Part shown: piece by piece, positions 1 to 64,000 of the stretch
Position numbering within the stretch: position 1 is the stretch's first letter
Layout of the letters: every line of letters begins with the position of its first letter
Assembly: GCF_020422885.1 (NCBI RefSeq)
Contig: NZ_CP084622.1
Location: 4,173,001-4,237,000, forward strand
Direction: 5' to 3'
Origin: Mesobacillus sp. S13
GTDB taxonomy: Bacteria > Bacillota > Bacilli > Bacillales > Cytobacillaceae
Length of the DNA stretch: 64,000 nt
Translations under genes and position numbers: made by a program
Notes under the pieces: generated by a model
Seen by the model: the letters and a program-made list of their open reading frames with translations, nothing else
Told to the model about the DNA's origin: nothing
Databases searched by the model: none

Positions 1-551
1 TGAAAATCCTCTGGGACTTGGACGGGACAATCCTTGATACGTGGCCGACACTTGTCGAGGCATTTACGGTGGTGGCAAAAAAAGACCTGAAGTATGAAGA
101 AGTCCTTCCGCACCTGAAATATGGGACAGCTTATGACTTTTACGGTGTCGATAAAAACAAGGTAACTGAATTCCGTGAGATTGAGCGCACTTTGCCAAAT
201 GACAGGAAGCCGCTTTTTCCATATGTGAAAGATGTGCTTGCAAACGCAGATGCAAATGTCCTCGTGACCCATCGCAATCGGCGCTCAACAGAAGAGCTGC
301 TGGAACACTGGCATCTAGGGCAATTTTTCAAGGAAGTCATTTGCCCTGCGGAGGACGGTTATTCGTTAAAGCCGGATATTCATGCGTATAAGTACCTGCA
401 TGACAGATATGGCTTGGATCTTGTAGTCGGCGACCAGAGCACAGACCTGATTCCCGGCAGAAAACTCGGCGTGCAGACCTGCTCCTTCCGAGAAACAAAC
501 GAGTTTGCAGACAAAACCATCTATTGTTATTCGGAATTTCCTTATAAGTAG
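1..551 (+). CDS. HAD-superfamily phosphatase, 5' end cut by the window edge
   Basis: The reading frame is open from the first base. The A of its probable ATG lies one base outside the window, since the window opens TG-AAA-ATC-CTC-TGG-GAC and reads KILWDLDGT. DLDGT is HAD motif I with the nucleophilic Asp. Later VLVTHRNR fits motif II (Thr), a Lys in SLKPD fits motif III, and VVGDQSTD fits the motif IV Asp pair. The product would be about 183 residues, a small HAD-IA hydrolase of the phosphoglycolate phosphatase-like group. The substrate cannot be told. It converges on yvoF, with family A array 1 and a hairpin terminator between them. The TTG at base 18 is internal and would remove motif I. 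Confidence 0.85.
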   Translation, partial: KILWDLDGTILDTWPTLVEAFTVVAKKDLKYEEVLPHLKYGTAYDFYGVDKNKVTEFREIERTLPNDRKPLFPYVKDVLANADANVLVTHRNRRSTEELLEHWHLGQFFKEVICPAEDGYSLKPDIHAYKYLHDRYGLDLVVGDQSTDLIPGRKLGVQTCSFRETNEFADKTIYCYSEFPYK

Positions 552-618
552 ATTGATGGAGTGTTGTCGACCGCCTTTTTTAGCTAAAAGAAAAATTTAT
601 TGAGGAAGAACAGATTAT

Positions 619-731
619 ATCGACCACTTTTCAAGATATATCAGCGGATTTTTGATTTTATCGACCACTTTTAAAAATATATCAGCGGATTTTTAATTTT
701 ATCGACCACTATTTGCAAAATATCGACCACA
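619..731. repeat. Family A phrase array, copy 1
   Basis: Six 9-10-base phrases start at 619, 640, 660, 681, 701 and 722, giving steps of 21, 20, 21, 20 and 21. The order is C-A-C-A-C-C, where C is ATCGACCAC and A is ATCAGCGGAT. The bases between are AT-rich and not conserved. Copy 2 at 46436-46547 has the same order and the same steps. Both copies lie between convergent genes. The 41-base double step is not a multiple of three, so it is not coding. I do not recognise it as a known family. Confidence 0.85.
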
Positions 732-752
732 TCCTAATTTTCCCAAAAATAA

Positions 753-788
753 AAAAAGCGAAGCGGAGCAATGTCCGTTTCGCTTTTT
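753..788. terminator. Bidirectional hairpin terminator between HAD gene and yvoF
   Basis: AAAGCGAAGCGGA pairs with TCCGTTTCGCTTT around a short loop. There is an A-run on the left and a T-run on the right, so it can end transcripts from both sides. Confidence 0.8.
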
Positions 789-789
789 G

Positions 790-1326
790 TTATTTGGTGC
801 TTGTCCCATAGATTTCATCATCCGCCCAGCGCTCTGCGAGTTCTTCCTTTGTGTAGATTACGCGCATTGGGTTGCCGCCGACGAAGGCTCCGGCCGGGAC
901 GTCTTTGTGGACGAGTGTTCCGGCGGAGACGATGGCGCCGTCACCAATCGTGATGCCAGGCATGAGCGTGGAATTGGCGCCGATCATGACTTCACTGCCA
1001 ATTTCGACGTCGCCGAGGCGAAATTCCTTGATCAGGTATTCGTGGGCCAGGATCGTTGTGTTATAACCAATGACCGTATTGCGGCCAACAGAGATTTTTT
1101 CCGGGAACATGACATCAAGCATGACCATCAGCGCAAAGGAGGTCTGATCGCCGACTTTCATTCGCAGAAAGGTGCGGTACAGCCAGTTTTTCATACCGAG
1201 AAATGGCGTGTAGCGCGCTACCTGGATGACGACGAAATTTTTGACGACCTTCCAGAACGGGACGGTTTTATACACATGCCAGAGTGAGTTTGCTCCTTCT
1301 ACTCGGTAACGAGTCGTCCGTCTCAT
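790..1326 (-). CDS. yvoF: Hexapeptide-repeat acyltransferase, YvoF-like
   Basis: This 178-residue protein carries left-handed beta-helix hexapeptide repeats over about residues 70-150 (for example IGSEVMIGANSTLMPGITIG and DGAIVSAGTLVHKDV). That places it with the maltose/galactoside O-acetyltransferase-like enzymes, which usually move an acetyl group from acetyl-CoA. The acceptor is unknown. It is the last gene of the hprK-lgt-yvoD-ppaX-yvoF operon, in the same position as yvoF of B. subtilis, and starts 1 base after the ppaX stop. The name rests on gene order and family. Confidence 0.85.
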   Translation of the reverse strand: MRRTTRYRVEGANSLWHVYKTVPFWKVVKNFVVIQVARYTPFLGMKNWLYRTFLRMKVGDQTSFALMVMLDVMFPEKISVGRNTVIGYNTTILAHEYLIKEFRLGDVEIGSEVMIGANSTLMPGITIGDGAIVSAGTLVHKDVPAGAFVGGNPMRVIYTKEELAERWADDEIYGTSTK

Positions 1327-1327
1327 T

Positions 1328-1972
1328 TTACACCCCGAGGATTGGCAGGATTTCAGCCATATTTTCCAAGATATAATCTGGCTTGTATTCCTCTAGATGT
1401 GCTCTTCCCTTGATGGACCATGCGACACCGACTGTTTTTGTGCCGGCGTTCTTGCCGCCAAGGATATCATGATGGTTATCTCCGACCATGATTGCACGGT
1501 CAGGTGATGAGCCGAGCATGTCCAATGCTTTTAAAAGTGGCTCCGGATCTGGCTTCGCTTTTTCAACATGGTCAAGCGCGACGACGACTTCGAAAAATTC
1601 ATCCAATCCTGTCAGCTTTAAGCCCATCTTAACTACATCCGAACGCTTCGTTGTGACGATTCCTAAATGGAAGCCGTTTTCCTTCAATGTCCTGACTGTT
1701 TCATATACTCCATCGAATTCTTTTACCAAGAGATCGTGATTTGCCAGGTTGTAAGTCCGGTAAGTAGTGATCATTTCCTCATAGCCTTCAGGATCCAGCT
1801 TCTCGAATGATTCTTTTAAAGAAGGCCCTAAAAACGGAAGGACATCCTCCCGTTTGTATTGCCCTGGATAATAGGTTTCCATTGTGTGTAGGAAAGATGA
1901 GATAATCAGTTCGTTCGTATCAATTAAGGTCCCGTCAAGATCGAACAGGACTGTGTCTATTTTATTGCTCAT
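1328..1972 (-). CDS. ppaX: Pyrophosphatase PpaX, HAD family
   Basis: The 214-residue HAD phosphatase has motif [10 protein letters not shown], motif II IVTTKR, the Lys of KAKPDPEP and motif [11 protein letters not shown]. In B. subtilis PpaX hydrolyses the inorganic pyrophosphate that HPr kinase/phosphorylase releases when it dephosphorylates Ser46-P-HPr. Linkage to hprK supports the same role here. It overlaps the end of yvoD by 11 bases, suggesting translational coupling. Length and motifs are complete. Confidence 0.93.
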
Positions 1973-2906
1973 ATACTGCTTCCTTTCTTTTTGCGAGGTC
2001 TGCGCGGTTCCAAATGATCGCGACTGTGATTGTCAATAAAATCGCCACACCAAGGCGGATCAGCAGCAGCGGCAGAACCGGAATTCCGAGCGGAACAAAA
2101 ATTAATGTATCTTCAACGACGGCATGGCAGGCAACGAGGAAAATGAACGCCAGCGTGACATCCTTTTTGCTGACTCCATCCTCCTGGACTGCCTGGATCA
2201 TCACACCCGCGCCATACGCGAGCCCGATCAGCAGGCCGGCTGCCATTGTCGTCGAGGTATTCTCCTTCATGCCGAGCGCTCTTGTTGCAGGTGCCATCCA
2301 TCTTGAAAAAACAGCAAGCCATTGCTTTTCCTTCATAATTTGCACGACGACCATCAGAGGGATGACGATGATGGCCAGCTGGAATATGCCGACTCCCGCC
2401 TTCGTAATGCCTTCAAGCAGGATCGCTCCCCATCCTGAAACTTCTTCACTTTTTGCAGGGACCATTCCATATTTCGCGATTTCAGATCCGCCATTCCAAA
2501 CAAGATTGATGACCACAGCTGATATGAATGCGAGTCCGAGACGGACCAGAACAATGACCCACAGCTTGACGCCAACCTTGAGGGCGACACTCGATTCAAC
2601 CAGCATATTATGTGAAAAGCTCAGCATCACTGCAATGATAAAAACTTCTTTTACCGTCAAATCAAGCGTCAGGATGGCTCCAATCGCGGCGTATAAATTA
2701 AGGAAATTCCCAATGACGAGCGGAATTGCCGCATCCCCTGACAATCCGAGCAACGACATCACTGGCGTGATCAGTTTGATTACCCAAGGCAGGATCGGGG
2801 TGTATTGTAGGATCGACACAATCAAGGTGACGGGAAAGATGACCTTCCCGAGCGCCCATGTTGTGTTCAAACCAACCATCAACCCTCTTTTTAATGTAGA
2901 ACCCAT
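1962..2906 (-). CDS. yvoD: Membrane protein YvoD, nucleoside-recognition/Gate-domain family
   Basis: This is a 314-residue polytopic membrane protein with about eight hydrophobic segments. Two similar halves each resemble a Gate (nucleoside recognition) domain: residues about 40-140 and 165-290. Its substrate is not established. It lies between lgt and ppaX exactly as in B. subtilis and starts at an ATG behind a GGGAGAG-type ribosome-binding site. Transport is only inferred from the fold. Confidence 0.85.
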
Positions 2907-2979
2907 TGAATCATCTCTCCCATTTTTATGCCTTGATTCATTTTATTTATTGTTTCTCATTTTTAGTAATCCGAAAATT

Positions 2980-3792
2980 CTAGTTCTCTGAATAACGCAC
3001 TTTTGAATAACCCTTTACTCTTCTGAAAATCCATAAGCCGATTGCCAATAAAATCAATGCGATCGAAATGGTCTGGGCAATCCTTAATGATTCCGTCAGC
3101 ATCAAGCTGTCCGTTCGCATTCCTTCAACAAAGAAGCGGCCGATCGAGTACCAGATAACATAACTGAGGAAAATTTCCCCGCGTCCCAGGTTCACTCTGC
3201 GTAAAGACATCAGCAGGATGAAACCGAGCAAATTCCAGATCGATTCATACAGGAACGTTGGATGATAATATGTTCCATTGATATACATCTGGTTGATGAT
3301 GAATTCAGGCAGGTGGAGGTTTTCTAAAAATGCCCTCGTCACTTCCCCGCCATGCGCTTCCTGGTTCATGAAGTTTCCCCAGCGGCCGATTGCCTGTCCA
3401 AGGATGATGCTTGGTGCTGCGATGTCCGCCAGCTTCCAAAACGAAACATTACGTGACTTCGTAAAGAAATACGCTGTGGCAACAGATCCGATCAATGCAC
3501 CGTGAATCGCGATTCCGCCATTCCAAACCTTGAAAATTTCGCCTGGATACTGTGCGTAATAATCCCACTGGAAGATTACATAGTAAAGCCTTGCCGATAG
3601 GATCGCGATCGGAATCGCCCAGAGCATCAAATCTGCAAAAGTATCTTTGTGCAAGCCGCGGCGTTCACCTTCGCGCATGGCAATCCATAACGCAAGCGCA
3701 ATTCCTAGTCCGATGATGACGCCATACCAGTGCACCTGGATCGGTCCGAGCGAAAAGGCGATCGGGTCGATCGGCTGAATATTTTTCTCCAT
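2980..3792 (-). CDS. lgt: Prolipoprotein diacylglyceryl transferase Lgt
   Basis: Lgt moves diacylglycerol from phosphatidylglycerol to the lipobox Cys of prolipoproteins in the membrane. The protein is 270 residues when started at the ATG at 3792, six bases behind AGGGGA; the upstream in-frame GTG at 3813 overlaps that site and is less likely. Seven membrane segments are visible. The Lgt signature region [13 protein letters not shown] is intact, with the catalytic-region HGG and Arg residues. Its likely client lipoproteins in this window include the GerC-type protein and the beta-propeller lipoprotein. It lies in the hprK operon, separated from hprK by a REP-like element. Confidence 0.95.
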
Positions 3793-3815
3793 GTTTTTTC
3801 CCCTCTTTTTCACAA

Positions 3816-3940
3816 GAAAAGCGCAAGCGCCTTGTCCAGCCCTGACAAGCGCTGGAGGGCCGCACGGTGAAGTCGTTCTTTGACTTCATTGGGCGGACCG
3901 AAGCGACTCGAAGGGCTAGGCGCTGAAGCTAGACAATTCT
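3816..3940 (-). repeat. REP-like imperfect palindromic element, copy 1
   Basis: The roughly 125-bp GC-rich element starts AAAAGCGCAAGCGCC and ends GGCGCTGAAGCTAGACAA. The end parts TTGTCCAGC and GCTAGACAA are near-complementary, and an inner AAGTCGTTCTTTGACTT hairpin is present. A larger composite relative lies at 6645-6932. It sits just upstream of the lgt ribosome-binding site inside the hprK-lgt gap. The strand given is only that of the surrounding operon. From memory, similar elements are common in Bacillaceae intergenic regions. Confidence 0.75.
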
Positions 3941-4001
3941 CGAATGGAATTATATATACTAATAATTTTTAAAATCACTTCTACCAGCACTTTGGCCGTT
4001 C

Positions 4002-4021
4002 TTAATCAAACGTTTGATTAA
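4002..4021. promoter_or_regulatory. Perfect 20-bp palindrome, candidate operator
   Basis: TTAATCAAACGTTTGATTAA is a perfect palindrome without a loop. Its 16-bp core recurs at 21249-21264 upstream of uvrB. The shape is that of a dimeric-regulator site such as TetR-type, but no cognate regulator is in the window. Confidence 0.5.
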
Positions 4022-4059
4022 AGCTTTTTTCCGCTTTCACACCAAGGAAAAGTCCCTGA

Positions 4060-4995
4060 TTACTGCTCATCATGGTCGCCGTCTTCAATGACGTCAGACA
4101 GCCTGTTGGTGAATTGTTCTGCCGCATTGACACCCATACGCTTCAGCCTGAAGTTCATCGCTGCTACCTCGATGATGACAGCAAGGTTTCGTCCTGGGCG
4201 AACTGGGATCGTCAACTTCGTTATATCAGTGTCGAGAATTTTCAGCTTCTCTTCATCAAGGCCCAATCTGTCATAGGATTTTTTCTGATCCCAGATCTCG
4301 AGGTCAATAATCAGTGAAATCCGTTTATGCGAACGCACGGCACCAGCACCGAACAGCGTCATCACATTGATGATCCCTACGCCGCGGATTTCGAGAAGAT
4401 GCTCAATCAAATCGGGTGAGTTCCCGACAAGTGTCCCGATATCCTCCTGGCGGATTTCAACGCAATCATCAGCTACGAGACGGTGTCCCCTTTTGACCAA
4501 TTCAAGCGCTGTCTCACTTTTACCTACACCGCTTTTCCCAGTGATCAGGACGCCGATTCCATACAAATCGACCAGTACACCGTGGACAGCAGTCGTCGGT
4601 GCCAGCTTGCTTTCCAGATAGTTTGTCAGGTGACTGGAGAGCCTTGTAGTTTTTTGCTTTGAACGCAAAAGCGGAACCGATTCTCGTTCAGCCGCCTCGA
4701 CCAGTTCGGCAGGAACCTCCATGTCTCTTGTGACAATAATACACGGAGTAATATCGGTACAAAGCTTTTGCATCCGCTCCTCCCTTTCACGGGGAGCCAA
4801 TTTTTCAAAGAAAGTCAGTTCTGTTTTTCCAAGAAGCTGCAGGCGCTCTGCAGGATAATATTCAAAATAGCCAGCTATTTCTAGCCCTGGTCTTGAAATG
4901 TCAGTAGTGGTAATCGGACGGTTGATTCCTTCCTCTCCACTTATCAATTCCATGTCGAATTTCTTGATGAGGTCTTTCGTACGGACTTTCGGCAA
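4060..4995 (-). CDS. hprK: HPr kinase/phosphorylase HprK
   Basis: HprK phosphorylates and dephosphorylates Ser46 of HPr and so sets CcpA-dependent carbon catabolite control. The 311-residue protein has the N-terminal HprK domain (about 1-130) and the C-terminal kinase domain. The Walker A is [10 protein letters not shown] and the family signature is [17 protein letters not shown]. It starts at TTG 4995, six bases behind AAAGGAGGA. It is the first gene of the operon ending in yvoF and is divergent from murP, as hprK is near nagA in B. subtilis. Confidence 0.97.
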
Positions 4996-5121
4996 AGAAG
5001 TTCCTCCTTTATATGAGTGTAAATTCCCACATGATCACAATACCTTTTATTTTAGCACTTTTTCATGAAGAACCAAATATAAGCAGACAAAAAACACCAT
5101 CGACGCAGGGAAACTTCCAAA

Positions 5122-5154
5122 TTGGTATTATCCACCCCTTCATGTTAATACCAA
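5122..5154. promoter_or_regulatory. Inverted repeat TTGGTATTA-N15-TAATACCAA upstream of murP
   Basis: Two perfect 9-base arms lie between the divergent hprK and murP genes. Each arm also resembles a half of the NagR-type site (TGGTATAGACAA) seen closer to murP. It may be an extra weak NagR site pair or the operator of another regulator. Confidence 0.45.
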
Positions 5155-5175
5155 CTACTCATTTTTTTAAAAAAA

Positions 5176-5209
5176 GGTATAGACAACTATACAGTAGACT
5201 TGTTATCAT
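5176..5209 (+). promoter_or_regulatory. murP promoter with overlapping NagR-type (dre) operator
   Basis: The operator GGTATAGACAACTATAC at 5176-5192 contains a perfect GTATAG-N4-CTATAC repeat and covers the -35 hexamer TAGACA (5180-5185). An extended -10, TGTTATCAT (5201-5209), follows at 18-base spacing. The same GGTATAGACAA core lies at the same place in the nagA promoter at 9131-9166. Confidence 0.7.
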
Positions 5210-5266
5210 CATTTTGTAAGCGAATTCATTATTTTTTATTAATTTACATTAAGAGGGGGAAATACC

Positions 5267-6640
5267 ATGCGTAATGAAGAACGCCTGGCAAGGGAAATAC
5301 TTGCACAGCTTGGCGGCGCGGATAATATTGCTGATGTTGCCTCGTGCATGACCCGCCTGCGTGTCAAGCCGGCGGACTACAGCAAAGTCAATCTTGACGG
5401 CATCAAGAAAGTAGATGGCGTGCTCGGTGTCGTGGAAGCAGAGACATTGCAAATTATCCTTGGACCTGGAATTGTCACTAAGGTAGCGAATGAGGTTTCA
5501 GAAATCACCGGCAAGACTGCCAGTTCAGTAGACGAGTCCGACCCGGATCCTTTTGAGGGACTTGCCGGACGTACGAAGGATGAACTTAACAAGAAAAACG
5601 CGACTCCATTCAAGCTATTCCTAAGAAGGATCGCCAGCATCTTCATTCCGCTGATTCCGGCAATTGTCGCATCCGGTTTGATTGCAGGACTGACAAATGT
5701 CATCATCCGCTCCGGTGCTGATCCTGAATCGACGCTTATTCAGTTTCTTAACCTGATTGGCTGGGGTATCTTCAGTTACCTCGGTGTATTTGTCGGTATC
5801 AACACGGCTCGTGAATTTGGGGGCTCGCCAGCACTTGGCGGTGCTGCTGGTATCTTGATCATCAACCCGGGTCTTGCGAACATCACTTTGTTTGGTGAAG
5901 CACTAGTTCCAGGCCGTGGCGGACTGATCGGCGTTATGCTTGCTGCAGCTTTCATTGCCTTGCTTGAAAAACGGATCCGCAAATTCGTTCCGTCTTCTTT
6001 GGATATCATCATTACTCCTACTCTATCATTATTGATTACTGGTGTTGCTACATTATTCGTGCTCCAGCCTGTTGGCGGATGGATTTCCGATTTGATCACA
6101 AAGGGCTTGCTTGGCCTTCTTGATGTCGGCGGCATCCTTGCAGGACTTGTCCTTGCAGGAACCTTCCTTCCTCTTGTTGTTACAGGTTTGCACCAGGGCT
6201 TGACTCCTGTGCATATGGAATTAATCAACACGATCGGTGACGACCCGTTGCTGCCAATCCTCGCAATGGGTGGTGCAGGCCAGGTTGGTGCAGCATTCGC
6301 GATTTACTTTAAAACGAAGAATGAGAGACTTAAAAAGGTCATCAAGGGCGGACTGCCTGTCGGTATGCTAGGCATTGGCGAACCGCTGATTTTCGGTGTC
6401 ACCCTGCCGCTTGGCCGTCCATTCATCACTGCCTGTCTTGGCGCAGCAGTCGGCGGAGCATTCCAGGCATTCTTTAAGATCGCAACGATTGCTATCGGCG
6501 TTTCCGGTATCCCGCTTGCATTCCTTGTCCATACTAATCAAATTCTGCTCTACTTGGTTGGACTTCTGCTTGCCTACGTATTCGGATTCATCTTCACCTG
6601 GACGTTTGGCTTCAAGGAAGAAATGGCTAAAGGCATCTAA
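5267..6640 (+). CDS. murP: PTS N-acetylmuramic acid transporter, EIIBC (MurP)
   Basis: MurP takes up and phosphorylates MurNAc or MurNAc-containing disaccharide. The 457-residue protein has an N-terminal EIIB domain (1-85) with the phospho-accepting Cys27 in ASCMTRLRV, a linker, and an EIIC domain from about residue 115 with about ten membrane segments and the GEPLIFG motif. No EIIA domain is present, so it must borrow a glucose-type EIIA. Grouping with mupG and murQ supports the MurNAc assignment over sucrose or trehalose. A hairpin terminator and a REP-like element follow, so mupG may be read only partly from this promoter. A NagR-type operator overlaps its promoter. Confidence 0.88.
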   Translation: MRNEERLAREILAQLGGADNIADVASCMTRLRVKPADYSKVNLDGIKKVDGVLGVVEAETLQIILGPGIVTKVANEVSEITGKTASSVDESDPDPFEGLAGRTKDELNKKNATPFKLFLRRIASIFIPLIPAIVASGLIAGLTNVIIRSGADPESTLIQFLNLIGWGIFSYLGVFVGINTAREFGGSPALGGAAGILIINPGLANITLFGEALVPGRGGLIGVMLAAAFIALLEKRIRKFVPSSLDIIITPTLSLLITGVATLFVLQPVGGWISDLITKGLLGLLDVGGILAGLVLAGTFLPLVVTGLHQGLTPVHMELINTIGDDPLLPILAMGGAGQVGAAFAIYFKTKNERLKKVIKGGLPVGMLGIGEPLIFGVTLPLGRPFITACLGAAVGGAFQAFFKIATIAIGVSGIPLAFLVHTNQILLYLVGLLLAYVFGFIFTWTFGFKEEMAKGI

Positions 6641-6644
6641 AAAC

Positions 6645-6932
6645 AAAAAGCGCAAGCGCCTCGTTCAGCCCCGACAAGCGCTGGAGGGCCTCGTTCTTTG
6701 ACTTCATTGGCAGGACCGAAATCGAAAAGCGGAGGCGACTGCCCAACTCCGACAAGCGTTGGAGGGCCTGACAGTGAAGTCGGTCTTTGGCTTCATTGGC
6801 AGGACCGAAACGTCTCGAGGAGTTAGGAGCCGCAGCTAGACATGCGTCTCGAGCTGCTCAAAGCTAACGCTTCTCGCAAGATACTCGAAGAAGCACTAGC
6901 AGAGATGAAACTGGCTAGGCGCTGAAGCTGGA
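6645..6932 (+). repeat. REP-like element, composite copy 2
   Basis: The copy begins AAAAAGCGCAAGCGCC and ends GGCTAGGCGCTGAAGCTGG, matching the ends of the element at 3816-3940. The middle holds a second diverged unit: GACAAGCG(C/T)TGGAGGGCC appears twice, and CTTCATTGGCAGGACCGAA appears twice about 100 bases apart. This suggests a nested or tandem copy. It fills most of the murP-mupG gap. Confidence 0.7.
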
Positions 6933-6958
6933 TTAAGATAACCGTCTAACAATACTGT

Positions 6959-6996
6959 AAAGGAGGAGAGCATTTTTCCTCCTTTCTTCTTTTCTA
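6959..6996 (+). terminator. Terminator after murP
   Basis: AAAGGAGGA pairs with TCCTCCTTT around a nine-base loop, followed by a T-rich CTTCTTTTC tail. It may limit read-through from murP into mupG. Confidence 0.65.
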
Positions 6997-7108
6997 GTGG
7001 CCTTTTCTTTGTTCAGTTTAGTTGTTAAATCGAAAAGAACTATCGCCTAAAGTTCATATTAGATAGCAAGAAATATTCTATTAATTTATCTTGATTGGAG
7101 TGATTGCC

Positions 7109-8194
7109 ATGCTTGGCATTTCCGTATATCTGAAAAAGGATATGATGGAGCAAAATGCTGCCTGGATCGAAAAAGCAGCTCGATACGGACTGAACTCCAT
7201 TTTCACTTCCTTACATATACCTGAAGATAATCCAGCTGAGTATAAAGAGCTTTTACAAGAGCTTGGCTCATTGGCGAAAAAGTACCAAATGGAGCTGATG
7301 GCCGATGTGTCCCCACGCTCATTGGATTACCTTGGGCTTGACTGGGAGCATTATGATGAACTGCTTCATTGGGGGCTATCGGGAATCAGGGCTGATTATG
7401 GATTTACAACACAGCAAATTGTGGAGCTTTCGCATAAAATGAAGATAGGAATCAACGCCAGCACGGTATCGAGAGAGGAACTGGTTGCATGGCAGGATGC
7501 CGGTTTGAATACCGGGAACGTCGAGGCATGGCATAATTTTTACCCAAGGCCTGAAACGGGATTGGACAAGGACTTCCTGTTGGAAAGGAATCTAATGTTC
7601 CGTTCTTTCGGCATTACGACGATGGCTTTCGTTCCTGGGGACAAGGATTTACGCGGACCTGTTTATTCCGGGCTCCCTACCCTTGAAAAACATCGTGGTC
7701 AACTGCCGCACATAGCTGCTGCAGAGCTTATGGGTTCTTTATTCACCGATAAAGTCTTGGTTGGGGATCACTCTGTAACAGACGAACAACTGGAGTTACT
7801 GACACTCCTGGATAAAAAAATCATTCCGCTCAGGATTGATAGCGGAAGTCAGGATCATTCCGAACTATTGAGCAAGCCGCTGACGAACCGTATGGATCCT
7901 GCCCGCGATGTCATCAGGGCGGTTGAATCACGCTCCTTTGCCTCAATAGGAGAAAAACTGATTCCACCTTCAAATCAGCTCGAAAGGCCTCGCGGAACGA
8001 TCACCATCGATAATGAGCTTTACGACCGGTATGCAGGCGAATTGCAAATCGCCATCAATGACCTGCCACAGGATGAAAAAGTGAATTGCATTGGTAAAGT
8101 AATACATGAAGACCTCTCCTTGCTTGATGAGATCAAGGCAGGTCACAAATTTCAATTTATTGTGAGGGATGGACATGGAAATCGCAAAGCTTAA
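7109..8194 (+). CDS. mupG: 6-phospho-N-acetylmuramidase MupG (DUF871)
   Basis: MupG, described in Staphylococcus aureus, cleaves MurNAc-6P-GlcNAc in the cytoplasm to MurNAc-6P and GlcNAc. The 361-residue protein matches the DUF871 layout. An N-terminal TIM-barrel-like part starts [11 protein letters not shown] and includes [14 protein letters not shown] and [10 protein letters not shown]-terminal beta-rich domain from about 240 contains [16 protein letters not shown] and [23 protein letters not shown]. The ATG at 7109 is chosen because GGAGTG precedes it by six bases; the in-frame TTG at 7091 has no comparable site. It overlaps murQ by 26 bases, so the two are probably coupled. The gap before it holds a REP-like element and a terminator. 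Confidence 0.88.
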
Positions 8195-9089
8195 TACAGA
8201 ACAGCAGAACCCGAAAACAATGAATATCGACTTGATGTCAACAGAGGAAATCATCACCGTCATTAACCAGGAGGACACACTCGTTCCGAATGTGCTCGCA
8301 AGGCAGGTTCCGAACATTTCGGAAGTCGTCGACAAAATTGTCGTTGCCTTTAAAAACGGTGGCCGACTGATCTATATTGGTGCCGGGACTTCCGGACGAC
8401 TCGGAATCATCGATGCTTCCGAATGCCCTCCGACTTTCGGAACGGACTCGGGACTTGTCATCGGAATCATCGCCGGCGGCAAGGAAGCAATGACTGAAGC
8501 GCTCGAAGGTGTCGAGGATGACAAAGACCAGGGCAAAGCTGATTTGGTAAGCATCAACCTGACACCTGATGATATTGTTGTCGGGATTGCTGCCAGTGGA
8601 CGCACACCTTATACGATTGGAGCTTTGGAATACGCTAAAGAGATTGGCGCAACTACAGTATCTGTCGTATGCAGCAAGGATTCCGAAATGGAGAGAATCT
8701 CCGACCACACGATAGCCGCAGTTGTCGGACCGGAAGTGATCACAGGTTCCACGAGGATGAAAGCAGGTACTGCCCAAAAACTGGTTTTGAACATGCTCTC
8801 AACCGCTTCGATGATCAAACTGGGCAAAGTTTATGGCAACCTGATGGTCGATGTCCAGATGACGAATGAAAAACTACATAACCGCGCTGTCAATATCGTG
8901 AAAATGGCAACAGGTGCTTCTGATGAAGAAGCAAGAGTGGCTATCAAGGAGCAAAACTATCATACGAAAGCGGCCATCCTCCAAGTCACGACTGGGCTTC
9001 GTGGCACGGAAGCGAAAGAACTTTTGGAAAAGCATGAAGGCTACCTGAGGAACGCCATCAGCGATTTTTATAAAAACAGTGATAGATAG
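8169..9089 (+). CDS. murQ: N-acetylmuramic acid 6-phosphate etherase MurQ
   Basis: MurQ removes the lactyl ether of MurNAc-6P, giving GlcNAc-6P and D-lactate. The 306-residue protein has the SIS sugar-isomerase fold at about 55-220 with the family signature [21 protein letters not shown] split around the catalytic Glu, and [16 protein letters not shown] further on. An ATG six bases further in (8175) is an equally possible start. The stop lies next to NagR-type operators for nagA, so its product flows straight into the next operon's enzyme, NagA. Confidence 0.95.
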
Positions 9090-9106
9090 ACTTGTCTATA
9101 CCACTA
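9088..9106 (-). promoter_or_regulatory. NagR-type (dre) operator 1 upstream of nagA
   Basis: On the minus strand this reads TAGTGGTATAGACAAGTC. It shares the core GTGGTATAGACAA with the site at 9131 and GGTATAGACAA with the murP site. It overlaps the murQ stop codon. Confidence 0.65.
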
Positions 9107-9130
9107 TTATTTTTTCACTATAACTATAAC

Positions 9131-9166
9131 GTGGTATAGACAACCACTAGCGTATATTTGTATAAT
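9131..9166 (+). promoter_or_regulatory. nagA promoter with NagR-type operator 2
   Basis: The operator GTGGTATAGACAACCACTAG (9131-9150) contains inverted GTGG/CCAC ends and the -35 TAGACA (9137-9142). A consensus TATAAT (9161-9166) follows at 18 bases. The geometry matches the murP promoter. Known B. subtilis NagR (YvoA) sites upstream of nagA have this type of sequence. Confidence 0.75.
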
Positions 9167-9222
9167 AAGAGTGACAAAGGGTAAGGAAAGAAGAACAGGA
9201 CATAACTCTCAGGTGATATAAA

Positions 9223-10392
9223 ATGAAAGATTTATTGCTTATCAATGCCTCTGTGCTGACACAAGATGGCGTGATTGAAAAAGGATTCATTTCTATAAAG
9301 GACGGAAAGATTGCCGATACAGGCCCGATAACCTCCCTCCCCCAACATCAAGCCGAGGTCATCGAACTTCCTGAGGACAGCACGATTGTACCGGGGTTCA
9401 TCGATGTGCACATCCACGGTGCTGGCGGAGCCGATACGATGGATGGAACCCACGAAGCAATCACGACGATGGCATCGGTTTTGCCTGAGGAAGGCACAAC
9501 CAGCTTCCTGGCGACGACCATCACCCAGGATCAAAACGCCATTATGAAAGCATTGGAAAATGCCGCTGAATATATCAGCCATCATAACCATCCAGGTAAA
9601 GCGGAGGTGCTTGGGCTTCATCTGGAAGGACCTTTCATCAATGAAGCTCGGAAAGGAGCACAGCCTTCACAGCATATCATCACACCGGATATCGAGCTAT
9701 TCGCGAAAATGCAGGAGGCTTCCGGAAACAATATCAGGCTTGTGACACTCGCTCCCGAAAAAGAAAACGGCAATCTTCTTATTGCCTATCTGGCTGAAAA
9801 TGGTGTCATAGCATCGGTTGGCCATTCGGATGCCACCTACGCACAGATGGCGGAAGCCGTGAAAGCTGGAGCTACGCACGTGACACACTTGTTCAACGGC
9901 ATGCGCGGCATGCACCACCGGGATCCAGGTGTTGCAGGTGCTGCCCTTCTTTTTGAAGAGTTAAAGATTGAAATGATTGCAGACGGCATCCATGTCGTTC
10001 CCGAAATGCTCGATCTATCGATTCGCGCCAAAGGTACGGATGGAGTCATCCTAATCACCGATTCAATGAGAGCGAAATGCCTCAAAAACGGCAGTTATGA
10101 CCTTGGCGGACAGGAAGTTAACGTCGCCGACGGAAAAGCACTACTAGCGGATGGCACACTTGCTGGCAGTATTTTAAAAATGAAAGATTCATTGCAAAAC
10201 ATGATGCAATTCACCGGGATCAGCCTCGAAGAAGCCGTCAAGCTTGCAAGCGAAAACCCTGCCAGGCAGCTGAATATTTTTGACCGGAAAGGCAGCATTG
10301 CTCCAGGCAAGGACGCCGATCTTGTCGTCCTGGACAATAACCATGAGGTCGCCATGACATTTTGTCGTGGAGTCGCCAGCTACACTCGTTAA
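9223..10392 (+). CDS. nagA: N-acetylglucosamine-6-phosphate deacetylase NagA
   Basis: NagA converts GlcNAc-6P to glucosamine-6P plus acetate. The 389-residue amidohydrolase shows the metal motif DVHIHGAGG, the metal-binding Glu in HLEGPFIN, the His of VGHSDA, THLFNGM, and the catalytic Asp in LITDSM. It starts at ATG 9223 behind an AGGTGAT site. It is the first gene of nagA-nagB-nagR and receives GlcNAc-6P from both MurQ and direct GlcNAc uptake. Confidence 0.97.
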   Translation: MKDLLLINASVLTQDGVIEKGFISIKDGKIADTGPITSLPQHQAEVIELPEDSTIVPGFIDVHIHGAGGADTMDGTHEAITTMASVLPEEGTTSFLATTITQDQNAIMKALENAAEYISHHNHPGKAEVLGLHLEGPFINEARKGAQPSQHIITPDIELFAKMQEASGNNIRLVTLAPEKENGNLLIAYLAENGVIASVGHSDATYAQMAEAVKAGATHVTHLFNGMRGMHHRDPGVAGAALLFEELKIEMIADGIHVVPEMLDLSIRAKGTDGVILITDSMRAKCLKNGSYDLGGQEVNVADGKALLADGTLAGSILKMKDSLQNMMQFTGISLEEAVKLASENPARQLNIFDRKGSIAPGKDADLVVLDNNHEVAMTFCRGVASYTR

Positions 10393-10417
10393 AACAGCTA
10401 TGAAAGAGGTGATGACA

Positions 10418-11143
10418 TTGAAACTGATTACAACTTCAAATTACGAGGAGCTTAGCCAGAAAGCTGCAGGGGAAATCATCTCACGAATCCAGAGAAACCC
10501 ATCGCTGAACCTTGGACTTGCTACCGGGAGTACGCCAACTGGTCTTTATCAGGAGCTCATCAAAGATCATAAGCAGAACCAGACTTCCTACAAGGAAATC
10601 AATACATTCAATCTGGACGAGTACATGGGCATTCCGAAGAAAGATCGTAACAGCTATCACTACTTTATGTGTGAACATTTATTTGAGCACATCGATATCC
10701 CGCTGGATCAAACTCATATCCCGGATGGTACAGCGATGGATCTCAATGAGGAATGCAGGCGCTATGAACAGTTCATTGAAGAGCATGGCGGCATTGACCT
10801 GCAGATCCTTGGAATCGGGCAGAACGGCCATATTGGTTTTAACGAACCTGGAACTCCCTTTGATAGCAGGACGCATATCATTGATCTATCAGAAAGCACG
10901 CGCAAAGCAAACTCAAGATTCTTTGAATCATTGGAGGACGTCCCTAAGCAAGCGATCACGATGGGAATTGATTCGATCATGGATAGCAAAGAAATCTTCC
11001 TGCTTGTGTCGGGTTCCTCCAAGGCAAAAGCGCTCGCCCGTTTGATGAATGGCGATGTTAGCGAGCAATTCCCTGCTTCGGTGCTTCAAAATCATCCTAA
11101 TGTCACGATATTCGCCGATAAAGAAGCGACAGCATTGCTTTAA
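10418..11143 (+). CDS. nagB: Glucosamine-6-phosphate deaminase NagB
   Basis: NagB turns glucosamine-6P into fructose-6P and ammonia and so joins salvage to glycolysis. The protein is 241 residues and contains LGLATGSTPTGLY, FNLDEYMG, the catalytic region GIGQNGHIGFNEPG and SRTHIIDLSESTR. The TTG at 10418 is chosen because AGAGGTGAT precedes it by about six bases and the N-terminus then reads (M)KLITTSNYEEL like B. subtilis NagB. ATGs at 10400 and 10412 are alternatives. It follows nagA after 25 bases. Confidence 0.95.
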   Translation: MKLITTSNYEELSQKAAGEIISRIQRNPSLNLGLATGSTPTGLYQELIKDHKQNQTSYKEINTFNLDEYMGIPKKDRNSYHYFMCEHLFEHIDIPLDQTHIPDGTAMDLNEECRRYEQFIEEHGGIDLQILGIGQNGHIGFNEPGTPFDSRTHIIDLSESTRKANSRFFESLEDVPKQAITMGIDSIMDSKEIFLLVSGSSKAKALARLMNGDVSEQFPASVLQNHPNVTIFADKEATALL

Positions 11144-11192
11144 AGCTTTTTTAAAAGAAAGCACTTTTCATAGCCGTGACCCTTCGTTCGAA

Positions 11193-11339
11193 ATGAGCAG
11201 CGTCGCTTATAGAAGTATGTTAAAAAAAGACAAACAGGAACAGCGTCTAAAAAATGCAATCAAAGCAGAAATAGCCTCTGAAGATAGGCGATTATTCCGG
11301 AAAAAGAAGCCGGAAAAATGCAAGCAGTCAGGAGAATGA
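11193..11339 (+). CDS. Possible small basic protein between nagB and nagR
   Basis: A 48-codon frame starts at ATG 11193 (a later start is ATG 11217) and ends three bases before the nagR ATG. The peptide is Lys/Arg-rich with a DKQEQRLKNAIKAEI stretch likely to be helical. No good ribosome-binding site precedes either start. I do not recognise it; it may be no more than the nagR leader. Confidence 0.2.
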   Translation: MSSVAYRSMLKKDKQEQRLKNAIKAEIASEDRRLFRKKKPEKCKQSGE

Positions 11340-11342
11340 CTT

Positions 11343-12068
11343 ATGATTGATAAAAGTTCACCCATACCTATTTACCACCAGTTAGAGGAATATATCAAAG
11401 CCCAGATTGACAGCGGCGAACTCCAGCCAGATGAAACGATTCCTTCTGAACGGGTTTATGCAGATATGTTCCAAATCAGCAGGATGACCATCAGGCAGGC
11501 GTTGACGAATCTTGTAAATGACGGATATTTATACCGACAAAAAGGCAAAGGCACATTCGTGAATAAAAAGAAGGTCGAACAACGCCTGCAGGGATTGACA
11601 AGTTTCACGGAAGACATGAAAGAACGAGGCTTCACTCCGGGAAGCAAACTCGTTTCGTTTGAAATCATTCCATCCGGACGGGAAATTGCTGAGCGCCTCA
11701 AGGTAAGTGAAAACACTCCTGTATATGAAATCAAACGTGTCAGGCTAGCAGACAATGTACCAATGGCCCTTGAGACCACCTATCTGCCGGCCAATCTGGT
11801 CAAAGGATTGACAGAGGACATTATCAACCAGTCGCTTTACCAGCATATCGAAGAAAAACTATCACTGACCATCCACGAAGCCACACAGCAGATAGAAGCC
11901 TCGATCGCGAAGGAACAGGAACTGCGCCTCCTCGAAATCGAAAAAGGCTCCCCTGTCCTGCTGATCCTCAGGACTTCACATTTGAAAGATGGCACACCAT
12001 TCGAATTCGTTAAGTCTGCCTATCGTGCCGACCGATATAAATTCGTCCACACCATGCAGCGTGGGTGA
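11343..12068 (+). CDS. nagR: GntR-family repressor NagR (YvoA)
   Basis: The 241-residue GntR/HutC-type regulator has an N-terminal winged helix (about 8-75, ending LYRQKGKGTFV) and a C-terminal UTRA effector domain (about 90-235). B. subtilis NagR represses nagAB and nagP and is released by amino-sugar phosphates. Position directly after nagB supports the name. It starts at ATG 11343 behind CAGGAGAAT. The three GGTATAGACAA sites in the murP and nagA promoters are its likely targets. No RpiR-type MurR regulator is present in the mur cluster. Confidence 0.93.
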   Translation: MIDKSSPIPIYHQLEEYIKAQIDSGELQPDETIPSERVYADMFQISRMTIRQALTNLVNDGYLYRQKGKGTFVNKKKVEQRLQGLTSFTEDMKERGFTPGSKLVSFEIIPSGREIAERLKVSENTPVYEIKRVRLADNVPMALETTYLPANLVKGLTEDIINQSLYQHIEEKLSLTIHEATQQIEASIAKEQELRLLEIEKGSPVLLILRTSHLKDGTPFEFVKSAYRADRYKFVHTMQRG

Positions 12069-12073
12069 TATTC

Positions 12074-12100
12074 AGAGATCCAATTTGGGTCTCTTTTTAT
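12074..12100 (+). terminator. Terminator after nagR
   Basis: AGAGATCC pairs with GGGTCTCT around AATTT, followed by TTTTATTT. Confidence 0.8.
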
Positions 12101-12159
12101 TTGACTCTTTCCTGAGGCACTGTTATTTATTTCTACCTTTTAAAGATTTGTTCTGAACA

Positions 12160-12345
12160 AATAGCCGGAGGAATTCCGCCTATTTAGGAAACTAGTTAAA
12201 AATTAGCGGGAATAGACGGAGAAATTCCGCCTATTGGATTTTAAACAACAGAAATTGAGGACTTTTAATTGAATAGACGGAAAACTCCGCTTATTTCAGC
12301 TTAAAATAGCTCTATTTTAAAAATAACCGGAAAACTTCCCCTTAT
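12160..12345. repeat. Family C hairpin array, copy 1
   Basis: Four near-palindromic units of the form AATAGNCGGA-N4-TCCGCCTATT have CGGA cores at 12166, 12217, 12278 and 12328 (steps 51, 61, 50). A further hairpin TTAAAATAG/CTATTTTAA lies at 12301-12320. Copy 2 at 29807-29997 has cores at steps 52, 61 and 51 and a different-sequence hairpin at the same relative place. It lies in the 511-base gap between nagR and the DUF2164 gene, whose remaining bases show nothing else beyond the nagR terminator. Confidence 0.8.
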
Positions 12346-12579
12346 ATTTTTTACTCTTTCAAAAGGCTGCCCTCTATAAGTCTTTTTGGAAATTAAACCT
12401 GCTTTTCATCCAGGACAGCAGAGTTTACGAAAACAGCCTTATATTTTAACGAAAGCTTATTTTTATAGAATGTCGAAAAAAGAATGCTTATTTCCACGGA
12501 AATAATCGAACCCTTCTGTCGAAATATTTGTCTGACTCGCTTACAATTAGGGTAATACATAAAACAAGGAGTAGATAAT

Positions 12580-12807
12580 ATGTTGAAGAATTTCAAGGTC
12601 GATGATCACGCGAAGACCCAGATGACGGACGAAATCAAGAGATATTTCCTAGAAGAACGCGGAGAGGAACTAGGCGATTTGGCTGCCTTGCTGATCCTAG
12701 AGTTCGTTGCCGATAAGCTTGCCCCCCACTTTTATAACATCGGAATCCAGGACGCCCATGAATTTATCTCACAGAGGGTTGAGGACATTTTTGAATTGAA
12801 TAAATAG
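12580..12807 (+). CDS. DUF2164 small protein
   Basis: This 75-residue soluble protein has the DUF2164 pattern: IKRYFLEERGEELGDLAALLILEFVADKLAPHFYNIGIQDA. Its function is not known. It starts at ATG 12580 behind AAGGAGTA. It stands alone between family C array 1 and the amidase gene, so context gives no role. Confidence 0.8.
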   Translation: MLKNFKVDDHAKTQMTDEIKRYFLEERGEELGDLAALLILEFVADKLAPHFYNIGIQDAHEFISQRVEDIFELNK

Positions 12808-12960
12808 TGACTGTTATGAGGAAGTTGCAAGCCTCCGGACGAGACTAAAAGAGCCACATTCACTTTGAGTCCAGTTTTATCCTGTGTCACTATGTCCTTT
12901 TTCATCCTTTGGTCATATATATACTGATGAGGAAATCTTTTATCGGAAGGTGTGATCATT

Positions 12961-13689
12961 TTGAAAATCATGCTTGATGCTGGGCATGGCTACAACACCC
13001 CGGGTAAGCGAAGTCCTGATGGCATGAGAGAATACGAGTTCAACAGAGCTGTGGCGAATTACGCCAGACAGCTGCTGGCAGACTATAAGAATGTCACCGT
13101 GTATTTTTCTCATTCTGATCAGCAGGATGTATCATTGAAGGCTAGGACAGATAAGGCAAACAACTTGAATGTAGATATTTTTGTTTCAATACATGCCAAT
13201 GCTTTTGGCACCGGCGGCTGGAGCAATGTTGGCGGAATCGAAACATTTATCTATCCAACAAGGCCGCCTGTGGCTTATCAACTGGCCCAAAAAATTCAAC
13301 GTATCCTTGTGGTCTCGACGGGTCTCGAAAACCGCGGTGTAAAAACAGCCGACTTCCATGTCCTGAGGGAAACAGAAATGGACGCCGTGCTAGTGGAGTG
13401 CGGCTTCATGACAAACCGCAATGAAATACAATTACTGCGTTCGGAAACATACCGCAGAACGATTGCAGAAGGCATCGTGAAGGCATTGGCTGAGCAGTTC
13501 AAGCTGCAGCGCAAAGCCAATGCTCCTACACCAGTGCCAGCTTCGCCTCCCACAAAAGCCAATGCCCCTGCCAAGAAAGACGGGCTGTTCAAAGTACAGG
13601 CAGGCGCATTCGATAATGAACAAAATGCCAAAGAGCTTGCTGAGCGATTAAGAAAAGCGGGCTTTGATGTCTATATCGACAAAGAATAA
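12961..13689 (+). CDS. N-acetylmuramoyl-L-alanine amidase (Amidase_3) with SPOR domain, CwlC-like
   Basis: This 242-residue enzyme cuts the MurNAc-L-Ala bond of peptidoglycan. The Amidase_3 domain (1-175) has the zinc ligands in MLDAGHG, the Glu of REYEFNRAV, the His of SIHANA and the catalytic Glu of LVECGFMTN. A Pro/Ala-rich linker leads to a C-terminal SPOR repeat (FKVQAGAFDNEQNAKELAERL), which binds denuded glycan. It has no signal peptide, as in the mother-cell lytic enzyme CwlC of B. subtilis, so release by mother-cell lysis is possible. TTG 12961 is chosen over GTG 12952 because GGAAGGTG ends eight bases upstream. Confidence 0.88.
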   Translation: MKIMLDAGHGYNTPGKRSPDGMREYEFNRAVANYARQLLADYKNVTVYFSHSDQQDVSLKARTDKANNLNVDIFVSIHANAFGTGGWSNVGGIETFIYPTRPPVAYQLAQKIQRILVVSTGLENRGVKTADFHVLRETEMDAVLVECGFMTNRNEIQLLRSETYRRTIAEGIVKALAEQFKLQRKANAPTPVPASPPTKANAPAKKDGLFKVQAGAFDNEQNAKELAERLRKAGFDVYIDKE

Positions 13690-13691
13690 CT

Positions 13692-13724
13692 AAAAGGCCG
13701 ACACATTGGTGCCGGCCTTTTCTC
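13692..13724 (+). terminator. Terminator after the amidase gene
   Basis: AAAAGGCCGACAC pairs with GTGCCGGCCTTTT. The A/T ends let it serve yvlD on the other strand as well. Confidence 0.85.
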
Positions 13725-14080
13725 TACTCTTTTGATTTACTTAAGAACGTATTCTGGATAATCAGGTTTGCAATCGACATAATTATGGCCGTGAGCAGCG
13801 CCATGCCAAAGCTGGAAATTTCGAAGGAGCTTCCCATCAAACTATCCGTCAGCATCAGCGTGATGGCATTGATGACAAACAAGAAAAGCCCTAGGCTGAG
13901 CACTGTCACAGGGAGCGTCAGCAGAATCAAGATTGGCTTAACAAGTACATTCAGGATCGATAGAATGAAGCTTGCTCCCAAAGCGGCACCAAATCCTGAA
14001 AGATAAATGGCATCCTCGAAGTAGCCAGCAAGAGCCATAAAGAGAACAGCGTTAATGACAATTCCTAACAGCCATCTCAT
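13724..14080 (-). CDS. yvlD: YvlD, phage-holin-4-like membrane protein
   Basis: The 118-residue protein has four hydrophobic segments typical of the phage_holin_4_2 (YvlD) family. Its molecular role is not settled. It is the last gene of yvlABCD, which in B. subtilis is a cell-envelope-stress membrane operon. It begins three bases downstream of yvlC. Confidence 0.88.
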   Translation of the reverse strand: MRWLLGIVINAVLFMALAGYFEDAIYLSGFGAALGASFILSILNVLVKPILILLTLPVTVLSLGLFLFVINAITLMLTDSLMGSSFEISSFGMALLTAIIMSIANLIIQNTFLSKSKE

Positions 14081-14083
14081 CTT

Positions 14084-14275
14084 TTAATAACCTTCCTTGT
14101 TTGGCAATACGAACACTAGCACAAGATAGATCATAGCCATTGGAAAAAACGCAGTACTGAATGTCAAGATTACAAATAATATCCGTATGAGTGCCGCACT
14201 CATCCCAAAGGACTCAGCCATGCCTCCGAGCACCCCTGCCAGCATTCGATTTTTCCGTGAGCGGGTTAATTTCAT
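14084..14275 (-). CDS. yvlC: YvlC, PspC-domain membrane protein
   Basis: The 63-residue PspC-domain protein has the Arg/Lys-rich start KLTRSRKNRMLAGVLGGMAE and one long hydrophobic helix. PspC proteins act in envelope-stress responses at the membrane. ATG 14275 is chosen as it sits eight bases behind GGAAGGG; the GTG at 14284 lies inside that site. Confidence 0.88.
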   Translation of the reverse strand: MKLTRSRKNRMLAGVLGGMAESFGMSAALIRILFVILTFSTAFFPMAMIYLVLVFVLPNKEGY

Positions 14276-14303
14276 TTCGTTCACCCTTCCTGTTCACAAA
14301 AAA

Positions 14304-15410
14304 CTATTGAATTAATTTCTTCACTGCGATGGAGCCGGTTTTTGTATCCGCATAGAGCCTGACAGCTTTCTGTCCACTGTCGGCAGGCTTGAAACGCAGG
14401 TTCTTCTGGACCATATCGCTTTTCTCCTCAACGACTTGAATGCCGTCGAGTTCAATTGTAAAACCGCCAAGATTTGATTTCAACTCCCCGCTGGCTGGCG
14501 TTTTCTCTGGCAAGAATACATCGATGCTTCCGGTAGTCGCCTTCACTTCCACGCTTTCGCAATCCTGGTTTTTCACCGTACATGTGACATTGCCATTGAA
14601 AGATTGAAGATCAACTTGGTCAAAAAAGCCATCTGCCTTGATCGCGCCATTGATCGTTTCAGCTTCAAGCTCTTTAATTGCGCTTCTGGATACGTTGATT
14701 TGTCCATTTGCTGTCTCTGTCTCGAGCTTGCCGCACTCAAGATTGCCAAGCAAAACTTTTCCGTTCGCAGTTTTTGCGCGAAAATCCTTTATTGCTAAGT
14801 TTTCACCTTCGATGGATCCATTAAACAAACGAATTCGAACAGTTTCATACTCTTCTTTTGGGATATGGACGACTGCATCAACCTTCATCCACTTCTGCTG
14901 GACCGAGAAACGGAGCTTCTGGTTTTCAATCGTGAAAATCGCGTCCTCTAAAAACTTCCTGCGCGCCTCATCCTGGTTTTCCACTCGGTACACTTTTGCG
15001 CTGCACTCGATGCGCACATCTTTTTGCTCCCATGGCACAACCTTTACAGATCCATTTGCCATATCAATATCCACCTGATTCAGATAGGCATCGCCCTGCT
15101 GAAAAATATGCGTGATATCGATAGACTGGCCGAAATTAAGATCCAAATCGAAGTCTTTTATTTTTTTGAATGCTGAATCGACAAAGTCGAGCACTTTGTC
15201 TTTCACCGTATTGAATTTATAAGTAGTGTAGTCTTCCTTCTTGAACTCATCCTTCTTGCTTTCATCAACCTTTACATTGGTAGATAGTGCCGTTGATTGG
15301 CTTTGTGCGTTCCCCTGTTCCATTTGCTCAATCAGGAATAAAGCTTCCTCAACTGTCATTTTCCCTTCCTCAACTAACTTGAGAATCCGTTTACGTTCTT
15401 CCTTCATCAT
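14304..15410 (-). CDS. yvlB: YvlB/LiaX-like protein with DUF4097 beta-helix
   Basis: This 368-residue protein starts with a short helical SHOCT-like domain (ERKRILKLVEEGKMTVEEALFLIEQ). A linker and then a DUF4097 right-handed beta-helix (about 115-365) follow, with repeats such as NGKVLLGN, NGQINVS, NGAIKADG and NGNVTC. No signal peptide or membrane segment is evident. The family includes LiaX of enterococci, which senses envelope-active peptides. ATG 15410 is chosen because GAGGAGG lies six bases upstream; that site overlaps the yvlA stop. Confidence 0.88.
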   Translation of the reverse strand: MMKEERKRILKLVEEGKMTVEEALFLIEQMEQGNAQSQSTALSTNVKVDESKKDEFKKEDYTTYKFNTVKDKVLDFVDSAFKKIKDFDLDLNFGQSIDITHIFQQGDAYLNQVDIDMANGSVKVVPWEQKDVRIECSAKVYRVENQDEARRKFLEDAIFTIENQKLRFSVQQKWMKVDAVVHIPKEEYETVRIRLFNGSIEGENLAIKDFRAKTANGKVLLGNLECGKLETETANGQINVSRSAIKELEAETINGAIKADGFFDQVDLQSFNGNVTCTVKNQDCESVEVKATTGSIDVFLPEKTPASGELKSNLGGFTIELDGIQVVEEKSDMVQKNLRFKPADSGQKAVRLYADTKTGSIAVKKLIQ

Positions 15411-15421
15411 TTCCATCCTCC

Positions 15422-15736
15422 TCAATTTATATTAAGCACTTTTATCCCTTTGACCAGATTCCAGATCAACACGATCAGACCCAGTATGACCATTAAAATA
15501 GCGCTGCTGAACATGAACACAGGGAATTCCCCTGTCCCTCCTGTAAAATCGATTAAGGCTGCTACCACAATAAGCGGCAGCGGGATCAATGGAATGAGAT
15601 GCGATAGCAATGCCTTCTTCGCATGAAACTTTACATCCTCATCCTCGGATGCCAAATAAGCAACGAGCGGAAACAATATCCCGGCAAACATAACACTGAA
15701 ATAGCACAAAGCAGACAGAATCCTTTTCGTATCCAT
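15422..15736 (-). CDS. yvlA: YvlA, DUF4870-type membrane protein
   Basis: The 104-residue protein has three to four hydrophobic segments and the DUF4870-like pattern EDEDVKFHAKKALLSHLI after the first. MDTKRILS at 15736 is chosen as the start because AAGGAG lies ten bases upstream; the frame extends further without a better site. It is the first gene of yvlABCD, and its stop overlaps the yvlB ribosome-binding site. Confidence 0.83.
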   Translation of the reverse strand: MDTKRILSALCYFSVMFAGILFPLVAYLASEDEDVKFHAKKALLSHLIPLIPLPLIVVAALIDFTGGTGEFPVFMFSSAILMVILGLIVLIWNLVKGIKVLNIN

Positions 15737-15944
15737 CCTCTTCATCTCCTTAGAAATTAATACGCTCTGGAATCCTGGAAGTTTCATATCTTTATGAAAA
15801 TAGTTCGACAAATTGTGATTTATCCCTTGTTTTAGATGCATATCGACTCGTGAAAGTTGTGTGAATGCCTTTTATAGGGGATTTCCTTGTAGATTTCGTG
15901 CTACTTGAGTAGTTTTTTACAGGATATTTCGCTGATTTCTTTAA

Positions 15945-16089
15945 CTGGAAAAATTATTCTCTTACTCGACATGCTTAATTGCGCGGATACTCATCGTAAT
16001 TGCACGGTGATCGGTGATAATTGCGCGCTTACAGGCCATAATTGCACGGAAATCATGCATAATTGCACCATCATCCTAATTTTGGAAAA
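15945..16089 (+). repeat. Family B 145-bp phrase element, copy 1
   Basis: The element starts CTGGAAAAATTATTCTCTT and ends TCATCCTAATTTTGGAAAA. Five TAATTGCRC phrases start at 15976, 15997, 16018, 16039 and 16060, each step exactly 21 bases, with unconserved bases between. Copies at 27842-27986 (minus) and 59141-59285 (plus) have the same length, ends and steps. It lies between the codirectional yvlA and uvrA in a gap of about 410 bases that otherwise holds only the uvrA terminator and AT-rich sequence. Confidence 0.9.
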
Positions 16090-16109
16090 TTTAAGTCTTT
16101 TTATAAAAG

Positions 16110-16136
16110 AAAAAACCCTTCCTCTAAGAGAAGGGC
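16110..16136 (-). terminator. Terminator after uvrA
   Basis: On the minus strand CCCTTC pairs with GAAGGG around CTCTTAGA-type loop bases and is followed by TTTTTT. Confidence 0.8.
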
Positions 16137-16147
16137 GAAAAATTCTA

Positions 16148-19027
16148 TTATGCATTGCTTGTGCTTTTTTCTTTTTCCTCAATTTGCTCTTTCATCCTCA
16201 GCCTGTCGCGTTCCAGAATAGGTTTGAGGTATCTGCCGGTATAGGATTCTTCCACTTCGGCAATCTTTTCTGGTGTTCCGGTGGCAAGGATTGTACCGCC
16301 GCGGTCTCCTCCTTCAGGTCCGAGGTCGACAATATAGTCCGCAGCTTTAATGACATCGAGGTTGTGCTCGATCACAAGCACCGTGTCGCCATTTTCGACA
16401 AGACGCTGGAGGACAACAAGCAGGCGGGAAATGTCATCGACATGCAAGCCTGTTGTTGGCTCATCCAGGATATACAGCGAACGGCCGGTGGAACGGCGAT
16501 GAAGCTCAGAAGCCAACTTGACGCGCTGCGCTTCCCCTCCGGAAAGAGTCGTCGCCGGCTGGCCGAGAGTGATATAGCCTAGTCCGACATCATATATCGT
16601 CTGCAGTTTGCGGGCGATCTTCGGAATGTTCGCGAAGAATTCAACCGCTGCTTCAACGGTCATATCAAGGATATCGGAAATATTCTTCCCTTTATACTTC
16701 ACTTCCAATGTCTCGCGGTTGTATCGTTTGCCGTGGCAGACTTCACATGGCACGTAAACGTCTGGAAGGAAGTGCATTTCGATCTTGATGATGCCATCGC
16801 CTCGGCAGGCTTCACAGCGTCCGCCTTTTACATTGAAGCTGAAACGGCCTTTTTTATAGCCGCGGACCTTCGCTTCATTCGTTGTTGCAAACACATCACG
16901 GATATCATCGAACACGCCGGTGTAGGTAGCCGGGTTCGACCTTGGTGTCCGGCCGATTGGCGATTGGTCAATATCGATGACCTTATCGAGATGCTCAACA
17001 CCTTTGATTTCCCTGAATTCGCCTGGTTTGCTTTTTGCTCGGTGCAGCTGCATTGCCAGCGATTTGTGCAGGATTTCATTGATTAGCGTACTTTTACCGG
17101 AACCGGAAACGCCTGTCACGGCCATGAAGGTTCCAAGCGGGAACTTCACGCTGACGTTTTTCAGGTTGTTTTCCTTTGCACCCTTGATTTCGATATAGCG
17201 GCCATCTGGTTTACGGCGCTCAATCGGCAGCGGGATGAACTTTTTACCAGAAAGGTACTTCCCTGTCAGTGAACTTGGATCATCCATGACTTCTGCAGGC
17301 GTTCCCTGCGAAATGATTTCACCGCCATGGACACCCGCTCCAGGACCGATATCGATCAGATGGTCCGCTGCGAGCATCGTGTCTTCATCGTGCTCGACGA
17401 CAATCAGCGTATTGCCGATATCGCGCATGTTTTTCAGCGTATCGATCAGTCTGTCATTGTCGCGCTGATGCAAACCGATGGAAGGCTCATCAAGAATATA
17501 CAGGACACCTGTGAGACGAGAGCCAATCTGGGTTGCAAGTCTGATACGCTGGGCTTCCCCTCCTGAAAGAGTCCCAGCAGAACGGCTCATTGTGAGGTAA
17601 TCCAATCCGACATTGATCAGGAAGCCAAGACGTTCCGTAATCTCGCGAAAAATCATATTAGCAATCTTCATTTCTTTTTCTGAAAGCTCAAGGTTCTGGA
17701 AAAATTGATGGGCATCTTCAACCGATAACGCGGTTACTTCACCGATATGGCGGCCGTCCACAAGAACAGCCAGCGTTTCACGCTTCAGCCTGTACCCTTT
17801 ACAAGTCGGGCAGGCATGCTCGCCCATATACTTTTCCATCTGTTCACGGATATAATCAGAGCCTGTTTCCTTATAGCGGCGCTCGATATTTTTCAACACG
17901 CCTTCAAAAACAATATAGTTCTCACGGACCTGGCCCCAGTCATTTTCATAGCGGAAATAGATACGATCCTTATCTGAGCCATAAAGAATCTTGTCCATCT
18001 CATGGTCAGGCAGGTCTTTCACTGGTACATCCATATCAATGCCATAATGATTGCAGACTGCTTCAAGCAGCTGCGGATAATACTGAGAACTTGTTGGTTC
18101 CCACGGAGCGATCGCATGCTGCTTCAATGTTAGCTCCTTGTTTGGGACGACCAAATCAACGTCGACTTCGAGTTTTGCACCAAGACCGTCACATTCAGGA
18201 CAGGCGCCAAACGGACTGTTGAATGAGAACATGCGTGGCTCCAGCTCGCCGATTGAAAATCCGCAGATCGGACAGGCATGGTTCTCGCTGAACATCAGCT
18301 CTTCTTCTCCGATTACGTCGATGAGAACATTTCCTTCGCCTAGCTTAAGCGCAGCTTCCATAGAGTCCGCCAGACGTGCAGCAATGCCTTCCTTGACGAC
18401 AATCCGGTCGATGACGACTTCAATCGAATGTTTCTTGTTTTTCTCCAGTTCGATTTCATCGCCCAAATCATGCATCTCTCCGTCAATCCTGACACGGACA
18501 TAGCCTTGTTTTTTCACATCCTCAAGAACTTTGGCGTGTGTGCCCTTCCTCCCGGAAACAAGCGGAGCCAGGATTTGCAGCTTCGTTCTCTCCGGATATT
18601 CAAGCACACGGTCGACCATCTGCTCGATAGTTTGGGAAGAGATTTCTATATTATGCACAGGACAGGTTGGTCTTCCCACCCTTGCAAATAACAATCGTAA
18701 ATAATCATATATCTCTGTGACCGTTCCAACTGTCGAACGCGGATTACGGCTTGTTGTTTTCTGGTCGATGGAAATCGCGGGGGATAATCCTTCGATCGAG
18801 TCAACATCCGGCTTGTCCATTTGGCCCAGGAACTGGCGCGCGTAGGCAGACAAAGATTCCACATAGCGGCGCTGTCCTTCAGCATAGATGGTATCGAATG
18901 CAAGCGAGGACTTTCCTGAACCGGAAAGTCCTGTCAGTACAACAAGCTTGTCTCTCGGAATGGTGACATCTATATTTTTCAAATTATGGGCCCTGGCGCC
19001 TTTGACAATCAGTTTATCCATAGCCAT
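16148..19027 (-). CDS. uvrA: Excinuclease ABC subunit A
   Basis: UvrA is the damage-sensing ATPase of nucleotide excision repair and loads UvrB. The 959-residue protein has two ABC ATPase halves with Walker [10 protein letters not shown] and GVSGSGKST, two LSGGEAQR signatures, and zinc-finger cysteines (CPICGF...CPEC and CEACRGDG...CEVC). Length matches the family. It starts at an ATG seven bases after the uvrB stop and is cotranscribed with uvrB. Confidence 0.98.
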
Positions 19028-19034
19028 ATTATCG

Positions 19035-21014
19035 TCATCCTTCCGCTTTTAACTCAAGAATGAGGTCACGCAGCTCGGCTGCCCGCTCGAAATTGAGAGC
19101 CTTTGCCGCTTCCTTCATTTCTTTTTCCATATTTAAAATCACTTGTTCGCGATCTTTCTTCGTCAATTTCTTCAGGCCTTCTGCCGGGCTGTACTCTTCC
19201 TGCTCCTCAGCAGCAATCGTCGCGCGGATCACATCGCGGATAGCCTTTTGGATCGTCTGCGGCGTAATGCCATGCTTTTCATTATATTCTTCCTGGATGG
19301 CACGGCGGCGCTTCGTCTCGCTGATCGCCTTTTCCATCGAATCGGTCATTTTGTCTGCATACATGATGACATGACCATTTGAATTCCTCGCCGCACGGCC
19401 AATCGTCTGGATCAGCGACCTTTCGGAACGTAGGAACCCTTCCTTATCAGCATCGAGAATGGTAACAAGGGATACCTCCGGAATATCCAGCCCTTCCCTT
19501 AAAAGGTTAATCCCGATAAGCACATCATATTTCCCAAGACGGAGCTCACGGATGATCTCGATCCGCTCGAGCGTCTTGACCTCAGAGTGCAGGTACTGGA
19601 CCTTGATACCGATTTCCTTCAGGTAATCCGTCAGGTCTTCGGACATCTTTTTCGTCAACGTCGTTACGAGGACACGCTCATTCCGTTTCGTCCGCTCCTG
19701 GATTTCGCCGATCAGGTCATCTATTTGGCCCTCAATCGGCCTTACATCGATTGTCGGGTCAAGCAATCCTGTCGGGCGGATGATCTGCTGGACCATCTCT
19801 GGAGTATGCTCCAGTTCATACGGACCTGGAGTCGCCGATACGAACACGGCCTGTTTGACATGTTTCTCGAATTCTGCAAATGTCAGCGGGCGGTTATCCA
19901 TCGCTGACGGCAGGCGGAAACCGTGGTCAACCAGCACCTGTTTACGTGCCTGGTCACCATTAAACATTCCCCGTATTTGCGGCAATGTAACATGTGACTC
20001 ATCAACAACGATCATAAAATCGTCCGGGAAGTAATCTAGTAAAGTATATGGAGTCGCACCGGCCGGTCTCAACGTCAGGTGGCGTGAATAGTTTTCGATG
20101 CCGGAGCAGAAGCCCATCTCACGCATCATCTCAAGATCATATCTTGTCCGCTGCTCGAGCCTTTGCGCCTCAAGAAGTTTTTCCTCGGCACGAAGTACCT
20201 CCAGGCGTTCTTCCAATTCCTTTTCGATATTCTCAATCGCAACCCGCATTTTTTCTTCACGTGTAACGAAGTGGGACGCCGGGAAAATCGCTACATGATC
20301 ACGTTCACCAATGATCTCGCCAGTCAGCGCATCGACCTCGCGAATCCGGTCAATCTCATCCCCAAAAAACTCGACCCTCATGCAGTGTTCATCACGGGAT
20401 GCCGGAAAGATCTCGACAACATCGCCACGGACTCGGAACGTCCCGCGCTTGAAGTCAATGTCATTGCGTTCATACTGGATATCGACCAGCTTGTGGAGCA
20501 GCTTGTTCCGCTCAATTTCCATCCCTGTCCGGAGTGACACGACCATGTCACGGTATTCATCTGGATTACCGAGGCCGTATATACAGGATACACTGGCAAT
20601 GATGATGACATCTTTACGCTCAAATAAAGAAGATGTAGCAGAGTGACGCAGCTTGTCAATCTCATCATTGATGCTCGCATCCTTCTCAATGAATGTATCC
20701 GTCTGGGGCACATATGCCTCTGGCTGATAATAATCATAGTAACTGACGAAATACTCAACCGCATTGTTCGGGAAAAATTCCTTGAACTCGCTGTATAGCT
20801 GCCCGGCCAATGTCTTGTTGTGGGCAATGACAAGCGTCGGCTTGTTCACTTCCTTGATCACATTGGAAATCGTGAATGTCTTGCCCGTTCCTGTCGCGCC
20901 AAGCAACGTCTGGTGCTTCTTGTTATCGCGGATTCCCTGCACCAGTTCTTTAATGGCGGCAGGCTGGTCTCCCTGCGGAGAATACTTCGAGACTAATTCA
21001 AATTGGTCCTTCAC
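19035..21014 (-). CDS. uvrB: Excinuclease ABC subunit B
   Basis: UvrB verifies damage and recruits UvrC. The 659-residue protein has Walker [10 protein letters not shown], the DNA-clamping beta-hairpin region [10 protein letters not shown], the DESH box, helicase C-terminal motifs ([21 protein letters not shown]) and a C-terminal UVR motif ([21 protein letters not shown]). It starts at GTG 21014 behind AGGAGGC. An SOS-box-like site and a structured leader lie upstream. Confidence 0.98.
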
Positions 21015-21045
21015 AGAAAAGCCTCCTGTAATTTGAAATTTCTAG

Positions 21046-21100
21046 GCTCTTTTCGTAAACAATTCAGATTCATTGAATCAGTAACTATATCGAAAAGAGC
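21046..21100 (-). other. Hairpin in the uvrB leader
   Basis: The 10-base arms GCTCTTTTCG (21046-21055) and CGAAAAGAGC (21091-21100) are perfectly complementary and enclose a second GATTC/GAATC stem. If transcription starts near the TAGAAT -10 (21145-21150 region), the hairpin lies in the untranslated leader. Confidence 0.55.
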
Positions 21101-21182
21101 TTCATCTATAAAAGCCTTACATAGCTGTCAAAAGTCATATCCTCATTCTACCACAAAGAGGGTAAAACAAACCAACAAAAAG

Positions 21183-21196
21183 CGAACAAACATTCG
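21183..21196. promoter_or_regulatory. LexA (DinR) SOS box upstream of uvrB
   Basis: CGAACAAACATTCG fits the Bacillus SOS box CGAAC-N4-GTTCG with one mismatch. It lies about 33 bases upstream of a TAGAAT -10. uvrBA is LexA-controlled in B. subtilis. Confidence 0.65.
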
Positions 21197-21248
21197 AATT
21201 TATATCTTTGTTTTTAATATGATTGTAATAGGAAGTCGAATGGTTGCT

Positions 21249-21264
21249 AATCAAACGTTTGATT
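21249..21264. promoter_or_regulatory. 16-bp palindrome, second copy of the 4002-4021 core
   Basis: AATCAAACGTTTGATT is a perfect palindrome and is identical to the core of the site upstream of lgt. It is in the 318-base gap between csbA and uvrB, which also holds the uvrB SOS box, promoter and leader hairpin. Confidence 0.5.
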
Positions 21265-21291
21265 GAATCGGGTTCACCCCTAGTAAAACAA

Positions 21292-21321
21292 GAAAAACCT
21301 GCCGAACAGAATTCGACAGGC
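21292..21321 (-). terminator. Terminator after csbA
   Basis: On the minus strand CCTGTCGAA pairs with TTCGGCAGG, followed by TTTTTCTT. Confidence 0.75.
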
Positions 21322-21332
21322 TTACTTTAAAT

Positions 21333-21566
21333 TTATGACTGCTTTTTGTTGCGCTTCATCATCTGGTTCGCCAGAAAAAAGCCTAACGTCAAAGAAAAAG
21401 CATCGACGACAATCAGCAGAAAAGAATCTGTGTACCCTTTATAAACAGAAGCCGCAATCAAAGTGACCGTTAACACAAGCGCAAGGATGTGATTATAGGC
21501 AACCCTGGTAAAAAAAACAACCATGAAACCAGGCAGCAACAGTGCGGACAAATATTTCAGCACCAA
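21333..21566 (-). CDS. csbA: CsbA family membrane protein
   Basis: The 77-residue protein has about three hydrophobic segments, and GFMVVFFTRVAYNH and YKGYTDSFL align with B. subtilis CsbA, a sigma-B-dependent membrane protein of unknown function. TTG 21566 is chosen since GAGGTG lies nine bases upstream and the length then matches CsbA. It precedes uvrB as in B. subtilis. I could not see a convincing sigma-B promoter. Confidence 0.85.
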   Translation of the reverse strand: MVLKYLSALLLPGFMVVFFTRVAYNHILALVLTVTLIAASVYKGYTDSFLLIVVDAFSLTLGFFLANQMMKRNKKQS

Positions 21567-21730
21567 TGGATTAAACACCTCATTCAGAGAAATAACGAAA
21601 TTTTAAATAACCTATTAAAAATATAACTTGTTTGGCGGCTGGTTACAAGAATCTTCCTCATATAAAGCTTATCGCACTTATATTATATCAGCAGCTGCCC
21701 TTCTGTTTTATCCAACCCTTATAGCTCCAA

Positions 21731-21757
21731 AAAGAAAAAGCATGCGCCGGCATGCTC
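21731..21757 (-). terminator. Terminator after the EAL-HDOD gene
   Basis: AGCATGC pairs with GCATGCT around CCGG-type loop bases. TTTTTCTTTTT follows on the minus strand. Confidence 0.8.
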
Positions 21758-21761
21758 CATG

Positions 21762-23003
21762 TTAAGGATTCACTTCACTTAAGACCTTTGTAGCCCAGTC
21801 GCTCGCTTCACTATAGAGCCTGAACAGTTCCTCCATTGTCATTTTGGTAGGGTTGAACGTCAGCTCGAGATCTTCATGGAAAGCGAGTTCGATTTCTTTT
21901 AAAAATTCTAGCATCATGTATTCGTCGTTCTTTTCACCTGATAAGGCCGCCTTCAGCTCATTGCTTAATGGCAGATCTTCAAGAAGTTCCTCCATCGGAT
22001 GATGCAATAAGGAATCCATCAAAGAAAACATTCCGAGAAGGAAGTATTTTGAGGCCAGCACTTCTCTGCCGACCTTCCTGCCAATCAATTCGCCCAGCTT
22101 CCCGCGCTTAAGTGACAGTTCAATGATTTCCCGTTCCTTAGAACCGCCTGAGCCTTTGTCTGCTCCCCGGATCGCCAGAACATAAATCCATTTTTTGATT
22201 TCATTCAAACCTAGCAATATGATGGCTTGCTTGATGGAAGAAACCTCATTCCTTGGCCTGAAAACCGGATTATTGATGAGTCTCAGCAGTTTATAAGATA
22301 GGGATATATCCTTTTCGATTACATCCTTAATCTTCTCAAGATCAGGCTCAGGATTCTCGATTTCTTTTAGAATCTGAAAATACGAATGATAATATGATGG
22401 AATATCATAACTGTTCAGGATGACAGGTTTACTGAAATAAAATCCCTGGAAGTAGACGAAGCCGTCTTCTTTCGCCTCTATATATTCTTCAATCGTTTCG
22501 ACTTTTTCGGCCAGGAACTTAATGTCCCTGCCATTGATAAACCGAATCATTTCCTGCCTGTCGACTCGTTTCGTCGAACGGAAATCGATCTTGATGATAT
22601 CAATATAATCCAATAGCTGGACCGTCAATTCGTTCCACTGCGAAACAAAAAAATCGTCAAGCGCTATGGTATATCCATGTGCCTTCAACTCTTTGCAGAT
22701 CCCGAGGATATCTTCATTCAGTTCTACTGTCTCGAGAATCTCCACCACGATGGATAATGGATTGAAATAGGATGGAACACCCAGTTTCAATAATTTTTCA
22801 GTAAAATTAATAAAACAAGGCTTGCCGTTTGATAAGTCTTTGACACCAATATTCAAGAAACTATTCACAATCACATCTGTTGTGGCCTGATCCCCATCAG
22901 TATGCTGATAATTATTGACCGAGCTGTTCCTATATAATAATTCATAAGCAACAGTCTTCTCGTTCATATCGAATATAGGCTGCCTGGCAACATAAATATC
23001 CAT
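21762..23003 (-). CDS. EAL and HDOD domain signalling protein, YuxH-like
   Basis: The 413-residue protein has an N-terminal EAL-type domain (1-200) and a C-terminal HDOD domain (about 205-400). Many EAL catalytic positions remain recognisable: YELL for EAL, FINF, VEILE, LDDF, IKIDF, AEKVET and YFQG. The DDFGTG loop is changed to DDFFVS, so c-di-GMP hydrolysis is doubtful and binding or a structural role is as likely. B. subtilis YuxH has this architecture. ATG 23003 is chosen because AGGAGG precedes it; the longer frame's ATG at 23024 lies upstream of that site. Confidence 0.85.
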   Translation of the reverse strand: MDIYVARQPIFDMNEKTVAYELLYRNSSVNNYQHTDGDQATTDVIVNSFLNIGVKDLSNGKPCFINFTEKLLKLGVPSYFNPLSIVVEILETVELNEDILGICKELKAHGYTIALDDFFVSQWNELTVQLLDYIDIIKIDFRSTKRVDRQEMIRFINGRDIKFLAEKVETIEEYIEAKEDGFVYFQGFYFSKPVILNSYDIPSYYHSYFQILKEIENPEPDLEKIKDVIEKDISLSYKLLRLINNPVFRPRNEVSSIKQAIILLGLNEIKKWIYVLAIRGADKGSGGSKEREIIELSLKRGKLGELIGRKVGREVLASKYFLLGMFSLMDSLLHHPMEELLEDLPLSNELKAALSGEKNDEYMMLEFLKEIELAFHEDLELTFNPTKMTMEELFRLYSEASDWATKVLSEVNP

Positions 23004-23140
23004 ATACAATCCTCCTGGGGACATAGAACAATCTGTAAATATTAAACAATACTATTGTAGGAAAAATATACTATTATTTTACAAGTATTACAATAGCAAA
23101 TAGTAATTACCATAAATTGCAGGCTTTTTTACATAGAAGT

Positions 23141-23695
23141 TTATTCTGTGAGGCGTTTAATTTTCTTGCGGATGGACTCTCGTGTCCGTCCAACCATCTC
23201 AGAGATTTCGGAAAGTGTTTTTCCGCAGCAGTACCATTCGAGGACCTGCTTTTCTTCGTGCGTGGTCCATGCTTTATAATTCGTGGTTTGCCGTGCAATG
23301 GTGCGTTCTTTTGTAACCCATCCTGGTTCAGGCGGCAGTTCATCAGGCTCGAGCTTGGAAAAGTTGATTTTATGCCTGTTTTTTTCTGCCCATATCCAAA
23401 ATTCATCTATGTTGATAAACGTAAATCTCTTTTTATTCCGGGTAATTCGCTGATGATAGCCCAATTCATGGTTATGAATCCACTGCATAACGGTGTTTCG
23501 GTCAACCTTGAGGGTTTTAGCGAGTTCGCCGGCGGTCAGCATTCCTGTGCAGGATTTCGTGTGGGAAAGCCCCATTCTGGTGATTTTCACTTCAAGGGCC
23601 GTAATACTTCGATTCAGCTTTCGGGCAATGGAAGTTAATGATTGGCTGCCAACCTGGTCTTTGATCAGTTGTATATCTTTAGGTGAGTATTTCAT
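23141..23695 (-). CDS. DNA-binding protein with three helix-turn-helix segments
   Basis: The 184-residue protein has a Myb/SANT-like segment at the start (YSPKDIQLIKDQVGSQSLT...RKLNRS), a middle excisionase/MerR-like HTH (GMLTAGELAKTLKVDRNTVMQWIHNH), and a C-terminal Myb-like segment (WTTHEEKQVLEWYCCGKTL...MVGRTRESIRKKIKRL). I do not recognise a named regulator. It is monocistronic on the minus strand and its target is unknown; sporulation or phage-type regulators share such parts. Confidence 0.75.
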   Translation of the reverse strand: MKYSPKDIQLIKDQVGSQSLTSIARKLNRSITALEVKITRMGLSHTKSCTGMLTAGELAKTLKVDRNTVMQWIHNHELGYHQRITRNKKRFTFINIDEFWIWAEKNRHKINFSKLEPDELPPEPGWVTKERTIARQTTNYKAWTTHEEKQVLEWYCCGKTLSEISEMVGRTRESIRKKIKRLTE

Positions 23696-23849
23696 CTGGA
23701 TCTCAACCCTTCAATCTAGAATTGCTTTACATTTTTCTTTAGCTAATTAAAGCATATTTTAGCTCTGATAATAATACCCTGGTGTGTAAATTTGATTTTA
23801 TTCCAATAAAGTTACAAATAACACATTATTACCCAAACGCTTTTTGCAA

Positions 23850-23892
23850 TAAAAAAGGGGAGCAGAGAATACTGATCTGCTGCTCCCTTTCT
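23850..23892 (-). terminator. Strong hairpin in the gap upstream of the HTH gene
   Basis: GGGAGCAG pairs with CTGCTCCC, followed on the minus strand by CTTTTTTATT. It lies in the 360-base gap 23696-24055, which otherwise shows only AT-rich sequence and must hold the promoter of the HTH gene. Confidence 0.7.
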
Positions 23893-24029
23893 CAAATATC
23901 ATGATAATTTAAATAGGCATTTAGATATAAATATAATGCAATGCATTTTCCTAGGTATAATTTCTTAGGAGTTTCACTTCTTAATATAGAACATACGTCT
24001 TCTTGTTCAGGCACTGTAAAAACTCACTT

Positions 24030-24055
24030 ATAAAAAAGCAACCTTAATTGGCTGT
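24030..24055 (-). terminator. Weak terminator directly after the acetyltransferase
   Basis: On the minus strand a bulged AGCCAA/TTGCT stem is followed by TTTTTTA. Confidence 0.4.
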
Positions 24056-24463
24056 TTAATACTTTCGATACATACCATGAGAGTTCGGATAAGTATAGTC
24101 AAAACCAAATTGTTCATACAGCTTGTTTGCCGGGGCATCCGCAATCAGGCTGACAAAAGAACCGTCATATGTATGTTTATCAAGGTATTCCATAAGCTCC
24201 CCCATCACCAGTTTCCCAAGTCCCTTCCCTTGATAGGAAGGCTTAACGGCGATGTCTACTACTTGAAAAAAGGATCCGCCATCCCCTATGATCCGGCCCA
24301 TTGCCACGATGGTCGATTCATCATAAACCGTGACAGCAAACAATGAATTCTTCAGTCCGATTCGTGCTGCCTCCTGCGATTTCCCGCTCATACCTGCTTC
24401 AAGACGTAGATCGATATATTCTGAAGGTCTTGGGGGATTAAAGGAGATATTAAAATCATTCAT
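24056..24463 (-). CDS. GNAT family N-acetyltransferase
   Basis: The 135-residue GNAT fold has the acetyl-CoA pyrophosphate-binding motif QGKGLGK in VKPSYQGKGLGKLVMGEL and a C-terminal LYEQFGFDYTY. The acceptor is unknown. Its start overlaps the end of the HAD hydrolase gene by 8 bases, so the two are probably cotranslated. Confidence 0.85.
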   Translation of the reverse strand: MNDFNISFNPPRPSEYIDLRLEAGMSGKSQEAARIGLKNSLFAVTVYDESTIVAMGRIIGDGGSFFQVVDIAVKPSYQGKGLGKLVMGELMEYLDKHTYDGSFVSLIADAPANKLYEQFGFDYTYPNSHGMYRKY

Positions 24464-25136
24464 GCTCTTCAGCTCCTATTTCAATAATAGCGAACAATTC
24501 TTCCAGTTCCTCGATGATAAAATCTGCTGCCGCACTGTGCCAATAGTCATCTCGCTTCCATATCCCAATCATTCCGGCCATTTTGGACGCTGCTACATCA
24601 TTTTCAGGATGGTCGCCTACAAATATACTGTGAGGAGCTGATACAGCAAGATTCTTCATCCCCATCTGGAAGATGCGGGAATCAGGCTTCCTCAATTCCA
24701 CTTCCTCCGAGACCAGGATGGTATCAAAGTAATCCTCGATTCCCAAAGCTTTTATATTGTCCATCTGGAAGTGGGTTTTGCCATTCGAAATGATGCCCAG
24801 TTTGATATCTGATTGCTTTAGTTTCCCGAGAACTTCATGCAGGTTTTGAAAGCCTGTGCATGAATGCTTGAAATTCGTTATATAGTCTTCTAGCAGCTCT
24901 TCCCATGTCAGGGCAGTTATGTTCAACTCTTGTAAAAGCTGGCTGTATACTTTGTCCTTCCATACATAACCACGGGCGTCCAGTTCTATGAATCTATTCA
25001 TGTAATGACGTTTATCTATCAAGTGTAGTTCGCTTTTAAAACGGTCGTACTGATCATTAATAAAATTTTTGAGAGAGGCATCGCGGTCCAGCAAGGTACC
25101 ATCAAGGTCGAAAAATATTGCATTTATTTTCCTCAT
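24456..25136 (-). CDS. HAD-superfamily hydrolase
   Basis: The 226-residue HAD-IA protein has motif I FFDLDGTLLD, motif II GIISNGK, the Lys of ELRKPDSRIF and motif IV FVGDHPENDVAA. It is of the YjjG/phosphoglycolate phosphatase-like type, which often dephosphorylates nucleotides or small metabolites. The substrate is not visible. It forms a two-gene unit with the acetyltransferase. Confidence 0.87.
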   Translation of the reverse strand: MRKINAIFFDLDGTLLDRDASLKNFINDQYDRFKSELHLIDKRHYMNRFIELDARGYVWKDKVYSQLLQELNITALTWEELLEDYITNFKHSCTGFQNLHEVLGKLKQSDIKLGIISNGKTHFQMDNIKALGIEDYFDTILVSEEVELRKPDSRIFQMGMKNLAVSAPHSIFVGDHPENDVAASKMAGMIGIWKRDDYWHSAAADFIIEELEELFAIIEIGAEEHE

Positions 25137-25153
25137 ACAAACTCCCCCTTTAT

Positions 25154-25184
25154 GGAAAAAGAACAGGCCAGCTCAGCCTGTTCT
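25154..25184 (-). terminator. Terminator after the SLH-domain subtilase
   Basis: GAACAGGC pairs with GCCTGTTC, followed by TTTTTCC on the minus strand. Confidence 0.8.
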
Positions 25185-25193
25185 CATTTTACC

Positions 25194-27650
25194 TTATTTT
25201 AGAAAAGCGTTATAGTACCGCGTCATGGCAACCGCGAAGTCACCACGTGTATTTTTTACAGATGGGTTGAAGCTCGCTGTTACCTTTGGTTTCAAATCAT
25301 ATGGACCCTGCGTGACAGCGAATTTTGTATTGAGGATATTCAGGTCGAGAGCCACCTGGACATAGCCTTTCAGATGTTCAGGAACTTCTGGTGCATCTGA
25401 AATCGCGATTCTTTCGCCATTATACTGGACCGTCAGCTGACCTTCGAATTCCTCTGCCTCTTTTTGCAGACCTAGTGATTGAACCAATGAATAGGCCAAT
25501 TCTGCGCGGGTCACGCCATCCTTCGGAGAGAATTTACCGTTAGCTCTTGGCAGGATGACACCCTTCTGAATATGCTGTTGGTCGCGGAAGGAAGCTCCTT
25601 TTGCAGTTGCTGCCTCAACGAATGGAAGGTCAGAGCTTGAAACATCTGAGAAACTTTGCGATGCAGGCAATGATTGCTTGATTTCAGCGCCCATCACCAG
25701 GTATTTTGCTAGCTCTGCTCTTGTTAAAAGTGCATCCGGCTTGAAGGCTCCGTTGGAGAAGCCGTCAAATAATCGTTCACTCACACCCATTTTAATCGCA
25801 TCTGCTGCCGGGTGGCCGGCAATGTCGTTCAACCCGGAGAAACCACTTACCTTGGTGAAGGCCATTTCCCCTTTTACTGTTTCCGGCAAAGCCACGCCCA
25901 GCGGATTGGTATCAGCGCCGCGAAGCCCGCGGATTTCAGCCTTCCATGCTCCCGGTGCCGGAGAGGTCACCGATACGGTGCGATCATAATAAAGCGGGAA
26001 CAGCAGGCTGACGCCAGAGCTGTACTCTGTGCCATCCGGAGCGATCAGCACAAGGCTTATTGGATTTCCGGTCTGTTCGATTAGCCCCGCGCCGTCCACT
26101 TTTGCCACAAGGCTGGACATCCCTTCTTCGACTGTGAATGTGTATTGATTATCAGAAATGAATGTCAGCGGGTTGTAGTCAACCGAAAATTCCTTGCGTT
26201 CTGTTGATGATTCAACATTGCTGTAGAATGTCTGGGTCGAATTCAGCGTAGATTCATAAGCCGTGTCATTGAATACTTTATCAATAGCAGCATAGGCATT
26301 CACATAGCCAGCGCCCACTTCCCATGTTTCATAGCCTGGCATATTCGTAGCTGTCTGTTCAAGAATCGACTTGATTTCAGCCGGCGACAACAGCGGGTTT
26401 GCCTCAAGCATTAACGCTACGATTCCTGCCACATGCGGAGTTGCCATCGATGTACCGCTCATCGTTGTATAGTATGGCAGGTACGCCGTTTCGATTGTTT
26501 GCGCATCCTGGTCGGCAGACAGGCTTGATACTGGTGCAAGTACCCGAGTTGAAACGATATCTACACCTGGAGCCGTAACGGTCGGTTCATCCTTCCACGT
26601 CCATTCTTTTCCATCCATTGTAAAAGTACCGCCTACACCCTTCGTGCCTCTTGATGAGAAATCTGCCAGCGTTCCATCCTTGACTCCAGCAGCGACTGAA
26701 ATGACCCATGGAGCTTTTGCGTAAGGGTTATGCGTGTTTTCCCCAGGACCTTCATTCCCTGCTGCAAAAAGAACGGTAATTCCGCGGTCGTGCGCTTTTT
26801 TGCTGGCAATATTGATTGGGTCGTTCGGGTCAAAGTCTCCTGAAGAACCCCATGAGTTCGTGATGACGCGGATATTGTACTGTGACTGATGTGTAATCGC
26901 ATAGTCAAAACCGCCGATGCCATCAAGGACGAACAATGCCGCTCCTGAACCGTAGCCAATCAAATCTGCACCCGGGGCAGCTCCTTCATATTTGCCGCCT
27001 GACATTGCGCCAGTCCCGCCGACTGTGCCGGCTACATGCGTGCCATGGCCTGAATTTGTATCTGTGTTCGGTACGTTTTCCTGGTAAGTGATTGGCAGCA
27101 AGCCTGGTGCAAGTGCATTCAGGTTGGTGGAACCCATGACATTCTGGACAAGGTTTTTGCCAAGTTCATGGTCCTTATGTGTACCGTCAACGCCACTATC
27201 ATTGACGACGACACCGACTCCTTTTCCTGAAACAGGCAGGCCGCCGTTCGCTTTACGGAAACTGTCATCTGTCCTTGCTTTATCGACGCCAGTGATGGCG
27301 GTGGCATCCGCATTGAAGTAAGTAAGTTTTCTGTTCATGTAGATCGATTGGACTTCCGGATTGGCCGCAAGCTTTTCGATTTGCGCCTTTGTCGCGATCA
27401 CTCCGGCAATCGGCAATGATTTCATGCTGATCCCTGTTTCGATGCCGAGCGTTTTTAACAGTGATAATTGCGAACTGGTTGGAGCGCTGTTTCCTTTAAA
27501 CGTAACGATGACTTCCAGCGAACTTGCCGTATCAAGCGCCTTGCTGACAAGCGGGTCGATAACAGCCAGGCTGCTCGCCTTTCCCTGTGGTGCAGCAAAT
27601 ACCGGAAAAATGAGCAATAAAGCAAACAGCAAATACATAAAACGTTTCAT
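25194..27650 (-). CDS. Secreted S8 subtilisin-like protease with SLH domains
   Basis: The 818-residue protein has a signal peptide (1-26, KRFMYLLFALLLIFPVFA then charged residues), an inhibitor_I9-like propeptide (to about 115), and a peptidase S8 domain (about 140-460). The catalytic triad is Asp151 (NDSGVDGTH), His202 (GHGTHVAG) and Ser401 (GTSMATPHVAG), with the oxyanion Asn in AAGNEG. A beta-rich region (470-620) and three SLH repeats (about 625-815; TRAELA twice, the last degenerate) follow. The SLH repeats should tether it to pyruvylated secondary cell-wall polymer. It is a close paralogue of the gene at 28156, with a family B element in the gap between them. Confidence 0.92.
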   Translation of the reverse strand: MKRFMYLLFALLLIFPVFAAPQGKASSLAVIDPLVSKALDTASSLEVIVTFKGNSAPTSSQLSLLKTLGIETGISMKSLPIAGVIATKAQIEKLAANPEVQSIYMNRKLTYFNADATAITGVDKARTDDSFRKANGGLPVSGKGVGVVVNDSGVDGTHKDHELGKNLVQNVMGSTNLNALAPGLLPITYQENVPNTDTNSGHGTHVAGTVGGTGAMSGGKYEGAAPGADLIGYGSGAALFVLDGIGGFDYAITHQSQYNIRVITNSWGSSGDFDPNDPINIASKKAHDRGITVLFAAGNEGPGENTHNPYAKAPWVISVAAGVKDGTLADFSSRGTKGVGGTFTMDGKEWTWKDEPTVTAPGVDIVSTRVLAPVSSLSADQDAQTIETAYLPYYTTMSGTSMATPHVAGIVALMLEANPLLSPAEIKSILEQTATNMPGYETWEVGAGYVNAYAAIDKVFNDTAYESTLNSTQTFYSNVESSTERKEFSVDYNPLTFISDNQYTFTVEEGMSSLVAKVDGAGLIEQTGNPISLVLIAPDGTEYSSGVSLLFPLYYDRTVSVTSPAPGAWKAEIRGLRGADTNPLGVALPETVKGEMAFTKVSGFSGLNDIAGHPAADAIKMGVSERLFDGFSNGAFKPDALLTRAELAKYLVMGAEIKQSLPASQSFSDVSSSDLPFVEAATAKGASFRDQQHIQKGVILPRANGKFSPKDGVTRAELAYSLVQSLGLQKEAEEFEGQLTVQYNGERIAISDAPEVPEHLKGYVQVALDLNILNTKFAVTQGPYDLKPKVTASFNPSVKNTRGDFAVAMTRYYNAFLK

Positions 27651-27841
27651 GTTATTCTCCTCTCATTCTATAAAAATTTTAAATATTCCTATCTTAATTA
27701 TCTGGAATTCATCGCTGGAAAACTATTCTTCAAAGGTTATAAAATCGGATTCCGGAATATCTATTCTGGCATCGTACAAAAGTTATAGATGGGTAGTGCT
27801 GATGTTTTTTTGGATTTAGAATTTCCGTTTTTTTGATTTGT

Positions 27842-27986
27842 TTTTCCATAATTTGGATGACGGTGCAATTATCAGGTTTCTTCGTGCAATTAATGACAAA
27901 GATGCTGCAATTAGCGTCCTTAATCGCGCGATTCCAATAAAGTTCCGTGCAATTAGCTCCACTGAGCAAGAGAATAAATTTTCCAG
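27842..27986 (-). repeat. Family B 145-bp phrase element, copy 2
   Basis: On the minus strand this starts CTGGAAAATTTATTCTCTT and ends TCATCCAAATTATGGAAAA. The five phrases read GTGCAATTA on the plus strand at 27863, 27884, 27905, 27926 and 27947, exactly 21 apart; the third is CTGCAATTA and the fourth is diverged to GCGCGATTC. It lies in the 505-base gap between the two subtilase genes, which also holds the downstream gene's promoter and the upstream gene's terminator. Confidence 0.9.
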
Positions 27987-28114
27987 TCAGGTAAGGAGCA
28001 GTATTCTAGGTCCATTTCTATCTTATACAGAGTCAATTTCCCATAAAAAGACCTGCTTCCCGCTTAATTCGCTCGTTTTTCACTTCAGCATGGCAAAAAT
28101 CCTGCGCGGCGGAG

Positions 28115-28146
28115 TAAAAATCTCCCTTGCCGAAGCAAGGGAGATC
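28115..28146 (-). terminator. Terminator after the second subtilase
   Basis: TCTCCCTTGC pairs with GCAAGGGAGA around CGAA, followed by TTTTTAC on the minus strand. Confidence 0.85.
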
Positions 28147-28155
28147 AACTAATTG

Positions 28156-29583
28156 TTATTTTTTCTTTTTAAAAGCTGCTTCTACGGCATGATATGCATT
28201 CACATAGCCAGCGCCGACTTCCCATTCCGTGTAATCCTGCATGGAAGTCGCGGTGTTTTCAAGGATTGATTTTACCTCTGCAGGAGAAAGCAATGGATTC
28301 GCTTCAAGCATCAGGGCGATGATGCCGGCGACATGCGGCGCGGCCATGGATGTTCCGCTCATTGTCGTGTAGTAAGGCAAATATGCCGGCTCAATATATT
28401 CAGCATCAGCCGTTGCACCAAGCGCCACGAGCGGGCTGATGACTCTTGTTGAAATGATGTCGACACCAGGTGATGTCACTGTTGGCTGGTCAGTCCATTT
28501 CCATGTTTGCCCATCGACTGTTACCGTTCCGCCACGTCCCTCTTCGCCGCGTGATGAAAAGTCGGCGAGCTTTCCAGTTTTATCCCCAGCAGCAACGGTT
28601 ACTACCCACGGAGCTTTTTTATAATTACCAGAGATCGTTTTTGCATCAGGACCTGAATTCCCTGCCGAGAAAACCGTCACGATTCCGCGGTCATAGAGTT
28701 TCTTAGTTGCGATATTAATAGGGTTGTATGGATCGAAGTCTGTACCTGCATCACCTGTATCTCCCCATGAATTCGTAATTACGCGAATGTTGTATTCCTG
28801 CTGATGGGTCAGCGCATAATCAAAACCGCCAATAGTATCAAGCATGGCGACCGCCGCACCCGATCCATAGCCAATCAGGTTTGCGCCAGGGGCCACTCCC
28901 TCATACTTTCCGCCTGACATTTCGCCAGTTGCACCAACAATACCTGCTACGTGCGTGCCATGCCCTGAGCTGGAATCGGTGTTCGGGACATTTTCAACAT
29001 AAGACACAGGTAATAGGGTGCTGAGTGCATTAAGGTTTGTCGAACCCAACACATTTTGGACAAGATGGCTGCCAAAATCAAGGTCGCGGTGCGTACCGTC
29101 AACCCCGCTGTCATTGATGACGACGCCAATTCCCTTTCCGCTCACTGGCAAGCCGCCATTCAATTTTCTCATTGTGTCATCCGTCCGGACCTGATCCACT
29201 CCGGTGATGTCCGTTGCTTCCGCATTCTCATATTCCAGCTTCTTGTTCAAATAGATGGAAACGACCTGATCACTTTGTGCAAGCTGATCAATCTGTGATT
29301 TTGTCGCCAATACCCCTGCGATCGGCAGTTCATTCAGCGTCAGCCCTTTCGAGATGCCAAGTGTCTTTAGAAGGTTTACATGCTCCGGCAAGACTCCCTC
29401 GTCACTTTTAAAAGTAACGATTGCTTCGACCGGGGCGATGGCTGTTAAAAGCTTTTTCGTCAACTCGGCGTCAACCACCGCTTTGACAGGCTCCACTGCC
29501 TTTGTCATCGTCCCGGGAACGAGCGAGGCAAAGACCGTTGCGGCCATCAGGATAAAAGATAAAAATGCAGCTTTAAACTTCAT
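28156..29583 (-). CDS. Secreted S8 subtilisin-like protease without anchor
   Basis: The 475-residue protein has a signal peptide (1-29), propeptide (to about 125), and an S8 domain with Asp158 (NDSGVDGTH), His208 (GHGTHVAG) and Ser412 (GTSMAAPHVAG). It ends directly after the catalytic domain (VGAGYVNAYHAVEAAFKKKK). It matches the SLH-bearing neighbour along its whole length, including the unusual VNDSGVDGTHKD-type Asp motif and the propeptide, so the pair looks like a tandem duplication with loss or gain of the tail. It is probably released into the medium. It starts at ATG 29583 behind AAGGAGCTG. Confidence 0.92.
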   Translation of the reverse strand: MKFKAAFLSFILMAATVFASLVPGTMTKAVEPVKAVVDAELTKKLLTAIAPVEAIVTFKSDEGVLPEHVNLLKTLGISKGLTLNELPIAGVLATKSQIDQLAQSDQVVSIYLNKKLEYENAEATDITGVDQVRTDDTMRKLNGGLPVSGKGIGVVINDSGVDGTHRDLDFGSHLVQNVLGSTNLNALSTLLPVSYVENVPNTDSSSGHGTHVAGIVGATGEMSGGKYEGVAPGANLIGYGSGAAVAMLDTIGGFDYALTHQQEYNIRVITNSWGDTGDAGTDFDPYNPINIATKKLYDRGIVTVFSAGNSGPDAKTISGNYKKAPWVVTVAAGDKTGKLADFSSRGEEGRGGTVTVDGQTWKWTDQPTVTSPGVDIISTRVISPLVALGATADAEYIEPAYLPYYTTMSGTSMAAPHVAGIIALMLEANPLLSPAEVKSILENTATSMQDYTEWEVGAGYVNAYHAVEAAFKKKK

Positions 29584-29806
29584 TCAATTTTTCAGCTCCT
29601 TCATTATTTTTCTTAATATTCCCACAGTTTTTACATTGAAACTATTCTGCATTGGAATTAAAAAATAATAACCTCTGTACTAAACTTGGTTACTACTAAA
29701 GTAGTATTCTTTATGAATCCGTAACTTTTTCCGGTTTGCGCGGATGCTCCATTCTTTTTAAAAATTGACTCTGTTTTCATTCATAGTTGATGTAGGTATG
29801 AGAATT

Positions 29807-29997
29807 CATAAGCGGAAATTTTCCGGCTATTGTCTCTATAGGACACCTATGAAGCAAAATTAAGCGGAGGTTTTCCGGTTAAGTGCCCTAACCAAGAGAA
29901 AATCCACCGATTTGTATTAAATAAACGGAAAAACCACCCCTATTTTTAAGGAAATAAGGGTAGTTTCCAATATAAGCGGAATTCTTCCGTTTATTTT
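29807..29997. repeat. Family C hairpin array, copy 2
   Basis: Four units have CGGA cores at 29813, 29865, 29926 and 29977 (steps 52, 61, 51). Units pair as ATAAGCGGAAA/TTTCCGGCTAT and TTAAGCGGA/TCCGGTTAA. A separate hairpin GGAAATA/TAGTTTCC lies at 29950-29968, at the same distance from the fourth core as the unrelated-sequence hairpin in copy 1. It lies in the 490-base gap between the subtilase and response-regulator genes. Confidence 0.8.
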
Positions 29998-30032
29998 TCG
30001 AACTATGTTCAGTTTTAGCAGAAACCAGAAAA

Positions 30033-30062
30033 CAAAAAGAGTCCCCTACACCCAGGGACTCT
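30033..30062 (-). terminator. Terminator after the response regulator
   Basis: GAGTCCC pairs with GGGACTC, followed on the minus strand by TTTTTG. Confidence 0.8.
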
Positions 30063-30073
30063 CAACTATAAAT

Positions 30074-30730
30074 CTATACCCCGCTCGATGTCGGCGGAAT
30101 TGGTACTAGCTGGTGCTGGACGGCATGGATGACGACCTGCGAGCGGCTTTTGACGTTCAGCTTTTTGAAAATCTTGCTGACGTGGATTTTGACGGTTTTG
30201 TCGCTGATGAACAGGCGGTCGGCAATTTCCTTGTTGCTTAGCCCTTCGACCAGGCAAAGCAGCACCTCTTTTTCCCGCTCGGTCAGTGTTGTGTCCTCCT
30301 GCTGTGTTTGTTTTTGCTGGTGGAAGGCGAGCAGCTTTCTCGTCATCGATGGATGGATGACCGATTCTCCGCGTGCGACGGTACGGATGGCCTCGACGAC
30401 CTGGTCGGATGGTGCGTCCTTCAATAAATAGCCGTCCGCTCCTTCGCGGATCGCCGACATGAAATACTCCTCATGGCTGTGCATCGTCAGCACAAGGACT
30501 TTGATATGCGGGTATTTCTTTTTTAGAATGCCTGTGACTTCGACGCCATTTTTCATCGGCATATTGATATCCATCAGAATCATATCCGGCTTGCATTTTT
30601 CCACTTGCAGCAGGGCATCGTCGCCAGAAACGGCTTCACCGACGACTTCGATATCTTCTTCAACAGATATGATATTCCGCAGCCCGTCGCGGAGCACGGC
30701 ATGGTCATCCACTAGCATGAGCCTGATCAT
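30074..30730 (-). CDS. NarL/LuxR-family response regulator
   Basis: The 218-residue protein has a receiver domain (1-120) with the acidic pair in LMLVDDH, phospho-acceptor Asp in MILMDINMP, the switch Thr in VLTMH and Lys in LLKDA. A LuxR-type HTH (about 148-210; [25 protein letters not shown]) follows. MIRLMLVDD at 30730 is chosen as the start, behind GAGGGGGAA; the frame runs further upstream without such a site. It overlaps the kinase gene's 3' end by 26 bases, so the two form a pair. Target genes are unknown. Confidence 0.9.
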
Positions 30731-32564
30731 TCGTGGTTTCCCCCTCGATTCCCATTCTAGGAACGGTGATGCTGACTTCCGTTCCTGAACCCTCCTTGCT
30801 GTCAATCTGCAGGGAGGCGTTGATTTTTTCGGCTGCATCATTCATTTGCAAAATGCCGAAATGCGGCTGGTTTCTCGCCTTGAGCATCGCCTGGAACAGC
30901 GAGAATCCTTTCCCTTCATCCTTGACCTTTAAAAGAATATGCTCAGTTTGGTAGCTTAAAAGAACTTCTATCTTCATAGCCTGCGAATGCTTGATGGCAT
31001 TGTGCAGACTTTCCTGGAAAGTGTCAAAAAGAACCTTTTCGACCATCGGGCTAAGCTCCTGCTCCTGCCCCCGGATTTCGAATTCGATATCCTGCTGGTA
31101 TTCCTTCTGGACAGCTTCAATTTTTCTAAGAATCGCTTCCGCGAGTGTTGCTTTTTGAGTTGGGTATGGACGCAGCGCATAGATCGACTCGCGCACTTCC
31201 TTCAGGCTTTCCCTGAGGCCACTGACGCTTTCATCCAGAAGCTTCCGTGTTTCTTCAGGATTTTTATTGAACTTCTTTCCTGCCGTATCCAGCTTCATGA
31301 CAGCCCCTGCAAGTGTTTGGGCGACACCATCATGAATATCGCGGGCAATCCGGTTTCTTTCCTCAAGGACAATTACCTTTTCTTTCTCAGTAAAAAGCAT
31401 CCTTGTCTTGATGATGACCGCGAGCTGGTTGGCAAGCGTCGCAATGGATTGGACATCGTGGTCCTCGAAGCTTTTCGTCCGGCTCCTGGCAATGATGAAC
31501 ATCCCGATGGTTTCGTTCTCGATGACAAGCGGCGAGTAGACGAATGCCTTTACGTCTTCTTCAAAGCATGCAGTTGCGACACCGCCATCCTTTTTGCGGT
31601 CATTAAAGACCACAGGACTGCGCATGCCATCAAATTCAGCAAATGCCTCGTCTGGCAGCTTAAAGTCCGATTTTGTACTGCCATCCTTGAAGCTAAGCTC
31701 CCACTCGCCATCTCTTTTGATCCATAATAAACTTGCCTCTGCACCGATCAATTCATTGAAGCTTCCTCTTAAAGCTGAAAGCCAGTCCTGTGAAGGAAGC
31801 ATCTGGTTCAATTCTGTAGTGATCGAGAAAAGCAGCTTCAGACGATTCTTCTCTCTTTTCAACCTGGCAATCGTCGCACTCAGCAGGGATATCCCGACAA
31901 GCGGCGAGAAAAAGAAGAAGTAAGCAAATACGTCGATTTCACCGCGATTTTGGCTGCCAACGACATACAGGGTAATTCCATAAATCAAGGAAATTGCCGC
32001 ACTGTTCAATTCTGTAAGCGTCTTTTGCTTCCACATTTTAAAAGAATAGTGTTGTGGCCTGATATAAAGTACGAGGTCGACAATCAAGTTATTGACCAGA
32101 ACATAGACAGCCAGCAGGAAAAGATAACCTAATATGCCCTGAATCATCGGTGTGAGTGCAAGCTTCTCCAGAAGAGGTTCCATTAAAGGGAGCAGCATGG
32201 CGGCAGCGTAAAAGCTAAGCACCAGCTGAGCAGGGTTGAACAATACCGTCCGCAGCGGCCTTCTATGGATGAGGTTAACAATCAGGACGGCGCCTGCATA
32301 GGCAATCGCAGTGTACGAAAATCCATAGAGTAAAAATAACACGTAGACTACCGGGAATGTGATGGCCGTCTGACCTCTCCAAACCGGCATGGGATAGTAC
32401 TCGCTTATAAGCAGGAATAAGAATAATAGCGCCAAAACAACCGGTTCAGCAGGCGCTTCTATTTTTACAAAGGAAAAAAGGATGAGCATCCATCCAGTTA
32501 GGGAAACTGAGTTCATTAAAAGCTTTGCGTATCTTTCCCTTCTTTGTGAAAGCTTCATGTCCAA
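30705..32564 (-). CDS. Membrane sensor histidine kinase, HisKA_3 type with GAF domain
   Basis: The 619-residue protein has a multi-pass N-terminal membrane region (about 15-235, seven or eight helices), a GAF-like domain (about 250-395), a HisKA_3 dimerisation domain with the phospho-His in [16 protein letters not shown], and a HATPase_c domain ([15 protein letters not shown] and VKDEGKGF). It should phosphorylate the adjacent NarL-type regulator. TTG 32564 fits best because GGAGG ends eight bases upstream; ATG 32558 is possible. The signal is not visible. Confidence 0.88.
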
Positions 32565-32777
32565 GCACAGCACCTCCCTTGAGTTTAGAATTTTCAGTTA
32601 ATTAATTTTATCGCTCATGCCCATAAAAGACAAATAAAACCCACTCACTGGCCAAATGGGGATACCACTAGCCAATGAATGGGCCAAACTCATAAAGAGT
32701 TTTGTTGAAAACTATTATGGCAAAATTTTTGCGCTCAGACTATTCATCAAACGGGGTATTTTTATAGTACGAAAGTG

Positions 32778-33707
32778 TTATACCTCCCGATTCTTCCTCA
32801 CCATGTCCTTATGCTTGAAAAAGTCGCTCAAAGCTTTGTTGATCATCGCCACGCTCAGGGCAGTCATGGCGAAAAACAGGATCGGCACATAGACAATCCA
32901 TTCATAAGCAAGCATAAAACGTTTGTTGAGGCCAATCAGTCCTGACCATTCATGTGTTACCGATGAAGGTGGACCCTCCCCGGTAATCGTCCCTCCAAAC
33001 AGGATGAGCATGACGCCAAGATGCACTAGCAGCGTCAGGACCTGCAAAAACTGCTGGCCGAACATCAACACCCATTCTTCGTACAGCTGCGGCAGGACAT
33101 GCTTAAAGTAGATATGGCGCTTGCTTCCGCCGAGCGTAACCGCCGATTCAATGAATTCTTCCTTCCAAACACGGCGCTTCTGCTCAATCAGCTGGACCGT
33201 TAGAGACGGAAGTGCGATTACTACCAAAATGATGAATTCATACAAAGCTCTTACCCATAGCGAGTGATGGAAGCCGTGGATCGTATACATGACGACTGTG
33301 ACCAGCAGGAAGTAGGCAATCAGCGTCTGTGGAAAAAAGGATAACGGTTCAGAGATCGCTTTTATCCCTTTGAAGATGCGATCATGGACCCGGAATAGAA
33401 AATAACTGAATACAATCGATAAGAGCATCCTTAGCAAGGCGACAATCAGCACGATGCCAATGGAGTATTTCGCCCCCTCGATTATGGTATGGAGCATATC
33501 ATACCCGTACATATCGGAGCCAAACAGAAAAACATCAAAAGGCGGATATGGCGGCGCTTTTTCCAAAGTCCCATCTTCATTGTAGATGAATGGAACCTGC
33601 CTGATTTTCCCATCGTTCACCACGGTGTTCAAAATGCTCAGTGTCAGCAGGATGATCAGGAATCCCATCCCAAATAGGAATTTTTTTGTTTTCAGCAATC
33701 TAATCAT
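32778..33707 (-). CDS. ABC transporter permease, DppC-like
   Basis: This 309-residue inner-membrane protein has the DppC/OppC layout: one N-terminal helix, an extracytoplasmic loop with the typical FGSDMYGYDML (compare GTDxxGRDxL) and five further helices. The EAA-type loop is ESAVTLGGSKRHIYFKHVLPQL. It overlaps the partner permease by 4 bases (ATGA). No ATPase or binding protein is present nearby, so if it is a transporter it must use subunits encoded elsewhere. A 213-base gap behind the kinase gene shows two CACTRGCCAA phrases 20 bases apart and nothing else. Confidence 0.78.
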   Translation of the reverse strand: MIRLLKTKKFLFGMGFLIILLTLSILNTVVNDGKIRQVPFIYNEDGTLEKAPPYPPFDVFLFGSDMYGYDMLHTIIEGAKYSIGIVLIVALLRMLLSIVFSYFLFRVHDRIFKGIKAISEPLSFFPQTLIAYFLLVTVVMYTIHGFHHSLWVRALYEFIILVVIALPSLTVQLIEQKRRVWKEEFIESAVTLGGSKRHIYFKHVLPQLYEEWVLMFGQQFLQVLTLLVHLGVMLILFGGTITGEGPPSSVTHEWSGLIGLNKRFMLAYEWIVYVPILFFAMTALSVAMINKALSDFFKHKDMVRKNREV

Positions 33708-34552
33708 AGCGATAACCTTCTAAAATCTAGTAGTCTGTAAATCAGGAAAAATGGCGTAAAGAACAGGATGCAGCTGAACACGAACAGTTCGACTGAAACA
33801 TATCTGATATTGAACAGCATCAACCCATTCAAGTTAAAGATGTATTCCACCATGACCAGCGTCGAAAGCATCATCCAGACAATCGTCTTGAAGTGTTCCT
33901 TTAAATCCTGGCTGATATTGCGGACCACGTGGATATTCAGCATGTAAAAATAGGAAAGTCCTTTAGCTTTCGCCAATAAAATATATGGCTTATCCAGCTC
34001 TTCAAAGATTTTAAGGACGATAATCTGCGTCAAAAACAGAAAAATCGGCAGGCTCAGGCTGATGAGCGGCAGCAGAACGGCCTGGTGATCACTGCCGAGC
34101 GAGGTCGTCTGGATAAATTTCACTCCAAAGGTCTTAAAAATCCAAACCACCCCGGCCTGCAGCAGGAACATCCACAGTACATCTGGAATGGATCGGATGA
34201 TTTCTATGAAGCTTAGAATATAGTCTTTCTTCTTTTCAAAAAAGAGGACAATTACATAGGATAGCAGGAATGCCATCACTGTCGCTGCAAACAGACCCAT
34301 GCCCAATGTCTTCATCGAATAGAAAAAACGGCCCAGCACCGCCGGCAGCATTTCGTGTTGTCCATCGTATGTCAAATTGCTTAATGTGAAAACTTTAACG
34401 GTCAAATCTTTCACACTGTTAAAATAGCCCTCCATATCAAATGTCAAATTCCGTAAGAGGACGGGCAGGCTTCCAATGACAATAAACAAAAATACCCCTG
34501 CTATGTATTGCAAAACAAGTCTTATGAAACGCATCGTACTGCTTTTAACCAT
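33704..34552 (-). CDS. ABC transporter permease, DppB-like
   Basis: The 282-residue protein has about six membrane helices and a DppB-like arrangement, with an EAA-type loop near YILLAKAKGLSYFYMLNIHVVRNI. It pairs with the DppC-like gene downstream (4-base overlap). It is somewhat diverged from canonical dipeptide permeases, and the upstream neighbours are two small multi-pass proteins of unknown role. Substrate unknown. Confidence 0.72.
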   Translation of the reverse strand: MVKSSTMRFIRLVLQYIAGVFLFIVIGSLPVLLRNLTFDMEGYFNSVKDLTVKVFTLSNLTYDGQHEMLPAVLGRFFYSMKTLGMGLFAATVMAFLLSYVIVLFFEKKKDYILSFIEIIRSIPDVLWMFLLQAGVVWIFKTFGVKFIQTTSLGSDHQAVLLPLISLSLPIFLFLTQIIVLKIFEELDKPYILLAKAKGLSYFYMLNIHVVRNISQDLKEHFKTIVWMMLSTLVMVEYIFNLNGLMLFNIRYVSVELFVFSCILFFTPFFLIYRLLDFRRLSL

Positions 34553-34583
34553 GAAAAATCCCCTCTATCATTAGTCCCTCAAA

Positions 34584-35099
34584 TTATAATTCACTTCTCT
34601 TTTTATTTCCAGTTTTTTCATATCTGGTGCTTAAGTGGTAGAAGAAAATTGTCATCGTCTGGGAAAGCAAATAGATTGGGAACGACCAGTACATTTTATA
34701 GCCTTTGTCGAAATGGAACAGGCCTACCTTCAGGCCGATCCACTCCAGCAGCATCGAGAACGCAGACCATAACAGGATGTAGGGAATGATCCTGAGCTTT
34801 CTGATGTTCCATTTTACGTAAAAATAAAGAAAGAAGTAGCCGTATGGGCCATACATGATATAGCTCATGAAATCGATGAACTGATAAGACGAGTTATCGT
34901 TGACGTCATAATAGTCCCAGGGCTTGATTGAGAGGGTATGATCATAAAATAAGCCGATATAAATGCCGAAAATATAATAACCAACGCTCTCCAGCTTGCT
35001 GAACAATTTCGGTGCAAACCATATTGCCAGATTCATGACGATCATACTGATGATCACGAACCATTCATTTGCATTGAACGCAGTATCATAAACTTTCAT
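34584..35099 (-). CDS. Multi-pass membrane protein of unknown function
   Basis: The 171-residue protein has five hydrophobic helices and conserved-looking aromatic patches (SIKPWDYYDVNDNSSYQFIDF, MYGPYGYFFLYFY). It resembles the CBO0543-type family of Firmicute membrane proteins, but this is from memory and weak. It overlaps the upstream gene by 14 bases and is followed 31 bases later by the permease pair, so all four are likely one operon. Confidence 0.7.
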   Translation of the reverse strand: MKVYDTAFNANEWFVIISMIVMNLAIWFAPKLFSKLESVGYYIFGIYIGLFYDHTLSIKPWDYYDVNDNSSYQFIDFMSYIMYGPYGYFFLYFYVKWNIRKLRIIPYILLWSAFSMLLEWIGLKVGLFHFDKGYKMYWSFPIYLLSQTMTIFFYHLSTRYEKTGNKKRSEL

Positions 35100-35568
35100 T
35101 TTGGCGACTCTCCAATGTTTGTAAAAATGTTGCCAGCTTTAAGACACCTAGCGTGGCAAGCAGGAAACCAGCATTTAATAAAGTCGTATAGAAAAAATTC
35201 CACTTGAGATAGGTCAGGATATGAAAATGCACTGCCAGCTTATGTGCGGCAAGCAGGACTCCCAATGCAATCAAAAAAGCTGCCATTTTATAAAAAGGCG
35301 TATTGGCTCGCACATAATAATTCGCAAAAAGCACGGTGACCATCGGTGTCAGGATATCCCTGCATAGAAGCAAACAAATGAACAGCCAATGATTCTCGGT
35401 CATTTTTAAATAGTGCCATTCCAGCGCCAAAAGCGTCACACATTGGCGCGTTATGATGGCAATCATCATGAAGATCAGCGCATTCTGCAAGAAGTTCAGC
35501 GGTTTTTGCACATGATAAGCGAAATGGAGCAGCAATATGGTTATAGTGAAATAAATCGAGAGAGCCAT
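35086..35568 (-). CDS. Multi-pass membrane protein of unknown function
   Basis: The 160-residue protein has four or five hydrophobic helices and no recognisable catalytic motif. It starts at ATG 35568 behind AAGGATG and is the first gene of a four-gene membrane operon ending in the DppC-like permease. I do not recognise the family. Confidence 0.68.
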   Translation of the reverse strand: MALSIYFTITILLLHFAYHVQKPLNFLQNALIFMMIAIITRQCVTLLALEWHYLKMTENHWLFICLLLCRDILTPMVTVLFANYYVRANTPFYKMAAFLIALGVLLAAHKLAVHFHILTYLKWNFFYTTLLNAGFLLATLGVLKLATFLQTLESRQNESL

Positions 35569-35645
35569 AGTAACATCCTTATAGAAAAATTCATTTCTTA
35601 ATCCTTACTTTGTCCATCTTCATGCTTCCTAACCATTTAAATTTA

Positions 35646-35676
35646 AGAAAGCATACAGCAGGAACTGTACGCTTGT
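35646..35676 (-). terminator. Possible terminator after the MATE gene
   Basis: On the minus strand AGCGTACAG pairs with CTGTATGCT, followed by TTCTTAAATTT. Confidence 0.5.
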
Positions 35677-35678
35677 GG

Positions 35679-37118
35679 TCAATAATTGTTCGCGCAGGCG
35701 GACATGTTTTCCTTTGTCGTTTGCGGGTGGCAGTGCGATTCCGGGTCCGGGGCTTTTTCGAGTGCCATCCATTTTCCGCGCTTGAACTGGATCGCCAAGA
35801 CAATTGCACGGAAAGCAATATCAGCGCCAATCGCGATCCAAACACCGGCAAGGCCCCAGCCAAGCTTGATTCCGAGGAGATAGACCAGCACCGTCCGAAC
35901 AGCCCACATTCCGAAACCGGTAAGGTACATTGGGAACTTGGTGTTGTTCGCGCCCTGAAATGCGCCAGTCAGCACCATCAATACTGCAAGGAATGGCTGG
36001 AAAACTCCCGAGATTTTCAATGCTGTGCCGATGTTGTCAACAACCTGTTGATCTTCTGTAAAAAAGCTTCCTGCCCAGTCGCCGAGGAAGAAAAGCAAGG
36101 CTCCGAGCACGGTCATTGAACCAACTGTGAGATAGGTCGATAATCTGGCATAATGCTTGGCCTCTTCTAGATTCCCCGCGCCAATTTGCTGTCCGACGAG
36201 GATGGTTGCCGCAGTGGCGAAGCCGTAGCCAATCATATAAGAAAATACCTCCACATTCCCGGCAATCTGATGTGCCGCAAATGCATTGGTTCCGAGAGCA
36301 ACGACGAAACCAAAGTAAACGATTTGGCCCGCGCGCATGACCAGTCTCTCGCCTGCTGCAGGAGCACCAAGCGTCGTAAGCTCCTTTAAATGTGTCTTGT
36401 CAATGCTCCAATAATCCTTGCGAAAGGTAAGGGTTTCGGTGCGATTCACATAGTAAAATAATGCAATGCTGCCAATCAGCCGTGAGAACACCGTTGCCAA
36501 CCCAGCTCCGACAATTCCCATTTCCGGTATGAACAAGAACCCGAAGATGAGAACGTAATCCAGAACAGCATTGATAATATTGATGACAATACTTACCTTC
36601 ATCGGAGATTTTGTGTCGCCTGCCCCGCGCAGGATTGCGCTTAAAACAAACATAAAGCTCATTACAATGGACGGAATTCCAACAATCCTGAAATAGAGGG
36701 CTCCTGCCTCGAGTACTTCCGCTTCTATGCCCATCAGCTTCAGGAGCGGTTCTGCAAAAATCAAGGTTATGACGCCCGTTAAGATTCCAAAGATGGCTGC
36801 GAGAACGATGGATTGCTGGGAAATATGCCTTGCTTTTTCAGGGAGATTTGCACCAAGGAAGTTCGCAATCCGCACATTGGCTGCTACACCGATTGCCATG
36901 AACAAAGCAAAATAAATAGCCAGGACAGCATTGGTCACCCCTACGGCTGAAACTTCGGCCAGGCCAATTTTCGAGACAAAGTACGTATCAACAAAGCCGA
37001 GGATTGTCTGGAAAAAATTTTCAATGACCGCCGGAACGGCGAGCACAGTAATGATTTTCAGCCGCCCTTTATTCGTTTGCGGCATGCTGACTTTCCCTTC
37101 AATGACTTCATCCTTCAA
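35679..37118 (-). CDS. MATE-family efflux transporter
   Basis: The 479-residue protein has 12 membrane helices in two MATE halves (about 10-230 and 240-450), including FVDTYFVSKIGLAEVSAVG and ILRGAGDTKSPM. MATE proteins export cationic drugs or metabolites with Na+ or H+. TTG 37118 is chosen because AAAGGAGG ends eight bases upstream; the open frame extends to 37148 without a site. The C-terminus has a His/Cys-containing tail (SHCHPQ, SACANNY). Substrate unknown. Confidence 0.9.
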   Translation of the reverse strand: MKDEVIEGKVSMPQTNKGRLKIITVLAVPAVIENFFQTILGFVDTYFVSKIGLAEVSAVGVTNAVLAIYFALFMAIGVAANVRIANFLGANLPEKARHISQQSIVLAAIFGILTGVITLIFAEPLLKLMGIEAEVLEAGALYFRIVGIPSIVMSFMFVLSAILRGAGDTKSPMKVSIVINIINAVLDYVLIFGFLFIPEMGIVGAGLATVFSRLIGSIALFYYVNRTETLTFRKDYWSIDKTHLKELTTLGAPAAGERLVMRAGQIVYFGFVVALGTNAFAAHQIAGNVEVFSYMIGYGFATAATILVGQQIGAGNLEEAKHYARLSTYLTVGSMTVLGALLFFLGDWAGSFFTEDQQVVDNIGTALKISGVFQPFLAVLMVLTGAFQGANNTKFPMYLTGFGMWAVRTVLVYLLGIKLGWGLAGVWIAIGADIAFRAIVLAIQFKRGKWMALEKAPDPESHCHPQTTKENMSACANNY

Positions 37119-37190
37119 ATATCCTGCCTCCTTTACAGAGAAATTCAAACGATTAGCACACCATCATAGTGTGCTAATGATTTGTACAGC

Positions 37191-38216
37191 CTACTCTACT
37201 GCAATCACAAATGAAACGGTATAGAGTTTGCTTTTATGTTTAAACTGTCCCCATATCTTGAAAAATCCTTCTTTTGGGAAGCTCGTCATATACTCAACTT
37301 TTGGACCTTTCGTTTTTTCGTCGGCTGGATGGACATGGAGGAATTCATTCATGTCCTCGCTGACAATCACGACATGCCCGGCAGAACCAAGATAGGGCTC
37401 CAAATCAGTGACAGGGTCTCCCGCCTGATCGCTAAGTTCGAAAACCAGCTTTACCGGTTCATCCACCTTGGCTACAGGAAGGGTCAGCTCGAATTCAAGG
37501 TCGTCGACTGTTTTCCTCAGGACCTGATCTGCTTCGATATCAACATTGGCTTCCTGTCCAGTGACCACAAGCTCGTGTGTGGCCAGCTGTTGATTCGCAC
37601 CTTCCGGCAGGAAATCAGCATACAGTTTATACCTGCCAGCCTGTGGGAATGTCGTTTTAATCTGGAATCTTCCTTTTCCCAGGTAATCAGGGTGAAGATG
37701 CTGGAATACAGATAAATCTTTTTTAATAGCCAGGAGATGCATCTCTTTCTCATGGACAGTGGTAAACGCTTCGAAAGCCTTTCCCGATGCATCCTTGATA
37801 TCAAGGAATATCTCCGTTTCCCGATTACTTTCAATTGGTTCAGGATTTGACTTCCACTCCACCTGGACTTTTGCTGCATTCTGCTCGCCTGAAAGCTGAC
37901 CATGTCCGTGATGCCCGGCATGAGAATCATGCATGCCATGATCCTGCTTGGCTGCATGGTTACCTTGCATGTCATGATCCTCCTGTTTGGGGGCATGGTT
38001 ACCTTGCATGTCATGATCCTCCTGTTCGGGGGCATGGTTACCTTGCATGTCATGATCCTCCTGTTCGGGGGCATGGGCATCATGCAGGTTACGATCCTGG
38101 TGGGAGGCATGGCTGTCTTGTGAGGTGCCATCAGCCGGTCTGCTTTCTCCCGTTAAACCGTCCTGATGTAAGGAGCCGTGGTGTATGCCACTTTCGTGTT
38201 CCTCTTCACGTTTCAT
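37191..38216 (-). CDS. His-rich protein with two YtkA/FixH-like beta domains
   Basis: The 341-residue protein starts with a hydrophilic His/Asp/Gln/Met-rich region (about 5-115) that includes three perfect 13-residue repeats of the type HAPEQEDHDMQGN. Two beta-sandwich halves follow (about 120-220 and 235-341), each with an HLHP or HVHP motif (VFQHLHPDY; EFLHVHPADE) that recalls YtkA/FixH-like domains. The His/Met content suggests copper or another soft metal. No signal peptide or lipobox is visible at the chosen start (ATG 38216, eight bases behind GGAGG), so its location is unclear. It is followed by the MATE gene and preceded by a helical protein next to a multicopper oxidase. Confidence 0.7.
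   Translation of the reverse strand: MKREEEHESGIHHGSLHQDGLTGESRPADGTSQDSHASHQDRNLHDAHAPEQEDHDMQGNHAPEQEDHDMQGNHAPKQEDHDMQGNHAAKQDHGMHDSHAGHHGHGQLSGEQNAAKVQVEWKSNPEPIESNRETEIFLDIKDASGKAFEAFTTVHEKEMHLLAIKKDLSVFQHLHPDYLGKGRFQIKTTFPQAGRYKLYADFLPEGANQQLATHELVVTGQEANVDIEADQVLRKTVDDLEFELTLPVAKVDEPVKLVFELSDQAGDPVTDLEPYLGSAGHVVIVSEDMNEFLHVHPADEKTKGPKVEYMTSFPKEGFFKIWGQFKHKSKLYTVSFVIAVE
37954..38070. repeat. Three in-frame 39-bp tandem repeats
   Basis: Near-identical units start at 37954, 37993 and 38032, each beginning GCATGGTTACCTTGCATG. Diverged units flank them. They encode the 13-residue His/Asp/Met repeats on the minus strand. Confidence 0.9.
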
Positions 38217-38239
38217 TTTCTCTGCCTCCATTTTAAAAT

Positions 38240-38758
38240 TTATTCTTCCATCATATGGCTGAAATGATTCACCACTTTCTTTTGTTCATCCGATGTACCA
38301 AGAGGCGTTACATCCGCTTCGTTTTCTTTAAGGTACTCTGTAACCATATTGAGGAGCTGCACTTGCTGTAGTGCCATTTCAATATGCGTTTGCTTTACTT
38401 TTGGATCCTTCATTTTCAAAGCTGAAACAAAATTGTCTTTGGCCATCGCCTCTGTTGAAGCTTTAATTTCCATTGCGATATGCCTGTCCATCTTCTGCGT
38501 TCCTCTCGTTGTTGTTTCTAATTGGTCCTCTGGGATCTCATCAAAGTTCGGCAACTCCTCGAAATCGCTCTTATCTGGATCAAGCATGTCCAACATGATG
38601 CGCACATGACTTCTCATAATTCCTACTTTCTTATTAAGTAACTCAAGTAATTTTTCATCCTTTGCTTCTTTTGCCAAAAGCTTCACCTTCATGATCATGC
38701 CGTCATGGGCGGGTAAGTGAGTTGTAATCAAACCTAAATCTGATGCTGGAAGTAACAT
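38240..38758 (-). CDS. Helical CotF-like protein of unknown function
   Basis: The 172-residue protein is predicted to be mostly helical, with a pattern (THLPAHDGMIMKVKLLAKEAKDEKLLELLNKKV and MRSHVRIMLDML) that resembles CotF-type ferritin-like bundles. His and Met residues are frequent. It starts at ATG 38758 behind AAGGAGGA, 23 bases ahead of the His-rich gene, so the two are likely cotranscribed. It is divergent from the multicopper oxidase. Coat or metal-linked function is inference. Confidence 0.62.
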   Translation of the reverse strand: MLLPASDLGLITTHLPAHDGMIMKVKLLAKEAKDEKLLELLNKKVGIMRSHVRIMLDMLDPDKSDFEELPNFDEIPEDQLETTTRGTQKMDRHIAMEIKASTEAMAKDNFVSALKMKDPKVKQTHIEMALQQVQLLNMVTEYLKENEADVTPLGTSDEQKKVVNHFSHMMEE

Positions 38759-38956
38759 AAGAATTTCCTCCTTATTTTGGTTGTCTCAAATAACAACTAC
38801 CACTTTCAGGGAAGCCTAAACTCCACAGAAAATGCATATTTAGCTGATAGGGTCTATTATGTTTGCAATAGAAATTCAGCGCTTATAAAATACTTCATGA
38901 GGTATATAAATTATGAAACATCACAAGGACACGAGGACTACTAAGGAGGCGTAAAA

Positions 38957-40489
38957 GTGAAAAAGGTACTCATAGCAGCAATGATCATTCTTGTATTAGT
39001 CATAGCCGGCGGCTGGTTTTTCATGAGAAGCATGGGTGGCGCAGGCGGCAATATGCCGGGCCAGGGCGGCGGCATGATGAACGGCGGCATGGGCATGGGT
39101 GATGGAGGCATGATGGGCGGCGGTTCGGGTTCTGGGGAGGATATGCGCAATGACTCTTTGGGAGAGGCAGATAAACCTCTGCCGATCCCGCCAATCCTTG
39201 AAGATGAGAACCCCGACCCTGGAAAAGCAGAATACACCCTTGTTGCCAAACAAGGATCTATGGAATTTTTAGAAGGTAAAGCAACCGATACGTTTGGTTA
39301 CAATGGGAACTATTTAGGACCAGTCATCCGCGTAAAGAAGGGTGACAATGTCTCCGTCAAGGTGAAAAATGAGTTGGACGAAGCTACGACACTTCACTGG
39401 CATGGGCTCGAAGTAGATGGCGAGGATGATGGCGGTCCGCATTCCGGAATCCAGCCGGGTACCACTTGGAATCCGGAGTTTACGATCGAACAACACGCGG
39501 CAACATTATGGTACCATCCCCATCTTCTCCATGAAACCGGCGAACATGTTTATAAAGGACTTGCTGGTTTATTTTTAATTGATGATGAGGAAAGTGAGAA
39601 GCTTGATCTGCCTGACGAATATGGTGTGAATGATATTCCGCTCATAGTCCAGGATAAGCAGCTCGATGAAAACGGACAGTTTGAATATGATTTGAGTATG
39701 CATGATGTGATGATGGGCCTCCAAGGTGACACGATCATGGTCAATGGAGCTATCAACCCCTATGTTGAGGTTCCAAAAGGCAAGGTTCGCTTCCGGCTGC
39801 TGAATGGGTCAAATGCGCGGATCTATCAATTCGCTTTAAGCAATGGACAGGAATTTCACCAGATTGGGACAGACGGCGGGCTGTTAGAAGAACCCGTAAA
39901 GATGAATAGCCTGATGTTGAGTTCGGCGGAGCGGGCCGAATTGATCGTCGATTTTTCTGGCTATGAAGAGGGAGAAACCGTTGAACTGACCGACCAGGGA
40001 ATGGCATTCATGAAATTTGTCGTCAGCGGCGAGGAGCTAGGACCGAAAGAAATCCCTTCCCAACTAGTAGACATACCAGTAGTAAATGAATCGATGGCTG
40101 TAAGAACAAGGGAGTTTGTCATGTCAGGGATGGGCCGGAACGTTACGATCAACGGCAAACAGATGGACATGGACAGGATTGACGAGCAGCTGAAACTCCA
40201 TGACACAGAGATCTGGGAGATTTCAAATGAGGGAATGGGAATGATGGGCAATAACATGGGCATGGCCCACCCCTTCCACGGACACGGCACCCAATTCCTG
40301 ATTCTCGACCGAGACGGCAATCCGCCGCCGCCGAATGAGCGCGGATGGAAGGATACAATATTAGTCGAGCCGGGTGAAAAAGTGAGAGCAATCGCAACGT
40401 TCGACCATAAAGGTTTATTCATGTACCACTGCCATATCCTTGAGCATGAAGATGCCGGGATGATGGGACAGTTTACGGTAGAAGAGTAA
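38957..40489 (+). CDS. Multicopper oxidase, CueO/CotA-like, with Met/Gly-rich N-terminus
   Basis: The 510-residue protein has an N-terminal membrane anchor or signal (3-22), a Gly/Met-rich stretch (25-60) and three cupredoxin domains. Copper ligands are intact: HWHG (147-150), YHPH (about 186-189), HPFHGHG near 437 and the type 1 motif HCHILEHEDAGMM near the C-terminus, where Met is the axial ligand. It should oxidise Cu(I) or phenolic substrates outside the membrane with O2 as acceptor. It starts at GTG 38957 behind AAGGAGGC. Neighbours on the other strand encode His-rich and helical proteins. Confidence 0.92.
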   Translation: MKKVLIAAMIILVLVIAGGWFFMRSMGGAGGNMPGQGGGMMNGGMGMGDGGMMGGGSGSGEDMRNDSLGEADKPLPIPPILEDENPDPGKAEYTLVAKQGSMEFLEGKATDTFGYNGNYLGPVIRVKKGDNVSVKVKNELDEATTLHWHGLEVDGEDDGGPHSGIQPGTTWNPEFTIEQHAATLWYHPHLLHETGEHVYKGLAGLFLIDDEESEKLDLPDEYGVNDIPLIVQDKQLDENGQFEYDLSMHDVMMGLQGDTIMVNGAINPYVEVPKGKVRFRLLNGSNARIYQFALSNGQEFHQIGTDGGLLEEPVKMNSLMLSSAERAELIVDFSGYEEGETVELTDQGMAFMKFVVSGEELGPKEIPSQLVDIPVVNESMAVRTREFVMSGMGRNVTINGKQMDMDRIDEQLKLHDTEIWEISNEGMGMMGNNMGMAHPFHGHGTQFLILDRDGNPPPPNERGWKDTILVEPGEKVRAIATFDHKGLFMYHCHILEHEDAGMMGQFTVEE

Positions 40490-40519
40490 GACTCCGGCCA
40501 TTCCTGGAGTCTTTTTTTA
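40490..40519 (+). terminator. Terminator after the multicopper oxidase
   Basis: GACTCC pairs with GGAGTC, followed by TTTTTTT. Confidence 0.85.
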
Positions 40520-40527
40520 AAGCACCC

Positions 40528-41049
40528 TTAGCCGAACAGGAGATGAACCCCTAAGGCAAGCCCAAATACGATCGCGATTGCCTGGTGGATTTTTTTATAG
40601 GTGAGATACTTCTTCCCCTTAGCCCACTTGTCCAGGGTCAAGCCAAAGATTACGAGGAAAGCAAACCCTATCAATGTTGCTAATCCGCTGTAGATGCTTT
40701 CCCATTCTTCATTTGTCTGCAGAAAAAAGTAAGACCCATGGGCGAGTGCGGCAGAAAATGCAGCCCAGCCTATCAGTGTATGGTGCTCCCTTAACAGCTT
40801 GAAAGCTAGCTGAATCCAATTCACAAAAACAAAGTTCCGTTTTTTCAGCTGCAAGAACAACAATCTTACAATCCATAAGGCAAACGCAGTGATTGCCCCT
40901 ATTTCAGCTATCGTTCCGCCCTTTTCAAAAATCTCGCTCATCAAGTCTGTTTCACCGGTCATAAAGCCTAGGATAAATAATCCTGCAAAGATTGCAATTA
41001 CGATGTAGCCACCAAATTTGATCCATTTTGACAAAGCATTTTTGGACAC
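40528..41049 (-). CDS. Cytochrome b561/ferric-reductase-like membrane protein
   Basis: The 173-residue protein has four to five helices. His residues at helix ends (REHHTLIGW, ALAHGSYF, YKKIHQAIAI, LGVHLLFG) are placed as in heme-b-binding b561 or ferric-reductase-like domains. It has no flavin domain, so it would carry electrons across the membrane only with partners. It converges on the multicopper oxidase gene. Confidence 0.68.
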   Translation of the reverse strand: MSKNALSKWIKFGGYIVIAIFAGLFILGFMTGETDLMSEIFEKGGTIAEIGAITAFALWIVRLLFLQLKKRNFVFVNWIQLAFKLLREHHTLIGWAAFSAALAHGSYFFLQTNEEWESIYSGLATLIGFAFLVIFGLTLDKWAKGKKYLTYKKIHQAIAIVFGLALGVHLLFG

Positions 41050-41115
41050 ACGGCTTCACTCCTTGTCATCCTATTTTATCCTATACCCCAAAACCCATTC
41101 TTTATTAGAAAAATG

Positions 41116-41166
41116 AATAAGCATAAGGACCAAACCCACTTGTTTGATCCTTATGCTTATTTTTAA
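41116..41166. terminator. Hairpin terminator after the nitrite/sulfite-reductase-like gene
   Basis: AATAAGCATAAGGA pairs with TCCTTATGCTTATT around the inner CAAAC/GTTTG stem. T-rich sequence lies on both sides. Confidence 0.75.
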
Positions 41167-41218
41167 ACCCAGCCTCCAGAAAACTGGATTTATCCATATA
41201 CTAATAATGTCCCATTCT

Positions 41219-41896
41219 TCATTCGCGGATAGCGGAATCAGAGATTATCTTGTTTTTGCTCTGAAATACTGCATTTATCATCTCCAACAGTTCACTTTTG
41301 CCAAATCGGGCAATGAATTTATGAACCGGCTCGCGCTTTTTCCCATTCTCATTATATATGTCTATGAGAATGTCAACTTTTTGATAAAGCTCATCCTGAG
41401 TAAGCTGTTCATATAACAGTGTTCCCGGTCTAGCATCCTGCCCCTTTGATTTTCCCCCAGCATACAGGCTATACCCGTCTTTCACTTTCATGATGCCAAT
41501 ATCGTTGATGAGCGGTTCACCGCAGCCGACCGGGCAACCGGTATAGGCTGGTTTCAGGGTAAAAGGAACAGGCTTGCCGGCAATCCTTTTGTTCAGTTCA
41601 ATTGCAACGGGCATCCCTTCCTCCTCTGCTCCTTTGCAGAAATTGCATGTACGGAGGCTTTTCACGAAACTACCAACTGGATAGCAGCTAAGTCCCGCCT
41701 GGGCAAACTCTGCTATCGCCTCCTCTTTCCTGCTTTCCGGAATTTCGATATACAGCTGTTGAAACGTTGTCAGCTCCAGCTCCTGATCTTCTTCCAGATA
41801 TTTTGCCAGGATGATTAGTTGTTTGGCATTCAGTTTGGAGCCGAAATCTATCCCGCCGTTAACAGCCAGCTTGATGTTTTTTTCAGTTGCTTCCAA
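41219..41896 (-). CDS. Half-size nitrite/sulfite-reductase-like iron-sulfur protein
   Basis: The 225-residue protein keeps one ferredoxin-like half (about 5-80) and one siroheme/4Fe-4S half (about 80-225) of the NirA/CysI fold; full enzymes have each twice. Cluster cysteines are in RTCNFCKG and TGCPVGCGEPL, a C-x2-C then C-x3-C pattern rather than the usual C-x5-C first pair. Such small NirA-like proteins occur in Firmicutes and their substrates are not settled. It is next to the beta-propeller lipoprotein and b561-like protein. Confidence 0.75.
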   Translation of the reverse strand: MEATEKNIKLAVNGGIDFGSKLNAKQLIILAKYLEEDQELELTTFQQLYIEIPESRKEEAIAEFAQAGLSCYPVGSFVKSLRTCNFCKGAEEEGMPVAIELNKRIAGKPVPFTLKPAYTGCPVGCGEPLINDIGIMKVKDGYSLYAGGKSKGQDARPGTLLYEQLTQDELYQKVDILIDIYNENGKKREPVHKFIARFGKSELLEMINAVFQSKNKIISDSAIRE

Positions 41897-41995
41897 TTAT
41901 ATTCTCCCCCTTCCACCTCATTTTCTGAAAATTAATTCTATCATACCGTGAAAAAGTGGAGAATGTATGGATTTTTTGAGAGAAAATCGATTTCG

Positions 41996-43063
41996 TCAGT
42001 CCATTATCGTGATTCCATTAGGAATTTCACCAACGTCAATCGTTTCTATCTTCTTGCTTTCAAGGTCAATAATGCTGACGGTGTTGTCAAACATATTGGT
42101 TACATAGGCGAACTTTCCGTCTTTGCTCACAGTTACACCGTGCGCCCCATTCCCTGTTTTGATTTCATCGACAACCGTCTTCGTCTCAAGATCTACTATT
42201 GTCATTGAATTGGACGGTGATTCCTCGGTTCCCTGATTGGCGACATACGCAAATTTGCCCTCAGGCCCTATATAGAGCTGTGCTGGACCTATTCCAACTT
42301 CTACCTTGACCACTTGCTTCGTTTTCAGATCAACAATCGCCAGTGCGTTTTCAGAGAAAAGTGTAACCGCCAGTGTCTCTCCGTCCTTGGTCACTCCTGT
42401 GGTAACAGGTGTATTGCCTGCTTTCATTCTTTCCTCTTCAAATGTCTCCAGATTGATTACACTTATGGTATCCTCACCCATATTGGCGATATAGGCAAAT
42501 TTGCTGTCCGCTGAAATCCTGAATCCGTGGGGACCATTGCCTGTTAGAATGGTTCTGACAACTTCATATGTTTCAGGGTCAATGACCGAAACTGTGTTAT
42601 CTTCATTGTTTGTTACTAAAACGTATTTCCCATCCCCTGAATAGACGACATGTGCAGGGTGATTCCCTACTTCCACTTCTTTTAAAAGGTCATTTGTATA
42701 GGCATCATAGAATAAAACCTTTCCAGGTGTACCTTCTCCATGATCGCTATGCCCGCCATGACCACCCTCCGTGGGCGGAACCAGAGTGGCCGCAACCACT
42801 TTGCCGTCAGGCGACAGCTGGATATTGTGAACGACACCGTCAGCCTGGATGGTTTCAGCCACTTTATTGTCTTTTACACTGACCTTACTGATGGTCCCGC
42901 CCTCATTTGCGGTAAAAAAATATCTATCGAGGATTTGTTCCTGTTTGGCCGCTTTTACTGCCGGTTTCTCCTCAACCCTAGTAGCAGTATCCGATCCACA
43001 CCCTGCCAGAACTATTCCAACAGATGCAAGGATACTAATCATTTTTACATTTAAACGACTCAT
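41996..43063 (-). CDS. YVTN/YncE-type beta-propeller lipoprotein
   Basis: The 355-residue protein has a lipoprotein signal with lipobox VLAGC. A seven-bladed beta-propeller follows with repeated YVTN-type strands (KYVLVTNNEDNTVSVID, KFAYIANMGEDTISVIN, KFAYVTNMFDNTVSIID). A His-rich insert GGHGGHSDHGEG sits in the second blade and may bind metal. It would be anchored outside the membrane. ATG 43063 is chosen over 43066 for spacing behind AAAGGAGGG. It is divergent from padR. Confidence 0.85.
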   Translation of the reverse strand: MSRLNVKMISILASVGIVLAGCGSDTATRVEEKPAVKAAKQEQILDRYFFTANEGGTISKVSVKDNKVAETIQADGVVHNIQLSPDGKVVAATLVPPTEGGHGGHSDHGEGTPGKVLFYDAYTNDLLKEVEVGNHPAHVVYSGDGKYVLVTNNEDNTVSVIDPETYEVVRTILTGNGPHGFRISADSKFAYIANMGEDTISVINLETFEEERMKAGNTPVTTGVTKDGETLAVTLFSENALAIVDLKTKQVVKVEVGIGPAQLYIGPEGKFAYVANQGTEESPSNSMTIVDLETKTVVDEIKTGNGAHGVTVSKDGKFAYVTNMFDNTVSIIDLESKKIETIDVGEIPNGITIMD

Positions 43064-43252
43064 CATGAGCCCTCCTTTATCGAAATCTACCGTTATGATA
43101 ATTCGCTAAATCCCACTAAAAATGTTAACTTCATCACAAACTATAGTTTTTCGATGGAAGGTTTAACAACTTTATGAAATCGATAAAATCTGCAAATTTC
43201 TGAAGTAGAATTTATTTTTTTTTTTGCAGAGAGCAAGGATAAAGTTAAATAG

Positions 43253-43312
43253 TTGACTAATCTCTCAGATACGTTAGAATGATATCGAGTTTCGTTATTG
43301 AATTTCGATATC
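43253..43312 (+). promoter_or_regulatory. padR promoter with downstream operator
   Basis: The -35 TTGACT (43253-43258) and -10 TAGAAT (43275-43280) are spaced by 16 bases. Directly after the -10 lies a perfect inverted repeat GATATCGA-N16-TCGATATC (43281-43312) over the expected start of transcription, a good place for self-repression. Confidence 0.65.
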
Positions 43313-43332
43313 AATGAAAGAAGGAATTTTTT

Positions 43333-43641
43333 ATGGAGGATAAAGTCCTCAGGAAACTATTTCTCGGCTTCATCCAGATTCATATTTTGCATCATGCAAA
43401 GGAAGAACCTATTTTTGGGCTGTGGATGCTAGAGGAGCTTAAGGAGCATGGCTATTACATTAGTGCAGGCACACTATACCCGATTCTCCACAGTATGGAA
43501 TCGGACGGTCTTCTTTTAAAAGAAGAAAGAAATGTTGAAGGGAAAATCCGGAAATACTATCGGACAACAGATAAAGGCAATAATGTGCTTGAGGAAGCCC
43601 GGAAAAAGGCCTTCGAATTGTTCAGGGAAATCAAGGATTAA
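43333..43641 (+). CDS. PadR-family transcriptional regulator
   Basis: The 102-residue PadR winged-helix protein has the typical IHILHHAKEEPIFGLWMLEEL and SAGTLYPILHSMESDGLL segments and a short C-terminal helix. It is a short (PadR-s2-like) member. It is the first gene of a likely padR-fetA-fetB-chrA operon and probably represses it through the inverted repeat downstream of its own -10. The effector is unknown; metal or oxyanion stress is an inference from the operon. Confidence 0.85.
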   Translation: MEDKVLRKLFLGFIQIHILHHAKEEPIFGLWMLEELKEHGYYISAGTLYPILHSMESDGLLLKEERNVEGKIRKYYRTTDKGNNVLEEARKKAFELFREIKD

Positions 43642-43667
43642 GTCAGGATTGAGGGGAGGAAATCAGC

Positions 43668-44303
43668 TTGTTCCAACTTATGAATGTCAAAGTGGACGGG
43701 ATACTTCATATCGATGAGTTGAGCATTCCAGCCAATCAGATCACCTGCATTGTTGGCCCGAGCGGCAGTGGGAAATCAACTTTATTGAGATTATTGAATA
43801 GCTTGTCGAGCCCGGACCATGGAGAGATCCTTTTTAAAAACAAGTCCATTAGCAGCATGGATCCCCTTCAACTAAGAAGATCCGTCGTGATGGTTTCGCA
43901 GGCACCGGTCATTTTTGACGGGACCATTGAAGACAACCTGCAGATTGGTCGTACTTTTTCAGAGAAGGAGCCGGCCAGCGAAGAGGACATGAACTATTTG
44001 CTTGAGCTGTTCTCGCTTGGTAAGTTGCTGGACGAAGAAGCTGAGCACCTTTCTGGCGGAGAAAAGCAGCGGCTTTCCTGGGCAAGGGCGATGCTGCTTG
44101 ATCCTGAAGTCTTTTTGCTGGACGAGCCGACCTCTGCGCTTGATGAGGAGACCGCAAGAACCGTGTTATTGAGGTTCCGCGACTATGTCAGGGAGAAATC
44201 CAAGACAGTCATCATGATCACCCATTCGCAAGAGCTTGCTGAGCTGGCTGCCGAGAATATGATAGATATGTCGCGCTATTCAGTGGGGGGCAGTGCGGAT
44301 TGA
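43668..44303 (+). CDS. fetA: ABC transporter ATPase, FetA (YbbL)-like
   Basis: The 211-residue ABC ATPase has Walker A GPSGSGKST, signature LSGGEKQR, Walker B VFLLDEPTSALD and the switch His in MITHS. With FetB it forms an export system linked in E. coli to iron export and oxidative stress. It starts at TTG 43668 behind GGGAGG, 26 bases after padR. Confidence 0.87.
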   Translation: MFQLMNVKVDGILHIDELSIPANQITCIVGPSGSGKSTLLRLLNSLSSPDHGEILFKNKSISSMDPLQLRRSVVMVSQAPVIFDGTIEDNLQIGRTFSEKEPASEEDMNYLLELFSLGKLLDEEAEHLSGGEKQRLSWARAMLLDPEVFLLDEPTSALDEETARTVLLRFRDYVREKSKTVIMITHSQELAELAAENMIDMSRYSVGGSAD

Positions 44304-44354
44304 CCGTCTTCTGATTGCAAGGAAGTATTCCTACTCTGAAGGGAGGCAATGCTG

Positions 44355-45149
44355 ATGGAAAACGTAATGGACCTGGCGTTTTGGCAGCTCTCCGCTGCGT
44401 ATATTTTCATCCTGATTTTGATCGTTATTGTCAGGGTCCGTGGGATTCCCCGTGAAAAAGAAATCCTGCTGGCGACTGCCCGGATGTCTTTGCAGCTTAT
44501 ACTAGTCGGTTATTTACTTGTCTACCTGTTTGATAACCCGAGTCCGTTTTATACCCTGTTGATCATTGCCATCATGCAGATTTTTGCGATTTATAATGTC
44601 TACAAAAGGACAAAGCACCCGCTCGGCTCGGCGATGAAAAAGCATATTGCCTTTGCAATGGCAATCGGTATCTTGACGAGTCTGTTCTTCTTCATTCTCG
44701 TCGTCCTTAACGTTACTCCGTGGTACGAGCCGCGTTATTTCATCCCGATTGCCGGAATGATCATCGGGAACTCGATGACAGGCGTGTCCCTAGGCGTGAA
44801 CAATCTGATTTCAGGCTTCGCAGCGAACAAAGCTCAAATCGAGGGTGCTCTTATGCTCGGGGCTACTCCCAAGCAGGCAGCAAAGAAAGTGGTCAACCAG
44901 GCCTTTGATGCCGCTATGCTGCCTACAATCAACTCGATGGTCGGTATGGGGATCATTTTCCTGCCCGGGATGATGACAGGGCAAATACTGTCCGGAACGT
45001 CACCAATCCTGGCGGTGGAATACCAGATCGCGATCATGCTAGGGATTGTGGGGAGCGTATCACTGACGGTGATTCTCTATTTGCAGCTGGCCTATAAATC
45101 CTTTTTCAATGAACGATTACAATTAGTTATGAAGGAGAAAAAGAAATGA
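44355..45149 (+). CDS. fetB: ABC transporter permease, FetB (YbbM, UPF0014)-like
   Basis: The 264-residue UPF0014 membrane protein has seven helices and the conserved IAGMIIGNSMTGVSLGVNNL and EGALMLGATPKQAAKKVVNQAF segments. It pairs with FetA. ATG 44355 fits the GGGAGG site (eight bases); ATG 44349 is too close. It overlaps chrA by 4 bases (ATGA). Confidence 0.88.
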   Translation: MENVMDLAFWQLSAAYIFILILIVIVRVRGIPREKEILLATARMSLQLILVGYLLVYLFDNPSPFYTLLIIAIMQIFAIYNVYKRTKHPLGSAMKKHIAFAMAIGILTSLFFFILVVLNVTPWYEPRYFIPIAGMIIGNSMTGVSLGVNNLISGFAANKAQIEGALMLGATPKQAAKKVVNQAFDAAMLPTINSMVGMGIIFLPGMMTGQILSGTSPILAVEYQIAIMLGIVGSVSLTVILYLQLAYKSFFNERLQLVMKEKKK

Positions 45150-46339
45150 CAGAGAAAAAAAGTGTATCTCTCCAGTCTCTGCTGGAAATTTTAATGGTTT
45201 CGACCAGGCTTGGGCTGACGTCGTTCGGGGGGCCTGTTGCCCACCTCGGCTACTTCCATGAAGAATATGTCCGTCGCAGAAAGTGGATGGACGAAAAAAC
45301 TTATGCAGACTTGGTGGCATTATGCCAATTCCTGCCTGGTCCAGCTAGCAGCCAGGTTGGAATTGGTGTTGGTTTGATGCGCGGCGGATTGCTCGGGGGG
45401 CTGTTCGCCTTTCTGGGATTCACACTGCCTTCGGTTTTGGCGCTGATCATTTTCGCCATCATTTTGCAGGGATTTGATGTTGGGGATGCCGGCTGGATTC
45501 ACGGACTGAAAATTGTCGCCGTCGCCGTCGTTGCCCATGCGATCTTGGGAATGGCGCAGAAACTGACTCCCGATTTGCCACGGAAAACGATTGCTTTATT
45601 TGCGCTTGCTGCAACGCTGTTATGGCAGACCGCGTTCACGCAAATCGGTGTCATTATCGTCGCTGGTGTTTTAGGATATGTATTATTCAAATCTCACACT
45701 GCAACAGATGATAAAAGAATGACTTTTTCAATTTCCAAAACTGTCGGCTATGTCAGCCTAGTATTGTTTTTCGGCTTATTGATCCTCCTGCCGATATTAC
45801 GTGAAGCGACTTCATTGAACTGGATTGCAATGTTTGACAGCTTTTACCGTTCAGGCTCGCTCGTGTTTGGCGGCGGCCACGTTGTCCTGCCATTGCTTGA
45901 ACGTGAATTCGTGCCGACAGGCTGGCTGAGCGAGGAAGCCTTCCTTGCAGGTTATGGTGCTGCCCAGGCAGTTCCTGGTCCATTATTCACATTCGCTGCC
46001 TATATCGGGGCGATCATTGACGGCTGGCAGGGCGGATTGCTCGCTACTGTGGCAATCTTTTTGCCTGCCTTCCTGCTGATTCTAGGAACTCTGCCATTCT
46101 GGGACACATTAAGACGAAACAGCAAGATTAGCCGTGCATTGATGGGCGTCAACGCAGCGGTCGTCGGCATCCTGATTGCGGCGTTTTACCACCCAATCTG
46201 GACAAGTTCCATCCTCGAGCCAATTGATTTTGTGTTCGCGGCAGTGCTGTTCAGCATGCTCGTCTACTGGAAGCTTGCACCGTGGATTGTCGTTGTGACC
46301 GGGGCTGTTGGCGGGTGGATTCTGTATATGATTTTTTAA
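45146..46339 (+). CDS. chrA: Chromate transporter, CHR family (ChrA)
   Basis: The 397-residue protein has two homologous CHR halves (about 12-185 and 215-395), each with a GGP or GGGHVVLPLL motif: LGLTSFGGPVAHLGYFHEEYV and SLVFGGGHVVLPLLEREFV. Long-chain CHR proteins export chromate. Translational coupling to fetB and control by PadR suggest a joint metal or oxyanion-stress response. No terminator is visible before family A array 2. Confidence 0.9.
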   Translation: MTEKKSVSLQSLLEILMVSTRLGLTSFGGPVAHLGYFHEEYVRRRKWMDEKTYADLVALCQFLPGPASSQVGIGVGLMRGGLLGGLFAFLGFTLPSVLALIIFAIILQGFDVGDAGWIHGLKIVAVAVVAHAILGMAQKLTPDLPRKTIALFALAATLLWQTAFTQIGVIIVAGVLGYVLFKSHTATDDKRMTFSISKTVGYVSLVLFFGLLILLPILREATSLNWIAMFDSFYRSGSLVFGGGHVVLPLLEREFVPTGWLSEEAFLAGYGAAQAVPGPLFTFAAYIGAIIDGWQGGLLATVAIFLPAFLLILGTLPFWDTLRRNSKISRALMGVNAAVVGILIAAFYHPIWTSSILEPIDFVFAAVLFSMLVYWKLAPWIVVVTGAVGGWILYMIF

Positions 46340-46435
46340 AAAATGCGGACAGTTTTGGTTGAATGACATAGTTTTATTGGATTAGCATGATCATTACCGC
46401 TTAAAATCTTCGGTTTACTGAGCGAATAAGGTTTT

Positions 46436-46547
46436 TTCGACCATATATTTAAAAATATCAGCGGATTTTCGAATATATCGACCACATTTTTAAATATATC
46501 AGCGGATACTCAAATATATCGACCACATTTCCGAATATATCGACCAA
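46436..46547. repeat. Family A phrase array, copy 2
   Basis: Phrases start at 46436, 46457, 46477, 46498, 46518 and 46539 (steps 21, 20, 21, 20, 21) in the order C-A-C-A-C-C, identical to copy 1 at 619-731. The first is TTCGACCAT and the last ATCGACCAA. A TTTAYTGAG motif lies 22-23 bases ahead of the first phrase in both copies. It lies in the gap between convergent chrA and iadA. Confidence 0.85.
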
Positions 46548-46573
46548 GAGAATCAAACAACACTTGCATAGAG

Positions 46574-46605
46574 TAAAAAAGAACCTTGACCGCGGTCAAG
46601 GTTCT
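46574..46605 (-). terminator. Terminator after iadA
   Basis: GAACCTTGACC pairs perfectly with GGTCAAGGTTC, followed on the minus strand by TTTTTTAC. Confidence 0.88.
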
Positions 46606-46611
46606 TCTAAT

Positions 46612-47781
46612 TTATTCAAATGTTCCCTTTACAACTGGTACAGCGTTTTCCACCATGACCTTCCCCATCGCAATGACAGTGTCAATTTCAAGCTTCTCAT
46701 CCAGCAATACGAGGTCTGCATCTCGTCCAGCCTCAATCCTGCCTTTTTGCGAAAGCTTTAGAACCGTCGCCGGGTTCGTGGTAATGACGCGGATAGCCAC
46801 TTCAAGCGGAATTCCCTCTGATAAGACAGCATCCTTTACTGCTTCATACAAAGAAGAAACCTGTCCAATCTGCAGGCCGACCAATTCACCATTTTCATCA
46901 AAATCCGGCAGGCTGGCCTGGCCGTCAGATGTGAAGGTGATTTGGCTGATTCCTACTCCGGCATCCAGCATGCGTTTCAGCGCAATGCTGCATTTTACCT
47001 CGCCCTCCTCTAAAAACTTCGGAATCGAACTTGTTGTAAAATCAACCCAGCCGCCTTTTTTTGCATACTCTATACCTGCCTCGAACAGATGCGGGTTGCG
47101 GTTGATATGGGTAGGATAAAACTGCCTGATTGGGATATCGGTATTTTCCACAACCTCCTCAATCAGCTGTAAATGGTCATAGCTGTCACCAACATGGACA
47201 TTGACAATGCCGCTCTTGCCTGAAAGCATCCCGCCAATGCGAGCTGCCGATGCGATCTTCGCCAATTCTTCGGCTGTCGGCTGTGATGAGCGATGGTCAG
47301 CAATCGCAATCTCCCCTGCTCCGATTATTTTATCGATTAAAATGATATCGTCCTCGATTTTTCCGGTAAGTGTCTTCACCGGGACCTGGTAGGAACCTGT
47401 TTGAACATAGGTGGTAATCCCTTCTTCCTCAAGACCACGGGCTTTGGCAATCAGGTTTGACATCGTCCGTGTCGTCCCGTCGGTGCCTAGCACACCGACG
47501 AGCGTCGTGATTCCGGCAGTTGTTGCCTGTGTCAGCTGGATCTCCGGCGTCCTCGTCCGGAACCCGCCTTCACCGCCCCCGCCAATCAGGTGAACATGGG
47601 AATCGATGAATCCCGGAACAATCTTTTTGCCAGTTGCGTCGATCACCTTCATATCAACGAAGTTTTCCGGGACTTCAATTTCATCCTCGATAAAGCCGAT
47701 TTTTCGATCCACAAGCAATATATCTTTCTTTCCCAGGTAATCTGGTGCGTAAATGTCTCCATTTTTGATTAACGTCAGCAC
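46612..47781 (-). CDS. iadA: Beta-aspartyl (isoaspartyl) dipeptidase IadA
   Basis: IadA hydrolyses beta-aspartyl dipeptides, products of damaged asparagine and aspartate residues. The 389-residue amidohydrolase has metal motif DSHVHLIGGGGEGG, the bridging-lysine or carboxylate region near EIAIADHRSSQPT, GIVNVHVGDS, the His in YPTHINRN and the catalytic Asp in TFTSDGQASLP. GTG 47781 is chosen because GGAGGGG precedes it. It follows the YfcC-type transporter by 30 bases, so both are likely one operon under the sigma-54 promoter. Confidence 0.92.
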   Translation of the reverse strand: MLTLIKNGDIYAPDYLGKKDILLVDRKIGFIEDEIEVPENFVDMKVIDATGKKIVPGFIDSHVHLIGGGGEGGFRTRTPEIQLTQATTAGITTLVGVLGTDGTTRTMSNLIAKARGLEEEGITTYVQTGSYQVPVKTLTGKIEDDIILIDKIIGAGEIAIADHRSSQPTAEELAKIASAARIGGMLSGKSGIVNVHVGDSYDHLQLIEEVVENTDIPIRQFYPTHINRNPHLFEAGIEYAKKGGWVDFTTSSIPKFLEEGEVKCSIALKRMLDAGVGISQITFTSDGQASLPDFDENGELVGLQIGQVSSLYEAVKDAVLSEGIPLEVAIRVITTNPATVLKLSQKGRIEAGRDADLVLLDEKLEIDTVIAMGKVMVENAVPVVKGTFE

Positions 47782-47811
47782 TAGGGTCCCCTCCTGCAAT
47801 TCTTTTTCCCA

Positions 47812-49308
47812 TTATAAACCAATGGATACAGCAATGATAATAAATATGATGGATACTGCTATTAACAGAAGCATGAACTTGCCGATGAATTTTGCCCATA
47901 CTCCCCAGTCAATTCGAGCTGCCCCCAGCGTACCGATTAGTGCAGCTGAAGTCGGAACGATGATGTTTGTCAGACCATCACCAAGCTGGAAGGCAAGGAC
48001 AGCAACCTGGCGTGAAACTCCGGCGATATCGGCGAGCGGAGCCATTAATGGCATCGTCAATGCTGCCTGGCCCGATCCCGAAACGACGAAAAAGTTGAAA
48101 ATAGACTGGAATAAGTACATAAACACCGCCGAAACCGATGCCGGCAGGTCACCAATCGCCTGGCCTGCACCATAGAGCATCGTGTTAAGCACGGACGGTG
48201 CATCAGGGCTGTCGCCGCCAAGGATGATGACAATCCCTTTCGCCATGCCGACGACTAAGGCAGCTGGCAATAAGTCCTTCGCTCCGTCAATGAACCCATC
48301 TGCAATATCATTCACTTTCATATTGTTCAGTTTGAAAACGACCCCAATGATTCCGGCAACAAGCCCGATGGTGAAGAACTGTGAAGCAATCTCCGGAATA
48401 TAGTATGCATGCTCAATGACTCCCCAGACAATCCAGGCGATGCCAGCAGCAATTGTCAATATCACGAGGCTGTGCCCGAGAGTGAACTTCACATTCAAAT
48501 CATGATTACTCATATCCTTGCGGAAATGGTCGTCGCTGCCGTATGACAGGGATTTCACCGGGTCCTTCTTGATGCTTGCTGCATAACGCCATGTGTAGAC
48601 GATTCCCAGCAGTGTTAACACCGCCCACATCGCCATGCGGAATGGAGACTGTGACAAAACAGGCACACCAGAAATCCCCTGTGCGATTGCGACACCGAAA
48701 GGATTCATCCAAGATGTCGCGAATCCTATCTGCGTTGCCACATACGTGATCATCACTCCTGTAATGGCATCATATCCAAGTGCTACCATGAGAGGTACCA
48801 GGATCATCGCGAAGGCGATCGCTTCCTCCCCCATTCCAAAAACAGCTCCGCCAAGCGAGAATAAGAAGAACATGATCGGGATGATGAGGATTTCCCTGCC
48901 CTTTGTCTTATCTATGACATTCAGGATGCCTTCCTCGATTGCCCTCGTTCTCATGATGATGCCAAAAGCCCCGCCAATGATTAAAATAAAGGCGACAACT
49001 CCGACAGCAGAGCCCCATTTATCTCCAGAAACCAACCCTTCAAACACAAAGTTCAGGAAGCCTGCTTCTCCGCCTGCTTCAAACAAGTCAGTTCCTTTGT
49101 GGACAGGATTTCCCTGTTCATCTTTTACAATCTGAAAACTCTCAGGATCCAATACTGTCTTTGTTTTTTCTTCTCCATTGTCGCTATAAGTGATTTCTTT
49201 CGTTTCGAACTGGCCAACCGGCACGAAATACGTCACGATTGCTGCCAGAAGCACGACGAAAAACACTATGACAAATGTGTGCGGTACCTTCCATACTTTA
49301 TTATCCAA
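47812..49308 (-). CDS. YfcC-family membrane transporter
   Basis: The 498-residue protein has 12-13 helices and the YfcC pattern: KVPHTFVIVFFVVLLAAIVTYFVPVGQF at the start and FMYLFQSIFNFFVVSGSGQAALTMPLMAPLADIAGVSRQVAVLAFQLGDG later. The family is linked to uptake of peptides, amino acids or C4-dicarboxylates. Pairing with iadA suggests beta-aspartyl dipeptides. It starts at TTG 49308 behind AAGGGGG, about 50 bases downstream of a sigma-54 promoter. Confidence 0.83.
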   Translation of the reverse strand: MDNKVWKVPHTFVIVFFVVLLAAIVTYFVPVGQFETKEITYSDNGEEKTKTVLDPESFQIVKDEQGNPVHKGTDLFEAGGEAGFLNFVFEGLVSGDKWGSAVGVVAFILIIGGAFGIIMRTRAIEEGILNVIDKTKGREILIIPIMFFLFSLGGAVFGMGEEAIAFAMILVPLMVALGYDAITGVMITYVATQIGFATSWMNPFGVAIAQGISGVPVLSQSPFRMAMWAVLTLLGIVYTWRYAASIKKDPVKSLSYGSDDHFRKDMSNHDLNVKFTLGHSLVILTIAAGIAWIVWGVIEHAYYIPEIASQFFTIGLVAGIIGVVFKLNNMKVNDIADGFIDGAKDLLPAALVVGMAKGIVIILGGDSPDAPSVLNTMLYGAGQAIGDLPASVSAVFMYLFQSIFNFFVVSGSGQAALTMPLMAPLADIAGVSRQVAVLAFQLGDGLTNIIVPTSAALIGTLGAARIDWGVWAKFIGKFMLLLIAVSIIFIIIAVSIGL

Positions 49309-49355
49309 ACTTAAAACCCCCTTGAAATAATAAAAAAATGCTCATTATAAGTTTT

Positions 49356-49372
49356 TGCAATTTTCATGCCAA
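49356..49372 (-). promoter_or_regulatory. Sigma-54 (-24/-12) promoter for yfcC-iadA
   Basis: The minus strand reads TTGGCATGAAAATTGCA. It matches YTGGCACGNNNNTTGCW at all fixed positions but one (C to T), with the right GG-to-GC spacing. It lies between the transporter gene and a divergent sigma-54 activator. Confidence 0.8.
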
Positions 49373-49431
49373 TGTTTAAAAATCCCCTACACCTTTGAAA
49401 AATCACATATCCTTGCTGACAACTCAACTTA

Positions 49432-49496
49432 AATTGGTTCTATATGGTTGTTTAAATGATATAATGAATCCAAGACACAACCAAAAGGAACCAATT
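49432..49496. promoter_or_regulatory. Long inverted repeat upstream of the sigma-54 activator
   Basis: The arms at 49432-49451 (AATTGGTTCTATATGGTTGT) and 49477-49496 match as an inverted repeat at 17 of 20 positions. They flank a TATAAT at 49460-49465. They lie 60-140 bases from the sigma-54 promoter, fitting an upstream activator site that also allows self-repression. Confidence 0.6.
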
Positions 49497-49498
49497 AA

Positions 49499-51535
49499 AT
49501 GAAAAAACAAGTTATTCTTTTAGCCGGAACAAGAGAAACAAGATTGGCGCTACATGACCAACTAGAAAGCATACTAGGAAATTATGTATCAATCATGAGT
49601 CATTCTTCAGAGGAAGCATTGCCGGAAAGGATTTCTGAGAAAATTGTCATCTATTCATCCTATCTGATTGAGGAAGAAGTCAAGCATGTCATTGGTGAAG
49701 GCTGTGAGGTGATTATCGCGAACAGGACCATTAACCATCAATATATCGACAGGCTGTTCAGCCTCCCCGCCGGTACAAATGTCCTCTATGTGAATGACTT
49801 TCCTGAGAGCGTGAATGACTCCATTCACACCTTAAAAGCACTAGGTATCGATCACTTACATTACCATCCCTTTTTTCCAGGAATAAAATACCCCCAAACC
49901 ATCGATATTGCCGTCACTCCCGGAGAAATGGAGCTGATTCCCGATTCAATCACAACTAAAATCAATCTCGGCGTCCGGCTGATCGATATCCATACGATCA
50001 TGAAAATCGTTGACCGCCTCGACTTGCCTGAGGCCCTCGGGATTCAGGTTGCTGACAGGTATACGAGGAGGATCATTGAACTAAGCCAAAAACTGTCTTT
50101 CCTTAAAGAGGAAGCCGTTAAGTTGAATCAATACTTGAAACATGTTGTCGATGGTGTCAATGATGGCATTATGGCCCTGGATTCCACAGGCAGCATTACG
50201 GTCTTCAATGATGTTCTGGAAAAAATCACGGGCATCCCAAAGGAAAGGGCCCTGAACAGGAAGGTGAATGAAGTTTTCCATAATCCTGAACTGCTGCATT
50301 TCCTCCTAAAAGAAGCAGGTGAAGAGGTACCCTATCCATTCCTCGTACGAAAAACGAATGTCATGGTCCACCGGATGCCTATTCATCAGGAAAAGACGGT
50401 TGTGGCCACATTCAAGAATATGGATGAAACAATCGAAATGGAGAAAGCGGTCAGGTTAGAGTTACAGAAGAAGGGATATGTAGCGAAGCATACTTTTGAA
50501 AATATCCTTGGTAAAAGCAAAACCATCAAAGAGACGAAGAAGATTGCCCGCAAGCTGGCCAGGACCCACCTGCCAATCCTCATCCAGGGAGAAAGCGGGA
50601 CAGGGAAAGAGCTTTTCGCAAGCGCCATCCATATGGTATCGAGCCGCAGGGACGCACCATACCTGGCGATCAACTGCAATGCACTGCCGGAAGACCTGCT
50701 GGAAAGCGAACTGTTCGGGTACGAAGAAGGCTCTTTTACAGGCGCAAGAAAAGGAGGCAAAAAAGGCGTATTCGAACAGGCGGATGGCGGCACCCTGTTT
50801 CTTGATGAAATTGGGGATATCAGCATGAAGCTTCAAGCGAGGCTTTTGCGTGTTCTGCAAGAACAAGAGATTCGGCGGATAGGCGGCACCAGGAACATCC
50901 CTGTCGATGTACGGATCATCGCAGCCACGAACAAGAACCTCAAGGAAATGATCGAGAAAGGTGAATTCCGTGAGGACCTCTATCACCGCTTGAAGGTTTT
51001 GTCACTCAGCCTGCCTCCTCTCCGGGAACGAAAGGAAGACATTCCATTATTGGTTCAGCATTTCATCTATGAAAGCCATAAGCCTAAGGCGCAAATCGAA
51101 AGAGATGCCATTTTAAGATTGACAGGATTGGAATGGAAGGGCAATATCCGCGAACTGAAAAATACTTTGCTCTACATGCTCGCTGTGTCCGAAGGCGACA
51201 TCATCTCTATAGAAGACCTCCCTGTCGATCAGCAGAAAAAGAACACGACTGGCGAGACAGGACTCACCGGTTATAAGAAAGACGAAGAATACAAAACACT
51301 TCTTCAGTTCATAAAAGAATTGAACTCGGCTGGAAAAAGCGCTGGGAGGCCGCAGCTGAGCCTTATGATGTCGAACACGAGCAGCCCGCTTACTCAACAG
51401 CAAATTCGGCTGCGCTTAAAAGAACTCGAACAACAAGGCTTGGTCACCGTCCGCCGAGGCAGAAGCGGAACCATGATCACCCAGAAAGGAATGGAGGAAT
51501 TGGAACAGCAGCATCACAACACTTTTAGCATATAA
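49499..51535 (+). CDS. Sigma-54-dependent activator with PrpR_N, PAS, AAA+ and winged-helix domains
   Basis: The 678-residue protein has a PrpR_N-like sensor region (about 1-195), a PAS domain (about 210-310) and an AAA+ domain (about 333-565). The latter has Walker A GESGTGKE (364-371), the sigma-54 contact loop GSFTGA (411-416), Walker B GGTLFLDEIGD (430-440) and arginine-finger-region DLYHRLKVLS. The C-terminus (about 610-675) is not a Fis HTH; it looks like a winged helix (LTQQQIRLRLKELEQQGLVTVRRGRSGTMIT). It is divergent from the yfcC-iadA operon and very likely activates it. The ligand may be a beta-aspartyl peptide or a breakdown product. Confidence 0.88.
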   Translation: MKKQVILLAGTRETRLALHDQLESILGNYVSIMSHSSEEALPERISEKIVIYSSYLIEEEVKHVIGEGCEVIIANRTINHQYIDRLFSLPAGTNVLYVNDFPESVNDSIHTLKALGIDHLHYHPFFPGIKYPQTIDIAVTPGEMELIPDSITTKINLGVRLIDIHTIMKIVDRLDLPEALGIQVADRYTRRIIELSQKLSFLKEEAVKLNQYLKHVVDGVNDGIMALDSTGSITVFNDVLEKITGIPKERALNRKVNEVFHNPELLHFLLKEAGEEVPYPFLVRKTNVMVHRMPIHQEKTVVATFKNMDETIEMEKAVRLELQKKGYVAKHTFENILGKSKTIKETKKIARKLARTHLPILIQGESGTGKELFASAIHMVSSRRDAPYLAINCNALPEDLLESELFGYEEGSFTGARKGGKKGVFEQADGGTLFLDEIGDISMKLQARLLRVLQEQEIRRIGGTRNIPVDVRIIAATNKNLKEMIEKGEFREDLYHRLKVLSLSLPPLRERKEDIPLLVQHFIYESHKPKAQIERDAILRLTGLEWKGNIRELKNTLLYMLAVSEGDIISIEDLPVDQQKKNTTGETGLTGYKKDEEYKTLLQFIKELNSAGKSAGRPQLSLMMSNTSSPLTQQQIRLRLKELEQQGLVTVRRGRSGTMITQKGMEELEQQHHNTFSI

Positions 51536-51569
51536 TGAACAGCAAGGCGAAGGTGAGGAGACGGATATT

Positions 51570-51953
51570 ATGTGTGTATCAAATAATGCAATTGAACTTC
51601 AGGCCTACCATTTTTTCAAAAAGATCCTGGATTGCCCCACATACAAAGTTGTGCGCGTCGATTTTGTCGGCGGCACTTTTATTGAAAGTGACCTGAAGAC
51701 CTCCTTAAGAACCAAGATTCAAGAAGTTGAGAATATCCCATTGATCAAGGAGGTTATTTTACAAACAAAAGCTGGACAACAATTCACTGTGGAGCCCGAT
51801 GAATTGGGCCTTCAATTTGCTAATGGAGACCTGAGTTACAGACAGTACCTTCTTGAAAAAAAACAAACGTCCCTGAAGATGCTTGGTTACACGTCCGGAT
51901 TCATAGGTTTATTCACGGCCATGGCCTGGGCATTTTTCAGTTACTTCCTATAG
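51570..51953 (+). CDS. Hypothetical protein with one C-terminal membrane helix
   Basis: The 127-residue protein has a soluble N-terminal part (about 1-95), a YRQYLLEKKQTSLKM helix and one hydrophobic C-terminal helix (about 105-127). I do not recognise the family. It starts at ATG 51570 behind GGTGAGGAG, 34 bases after the sigma-54 activator, so it may be cotranscribed with it. Confidence 0.65.
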   Translation: MCVSNNAIELQAYHFFKKILDCPTYKVVRVDFVGGTFIESDLKTSLRTKIQEVENIPLIKEVILQTKAGQQFTVEPDELGLQFANGDLSYRQYLLEKKQTSLKMLGYTSGFIGLFTAMAWAFFSYFL

Positions 51954-52000
51954 GACCAGGCATTCTTTTTGTTGGATAGCATAAAGAAAAAAAACTATTC

Positions 52001-52029
52001 TTGACACCCCTTCATTATCACACTATAAT
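52001..52029 (+). promoter_or_regulatory. Consensus sigma-A promoter of the T-box transcript
   Basis: TTGACA (52001-52006) and TATAAT (52024-52029) are both perfect, with 17-base spacing. Confidence 0.85.
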
Positions 52030-52050
52030 TTCTAGTAATATATTTTAATA

Positions 52051-52331
52051 AGTTGAAGCGTTGAAGAGAGTCTATTAAGCCGGTCTCCCTGTTAATAGAG
52101 AATCAGTGGTTGGTGGAAACTGATACAAAGTCCTGGTGAATTTCGTTCTTGGAGCTTTTCCTTTTAAAAATAGCTGTTTTCGCATCGGTGAAAAGAGCAT
52201 TAAAAAAGGAACGGTTTTGGCCGTTATCCAGTAACTTGAGCGGGAAGCAGCATGCTTCCAAATAGGGTGGTACCGCGTGTTCAGCCACGTCCCTATCCAG
52301 ATTGATGGATAGAGGCGTGGCTTTTTATTTT
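52051..52331 (+). promoter_or_regulatory. T-box riboswitch, probably phenylalanine-specific
   Basis: The leader has Stem I elements (GTTGAAGAGAG start, GGTTGGTGGAAACTG apical motif, GTGAAT-TTC-G specifier region), the T-box AGGGTGGTACCGCG at 52264-52277 and a rho-independent terminator at 52283-52331 that competes with the antiterminator. The likely specifier is TTC at 52142-52144 (Phe). The UGGU bulge pairs with an A discriminator base, which fits tRNA-Phe and argues against a Ser reading of the same loop. Uncharged tRNA should permit read-through into the transporter gene. Confidence 0.85.
52283..52331 (+). terminator. Conditional T-box terminator
   Basis: AGCCACGTCCCTATCCA pairs with TGGATAGAGGCGTGGCT, followed by TTTTATTTT. 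Confidence 0.88.
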
Positions 52332-52384
52332 GCCTGATCCTCTATCATCATCAGCTGAAATAGAGAGAAAAAGGGAGAATACAC

Positions 52385-53725
52385 ATGGAGAAAGAACAAT
52401 GGTCATCGAAAATCGGGTTCATTCTGGCCGCAGCAGGGTCAGCAATTGGCATCGGAGCGATCTGGAAGCTGCCCTATGTAACGGGAGTAAGCGGCGGCGG
52501 AGCGTTTTTCCTGATGTTTATCTTATTTTCATTATTCATCGGGTTGCCATTATTGCTTGCGGAGTTTGTCATCGGCCGCAGCACTGGGAAGGAAGCGATC
52601 CGTGCCTACCTGGAAATCGCGCCGAAAAGCCAATGGTATTTGATTGGGATACTCGGTGTCGTCACCAGCTTCGTGCTGCTTAGCTTCTATAGCGTAGTCG
52701 GCGGCTGGATCAGCCTTTATTTCATAAAAGGACTGGCTGGCAAAGTGGTTGAAGATGGAACAAATTATGGGGACTTGTTCGGACAGACGATCAGCAGTCC
52801 ATGGAGCGTGCTCGCTGCCCAGGCTGCCTTCTTATTGATTACGATTATTGTCGTCGCCAAAGGAATTCAATCCGGAATTGAAAAAGCAAGCAAAATCCTG
52901 ATGCCGGCGTTGTTCCTGCTTTTCATCATCTTGATCATCCGCTCACTGACGCTGGAAAACGCGCTTCAAGGCGTGAAATTTTTCCTTGCGCCAGATTTTT
53001 CAAGCATCACGTCGGAAAGCATCCTGTTCGCGATGGGACAATCATTTTTCTCCCTGAGTGTCGGCGTATCGGTCATGGTCACCTATAGCTCATACCTGCC
53101 TAAGAAAGGCAGCATTGTACAGCCTGCACTGTCAGTTGTCGGGATGAACCTGTTTATTGCACTGCTTGCCGGGCTGGCAATCTTCCCTGCGGTTTTCTCA
53201 CTCGGATTTGAACCAGCAGAAGGACCTGGATTGCTATTCGTCGTCCTTCCAGCTGTTTTTGAAAAAATGTTCCTAGGTGAACTTTTCCTGCTGCTGTTCT
53301 TGGCCTTATTCCTGTTCGCGACCCTCACTTCGGCATTTTCGATGCTGGAAATTGTCGTCGCCACCCTTGCGAAAGGCGACCCGAAGCAGCGCACCAGATT
53401 TGCCTGGATTGCCGGCGGCTTGATTTTCCTGCTTGGCATTCCTTCAGCCCTGTCATTCGGGACCTTGGCGGAAGCAACCATTTTCGAGAAAAACATCTTT
53501 GACACGGCCGACTTCCTTGTAAGCAACATCCTGATGCCACTAGGAGTCTTGTTGATTTCGATTTTCGTACCGCTGAAAATCAAAAAAGAAGTATTGCGGC
53601 AGGAGCTGCTAAAAGATTCAAAAGGAGGCAGTCTGCTTTTCAACCTTTGGTACAATGTGATGAGATTCATCGTGCCTGTGGTGATCATCATCGTATTCCT
53701 TGATTCATTAGGAGTATTAAAATAG
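52385..53725 (+). CDS. NSS (SNF) family sodium-dependent amino-acid transporter
   Basis: The 446-residue LeuT-fold protein has about 11-12 helices and the Na+-binding start [31 protein letters not shown]. It should take up an amino acid with sodium. The T-box leader with a probable Phe codon suggests phenylalanine or another aromatic amino acid. It starts at ATG 52385 behind AAGGGAG and ends at a strong terminator. Confidence 0.9.
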
Positions 53726-53754
53726 GAAGCTGACAAAACGTCAGCTTCTTTTTT
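53726..53754 (+). terminator. Terminator after the NSS transporter
   Basis: GAAGCTGAC pairs with GTCAGCTTC, followed by TTTTTT. Confidence 0.9.
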
Positions 53755-53897
53755 CATTTTGGATTTGGGTCTACCTCCATCTGAACACCTTGTGTTGTTC
53801 ACGTTTTCTTCAAGCAGCCATTCAAACTAGCAGAAGTATAATTTTTCCCATTAAGGCAAAAGCTTTTGAGTAGATGACTGCACCGGAGGGATTTTTG

Positions 53898-55406
53898 ATG
53901 TTCTTCAAGAAAAAGAAAGCCGAAGCCAGCACCAGCATGAATCAAAAAAACCTCGAAGACAAGGAATTAATCCCTGTAAATGGGGCTGAATTCACCCAAA
54001 AGATGAAGGAGCACTTTCATGATAGTGCGGATTTAAATGTTAAGGAACTCCCAAATGGATTTACTTTAATTTTTTTCGATACTTTAACAGATAAGAAGAT
54101 GATGAATGAAGATGTACTCGCTCGTCTCGAGAATGCACAAGCTTCACCAAACGATGCGATCAAGCATATTACCGTTTCCAGCACTTCTAAACTGAAATAT
54201 ATCGAAGATGTGATTGATTCGATTTTACACGGAGCAGTAGCCGTCCATTCGCCAGGACACCCCGTCATCATCACCGCAATGGTGGGCACACAGGAAAACC
54301 GTTCATTGACCCGACCGGAGAATGAGTCACAGGTATTGGGATCTCAAATAGCCTTTAATGAGAGCATGGCAACGAATATTTCCCTTATCCGCAGGTATCT
54401 CACCAACCCCAATATTTGCAATGAAAGCTTTACTATAGGAAAGCAAACGAGGTCAGGAGTTTCGCTCCTTTATATGAAAGGAATTGCTGATGAAGAGATG
54501 GTTGACAGGATGCGAGAAAGAATCAAAAACATTCAAATTGACAGCATTCTTGATAGTTCGATCCTGGTTCAATTGATAGAGGATAATTCATTGGCCATTT
54601 TTCCGCAAATGCTGATGACAGAAAGGCCTGACCGTGCCTGTGCATGGCTGCTTAACGGAAAATTGGTTGTCCTTGTAGACGGAAGCGTACAGGTAATCGG
54701 TGCGCCGCATACTTTCATTGAATTTTTCCAAAGCATGGAAGATCAAAGTGTACGGTGGCAAATCGCTACTTTCCTTCGAGGATTAAGGATTTTTTCGATG
54801 GTTGTGTCCATTTTCTTCACGCCAATTTATGTAGCTTCATTGACGTTCCATTACGAAATCATCCCTCAGACCCTGCTCATCCCTCTGGGTGAATCAAGGT
54901 CCAAGGTTCCTTTCCCGCCTATAATCGAGGCATTACTGCTGGAAACGATGATTGAGCTCTTGAGGGAAGCTGGAGCCCGCTTGCCGACAAAAGTCGGCCA
55001 GACAATGGGTATCGTAGGTGGTATCGTTGTTGGTACAGCTGCCGTGGACGCTGGATTCACGAGTAATATTCTGATTATCATCATAGCCGTTAGTGCGCTT
55101 GCATCCTTTACGACTCCAAGTTATATGATGGGCAATGTCATCAGGGTATTACGATTCCCATTGATTATCCTTGCAGGATTTTGGGGCTTTTATGGCCTTA
55201 TGGTCGGCTTCTGCTTCCTTCTGATCCACTTAATCAGGCAATCAAGCTTAGGCAGTCCATTTCTCGCACCATTTTATCCGCCCCGGCTTGCCGATTGGCG
55301 GGATAGCATCATCCGCATGCCAATAGGATGGACAAATACAAGACCAGCACAATCGAGGCCACAGGACAAACTGAAATACAATGCTCGCAAATCTGAGAAA
55401 AAGTAA
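53898..55406 (+). CDS. Spore germination protein, GerAA/GerKA-type A subunit
   Basis: The 502-residue protein has a large N-terminal soluble domain (about 1-270) and five or so membrane helices, with GerA-type motifs such as TERPDRACAWLLNGKLVVLVDGS and PFPPIIEALLLETMIELLREAG. A subunits form the germinant-gated channel of the inner spore membrane. ATG 53898 is chosen since GGAGGG precedes it; the frame extends to 53874 without a site. It starts a three-gene gerABC operon. Confidence 0.92.
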   Translation: MFFKKKKAEASTSMNQKNLEDKELIPVNGAEFTQKMKEHFHDSADLNVKELPNGFTLIFFDTLTDKKMMNEDVLARLENAQASPNDAIKHITVSSTSKLKYIEDVIDSILHGAVAVHSPGHPVIITAMVGTQENRSLTRPENESQVLGSQIAFNESMATNISLIRRYLTNPNICNESFTIGKQTRSGVSLLYMKGIADEEMVDRMRERIKNIQIDSILDSSILVQLIEDNSLAIFPQMLMTERPDRACAWLLNGKLVVLVDGSVQVIGAPHTFIEFFQSMEDQSVRWQIATFLRGLRIFSMVVSIFFTPIYVASLTFHYEIIPQTLLIPLGESRSKVPFPPIIEALLLETMIELLREAGARLPTKVGQTMGIVGGIVVGTAAVDAGFTSNILIIIIAVSALASFTTPSYMMGNVIRVLRFPLIILAGFWGFYGLMVGFCFLLIHLIRQSSLGSPFLAPFYPPRLADWRDSIIRMPIGWTNTRPAQSRPQDKLKYNARKSEKK

Positions 55407-55422
55407 AGTTGTGGTGTTACAG

Positions 55423-56550
55423 ATGAAGGTGTTAATCGAGCCAAAACCTCATACAATGGTCAATACTTTCCTGCTGTTTTTTATTGTCCATTCCATGCAG
55501 ATAGGTGTAGGCATTCAAGGCTACCAGCGAATCATCTATCTGGAAGCAAAGCATGACGCCTGGATCTCCGTTATCCTCGGCGGAATCGCCACTGCCATAG
55601 TCGGCTTTGTCATGGTGAAAACGATGGATGCCTATGAATCCTCAGACCTTTTTGGGATTCAATACGATGTAATGGGGAGATGGATTGGCAATTTCCTGAA
55701 TTTCCTTTTCGTCCTGTACTTTCTTGGCGCCTTCCATATTATCGTCCGCAACTATATCGAAGTGATACAGGCATGGATTTTTCCAGAGGTACCTAACTGG
55801 CTTCTGGCCCTTACACTTGTCTACCTTGTGTACTACGGCCTGAACGGCGGGCTGCGGACAATTGTTGGCGTCAGTTTCTTCAGCGTGGTTTTATCTTTAT
55901 GGCTGATCCTCATGCTCGCCTATCCATTTCAGTTTGCCAATTGGAATTATTTATTTCCGATACTGGAATCCAGCCTGACAGAAATCGCAATGGGAGCAAA
56001 ACAAATGACCTTTACGGCAATCGGTTTTGAGATTATCCTGGTGATTTTTCCTTTTTTAAAAGAAAAGGAGAAGGTCCATAAACATATGCAGCTGGGCTTA
56101 CTATTCACCACCGTTTTATATCTTGCGCTGATGGTCGTCTCCCTGGCTTATTTCAGCGGAGGCCAGCTGGAAAGGACGATATGGGGCACACTTTCACTTT
56201 TTAAAATCGTCCGATTTCCTTTTATTGAACGATTCGAGTATGTTGCGATCACCTTCTGGATCTTGCTGGTTCTCCCTAACCTCATGCTGTATTTGTGGGC
56301 AGCAACACGCGGAGTGTCAAGAATGCTGAATAAAAAGGAGAAGAAGGTCGGCTGGATACTGCTGGCCATTATCTATTTAACCCTGGTATATCCATTGAAC
56401 AGGACCCAAATCAACATGATGAATGATTATTTTGCCAAAGGAGCATTTTATCTCATCTTTGGTTATCCATTTCTCCTTTATGCTGCTGTTTTAATCAAGA
56501 AGAAATTTTTAAGAAAAAAGGGTGGAGCCAATGCAGAAAACCATCACTAG
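55423..56550 (+). CDS. Spore germination protein, GerAB-type B subunit
   Basis: The 375-residue protein has about ten membrane helices of the APC-superfamily endospore germination permease type. B subunits bind the germinant. ATG 55423 gives a start 16 bases after the A gene; its ribosome-binding site is weak and nearby GTG codons are possible. The 3' end overlaps the C gene by 20 bases. Confidence 0.9.
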   Translation: MKVLIEPKPHTMVNTFLLFFIVHSMQIGVGIQGYQRIIYLEAKHDAWISVILGGIATAIVGFVMVKTMDAYESSDLFGIQYDVMGRWIGNFLNFLFVLYFLGAFHIIVRNYIEVIQAWIFPEVPNWLLALTLVYLVYYGLNGGLRTIVGVSFFSVVLSLWLILMLAYPFQFANWNYLFPILESSLTEIAMGAKQMTFTAIGFEIILVIFPFLKEKEKVHKHMQLGLLFTTVLYLALMVVSLAYFSGGQLERTIWGTLSLFKIVRFPFIERFEYVAITFWILLVLPNLMLYLWAATRGVSRMLNKKEKKVGWILLAIIYLTLVYPLNRTQINMMNDYFAKGAFYLIFGYPFLLYAAVLIKKKFLRKKGGANAENHH

Positions 56551-57658
56551 ACTTACAATTTTGCTGCTAGTGCCCATTTTGCTCATCGGTTGTGCTGATC
56601 CAAAGACACTTGAGCGAATGGGATTGATTACAACCATTGGTTATGACCTTACGGAGGATGGGAAAATCCTAACTACAATGGTGTTGCTCCAGATCGATCC
56701 CGAAGCTCCACAAAATTTTGCTGTCCTTACCACGAAAGCGGATACCACCAAAGGGGCAAGAATCAAGGCTGACCTGAAGAGCCCAAAAAAGTTGCAATCC
56801 GGCCAGCTGCGGGTTGCCCTTTTCAGTGATGAAATCGTCAAGAAAGGACTTGTCACTCTGGCTGACACCCTTGCAAGGGATCCTGCCATCAGTGATCTTA
56901 CTTATTTAGCTGTTGTTGAAGGAAATGTGAATAAAATGCTAAATATGGAAAATAAGAAGTTTTCAGATATAAGCCAGCTGATTTATAAAGAATTGGACCA
57001 AAACATCAAAGGCGAAACCATTCCTTCAGCAACACTGCAGGAAGTCATGCATGATTACTATTCTGATGGTATCGATCCATCTATGCCGATCTTAAAAGTG
57101 AGCAATGGGGAAATTCAAATCACCGGCATGGCCTTGATTAAAAGAGACAAGATGGTCGGTAAAATCGGCATCGAAGATTCATTTTATTTAAAATTGATCA
57201 ACGACCGCTATACTGCTGGTTCGATTGAAATGTCAATCAGCAATGAGGGAATAAAATATCTTCAGCAACCGGAAGGAACTGATAAGTTAGTCGTTGTTTT
57301 AGACACGATAAGAAGCAACAGCCATATCAATCTCATTAACAAAGAAAAGCTTGAATTTGATTTAAAAATAAAGCTGAACACAAGGCTAATGGAAATCAAC
57401 CAGGCGGTGGACCTCAAGAATCCAGCCAATCTGAAGCAAATCGATAAAGAACTGAGCAAAAAAATGGAAGATGATTTAGGAAAATTCATCGCAAAAACAA
57501 GAGAACTCGGTACAGACCCCTTCGGCTTTGGAGAAATTTATCGTAAAAGCGTCAGAGATTCAAACATGACGGCCGAGAAATGGCACGAGATGTATCCCGA
57601 AAGCAAAGTCAATGTGAAGATTGATTTGGAGATTGTTAGGACCGGGGTAGTGGAGTAG
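56531..57658 (+). CDS. Spore germination lipoprotein, Ger(x)C family
   Basis: The 375-residue protein has a lipoprotein signal (QKTITRLTILLLVPILLIGC) and Ger(x)C domains (about 25-190 and 200-370). It sits on the outer face of the inner spore membrane. ATG 56531 is chosen behind GGGTGGAG; the GTG at 56522 lies within that site. It depends on Lgt, encoded in this window. With the two upstream genes it forms a complete receptor; the germinant is not predictable. Confidence 0.92.
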   Translation: MQKTITRLTILLLVPILLIGCADPKTLERMGLITTIGYDLTEDGKILTTMVLLQIDPEAPQNFAVLTTKADTTKGARIKADLKSPKKLQSGQLRVALFSDEIVKKGLVTLADTLARDPAISDLTYLAVVEGNVNKMLNMENKKFSDISQLIYKELDQNIKGETIPSATLQEVMHDYYSDGIDPSMPILKVSNGEIQITGMALIKRDKMVGKIGIEDSFYLKLINDRYTAGSIEMSISNEGIKYLQQPEGTDKLVVVLDTIRSNSHINLINKEKLEFDLKIKLNTRLMEINQAVDLKNPANLKQIDKELSKKMEDDLGKFIAKTRELGTDPFGFGEIYRKSVRDSNMTAEKWHEMYPESKVNVKIDLEIVRTGVVE

Positions 57659-57673
57659 AATATTCAGGCAAAG

Positions 57674-57708
57674 CAAAAGCGGGAGGCCTTTAATAGGTCT
57701 CCCGCTTT
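57674..57708. terminator. Bidirectional terminator between gerC and minJ
   Basis: AAAGCGGGAGGCCT pairs with AGGTCTCCCGCTTT around TTAAT. Confidence 0.88.
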
Positions 57709-58921
57709 ACACGACTTCACTGTCCCACTTCTTTTCATCCTGTACAAAAAGGATGCCTAATTCGTGATGGTCGCCTTCATACAACGCTCTTTGCACGAAG
57801 CGAATCTGCCCGTTCGTATCGAGGACTTCCAGCTTGCAATGCGCCCTATTCCGAGACAAAACCTCGTAAAATGATTGTTCATCATGAACATTCGTGCCAT
57901 TGACCTTTGTGACAAGCTCGCCTACACCAAGAGCCATTTTATCGGCAGGAGATTCTGGCAGGATACCGAGAATCATCACACCATGGTTCTTTTTCGAAAA
58001 ATAGAACGGCCTGCCCTCTTCTTGCATTCGCTGGGTCAAAGTCAGGGCTTCTCGCCCGATGATGGCGAGCGACACAGCAGCCACGGAAGCGATTGGATAC
58101 CAGTAACCCGCTGCCGCTATCAGTGTAATCAGGATTCCGAGGCCTGTTACACGGCTGCCCAGCTGTTGGACCGCTTCTTTAGGCAGCATCCCCTGGACTT
58201 GCTGATGCATACCGATCGCAAACGGCACAAGAATCAATGAATATGTATTGTCTCCAAGGGCGAACACTGGCCACCACTCGAATGGCAGCGTCAGCACACT
58301 GCCCGGCACAAGCATGAATGCCGGAACCACCCACAGGCGTTTAACCTCATGAACACCAACCGTTTGGCCGCGCTTGCTCTTCTTCAATTTAGGTGAAGTC
58401 CCCTTTTTCCCATTTCGTAAAATAAGGAACCCTTCGCCAATCGTCAATAATGCTAATAAAATTGCAATCGATGGATAGATTTTTTCATCAAGGGTTGAGA
58501 ATAAGTCGCCTGCTAATGGAAGGTCGATTTCCTTTCCTGATAGGAAGATTAATGCGAAAAACGCCGCTCCGATCGTATAGGCAGGTGTAAGCAGCCTGAC
58601 TTTTGTTAGCAGACTCAACAGGAGTGTTGCTGTGGCAACCAAAACAATGGCCGCAAATGGAATTGCAATTCCCGCCGCTATGACAATGATGGAGATAACG
58701 AGACCCACCAGCAATCCCAACGAAACCAGCTGCCTGAGTTCAAAATAAGCATCCTGCGCCCGCACCGTGAAGTTCTTCCGTTCCCGCCTCACACGCGAAA
58801 CACCAAGGACCGCCGCTATAATAAAAGAATAATAGAACACAGGGTGAAGCAGAAGCCTGCCCGTCCCTTTCAAAAGTTCAATGAACCAATCCTGTGCCAC
58901 CCCTATGTCACCAGCCTTCAA
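57707..58921 (-). CDS. minJ: Division-site membrane protein MinJ with C-terminal PDZ domain
   Basis: MinJ links DivIVA to MinD in B. subtilis and so places the Min system at septum and poles. The 404-residue protein has about seven helices (to about 300) and a PDZ domain (about 305-395) with HGVMILGILPESPADKMALGVGELVTKVNG. Gene order minJ-ctpB-ftsX-ftsE matches B. subtilis. Length fits MinJ. Confidence 0.9.
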   Translation of the reverse strand: MKAGDIGVAQDWFIELLKGTGRLLLHPVFYYSFIIAAVLGVSRVRRERKNFTVRAQDAYFELRQLVSLGLLVGLVISIIVIAAGIAIPFAAIVLVATATLLLSLLTKVRLLTPAYTIGAAFFALIFLSGKEIDLPLAGDLFSTLDEKIYPSIAILLALLTIGEGFLILRNGKKGTSPKLKKSKRGQTVGVHEVKRLWVVPAFMLVPGSVLTLPFEWWPVFALGDNTYSLILVPFAIGMHQQVQGMLPKEAVQQLGSRVTGLGILITLIAAAGYWYPIASVAAVSLAIIGREALTLTQRMQEEGRPFYFSKKNHGVMILGILPESPADKMALGVGELVTKVNGTNVHDEQSFYEVLSRNRAHCKLEVLDTNGQIRFVQRALYEGDHHELGILFVQDEKKWDSEVV

Positions 58922-59140
58922 AAATTACATGATATTAAGCTTATTCTATCAAATCTAGGTGGCAAAACCTATCAATAGTTGAGGAATATTGATGGGATTT
59001 TTTTCTTGTGGATCTATTGCGGGTGATTTTGCTGTAGATTCAGGTTCTGTTGGTGTAGATTCGGTCTAATTCGCTTATTTGAGTGCATTGATTTCACGAA
59101 AACTCATCAGATTAGGGTGTTATTTGGGTTTAAAGATGCA

Positions 59141-59285
59141 CTGGAAAAATTTTTCTGTTCGTTCAACCCGATAATTGCACGCTCATCATTAATAATTGCA
59201 CAGAGACGACTGATAATTGCGCGTTCACTAACCGTAATTGCGGCTTCACCTTCATTAATTGCACCTTCATCCAAAATAAGGAAAA
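59141..59285 (+). repeat. Family B 145-bp phrase element, copy 3
   Basis: It starts CTGGAAAAATTTTTCTGTT and ends TCATCCAAAATAAGGAAAA. Five TAATTGCRC-type phrases start at 59172, 59193, 59214, 59235 and 59256, each 21 apart; the fourth is TAATTGCGG. Length and layout equal copies 1 and 2. It lies between codirectional minJ and ctpB in a 402-base gap, which also has two TGTAGATTC phrases 21 bases apart near 59033 and 59054. Confidence 0.9.
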
Positions 59286-59322
59286 GCTGCACCCGATATA
59301 ATCTCGAGTACAGCTTCTTTTG
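59283..59322 (-). terminator. Weak terminator after ctpB
   Basis: On the minus strand AAGCTGTACTCG pairs with CGGGTGCAGCTT (some G-U pairs), followed by TTCC. It overlaps the end of the family B element. Confidence 0.45.
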
Positions 59323-59323
59323 C

Positions 59324-60775
59324 TCATTTCGCCAGCAGCCTCAATGCGGTCTGCAGCTGTAAGTCGTTTTCTTCTTGTTTCATCGCTTCTCTCGCTGCAT
59401 CCTCGAGTGAGGTGGCTGTTTTTGCATCAATGACACCTGTTACGGTCATGTCATTTTTCCGCTGGAATGCTTTGACGGCCATTTCGGTCATGCCGCTGTA
59501 GTAGCCATCAGTACGGCCCGGCTCAAATCCGAGACCAGCGAGGATTTCCTGGGCGTTTTTGACCTGCTCGTTATTCATATCGAGCTTGAGCGGCTTTTCA
59601 GCCTGGATGGGATGGGTATCATACAGTGCCGGCTGATTGACCTCGACAGTTGGCTCGATGCCTTTTTTATGGATCCAATTGCCATCCGGCGTCAGCCATT
59701 TGAACAGCGTCAGCTTGATATTGCTGCCATCCCCCATCGGCACAGCCTGCTGGACTGTCCCTTTGCCGAAGGTCTTTTCGCCAATGACTGGATAGCCGCC
59801 TGCTTCCTTCAATGCCCCAGCCAGAATTTCCGATGCAGATGCACTGCCATCGTCTGTTAACACCGCAACACGATATTGTTTCGCTTTTTCCAGATTGGAG
59901 AAATAACGAGTCTTATCCCCGCTGCGTTCCTCGATTTGGTAAAGTGGTTTCGTTTTAGGAATAAGCTCACGCAGAATTTCTTCGACACTGGAGAGCAGCC
60001 CCCCAGGATTGCCGCGCACATCGATCAGCAGCGCATCCATTCCTTCTTTTTCAAAGGCCTTAAGTTCCTTATTGAATTCCTTGGATGTATCCTCCGAAAA
60101 AGAGGTAATCTCCATATAGCCAATCTTCTCGCCATTCACCTTTTTCATGTCGGCATGGACGGTAATCTGCGGGATTTCGTCGCGAATCACTTTCACCTGA
60201 AGCGGATCTTTCAAGCCTTTACGCTCAATTTCCAGCATAACAGGAGTCCCTTTTTTACCACGAATCTTCAACGTCGCTTCATATAAATCCAATCCCTCTA
60301 TACTCTCGCCATCGACCTTTAAAATTTGATCATTCGGCTTCAGCCCCGCCTTCTCTGCGGGTGAATTTTTAAAAGGAGAAACGATCACAATTTTTCCATC
60401 GACCGTACTGACCTCTGCACCAATCCCTTCAAAAGACGACTCCAGCGTCTCGTTGAATTGTTTGGCCGTCTCCTTGTCCATATAGACAGAATAAGGATCC
60501 TCCAGCTTTGAAAGCATGCCCTGGATTGCGCCTTCTATCAGCTCATCTTCTTCCACCTTTTCAACGTAACTGTTAAAAATTAAACTGTATGCCTGCTCGA
60601 CTTTTTCGAGACTGCTAGCATCGCCAGCATGTGCACCCACCTGATTTTTCAGAGGCACGATTTGGCGTTCCAGAACCCCCGCCTTGCTTTCATACCATTG
60701 CATGCCGGCGTATGTACTCCCCGCTCCAGTCAGCAGCGAGCCCGCCATCAAAATGGGAATCCACTTACGTTCCAT
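59324..60775 (-). CDS. ctpB: Carboxy-terminal processing protease CtpB
   Basis: CtpB is an S41 PDZ protease; in B. subtilis it is made in the forespore and cuts SpoIVFA to trigger sigma-K activation. The 483-residue protein has an N-terminal membrane anchor, a PDZ domain (about 95-180), the S41 domain with Ser in DDGSASASEILAGAL and Lys in GEKTFGKGTVQ, and a C-terminal peptidoglycan-binding domain (about 400-460; DGYYSGMTEMAVKAFQRKNDMTVTG). ATG 60775 sits seven bases behind GGGGAGGAG. Confidence 0.92.
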   Translation of the reverse strand: MERKWIPILMAGSLLTGAGSTYAGMQWYESKAGVLERQIVPLKNQVGAHAGDASSLEKVEQAYSLIFNSYVEKVEEDELIEGAIQGMLSKLEDPYSVYMDKETAKQFNETLESSFEGIGAEVSTVDGKIVIVSPFKNSPAEKAGLKPNDQILKVDGESIEGLDLYEATLKIRGKKGTPVMLEIERKGLKDPLQVKVIRDEIPQITVHADMKKVNGEKIGYMEITSFSEDTSKEFNKELKAFEKEGMDALLIDVRGNPGGLLSSVEEILRELIPKTKPLYQIEERSGDKTRYFSNLEKAKQYRVAVLTDDGSASASEILAGALKEAGGYPVIGEKTFGKGTVQQAVPMGDGSNIKLTLFKWLTPDGNWIHKKGIEPTVEVNQPALYDTHPIQAEKPLKLDMNNEQVKNAQEILAGLGFEPGRTDGYYSGMTEMAVKAFQRKNDMTVTGVIDAKTATSLEDAAREAMKQEENDLQLQTALRLLAK

Positions 60776-60934
60776 TGCCAAACTCCTCCCCGTTTACCGC
60801 ATCAACTGCTCCTCTGCCGTAAAAATTTCTATGATTCCCATTATATGACGAAGAGGGACAGGGTATGAAGGATTAATTTTGGAGGCATGGACACTCTGGT
60901 TATATTTTACAAGTTTCTGAGAGTTTTAATCGGG

Positions 60935-60968
60935 AAAAAGAAAAAGGAAGAGACGTGGGTCTCTTCCT
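60935..60968 (-). terminator. Terminator after the M23 hydrolase gene
   Basis: GGAAGAGAC pairs with GTCTCTTCC, followed on the minus strand by TTTTTCTTTTTC. Confidence 0.88.
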
Positions 60969-60975
60969 TAGTGCA

Positions 60976-62286
60976 TTACCAGTATGCAGCTGGATTAACA
61001 GCGTTTGATTTAGACGCATTCCAAGAGCCTTTATGAAGCTCGAAGTGCAAGTGCTGGCCGTATGATTGTCCTGTGTTACCCATTGTTCCTATACGCTGAC
61101 CTCTTGATACTACTTGCCCATTGCTTACTTGACGATTGCTCATATGTGCATATACAGTCGTCCATGTTTGTCCATTGATTGAGTGCGCGACAAATATAGC
61201 ATTTCCATAGCTGGAAGAGTAATAAGAACGAATGACAACTCCGTCTGCCGCTGCATAAATAGGTACATTAGCTCCTCGGTTGGCAATATCGACTCCCGCA
61301 TGGAAAGTACCCCAGCGCTGGCCAATTCCAGAAGTGACGCGACCGCTTGCCGGCATGATAATCATCCCGCCTGAAGACGGTGGTTCTGATACAACTGGTT
61401 CTGGATCTGGAGTTGAACTGCTTCCTCCACTGCTCTTAGCTGCCGCTGCTGCTGCTGCTTTCCTTTGTCTTTCAAGTTCTGCTTGTCTTGCTTTTTCAGC
61501 TTGACGCTTTTTCTCCAACTCAATAGCCTGAACCATTGCAGCTTCCTGTTCTTTTAGAAGCTTTGCTTCTTCTTCCATCTCCATTGCTTCCGCATGCATC
61601 TGCTCTTCTTCATGCTTAAGAGTGCTCATAAGCTCATTCTTTTGCTTGATTTGTGCATTCAGCTTAACCGTCAAAGCCTCAAGATCTTTTTTCATTTCTT
61701 TAAGGTTATTAAGCTTGGTTTCTACTTCTTGTTGCTTCGTTTCAAGTTCTTCTTTATCCCTTGCATGCTGTTCAAGAATGCCCTTGTCAGCTTGTACAAT
61801 TGTCGTGACAGCGCTCACCCGGTCAATGAAGTCACTGAAGCTATTTGCTCCGAGCAATACGTCAATATAGTTTACTGTACTTCCATTTTCCTGAAGGGAG
61901 CGTGCCTTGTCCTTTAACAGTTCATTACGTTGATCAATACGCTTTACCAATTCAGCAATTTCGCCCTTTAGTAGCTCAATTTCTTCAGTTGTCTGCGCAA
62001 TTTCAGCATTCTTTGCTGCGATTTTCTCTTCGGCATCATTAACGGCAAAATCAAGCTTCTTGATTTGGTCATTCAGTGCCTGCTGCTCGTTCTGCAGCTC
62101 GCCGATTTGAGACTTTTTCTCATTTATTTCAGCATTAATTCCAGAACGTTGATTTTTCAGTTCATTTTTCTGTTTTTGCATTTCCGAAATGCTTGCTGCT
62201 GTTGCTTGGTTTATTGATAATGGGCTAAGCAAAGAACCCAGGCTTAAAGTACTGACTACTGCTAGTGAGAGTATCTGCTTTTTCAC
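60976..62286 (-). CDS. Coiled-coil M23 peptidoglycan hydrolase, EnvC/PcsB-like
   Basis: The 436-residue secreted protein has a signal peptide (1-31), a long coiled coil (about 33-290), an Ala/Lys-rich and Ser/Pro linker, and an M23 LytM domain (about 320-436). The zinc and catalytic residues are present: FHAGVDIA (His and Asp), VYAHMS and HLHFEL. It is thus an active-looking endopeptidase, unlike degenerate EnvC of E. coli. It directly follows ftsEX, which control such hydrolases in other bacteria by coiled-coil contacts, so it is the likely FtsEX client here. It starts at GTG 62286 behind GAGGGG. Confidence 0.88.
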   Translation of the reverse strand: MKKQILSLAVVSTLSLGSLLSPLSINQATAASISEMQKQKNELKNQRSGINAEINEKKSQIGELQNEQQALNDQIKKLDFAVNDAEEKIAAKNAEIAQTTEEIELLKGEIAELVKRIDQRNELLKDKARSLQENGSTVNYIDVLLGANSFSDFIDRVSAVTTIVQADKGILEQHARDKEELETKQQEVETKLNNLKEMKKDLEALTVKLNAQIKQKNELMSTLKHEEEQMHAEAMEMEEEAKLLKEQEAAMVQAIELEKKRQAEKARQAELERQRKAAAAAAAKSSGGSSSTPDPEPVVSEPPSSGGMIIMPASGRVTSGIGQRWGTFHAGVDIANRGANVPIYAAADGVVIRSYYSSSYGNAIFVAHSINGQTWTTVYAHMSNRQVSNGQVVSRGQRIGTMGNTGQSYGQHLHFELHKGSWNASKSNAVNPAAYW

Positions 62287-62386
62287 TAGATCTGTTCCCC
62301 TCTCTTACTCATGATAGTTTCGTAACTTTGTCTTTCTATCTATCGTCTATTGGCTATGTAGTGTTAAGGAAGAACTGCAATCTTCC

Positions 62387-63280
62387 TTACACTTTCAAGA
62401 ATTTACGGACGGACATGAGACTTCCCCAGATTCCAATTGCTGCTCCCATTATGATCAGGATTGCTGATAACTGGTAAACAAACGGATTAAATTCAAGAAG
62501 TTTGATAAAATGGTCTTTCAACTTATCGTTAATAAAGTCGTAAGCATAATAATAGGCTGCGGAAACTACTCCGATCGGCACCACTGCCCCAAGGATTCCA
62601 AGCCAGAGGCCTTCAAGGAAAAATGGCCATCTGATGAAACCGTTCGTAGCACCTACAAGTCTCATAATCTCAATTTCCCGTCTGCGTGCCATGATCGTGA
62701 TTTTTATTGTATTAGAGATTAAGAACATGGCGGTGAAAAGCAATCCGACAATCAAGACGAGCCCGACATTACGGCTTACTTTTATAAAACTGAATAATTT
62801 TTCAACCTTGCCTTGTCCATACTTTACAGAAGTGACAAAATTAAATTTCTCAATTTGCTTGGCAACTCTCATTGTGTCAGTAGGATTTTTCGTCTTTACG
62901 ACGAACACATCGTTCAAAGGATTGTCTTGCTCAAACAATTGAAAGGCTTCCCCTTCATCTCCCAGGCTTTCTATCAAGTTCTTAAGCTCCTGTTCCTTGG
63001 AAGAATAGGTCACACTTTTGATCCTGGAAACCTGGTTTATTTGCTGCTCCAATACCTCTTTATCTTTGTCGTTCGCAGCTACATCCACATGGACTCGGAT
63101 TTCTACATCCTCCTCGATTGTGGTTGCAACTTTATTTAAATTCATCATAATGACGAAAAAGACACCGACCAAAAGCAAGGTAACTGTAACGGCGCTTACG
63201 GATGCGAATGTCATCCAGCCGTTTCGGCCCAAGCTTTTAAAGCTCTCACGAACGTGGCGGCGGAATGTTCTAGCTTTCAT
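62387..63280 (-). CDS. ftsX: Cell-division ABC transporter-like protein FtsX
   Basis: The 297-residue protein has four helices and a large extracytoplasmic loop (about 45-165) that contacts a hydrolase. It starts MKARTFRRHVRESFKSLGRNGWMTFASVSAVTVTLLL, close to B. subtilis FtsX. ATG 63280 is chosen because AAAGGTG lies nine bases upstream; GTG 63292 is inside that site. It overlaps ftsE by 11 bases. Confidence 0.96.
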   Translation of the reverse strand: MKARTFRRHVRESFKSLGRNGWMTFASVSAVTVTLLLVGVFFVIMMNLNKVATTIEEDVEIRVHVDVAANDKDKEVLEQQINQVSRIKSVTYSSKEQELKNLIESLGDEGEAFQLFEQDNPLNDVFVVKTKNPTDTMRVAKQIEKFNFVTSVKYGQGKVEKLFSFIKVSRNVGLVLIVGLLFTAMFLISNTIKITIMARRREIEIMRLVGATNGFIRWPFFLEGLWLGILGAVVPIGVVSAAYYYAYDFINDKLKDHFIKLLEFNPFVYQLSAILIIMGAAIGIWGSLMSVRKFLKV

Positions 63281-63956
63281 ATCCGTATTCACCTTTCATT
63301 TCGTCACGGGCAATTCTGCCGTTCTCGATCGCGATGACGCGATGCTTGATTGTGTTGACGATTTCTTTGTTATGGGTGGCCATGACGATTGTGGTTCCCC
63401 TCATATTGATTTCTTCAAATATGTTCATGATTTCCCATGAAGTATCCGGATCAAGGTTACCAGTTGGCTCATCAGCAATCACCACTTTTGGTGCGTTCAC
63501 GATTGAACGAGCGATGGCAACACGTTGCTGCTCCCCGCCTGACAGCTCAGTAGGAAGTGCTCTTGCTTTGTGTTTCAGCCCTACCAGTTCCAGGGTTTCC
63601 ATGACTCGCTTTTTGATATATTGAGGCGATTCCTCGATAACTTCCATTGCAAAAGCAACATTTTCATAGACTGAAAGAGTGTTCAGCAATTTGAAGTCCT
63701 GGAACACTACGCCAATATTTCGACGCAGCAATGGTACTTTGCTGTCCTTTAGCTTTGCCAGATTAACACCATTTATAATGATTGAACCTTGAGAAGGTTT
63801 TACTTCACGGTACATCATTTTGATAAAAGTAGATTTTCCAGCGCCGCTAGGCCCTACTACGTATAAAAATTCACCTGCATCTATATGAACATTAATCCCA
63901 TTAGCAGCTACGATGCCATTGGAATAGGTCTTATACACATCTTGCATATCTATCAT
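63270..63956 (-). CDS. ftsE: Cell-division ATPase FtsE
   Basis: FtsE is the ATPase partner of FtsX. The 228-residue ABC protein has Walker A GPSGAGKST, Q-loop FQDFKLL, signature LSGGEQQR, Walker B VVIADEPTGNLD and switch His in MATHNKE. In B. subtilis FtsEX activates wall hydrolysis during elongation and affects sporulation. It starts at ATG 63956 behind AAGGTGAT. It begins the ftsE-ftsX-M23 unit. Confidence 0.97.
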   Translation of the reverse strand: MIDMQDVYKTYSNGIVAANGINVHIDAGEFLYVVGPSGAGKSTFIKMMYREVKPSQGSIIINGVNLAKLKDSKVPLLRRNIGVVFQDFKLLNTLSVYENVAFAMEVIEESPQYIKKRVMETLELVGLKHKARALPTELSGGEQQRVAIARSIVNAPKVVIADEPTGNLDPDTSWEIMNIFEEINMRGTTIVMATHNKEIVNTIKHRVIAIENGRIARDEMKGEYGYES

Positions 63957-64000
63957 TTTTGTATCACCTTAGATAGTTTGTCTTAAAACACATGGCTAAA

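Follow-up and report, generated by a model that had tools for sequence, protein, structure and literature searches.

The arrays in the window

The window analysed here, 64,000 nucleotides from the chromosome of Mesobacillus sp. S13, holds three copies of an intergenic element, whose parts and neighbours are collected in Table 1. Each copy is 145 bp long, the three align without a gap, and all begin with CTGGAAAAWTTWTTCT, as the sequence-only reading of this DNA had described them. That reading gave the right end a gap of six bases; the actual form is TCATCC-N7-GGAAAA, with seven. Its claim of five TAATTGCRC phrases per copy is exact for 12 of the 15 phrases, while the other three deviate (GAATCGCGC and TAATTGCAG in copy 2, TAATTGCGG in copy 3). 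The phrases start at exact 21-bp steps throughout, again as described. Copy 1 lies between uvrA and a DUF4870 gene, and copy 3 adjoins the 3′ end of an S41 peptidase gene. The window also contains a T-box leader (RF00230, 120 bits) upstream of an ORF.

Table 1. Coordinates of the arrays, their parts and nearby features in the window
Feature	Position	Strand	Remarks
DUF4870 gene	15422..15841	-	neighbour of copy 1
Array copy 1 (a09)	15945..16089	+	five units between a left and a right cap; site OG1, with arrays in 8 genomes
Left cap CTGGAAAAATTATTCTCTTA	15945..15964	+	copy 1
Phrase 1 TAATTGCGC	15976..15984	+	copy 1
Phrase 2 TAATTGCAC	15997..16005	+	copy 1
Phrase 3 TAATTGCGC	16018..16026	+	copy 1
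Phrase 4 TAATTGCAC	16039..16047	+	copy 1
Phrase 5 TAATTGCAC	16060..16068	+	copy 1, last unit
Right cap TCATCC-N7-GGAAAA	16071..16089	+	copy 1
uvrA	16148..19027	-	neighbour of copy 1
Array copy 2 (a10)	27842..27986	-	3/5 phrases exact; site OG5, arrays from 5 genomes
T-box leader	52052..52297	+	RF00230
ORF	52385..53725		downstream of the T-box leader
Array copy 3 (a11)	59141..59285	+	4/5 phrases exact; site OG13, arrays from 3 genomes
S41 peptidase gene	59324..60781	-	3′ end adjoins copy 3

Arrays across the genome and anatomy of a unit

The closed 4.81-Mb genome contains 17 arrays of 5 to 9 units each. Phrase pairs 21 bp apart (at most two mismatches) number 76 over the whole genome and the reversed pattern gives none, a degree of pairing far beyond chance. 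Lone phrases with at most one mismatch stay at chance level in the window (32 found, 34.9 expected). The commonest form is capped, with five units in 145 bp; it accounts for ten arrays, the three of the window and seven more, and all ten align without a gap. The earlier description as five phrases in 145 bp thus fits these ten but not the other seven, which have 6 to 9 units. The extra length of the longer arrays, which mostly lack the left cap, comes in whole 21-bp units, and we therefore regard 145 bp as the commonest form and not as a fixed length. In one nine-unit array (a17, G000:C1:4709244-4709420), a block of two units (42 bp) is repeated almost exactly, which suggests a recent expansion.

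Across 354 distinct units, the unit consists of TAATTGCAC followed by a preference for G/C at position 10, A/T at position 12, and A at position 14. Positions 2 to 7 are nearly invariant, and about six nearly free bases follow position 14. The sequence-only reading held that the spacers differ freely, which is partly right, but position 12 is nearly always A or T (345 of 354 units) and position 14 is mostly A (254 of 354). The last unit is distinct, with the form TAATTGCAC-NN-TCATCC-N7-GGAAAA, and its phrase departs in the 17 genome arrays only by single letters at positions 1 and 2. Within the left cap CTGGAAAAATTATTCTCTTA, the stretch TATTCTCTT lies exactly one 21-bp register step ahead of phrase 1 and so resembles a zeroth unit. 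Measured from the left cap, phrases lie at 30+21k in 48 of 51 cases and one base nearer in the other three. GGAAAA stands in direct orientation at both array ends.

Conservation between Mesobacillus species

Our sample of the genus comprised 21 genomes and included M. selenatarsenatis, M. boroniphilus, and Bacillus sp. ISL-37, ISL-41, ISL-45, and ISL-55. When loci were scored for the commoner phrase type (type A, see below), five genomes were without an array (G004, G009, G011, G017, and G019). A profile made from the sequences of ten copies alone had matches in all 21 genomes at E ≤ 0.1, with 150 of about 1500 to 2600 first-look candidates scored per genome; weak matches were those of G019 (3.8e-4), G004 (0.0057), and G009 (0.099, in a genome 66% complete). 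Array sites were grouped by their flanking proteins, since grouping by DNA had merged some of them. In this way, 92 arrays from 16 congeneric genomes fell into 23 sites, 20 of which are common to more than one genome. Strand and distance to dnaA agree within each site in the six closed genomes, and the arrays at shared sites have been inherited vertically. At the site of window copy 3 (OG13), two of the three genomes have four-unit arrays.

Divergence was counted over 111 orthologous pairs of equal unit number, with the G006/G007 pair left out. Phrases differ at 323 of 5031 positions (6.4%), left caps at 68 of 1460 (4.7%, counted only where GGAAAA is present), and right caps at 22.7%. The spacers diverge by 36 to 38%, and DNA outside the arrays, compared ungapped, by 56 to 57%. 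As arrays had been found through their phrases and capped elements through the cap pattern, the phrase and cap divergences are underestimates; the contrast between phrase and spacer is still large despite this detection bias. What the sequence-only reading asked for in the genome and its relatives is there, with many intergenic copies, phrases kept above spacers, and a register fixed in Mesobacillus. The outcomes it named as adverse did not turn up: there are 17 arrays and not three, their spacing is fixed, no Rfam family matches, and a MITE reading gained no support.

Position 12 behaves differently from the rest of the spacer. Of its 135 differences between orthologues, 120 are exchanges of A and T, a class that makes up 2 to 27% of differences at positions 10, 11, and 13 to 20 and 52% at position 21. 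To judge from these sequences, A:T pairs may be read here in duplex DNA. Acceptance of A:T or T:A but hardly of G:C is what minor-groove reading of a duplex would produce; codons would not.

Phrase dialects within Mesobacillus

In Bacillus sp. ISL-45 (G014) and ISL-41 (G015), caps and register are as usual, and the phrases read TAATTGCCC, TAATCTCCC, or TAATTAATCC (type B). Among 79 capped five-unit elements, type B accounts for seven of eight in G014, seven of eight in G015, the single one in G011, and none of 62 in twelve other genomes. In 10 of these 15 type B elements, the last unit has CGTGCC at positions 5 to 10. Type A denotes whatever fails the type B rule, and it takes in the mixed phrases of G018 and one odd array of G010; one G010 array (L417) has the type B phrase. 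The phrase change is not genome-wide, as five of the 12 regions fetched for G014 keep type A (12 of 31 profile matches were fetched for G014, and 8 of 28 for G015).

We called 64 A–B pairs orthologous from at least one matching flank, and these pairs are not independent of one another. Fourteen type B elements take part in them. Seven (L382, L384, L385, and L392 of G014; L394 and L397 of G015; L217 of G011) have a mean spacer identity to their type A orthologues of 0.59 over 21 pairs, against a background of 0.35 with a 95th percentile of 0.46, the resemblance of L217 resting on one marginal pair. Compared with type A, these seven elements keep TAAT at 0.90 identity, while positions 5 to 9 go down to 0.62, against 0.77 in A–A pairs with both flanks matched. 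From the similarity of the spacers, we conclude that the phrases of these seven elements changed in place. They include the site of window copy 2, whose orthologues in G014 and G015 combine type B phrases with similar spacers. The other seven fall below the 95th percentile of the background, and for these arrays replacement or a neighbouring array is as likely as rewriting in place.

Phrases can also be mixed within one type B array (TTGCCC, CTCCC, TAATCC, and CGTGCC), which is not simply explained by a single reader. Further phrases at 21-bp steps are TAATCTCTCG in G004, TAATCTCCCG in G011, TAATTAAACGGTT in G019, and TAATTGCGTAA, mixed with TAATTGCAC, in G018; the arrays of G004 and G019 were recognized by eye. 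At the leuC-leuD site (OG3), unit 3 has TTGAAC for TTGCAC in several species and TTAATCC in the type B species, so that single units seem to have a persistent identity.

Distribution beyond the genus

For a wider search, we used a pattern of three AATTGC at 20- or 21-bp steps and took the reversed pattern as a control. Matches occurred in 47 of 397 Bacillales genomes, namely 8 of 10 Mesobacillus and 39 of 387 others. The control matched in 24 Bacillales genomes, mostly once or twice; at least four matches were reached in 36 genomes with the pattern and in two with the control. The highest count in one Bacillales genome was 58+28 matches. In a phylum-wide sample outside the Bacillales, 5 of 389 genomes had one to three matches each, all with the 21-bp step expected of coding repeats. 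Pattern searches gave, in addition, at least 118 stretches outside the Bacillales and 35 in viral contigs; judged by eye, most of these are two-unit pairs or other repeats, and none enters the counts.

We inspected one locus from each of 29 genomes outside Mesobacillus, and 25 of these loci resemble such arrays; L311, L312, L313, and L333 were left out as other repeats or likely coding. AATTGC pairs in the 29 loci are spaced by 20 bp in 39 cases and by 21 bp in 38, although at least 58 of these 77 pairs follow from the search pattern, which allowed both steps. A step of 20 bp excludes coding and still comes to about two helical turns. The genera have their own dialects, with TAATTGCGCC, TTTAATTGCAG, GAATTGCGTTTTA, TAATTGCTGAC, and TAATTGCACCAAAA as phrases. 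Two loci in records named Cytobacillus oceanisediminis 2691 DE0166 (L136 and L150, genome G006) show the Mesobacillus array form; the genome lies in the Mesobacillus group, and the species name of the record looks wrong.

Gene surroundings, chromosome position, and alternative readings

Gene context was assessed at 48 sites, 25 from other genera and 23 from Mesobacillus, with genes called by ORF length only. The gap lies between convergent genes at 13 sites and between divergent genes at five, and a role as promoter operator was set aside on this count. The 33 genes flanking the 17 arrays of the genome share no function. At 31 of the 48 sites, the gene on the right has its 3′ end toward the array. 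At 11 sites, both neighbours are co-directional with the array, and its right end there faces a gene start. Some arrays lie within operons, in the orders purF-array-purM and leuC-array-leuD. In one locus (L037), an inverted repeat flanked by runs of A and T was seen by eye between the array and leuD, just upstream of leuD.

Terminators are common next to the arrays. Of the 48 sites, 25 have one that points into the right end of the array and 12 have one that points into the left end; the corresponding numbers for 393 random places, which include coding DNA and so make a lenient control, are 20 and 29. Together with the many right-hand genes that end toward the array, these counts speak for a transcription boundary, where a protein-coated array would mainly be a back-up terminator or roadblock behind genes. 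Forward-strand terminators to the right of the array are also common, however (11 of 48, against 29 of 393), the right end faces a gene start at the 11 sites just mentioned, and a block at purF-purM or leuC-leuD would cut an operon. We consider a boundary function of this kind unlikely as the main role.

The position of many copies downstream of genes or within operons means that they are probably transcribed, and the array might then act at the RNA level, in transcripts that serve as a sponge or docking row for a small RNA or an RNA-binding protein. The folding data count against this. The elements have no Rfam match at gathering level; copy 1, searched up to E 5, gave one chance-level match (E 1.3), which scored 11.4 bits where the gathering score is 50. 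RNAalifold returned −1.16 kcal/mol with compensatory changes at none of eight pairs, and a structured RNA was set aside on these two results. The arrays are also mixed in orientation to their neighbour genes, and the exchange of A and T at position 12 is more in keeping with duplex DNA. An RNA-level element appears unlikely too, and slightly more so than a boundary.

The interval between purF and purM, compared in 20 genomes, illustrates how the occupation of a site can vary. It measures 226 to 370 bp in eight genomes with a TAATTGC-type array, and G014, G015, and G011 have 21-bp arrays of other phrases. It is only 54 bp in G010 and 66 bp in G019, both without a recognizable array, and no array was seen in G004 and G017. 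G006 and G012 retain, by eye, a right-end remnant in about 120 bp. In G013, G016, and G001 (L370, L374, and L380), the interval is taken up by a repeat of another kind, ATGTGACCTTTAACTGC...GGGCACATTAA, roughly 50 bp long. Yet another repeat was seen by eye in L341, L343, L346, L347, L353, and others, as tandem units of roughly 50 to 60 bp with the inverted repeat CACCAATA...TATTGGTG; it sits downstream of the gene matched by L230:1-1089, where G005 and G014 have a capped array.

A MITE-like mobile repeat, now fixed and decaying, would account for multiple intergenic copies of about 145 bp, for the species without a recognizable array at purF-purM (G010, G019, G004, and G017), and for the unrelated spacers of some type B arrays at a shared place. 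The ends of the three window copies share no inverted repeat, though, and GGAAAA is direct at both; most sites (20 of 23) are common to more than one genome; and copy 1 has no match in phage or plasmid records. G006 and G012 have the remnant described above and not a clean empty site, and inspection by eye of two sites, each in 20 genomes, revealed no recognizable target-site duplication. Decay would not leave phrases better kept than spacers (6.4% vs. 36 to 38%); the sequence-only reading had judged it a poor fit on account of the strict spacing. We hold a mobile origin of this kind to be improbable.

A peptide of NC-x5 or IIAR heptads would match a unit of seven codons, and the NC frame is open through all five units of copy 1, but units have stops in every frame (over 78 units, 10 in the NC frame against a shuffled mean of 5.3, and 13 in the IIAR frame against 16.4) and in other genera the step can be 20 bp as well as 21. 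The sequence-only reading called the coding model weak, which is too mild; we find it hardly credible.

In the six closed Mesobacillus genomes, the origin half of the chromosome holds 90 of 104 places (E ≤ 0.01) and 21 of the 23 sites. Position relative to oriC is conserved across species in Mesobacillus, which is a landmark-type feature; another possible source of the origin bias is a gene order better preserved close to the origin. In a closed genome of another genus with dnaA at its start (G367), eight matches lie at 0.55, 2.18, 2.60, 2.92, 3.82, and 4.34 of about 4.7 Mb; this genome has no such bias, and we rejected origin bias as a general rule. Orientation to replication is not telling: at 14 of the 23 sites, the array runs against the fork.

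A proposed model of the arrays

With the alternatives weighed, a protein array on one face of the DNA, as first suggested from the helical spacing, is still the best model, in keeping with the fixed register, the conservation of phrases above spacers, and the lack of an Rfam family; the protein is putative. What has been kept through evolution in these soil-dwelling Bacillales are intergenic rows of a nine-letter word two helix turns apart, probably bound side by side by a putative protein. Stated in full, we think it somewhat more probable than its negation that the element is a capped array of double-stranded DNA sites for a putative sequence-specific, cooperatively binding protein or small protein family.

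In this model, each 21-bp unit would carry one site, all on the same helix face. The protein would touch the major groove along TAATTGCAC and, at position 12, the minor groove of an A:T pair in either orientation. Protomers would line up next to one another at intervals of two turns, and the special end sequences would cap their row. As to role, we favour a complex on intergenic DNA that anchors the chromosome or serves as its landmark over a promoter operator; in Mesobacillus, such complexes would lie mostly in the origin-proximal half.

More tentatively, and with rather less than even confidence, we propose a Bacillales-wide class of landmarks made of capped, two-turn-phased arrays with a putative fast-evolving reader, in which a change of specificity rewrites many phrases while register and caps persist. 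If so, the co-evolution of a reader and its sites would be preserved in the arrays as in a fossil record, and a nucleosome-like complex of about 145 bp might nucleate on them. Should the main model hold, non-model Bacillales would carry a common nucleoprotein array, and the dialects would offer a natural experiment on a DNA-binding protein and many sites changing specificity together. The kept positions in Mesobacillus would also make origin-proximal marking in spore formers testable in another genus.

Comparison with known systems

The sites of LytTR-type regulators (AgrA, SilA, and VirR) are described as 9-bp direct repeats with a 12-bp separation, and hence a 21-bp period (PMC2766830). The arrays are alike in their 9-bp direct repeats and 12-bp spacer, but LytTR sites have two repeats upstream of regulated promoters, whereas the arrays form rows of 5 to 9 and are rare in promoter-promoter gaps. 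By eye, the array phrase does not match what we take to be the LytTR consensus. RemA, a LytTR-like octamer ring of Bacillus, is described as binding poorly conserved repetitive DNA upstream of promoters, with wrapping proposed; at PepsA, the region covers 107 to 159 bp, and the footprints protect 7 bp each with 3 bp between them (PMC8481266). The arrays, with their period of 21 bp, do not have this footprint pattern. RemA is strongly conserved, and species dialects would be unexpected among its targets. As position and footprint disagree, we do not file the array with LytTR or RemA.

Other dispersed chromosomal sites resemble the arrays in their placement. Noc-binding sites are reported as absent from the terminus of the Bacillus chromosome (PMC4331003), and RefZ motifs (RBM) as conserved in position relative to oriC (PMC6657595). 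The likeness lies in multi-copy sites with biased or conserved chromosome positions. Noc and RefZ sites are palindromic or nearly so, however, whereas TAATTGCAC is not palindromic, and the arrays are capped direct-repeat arrays of another sequence. The bcr1 element of the Bacillus cereus group is described as an interspersed repeat of 147 and 167 bp that contains a stem-loop, and the title of a work cited in the same source ascribes mobile element characteristics to it (PMC2267715). Compared by description only, the arrays are similar in size but have no conserved fold and lie at shared sites. REP and BIME elements of enterobacteria are intergenic, near gene 3′ ends and also inside operons, and REPs form hairpins. 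The arrays share this setting but are without conserved structure. CRISPR repeats and plasmid iterons are likewise regularly spaced; the arrays differ from them in a 9-bp phrase, 12-bp spacers, dispersal over the chromosome, and the lack of a phage or plasmid match for copy 1.

The sequence-only reading did not recognize a described family, and this agrees with our searches: no Rfam family matches, and word matching in open-licence literature found no description, though one may exist elsewhere. The arrays are set apart from each described family considered by at least one defining feature, some of these features being taken from general background. Should a reader of a known class turn up, the arrays would be better seen as one variant of phased binding-site arrays.
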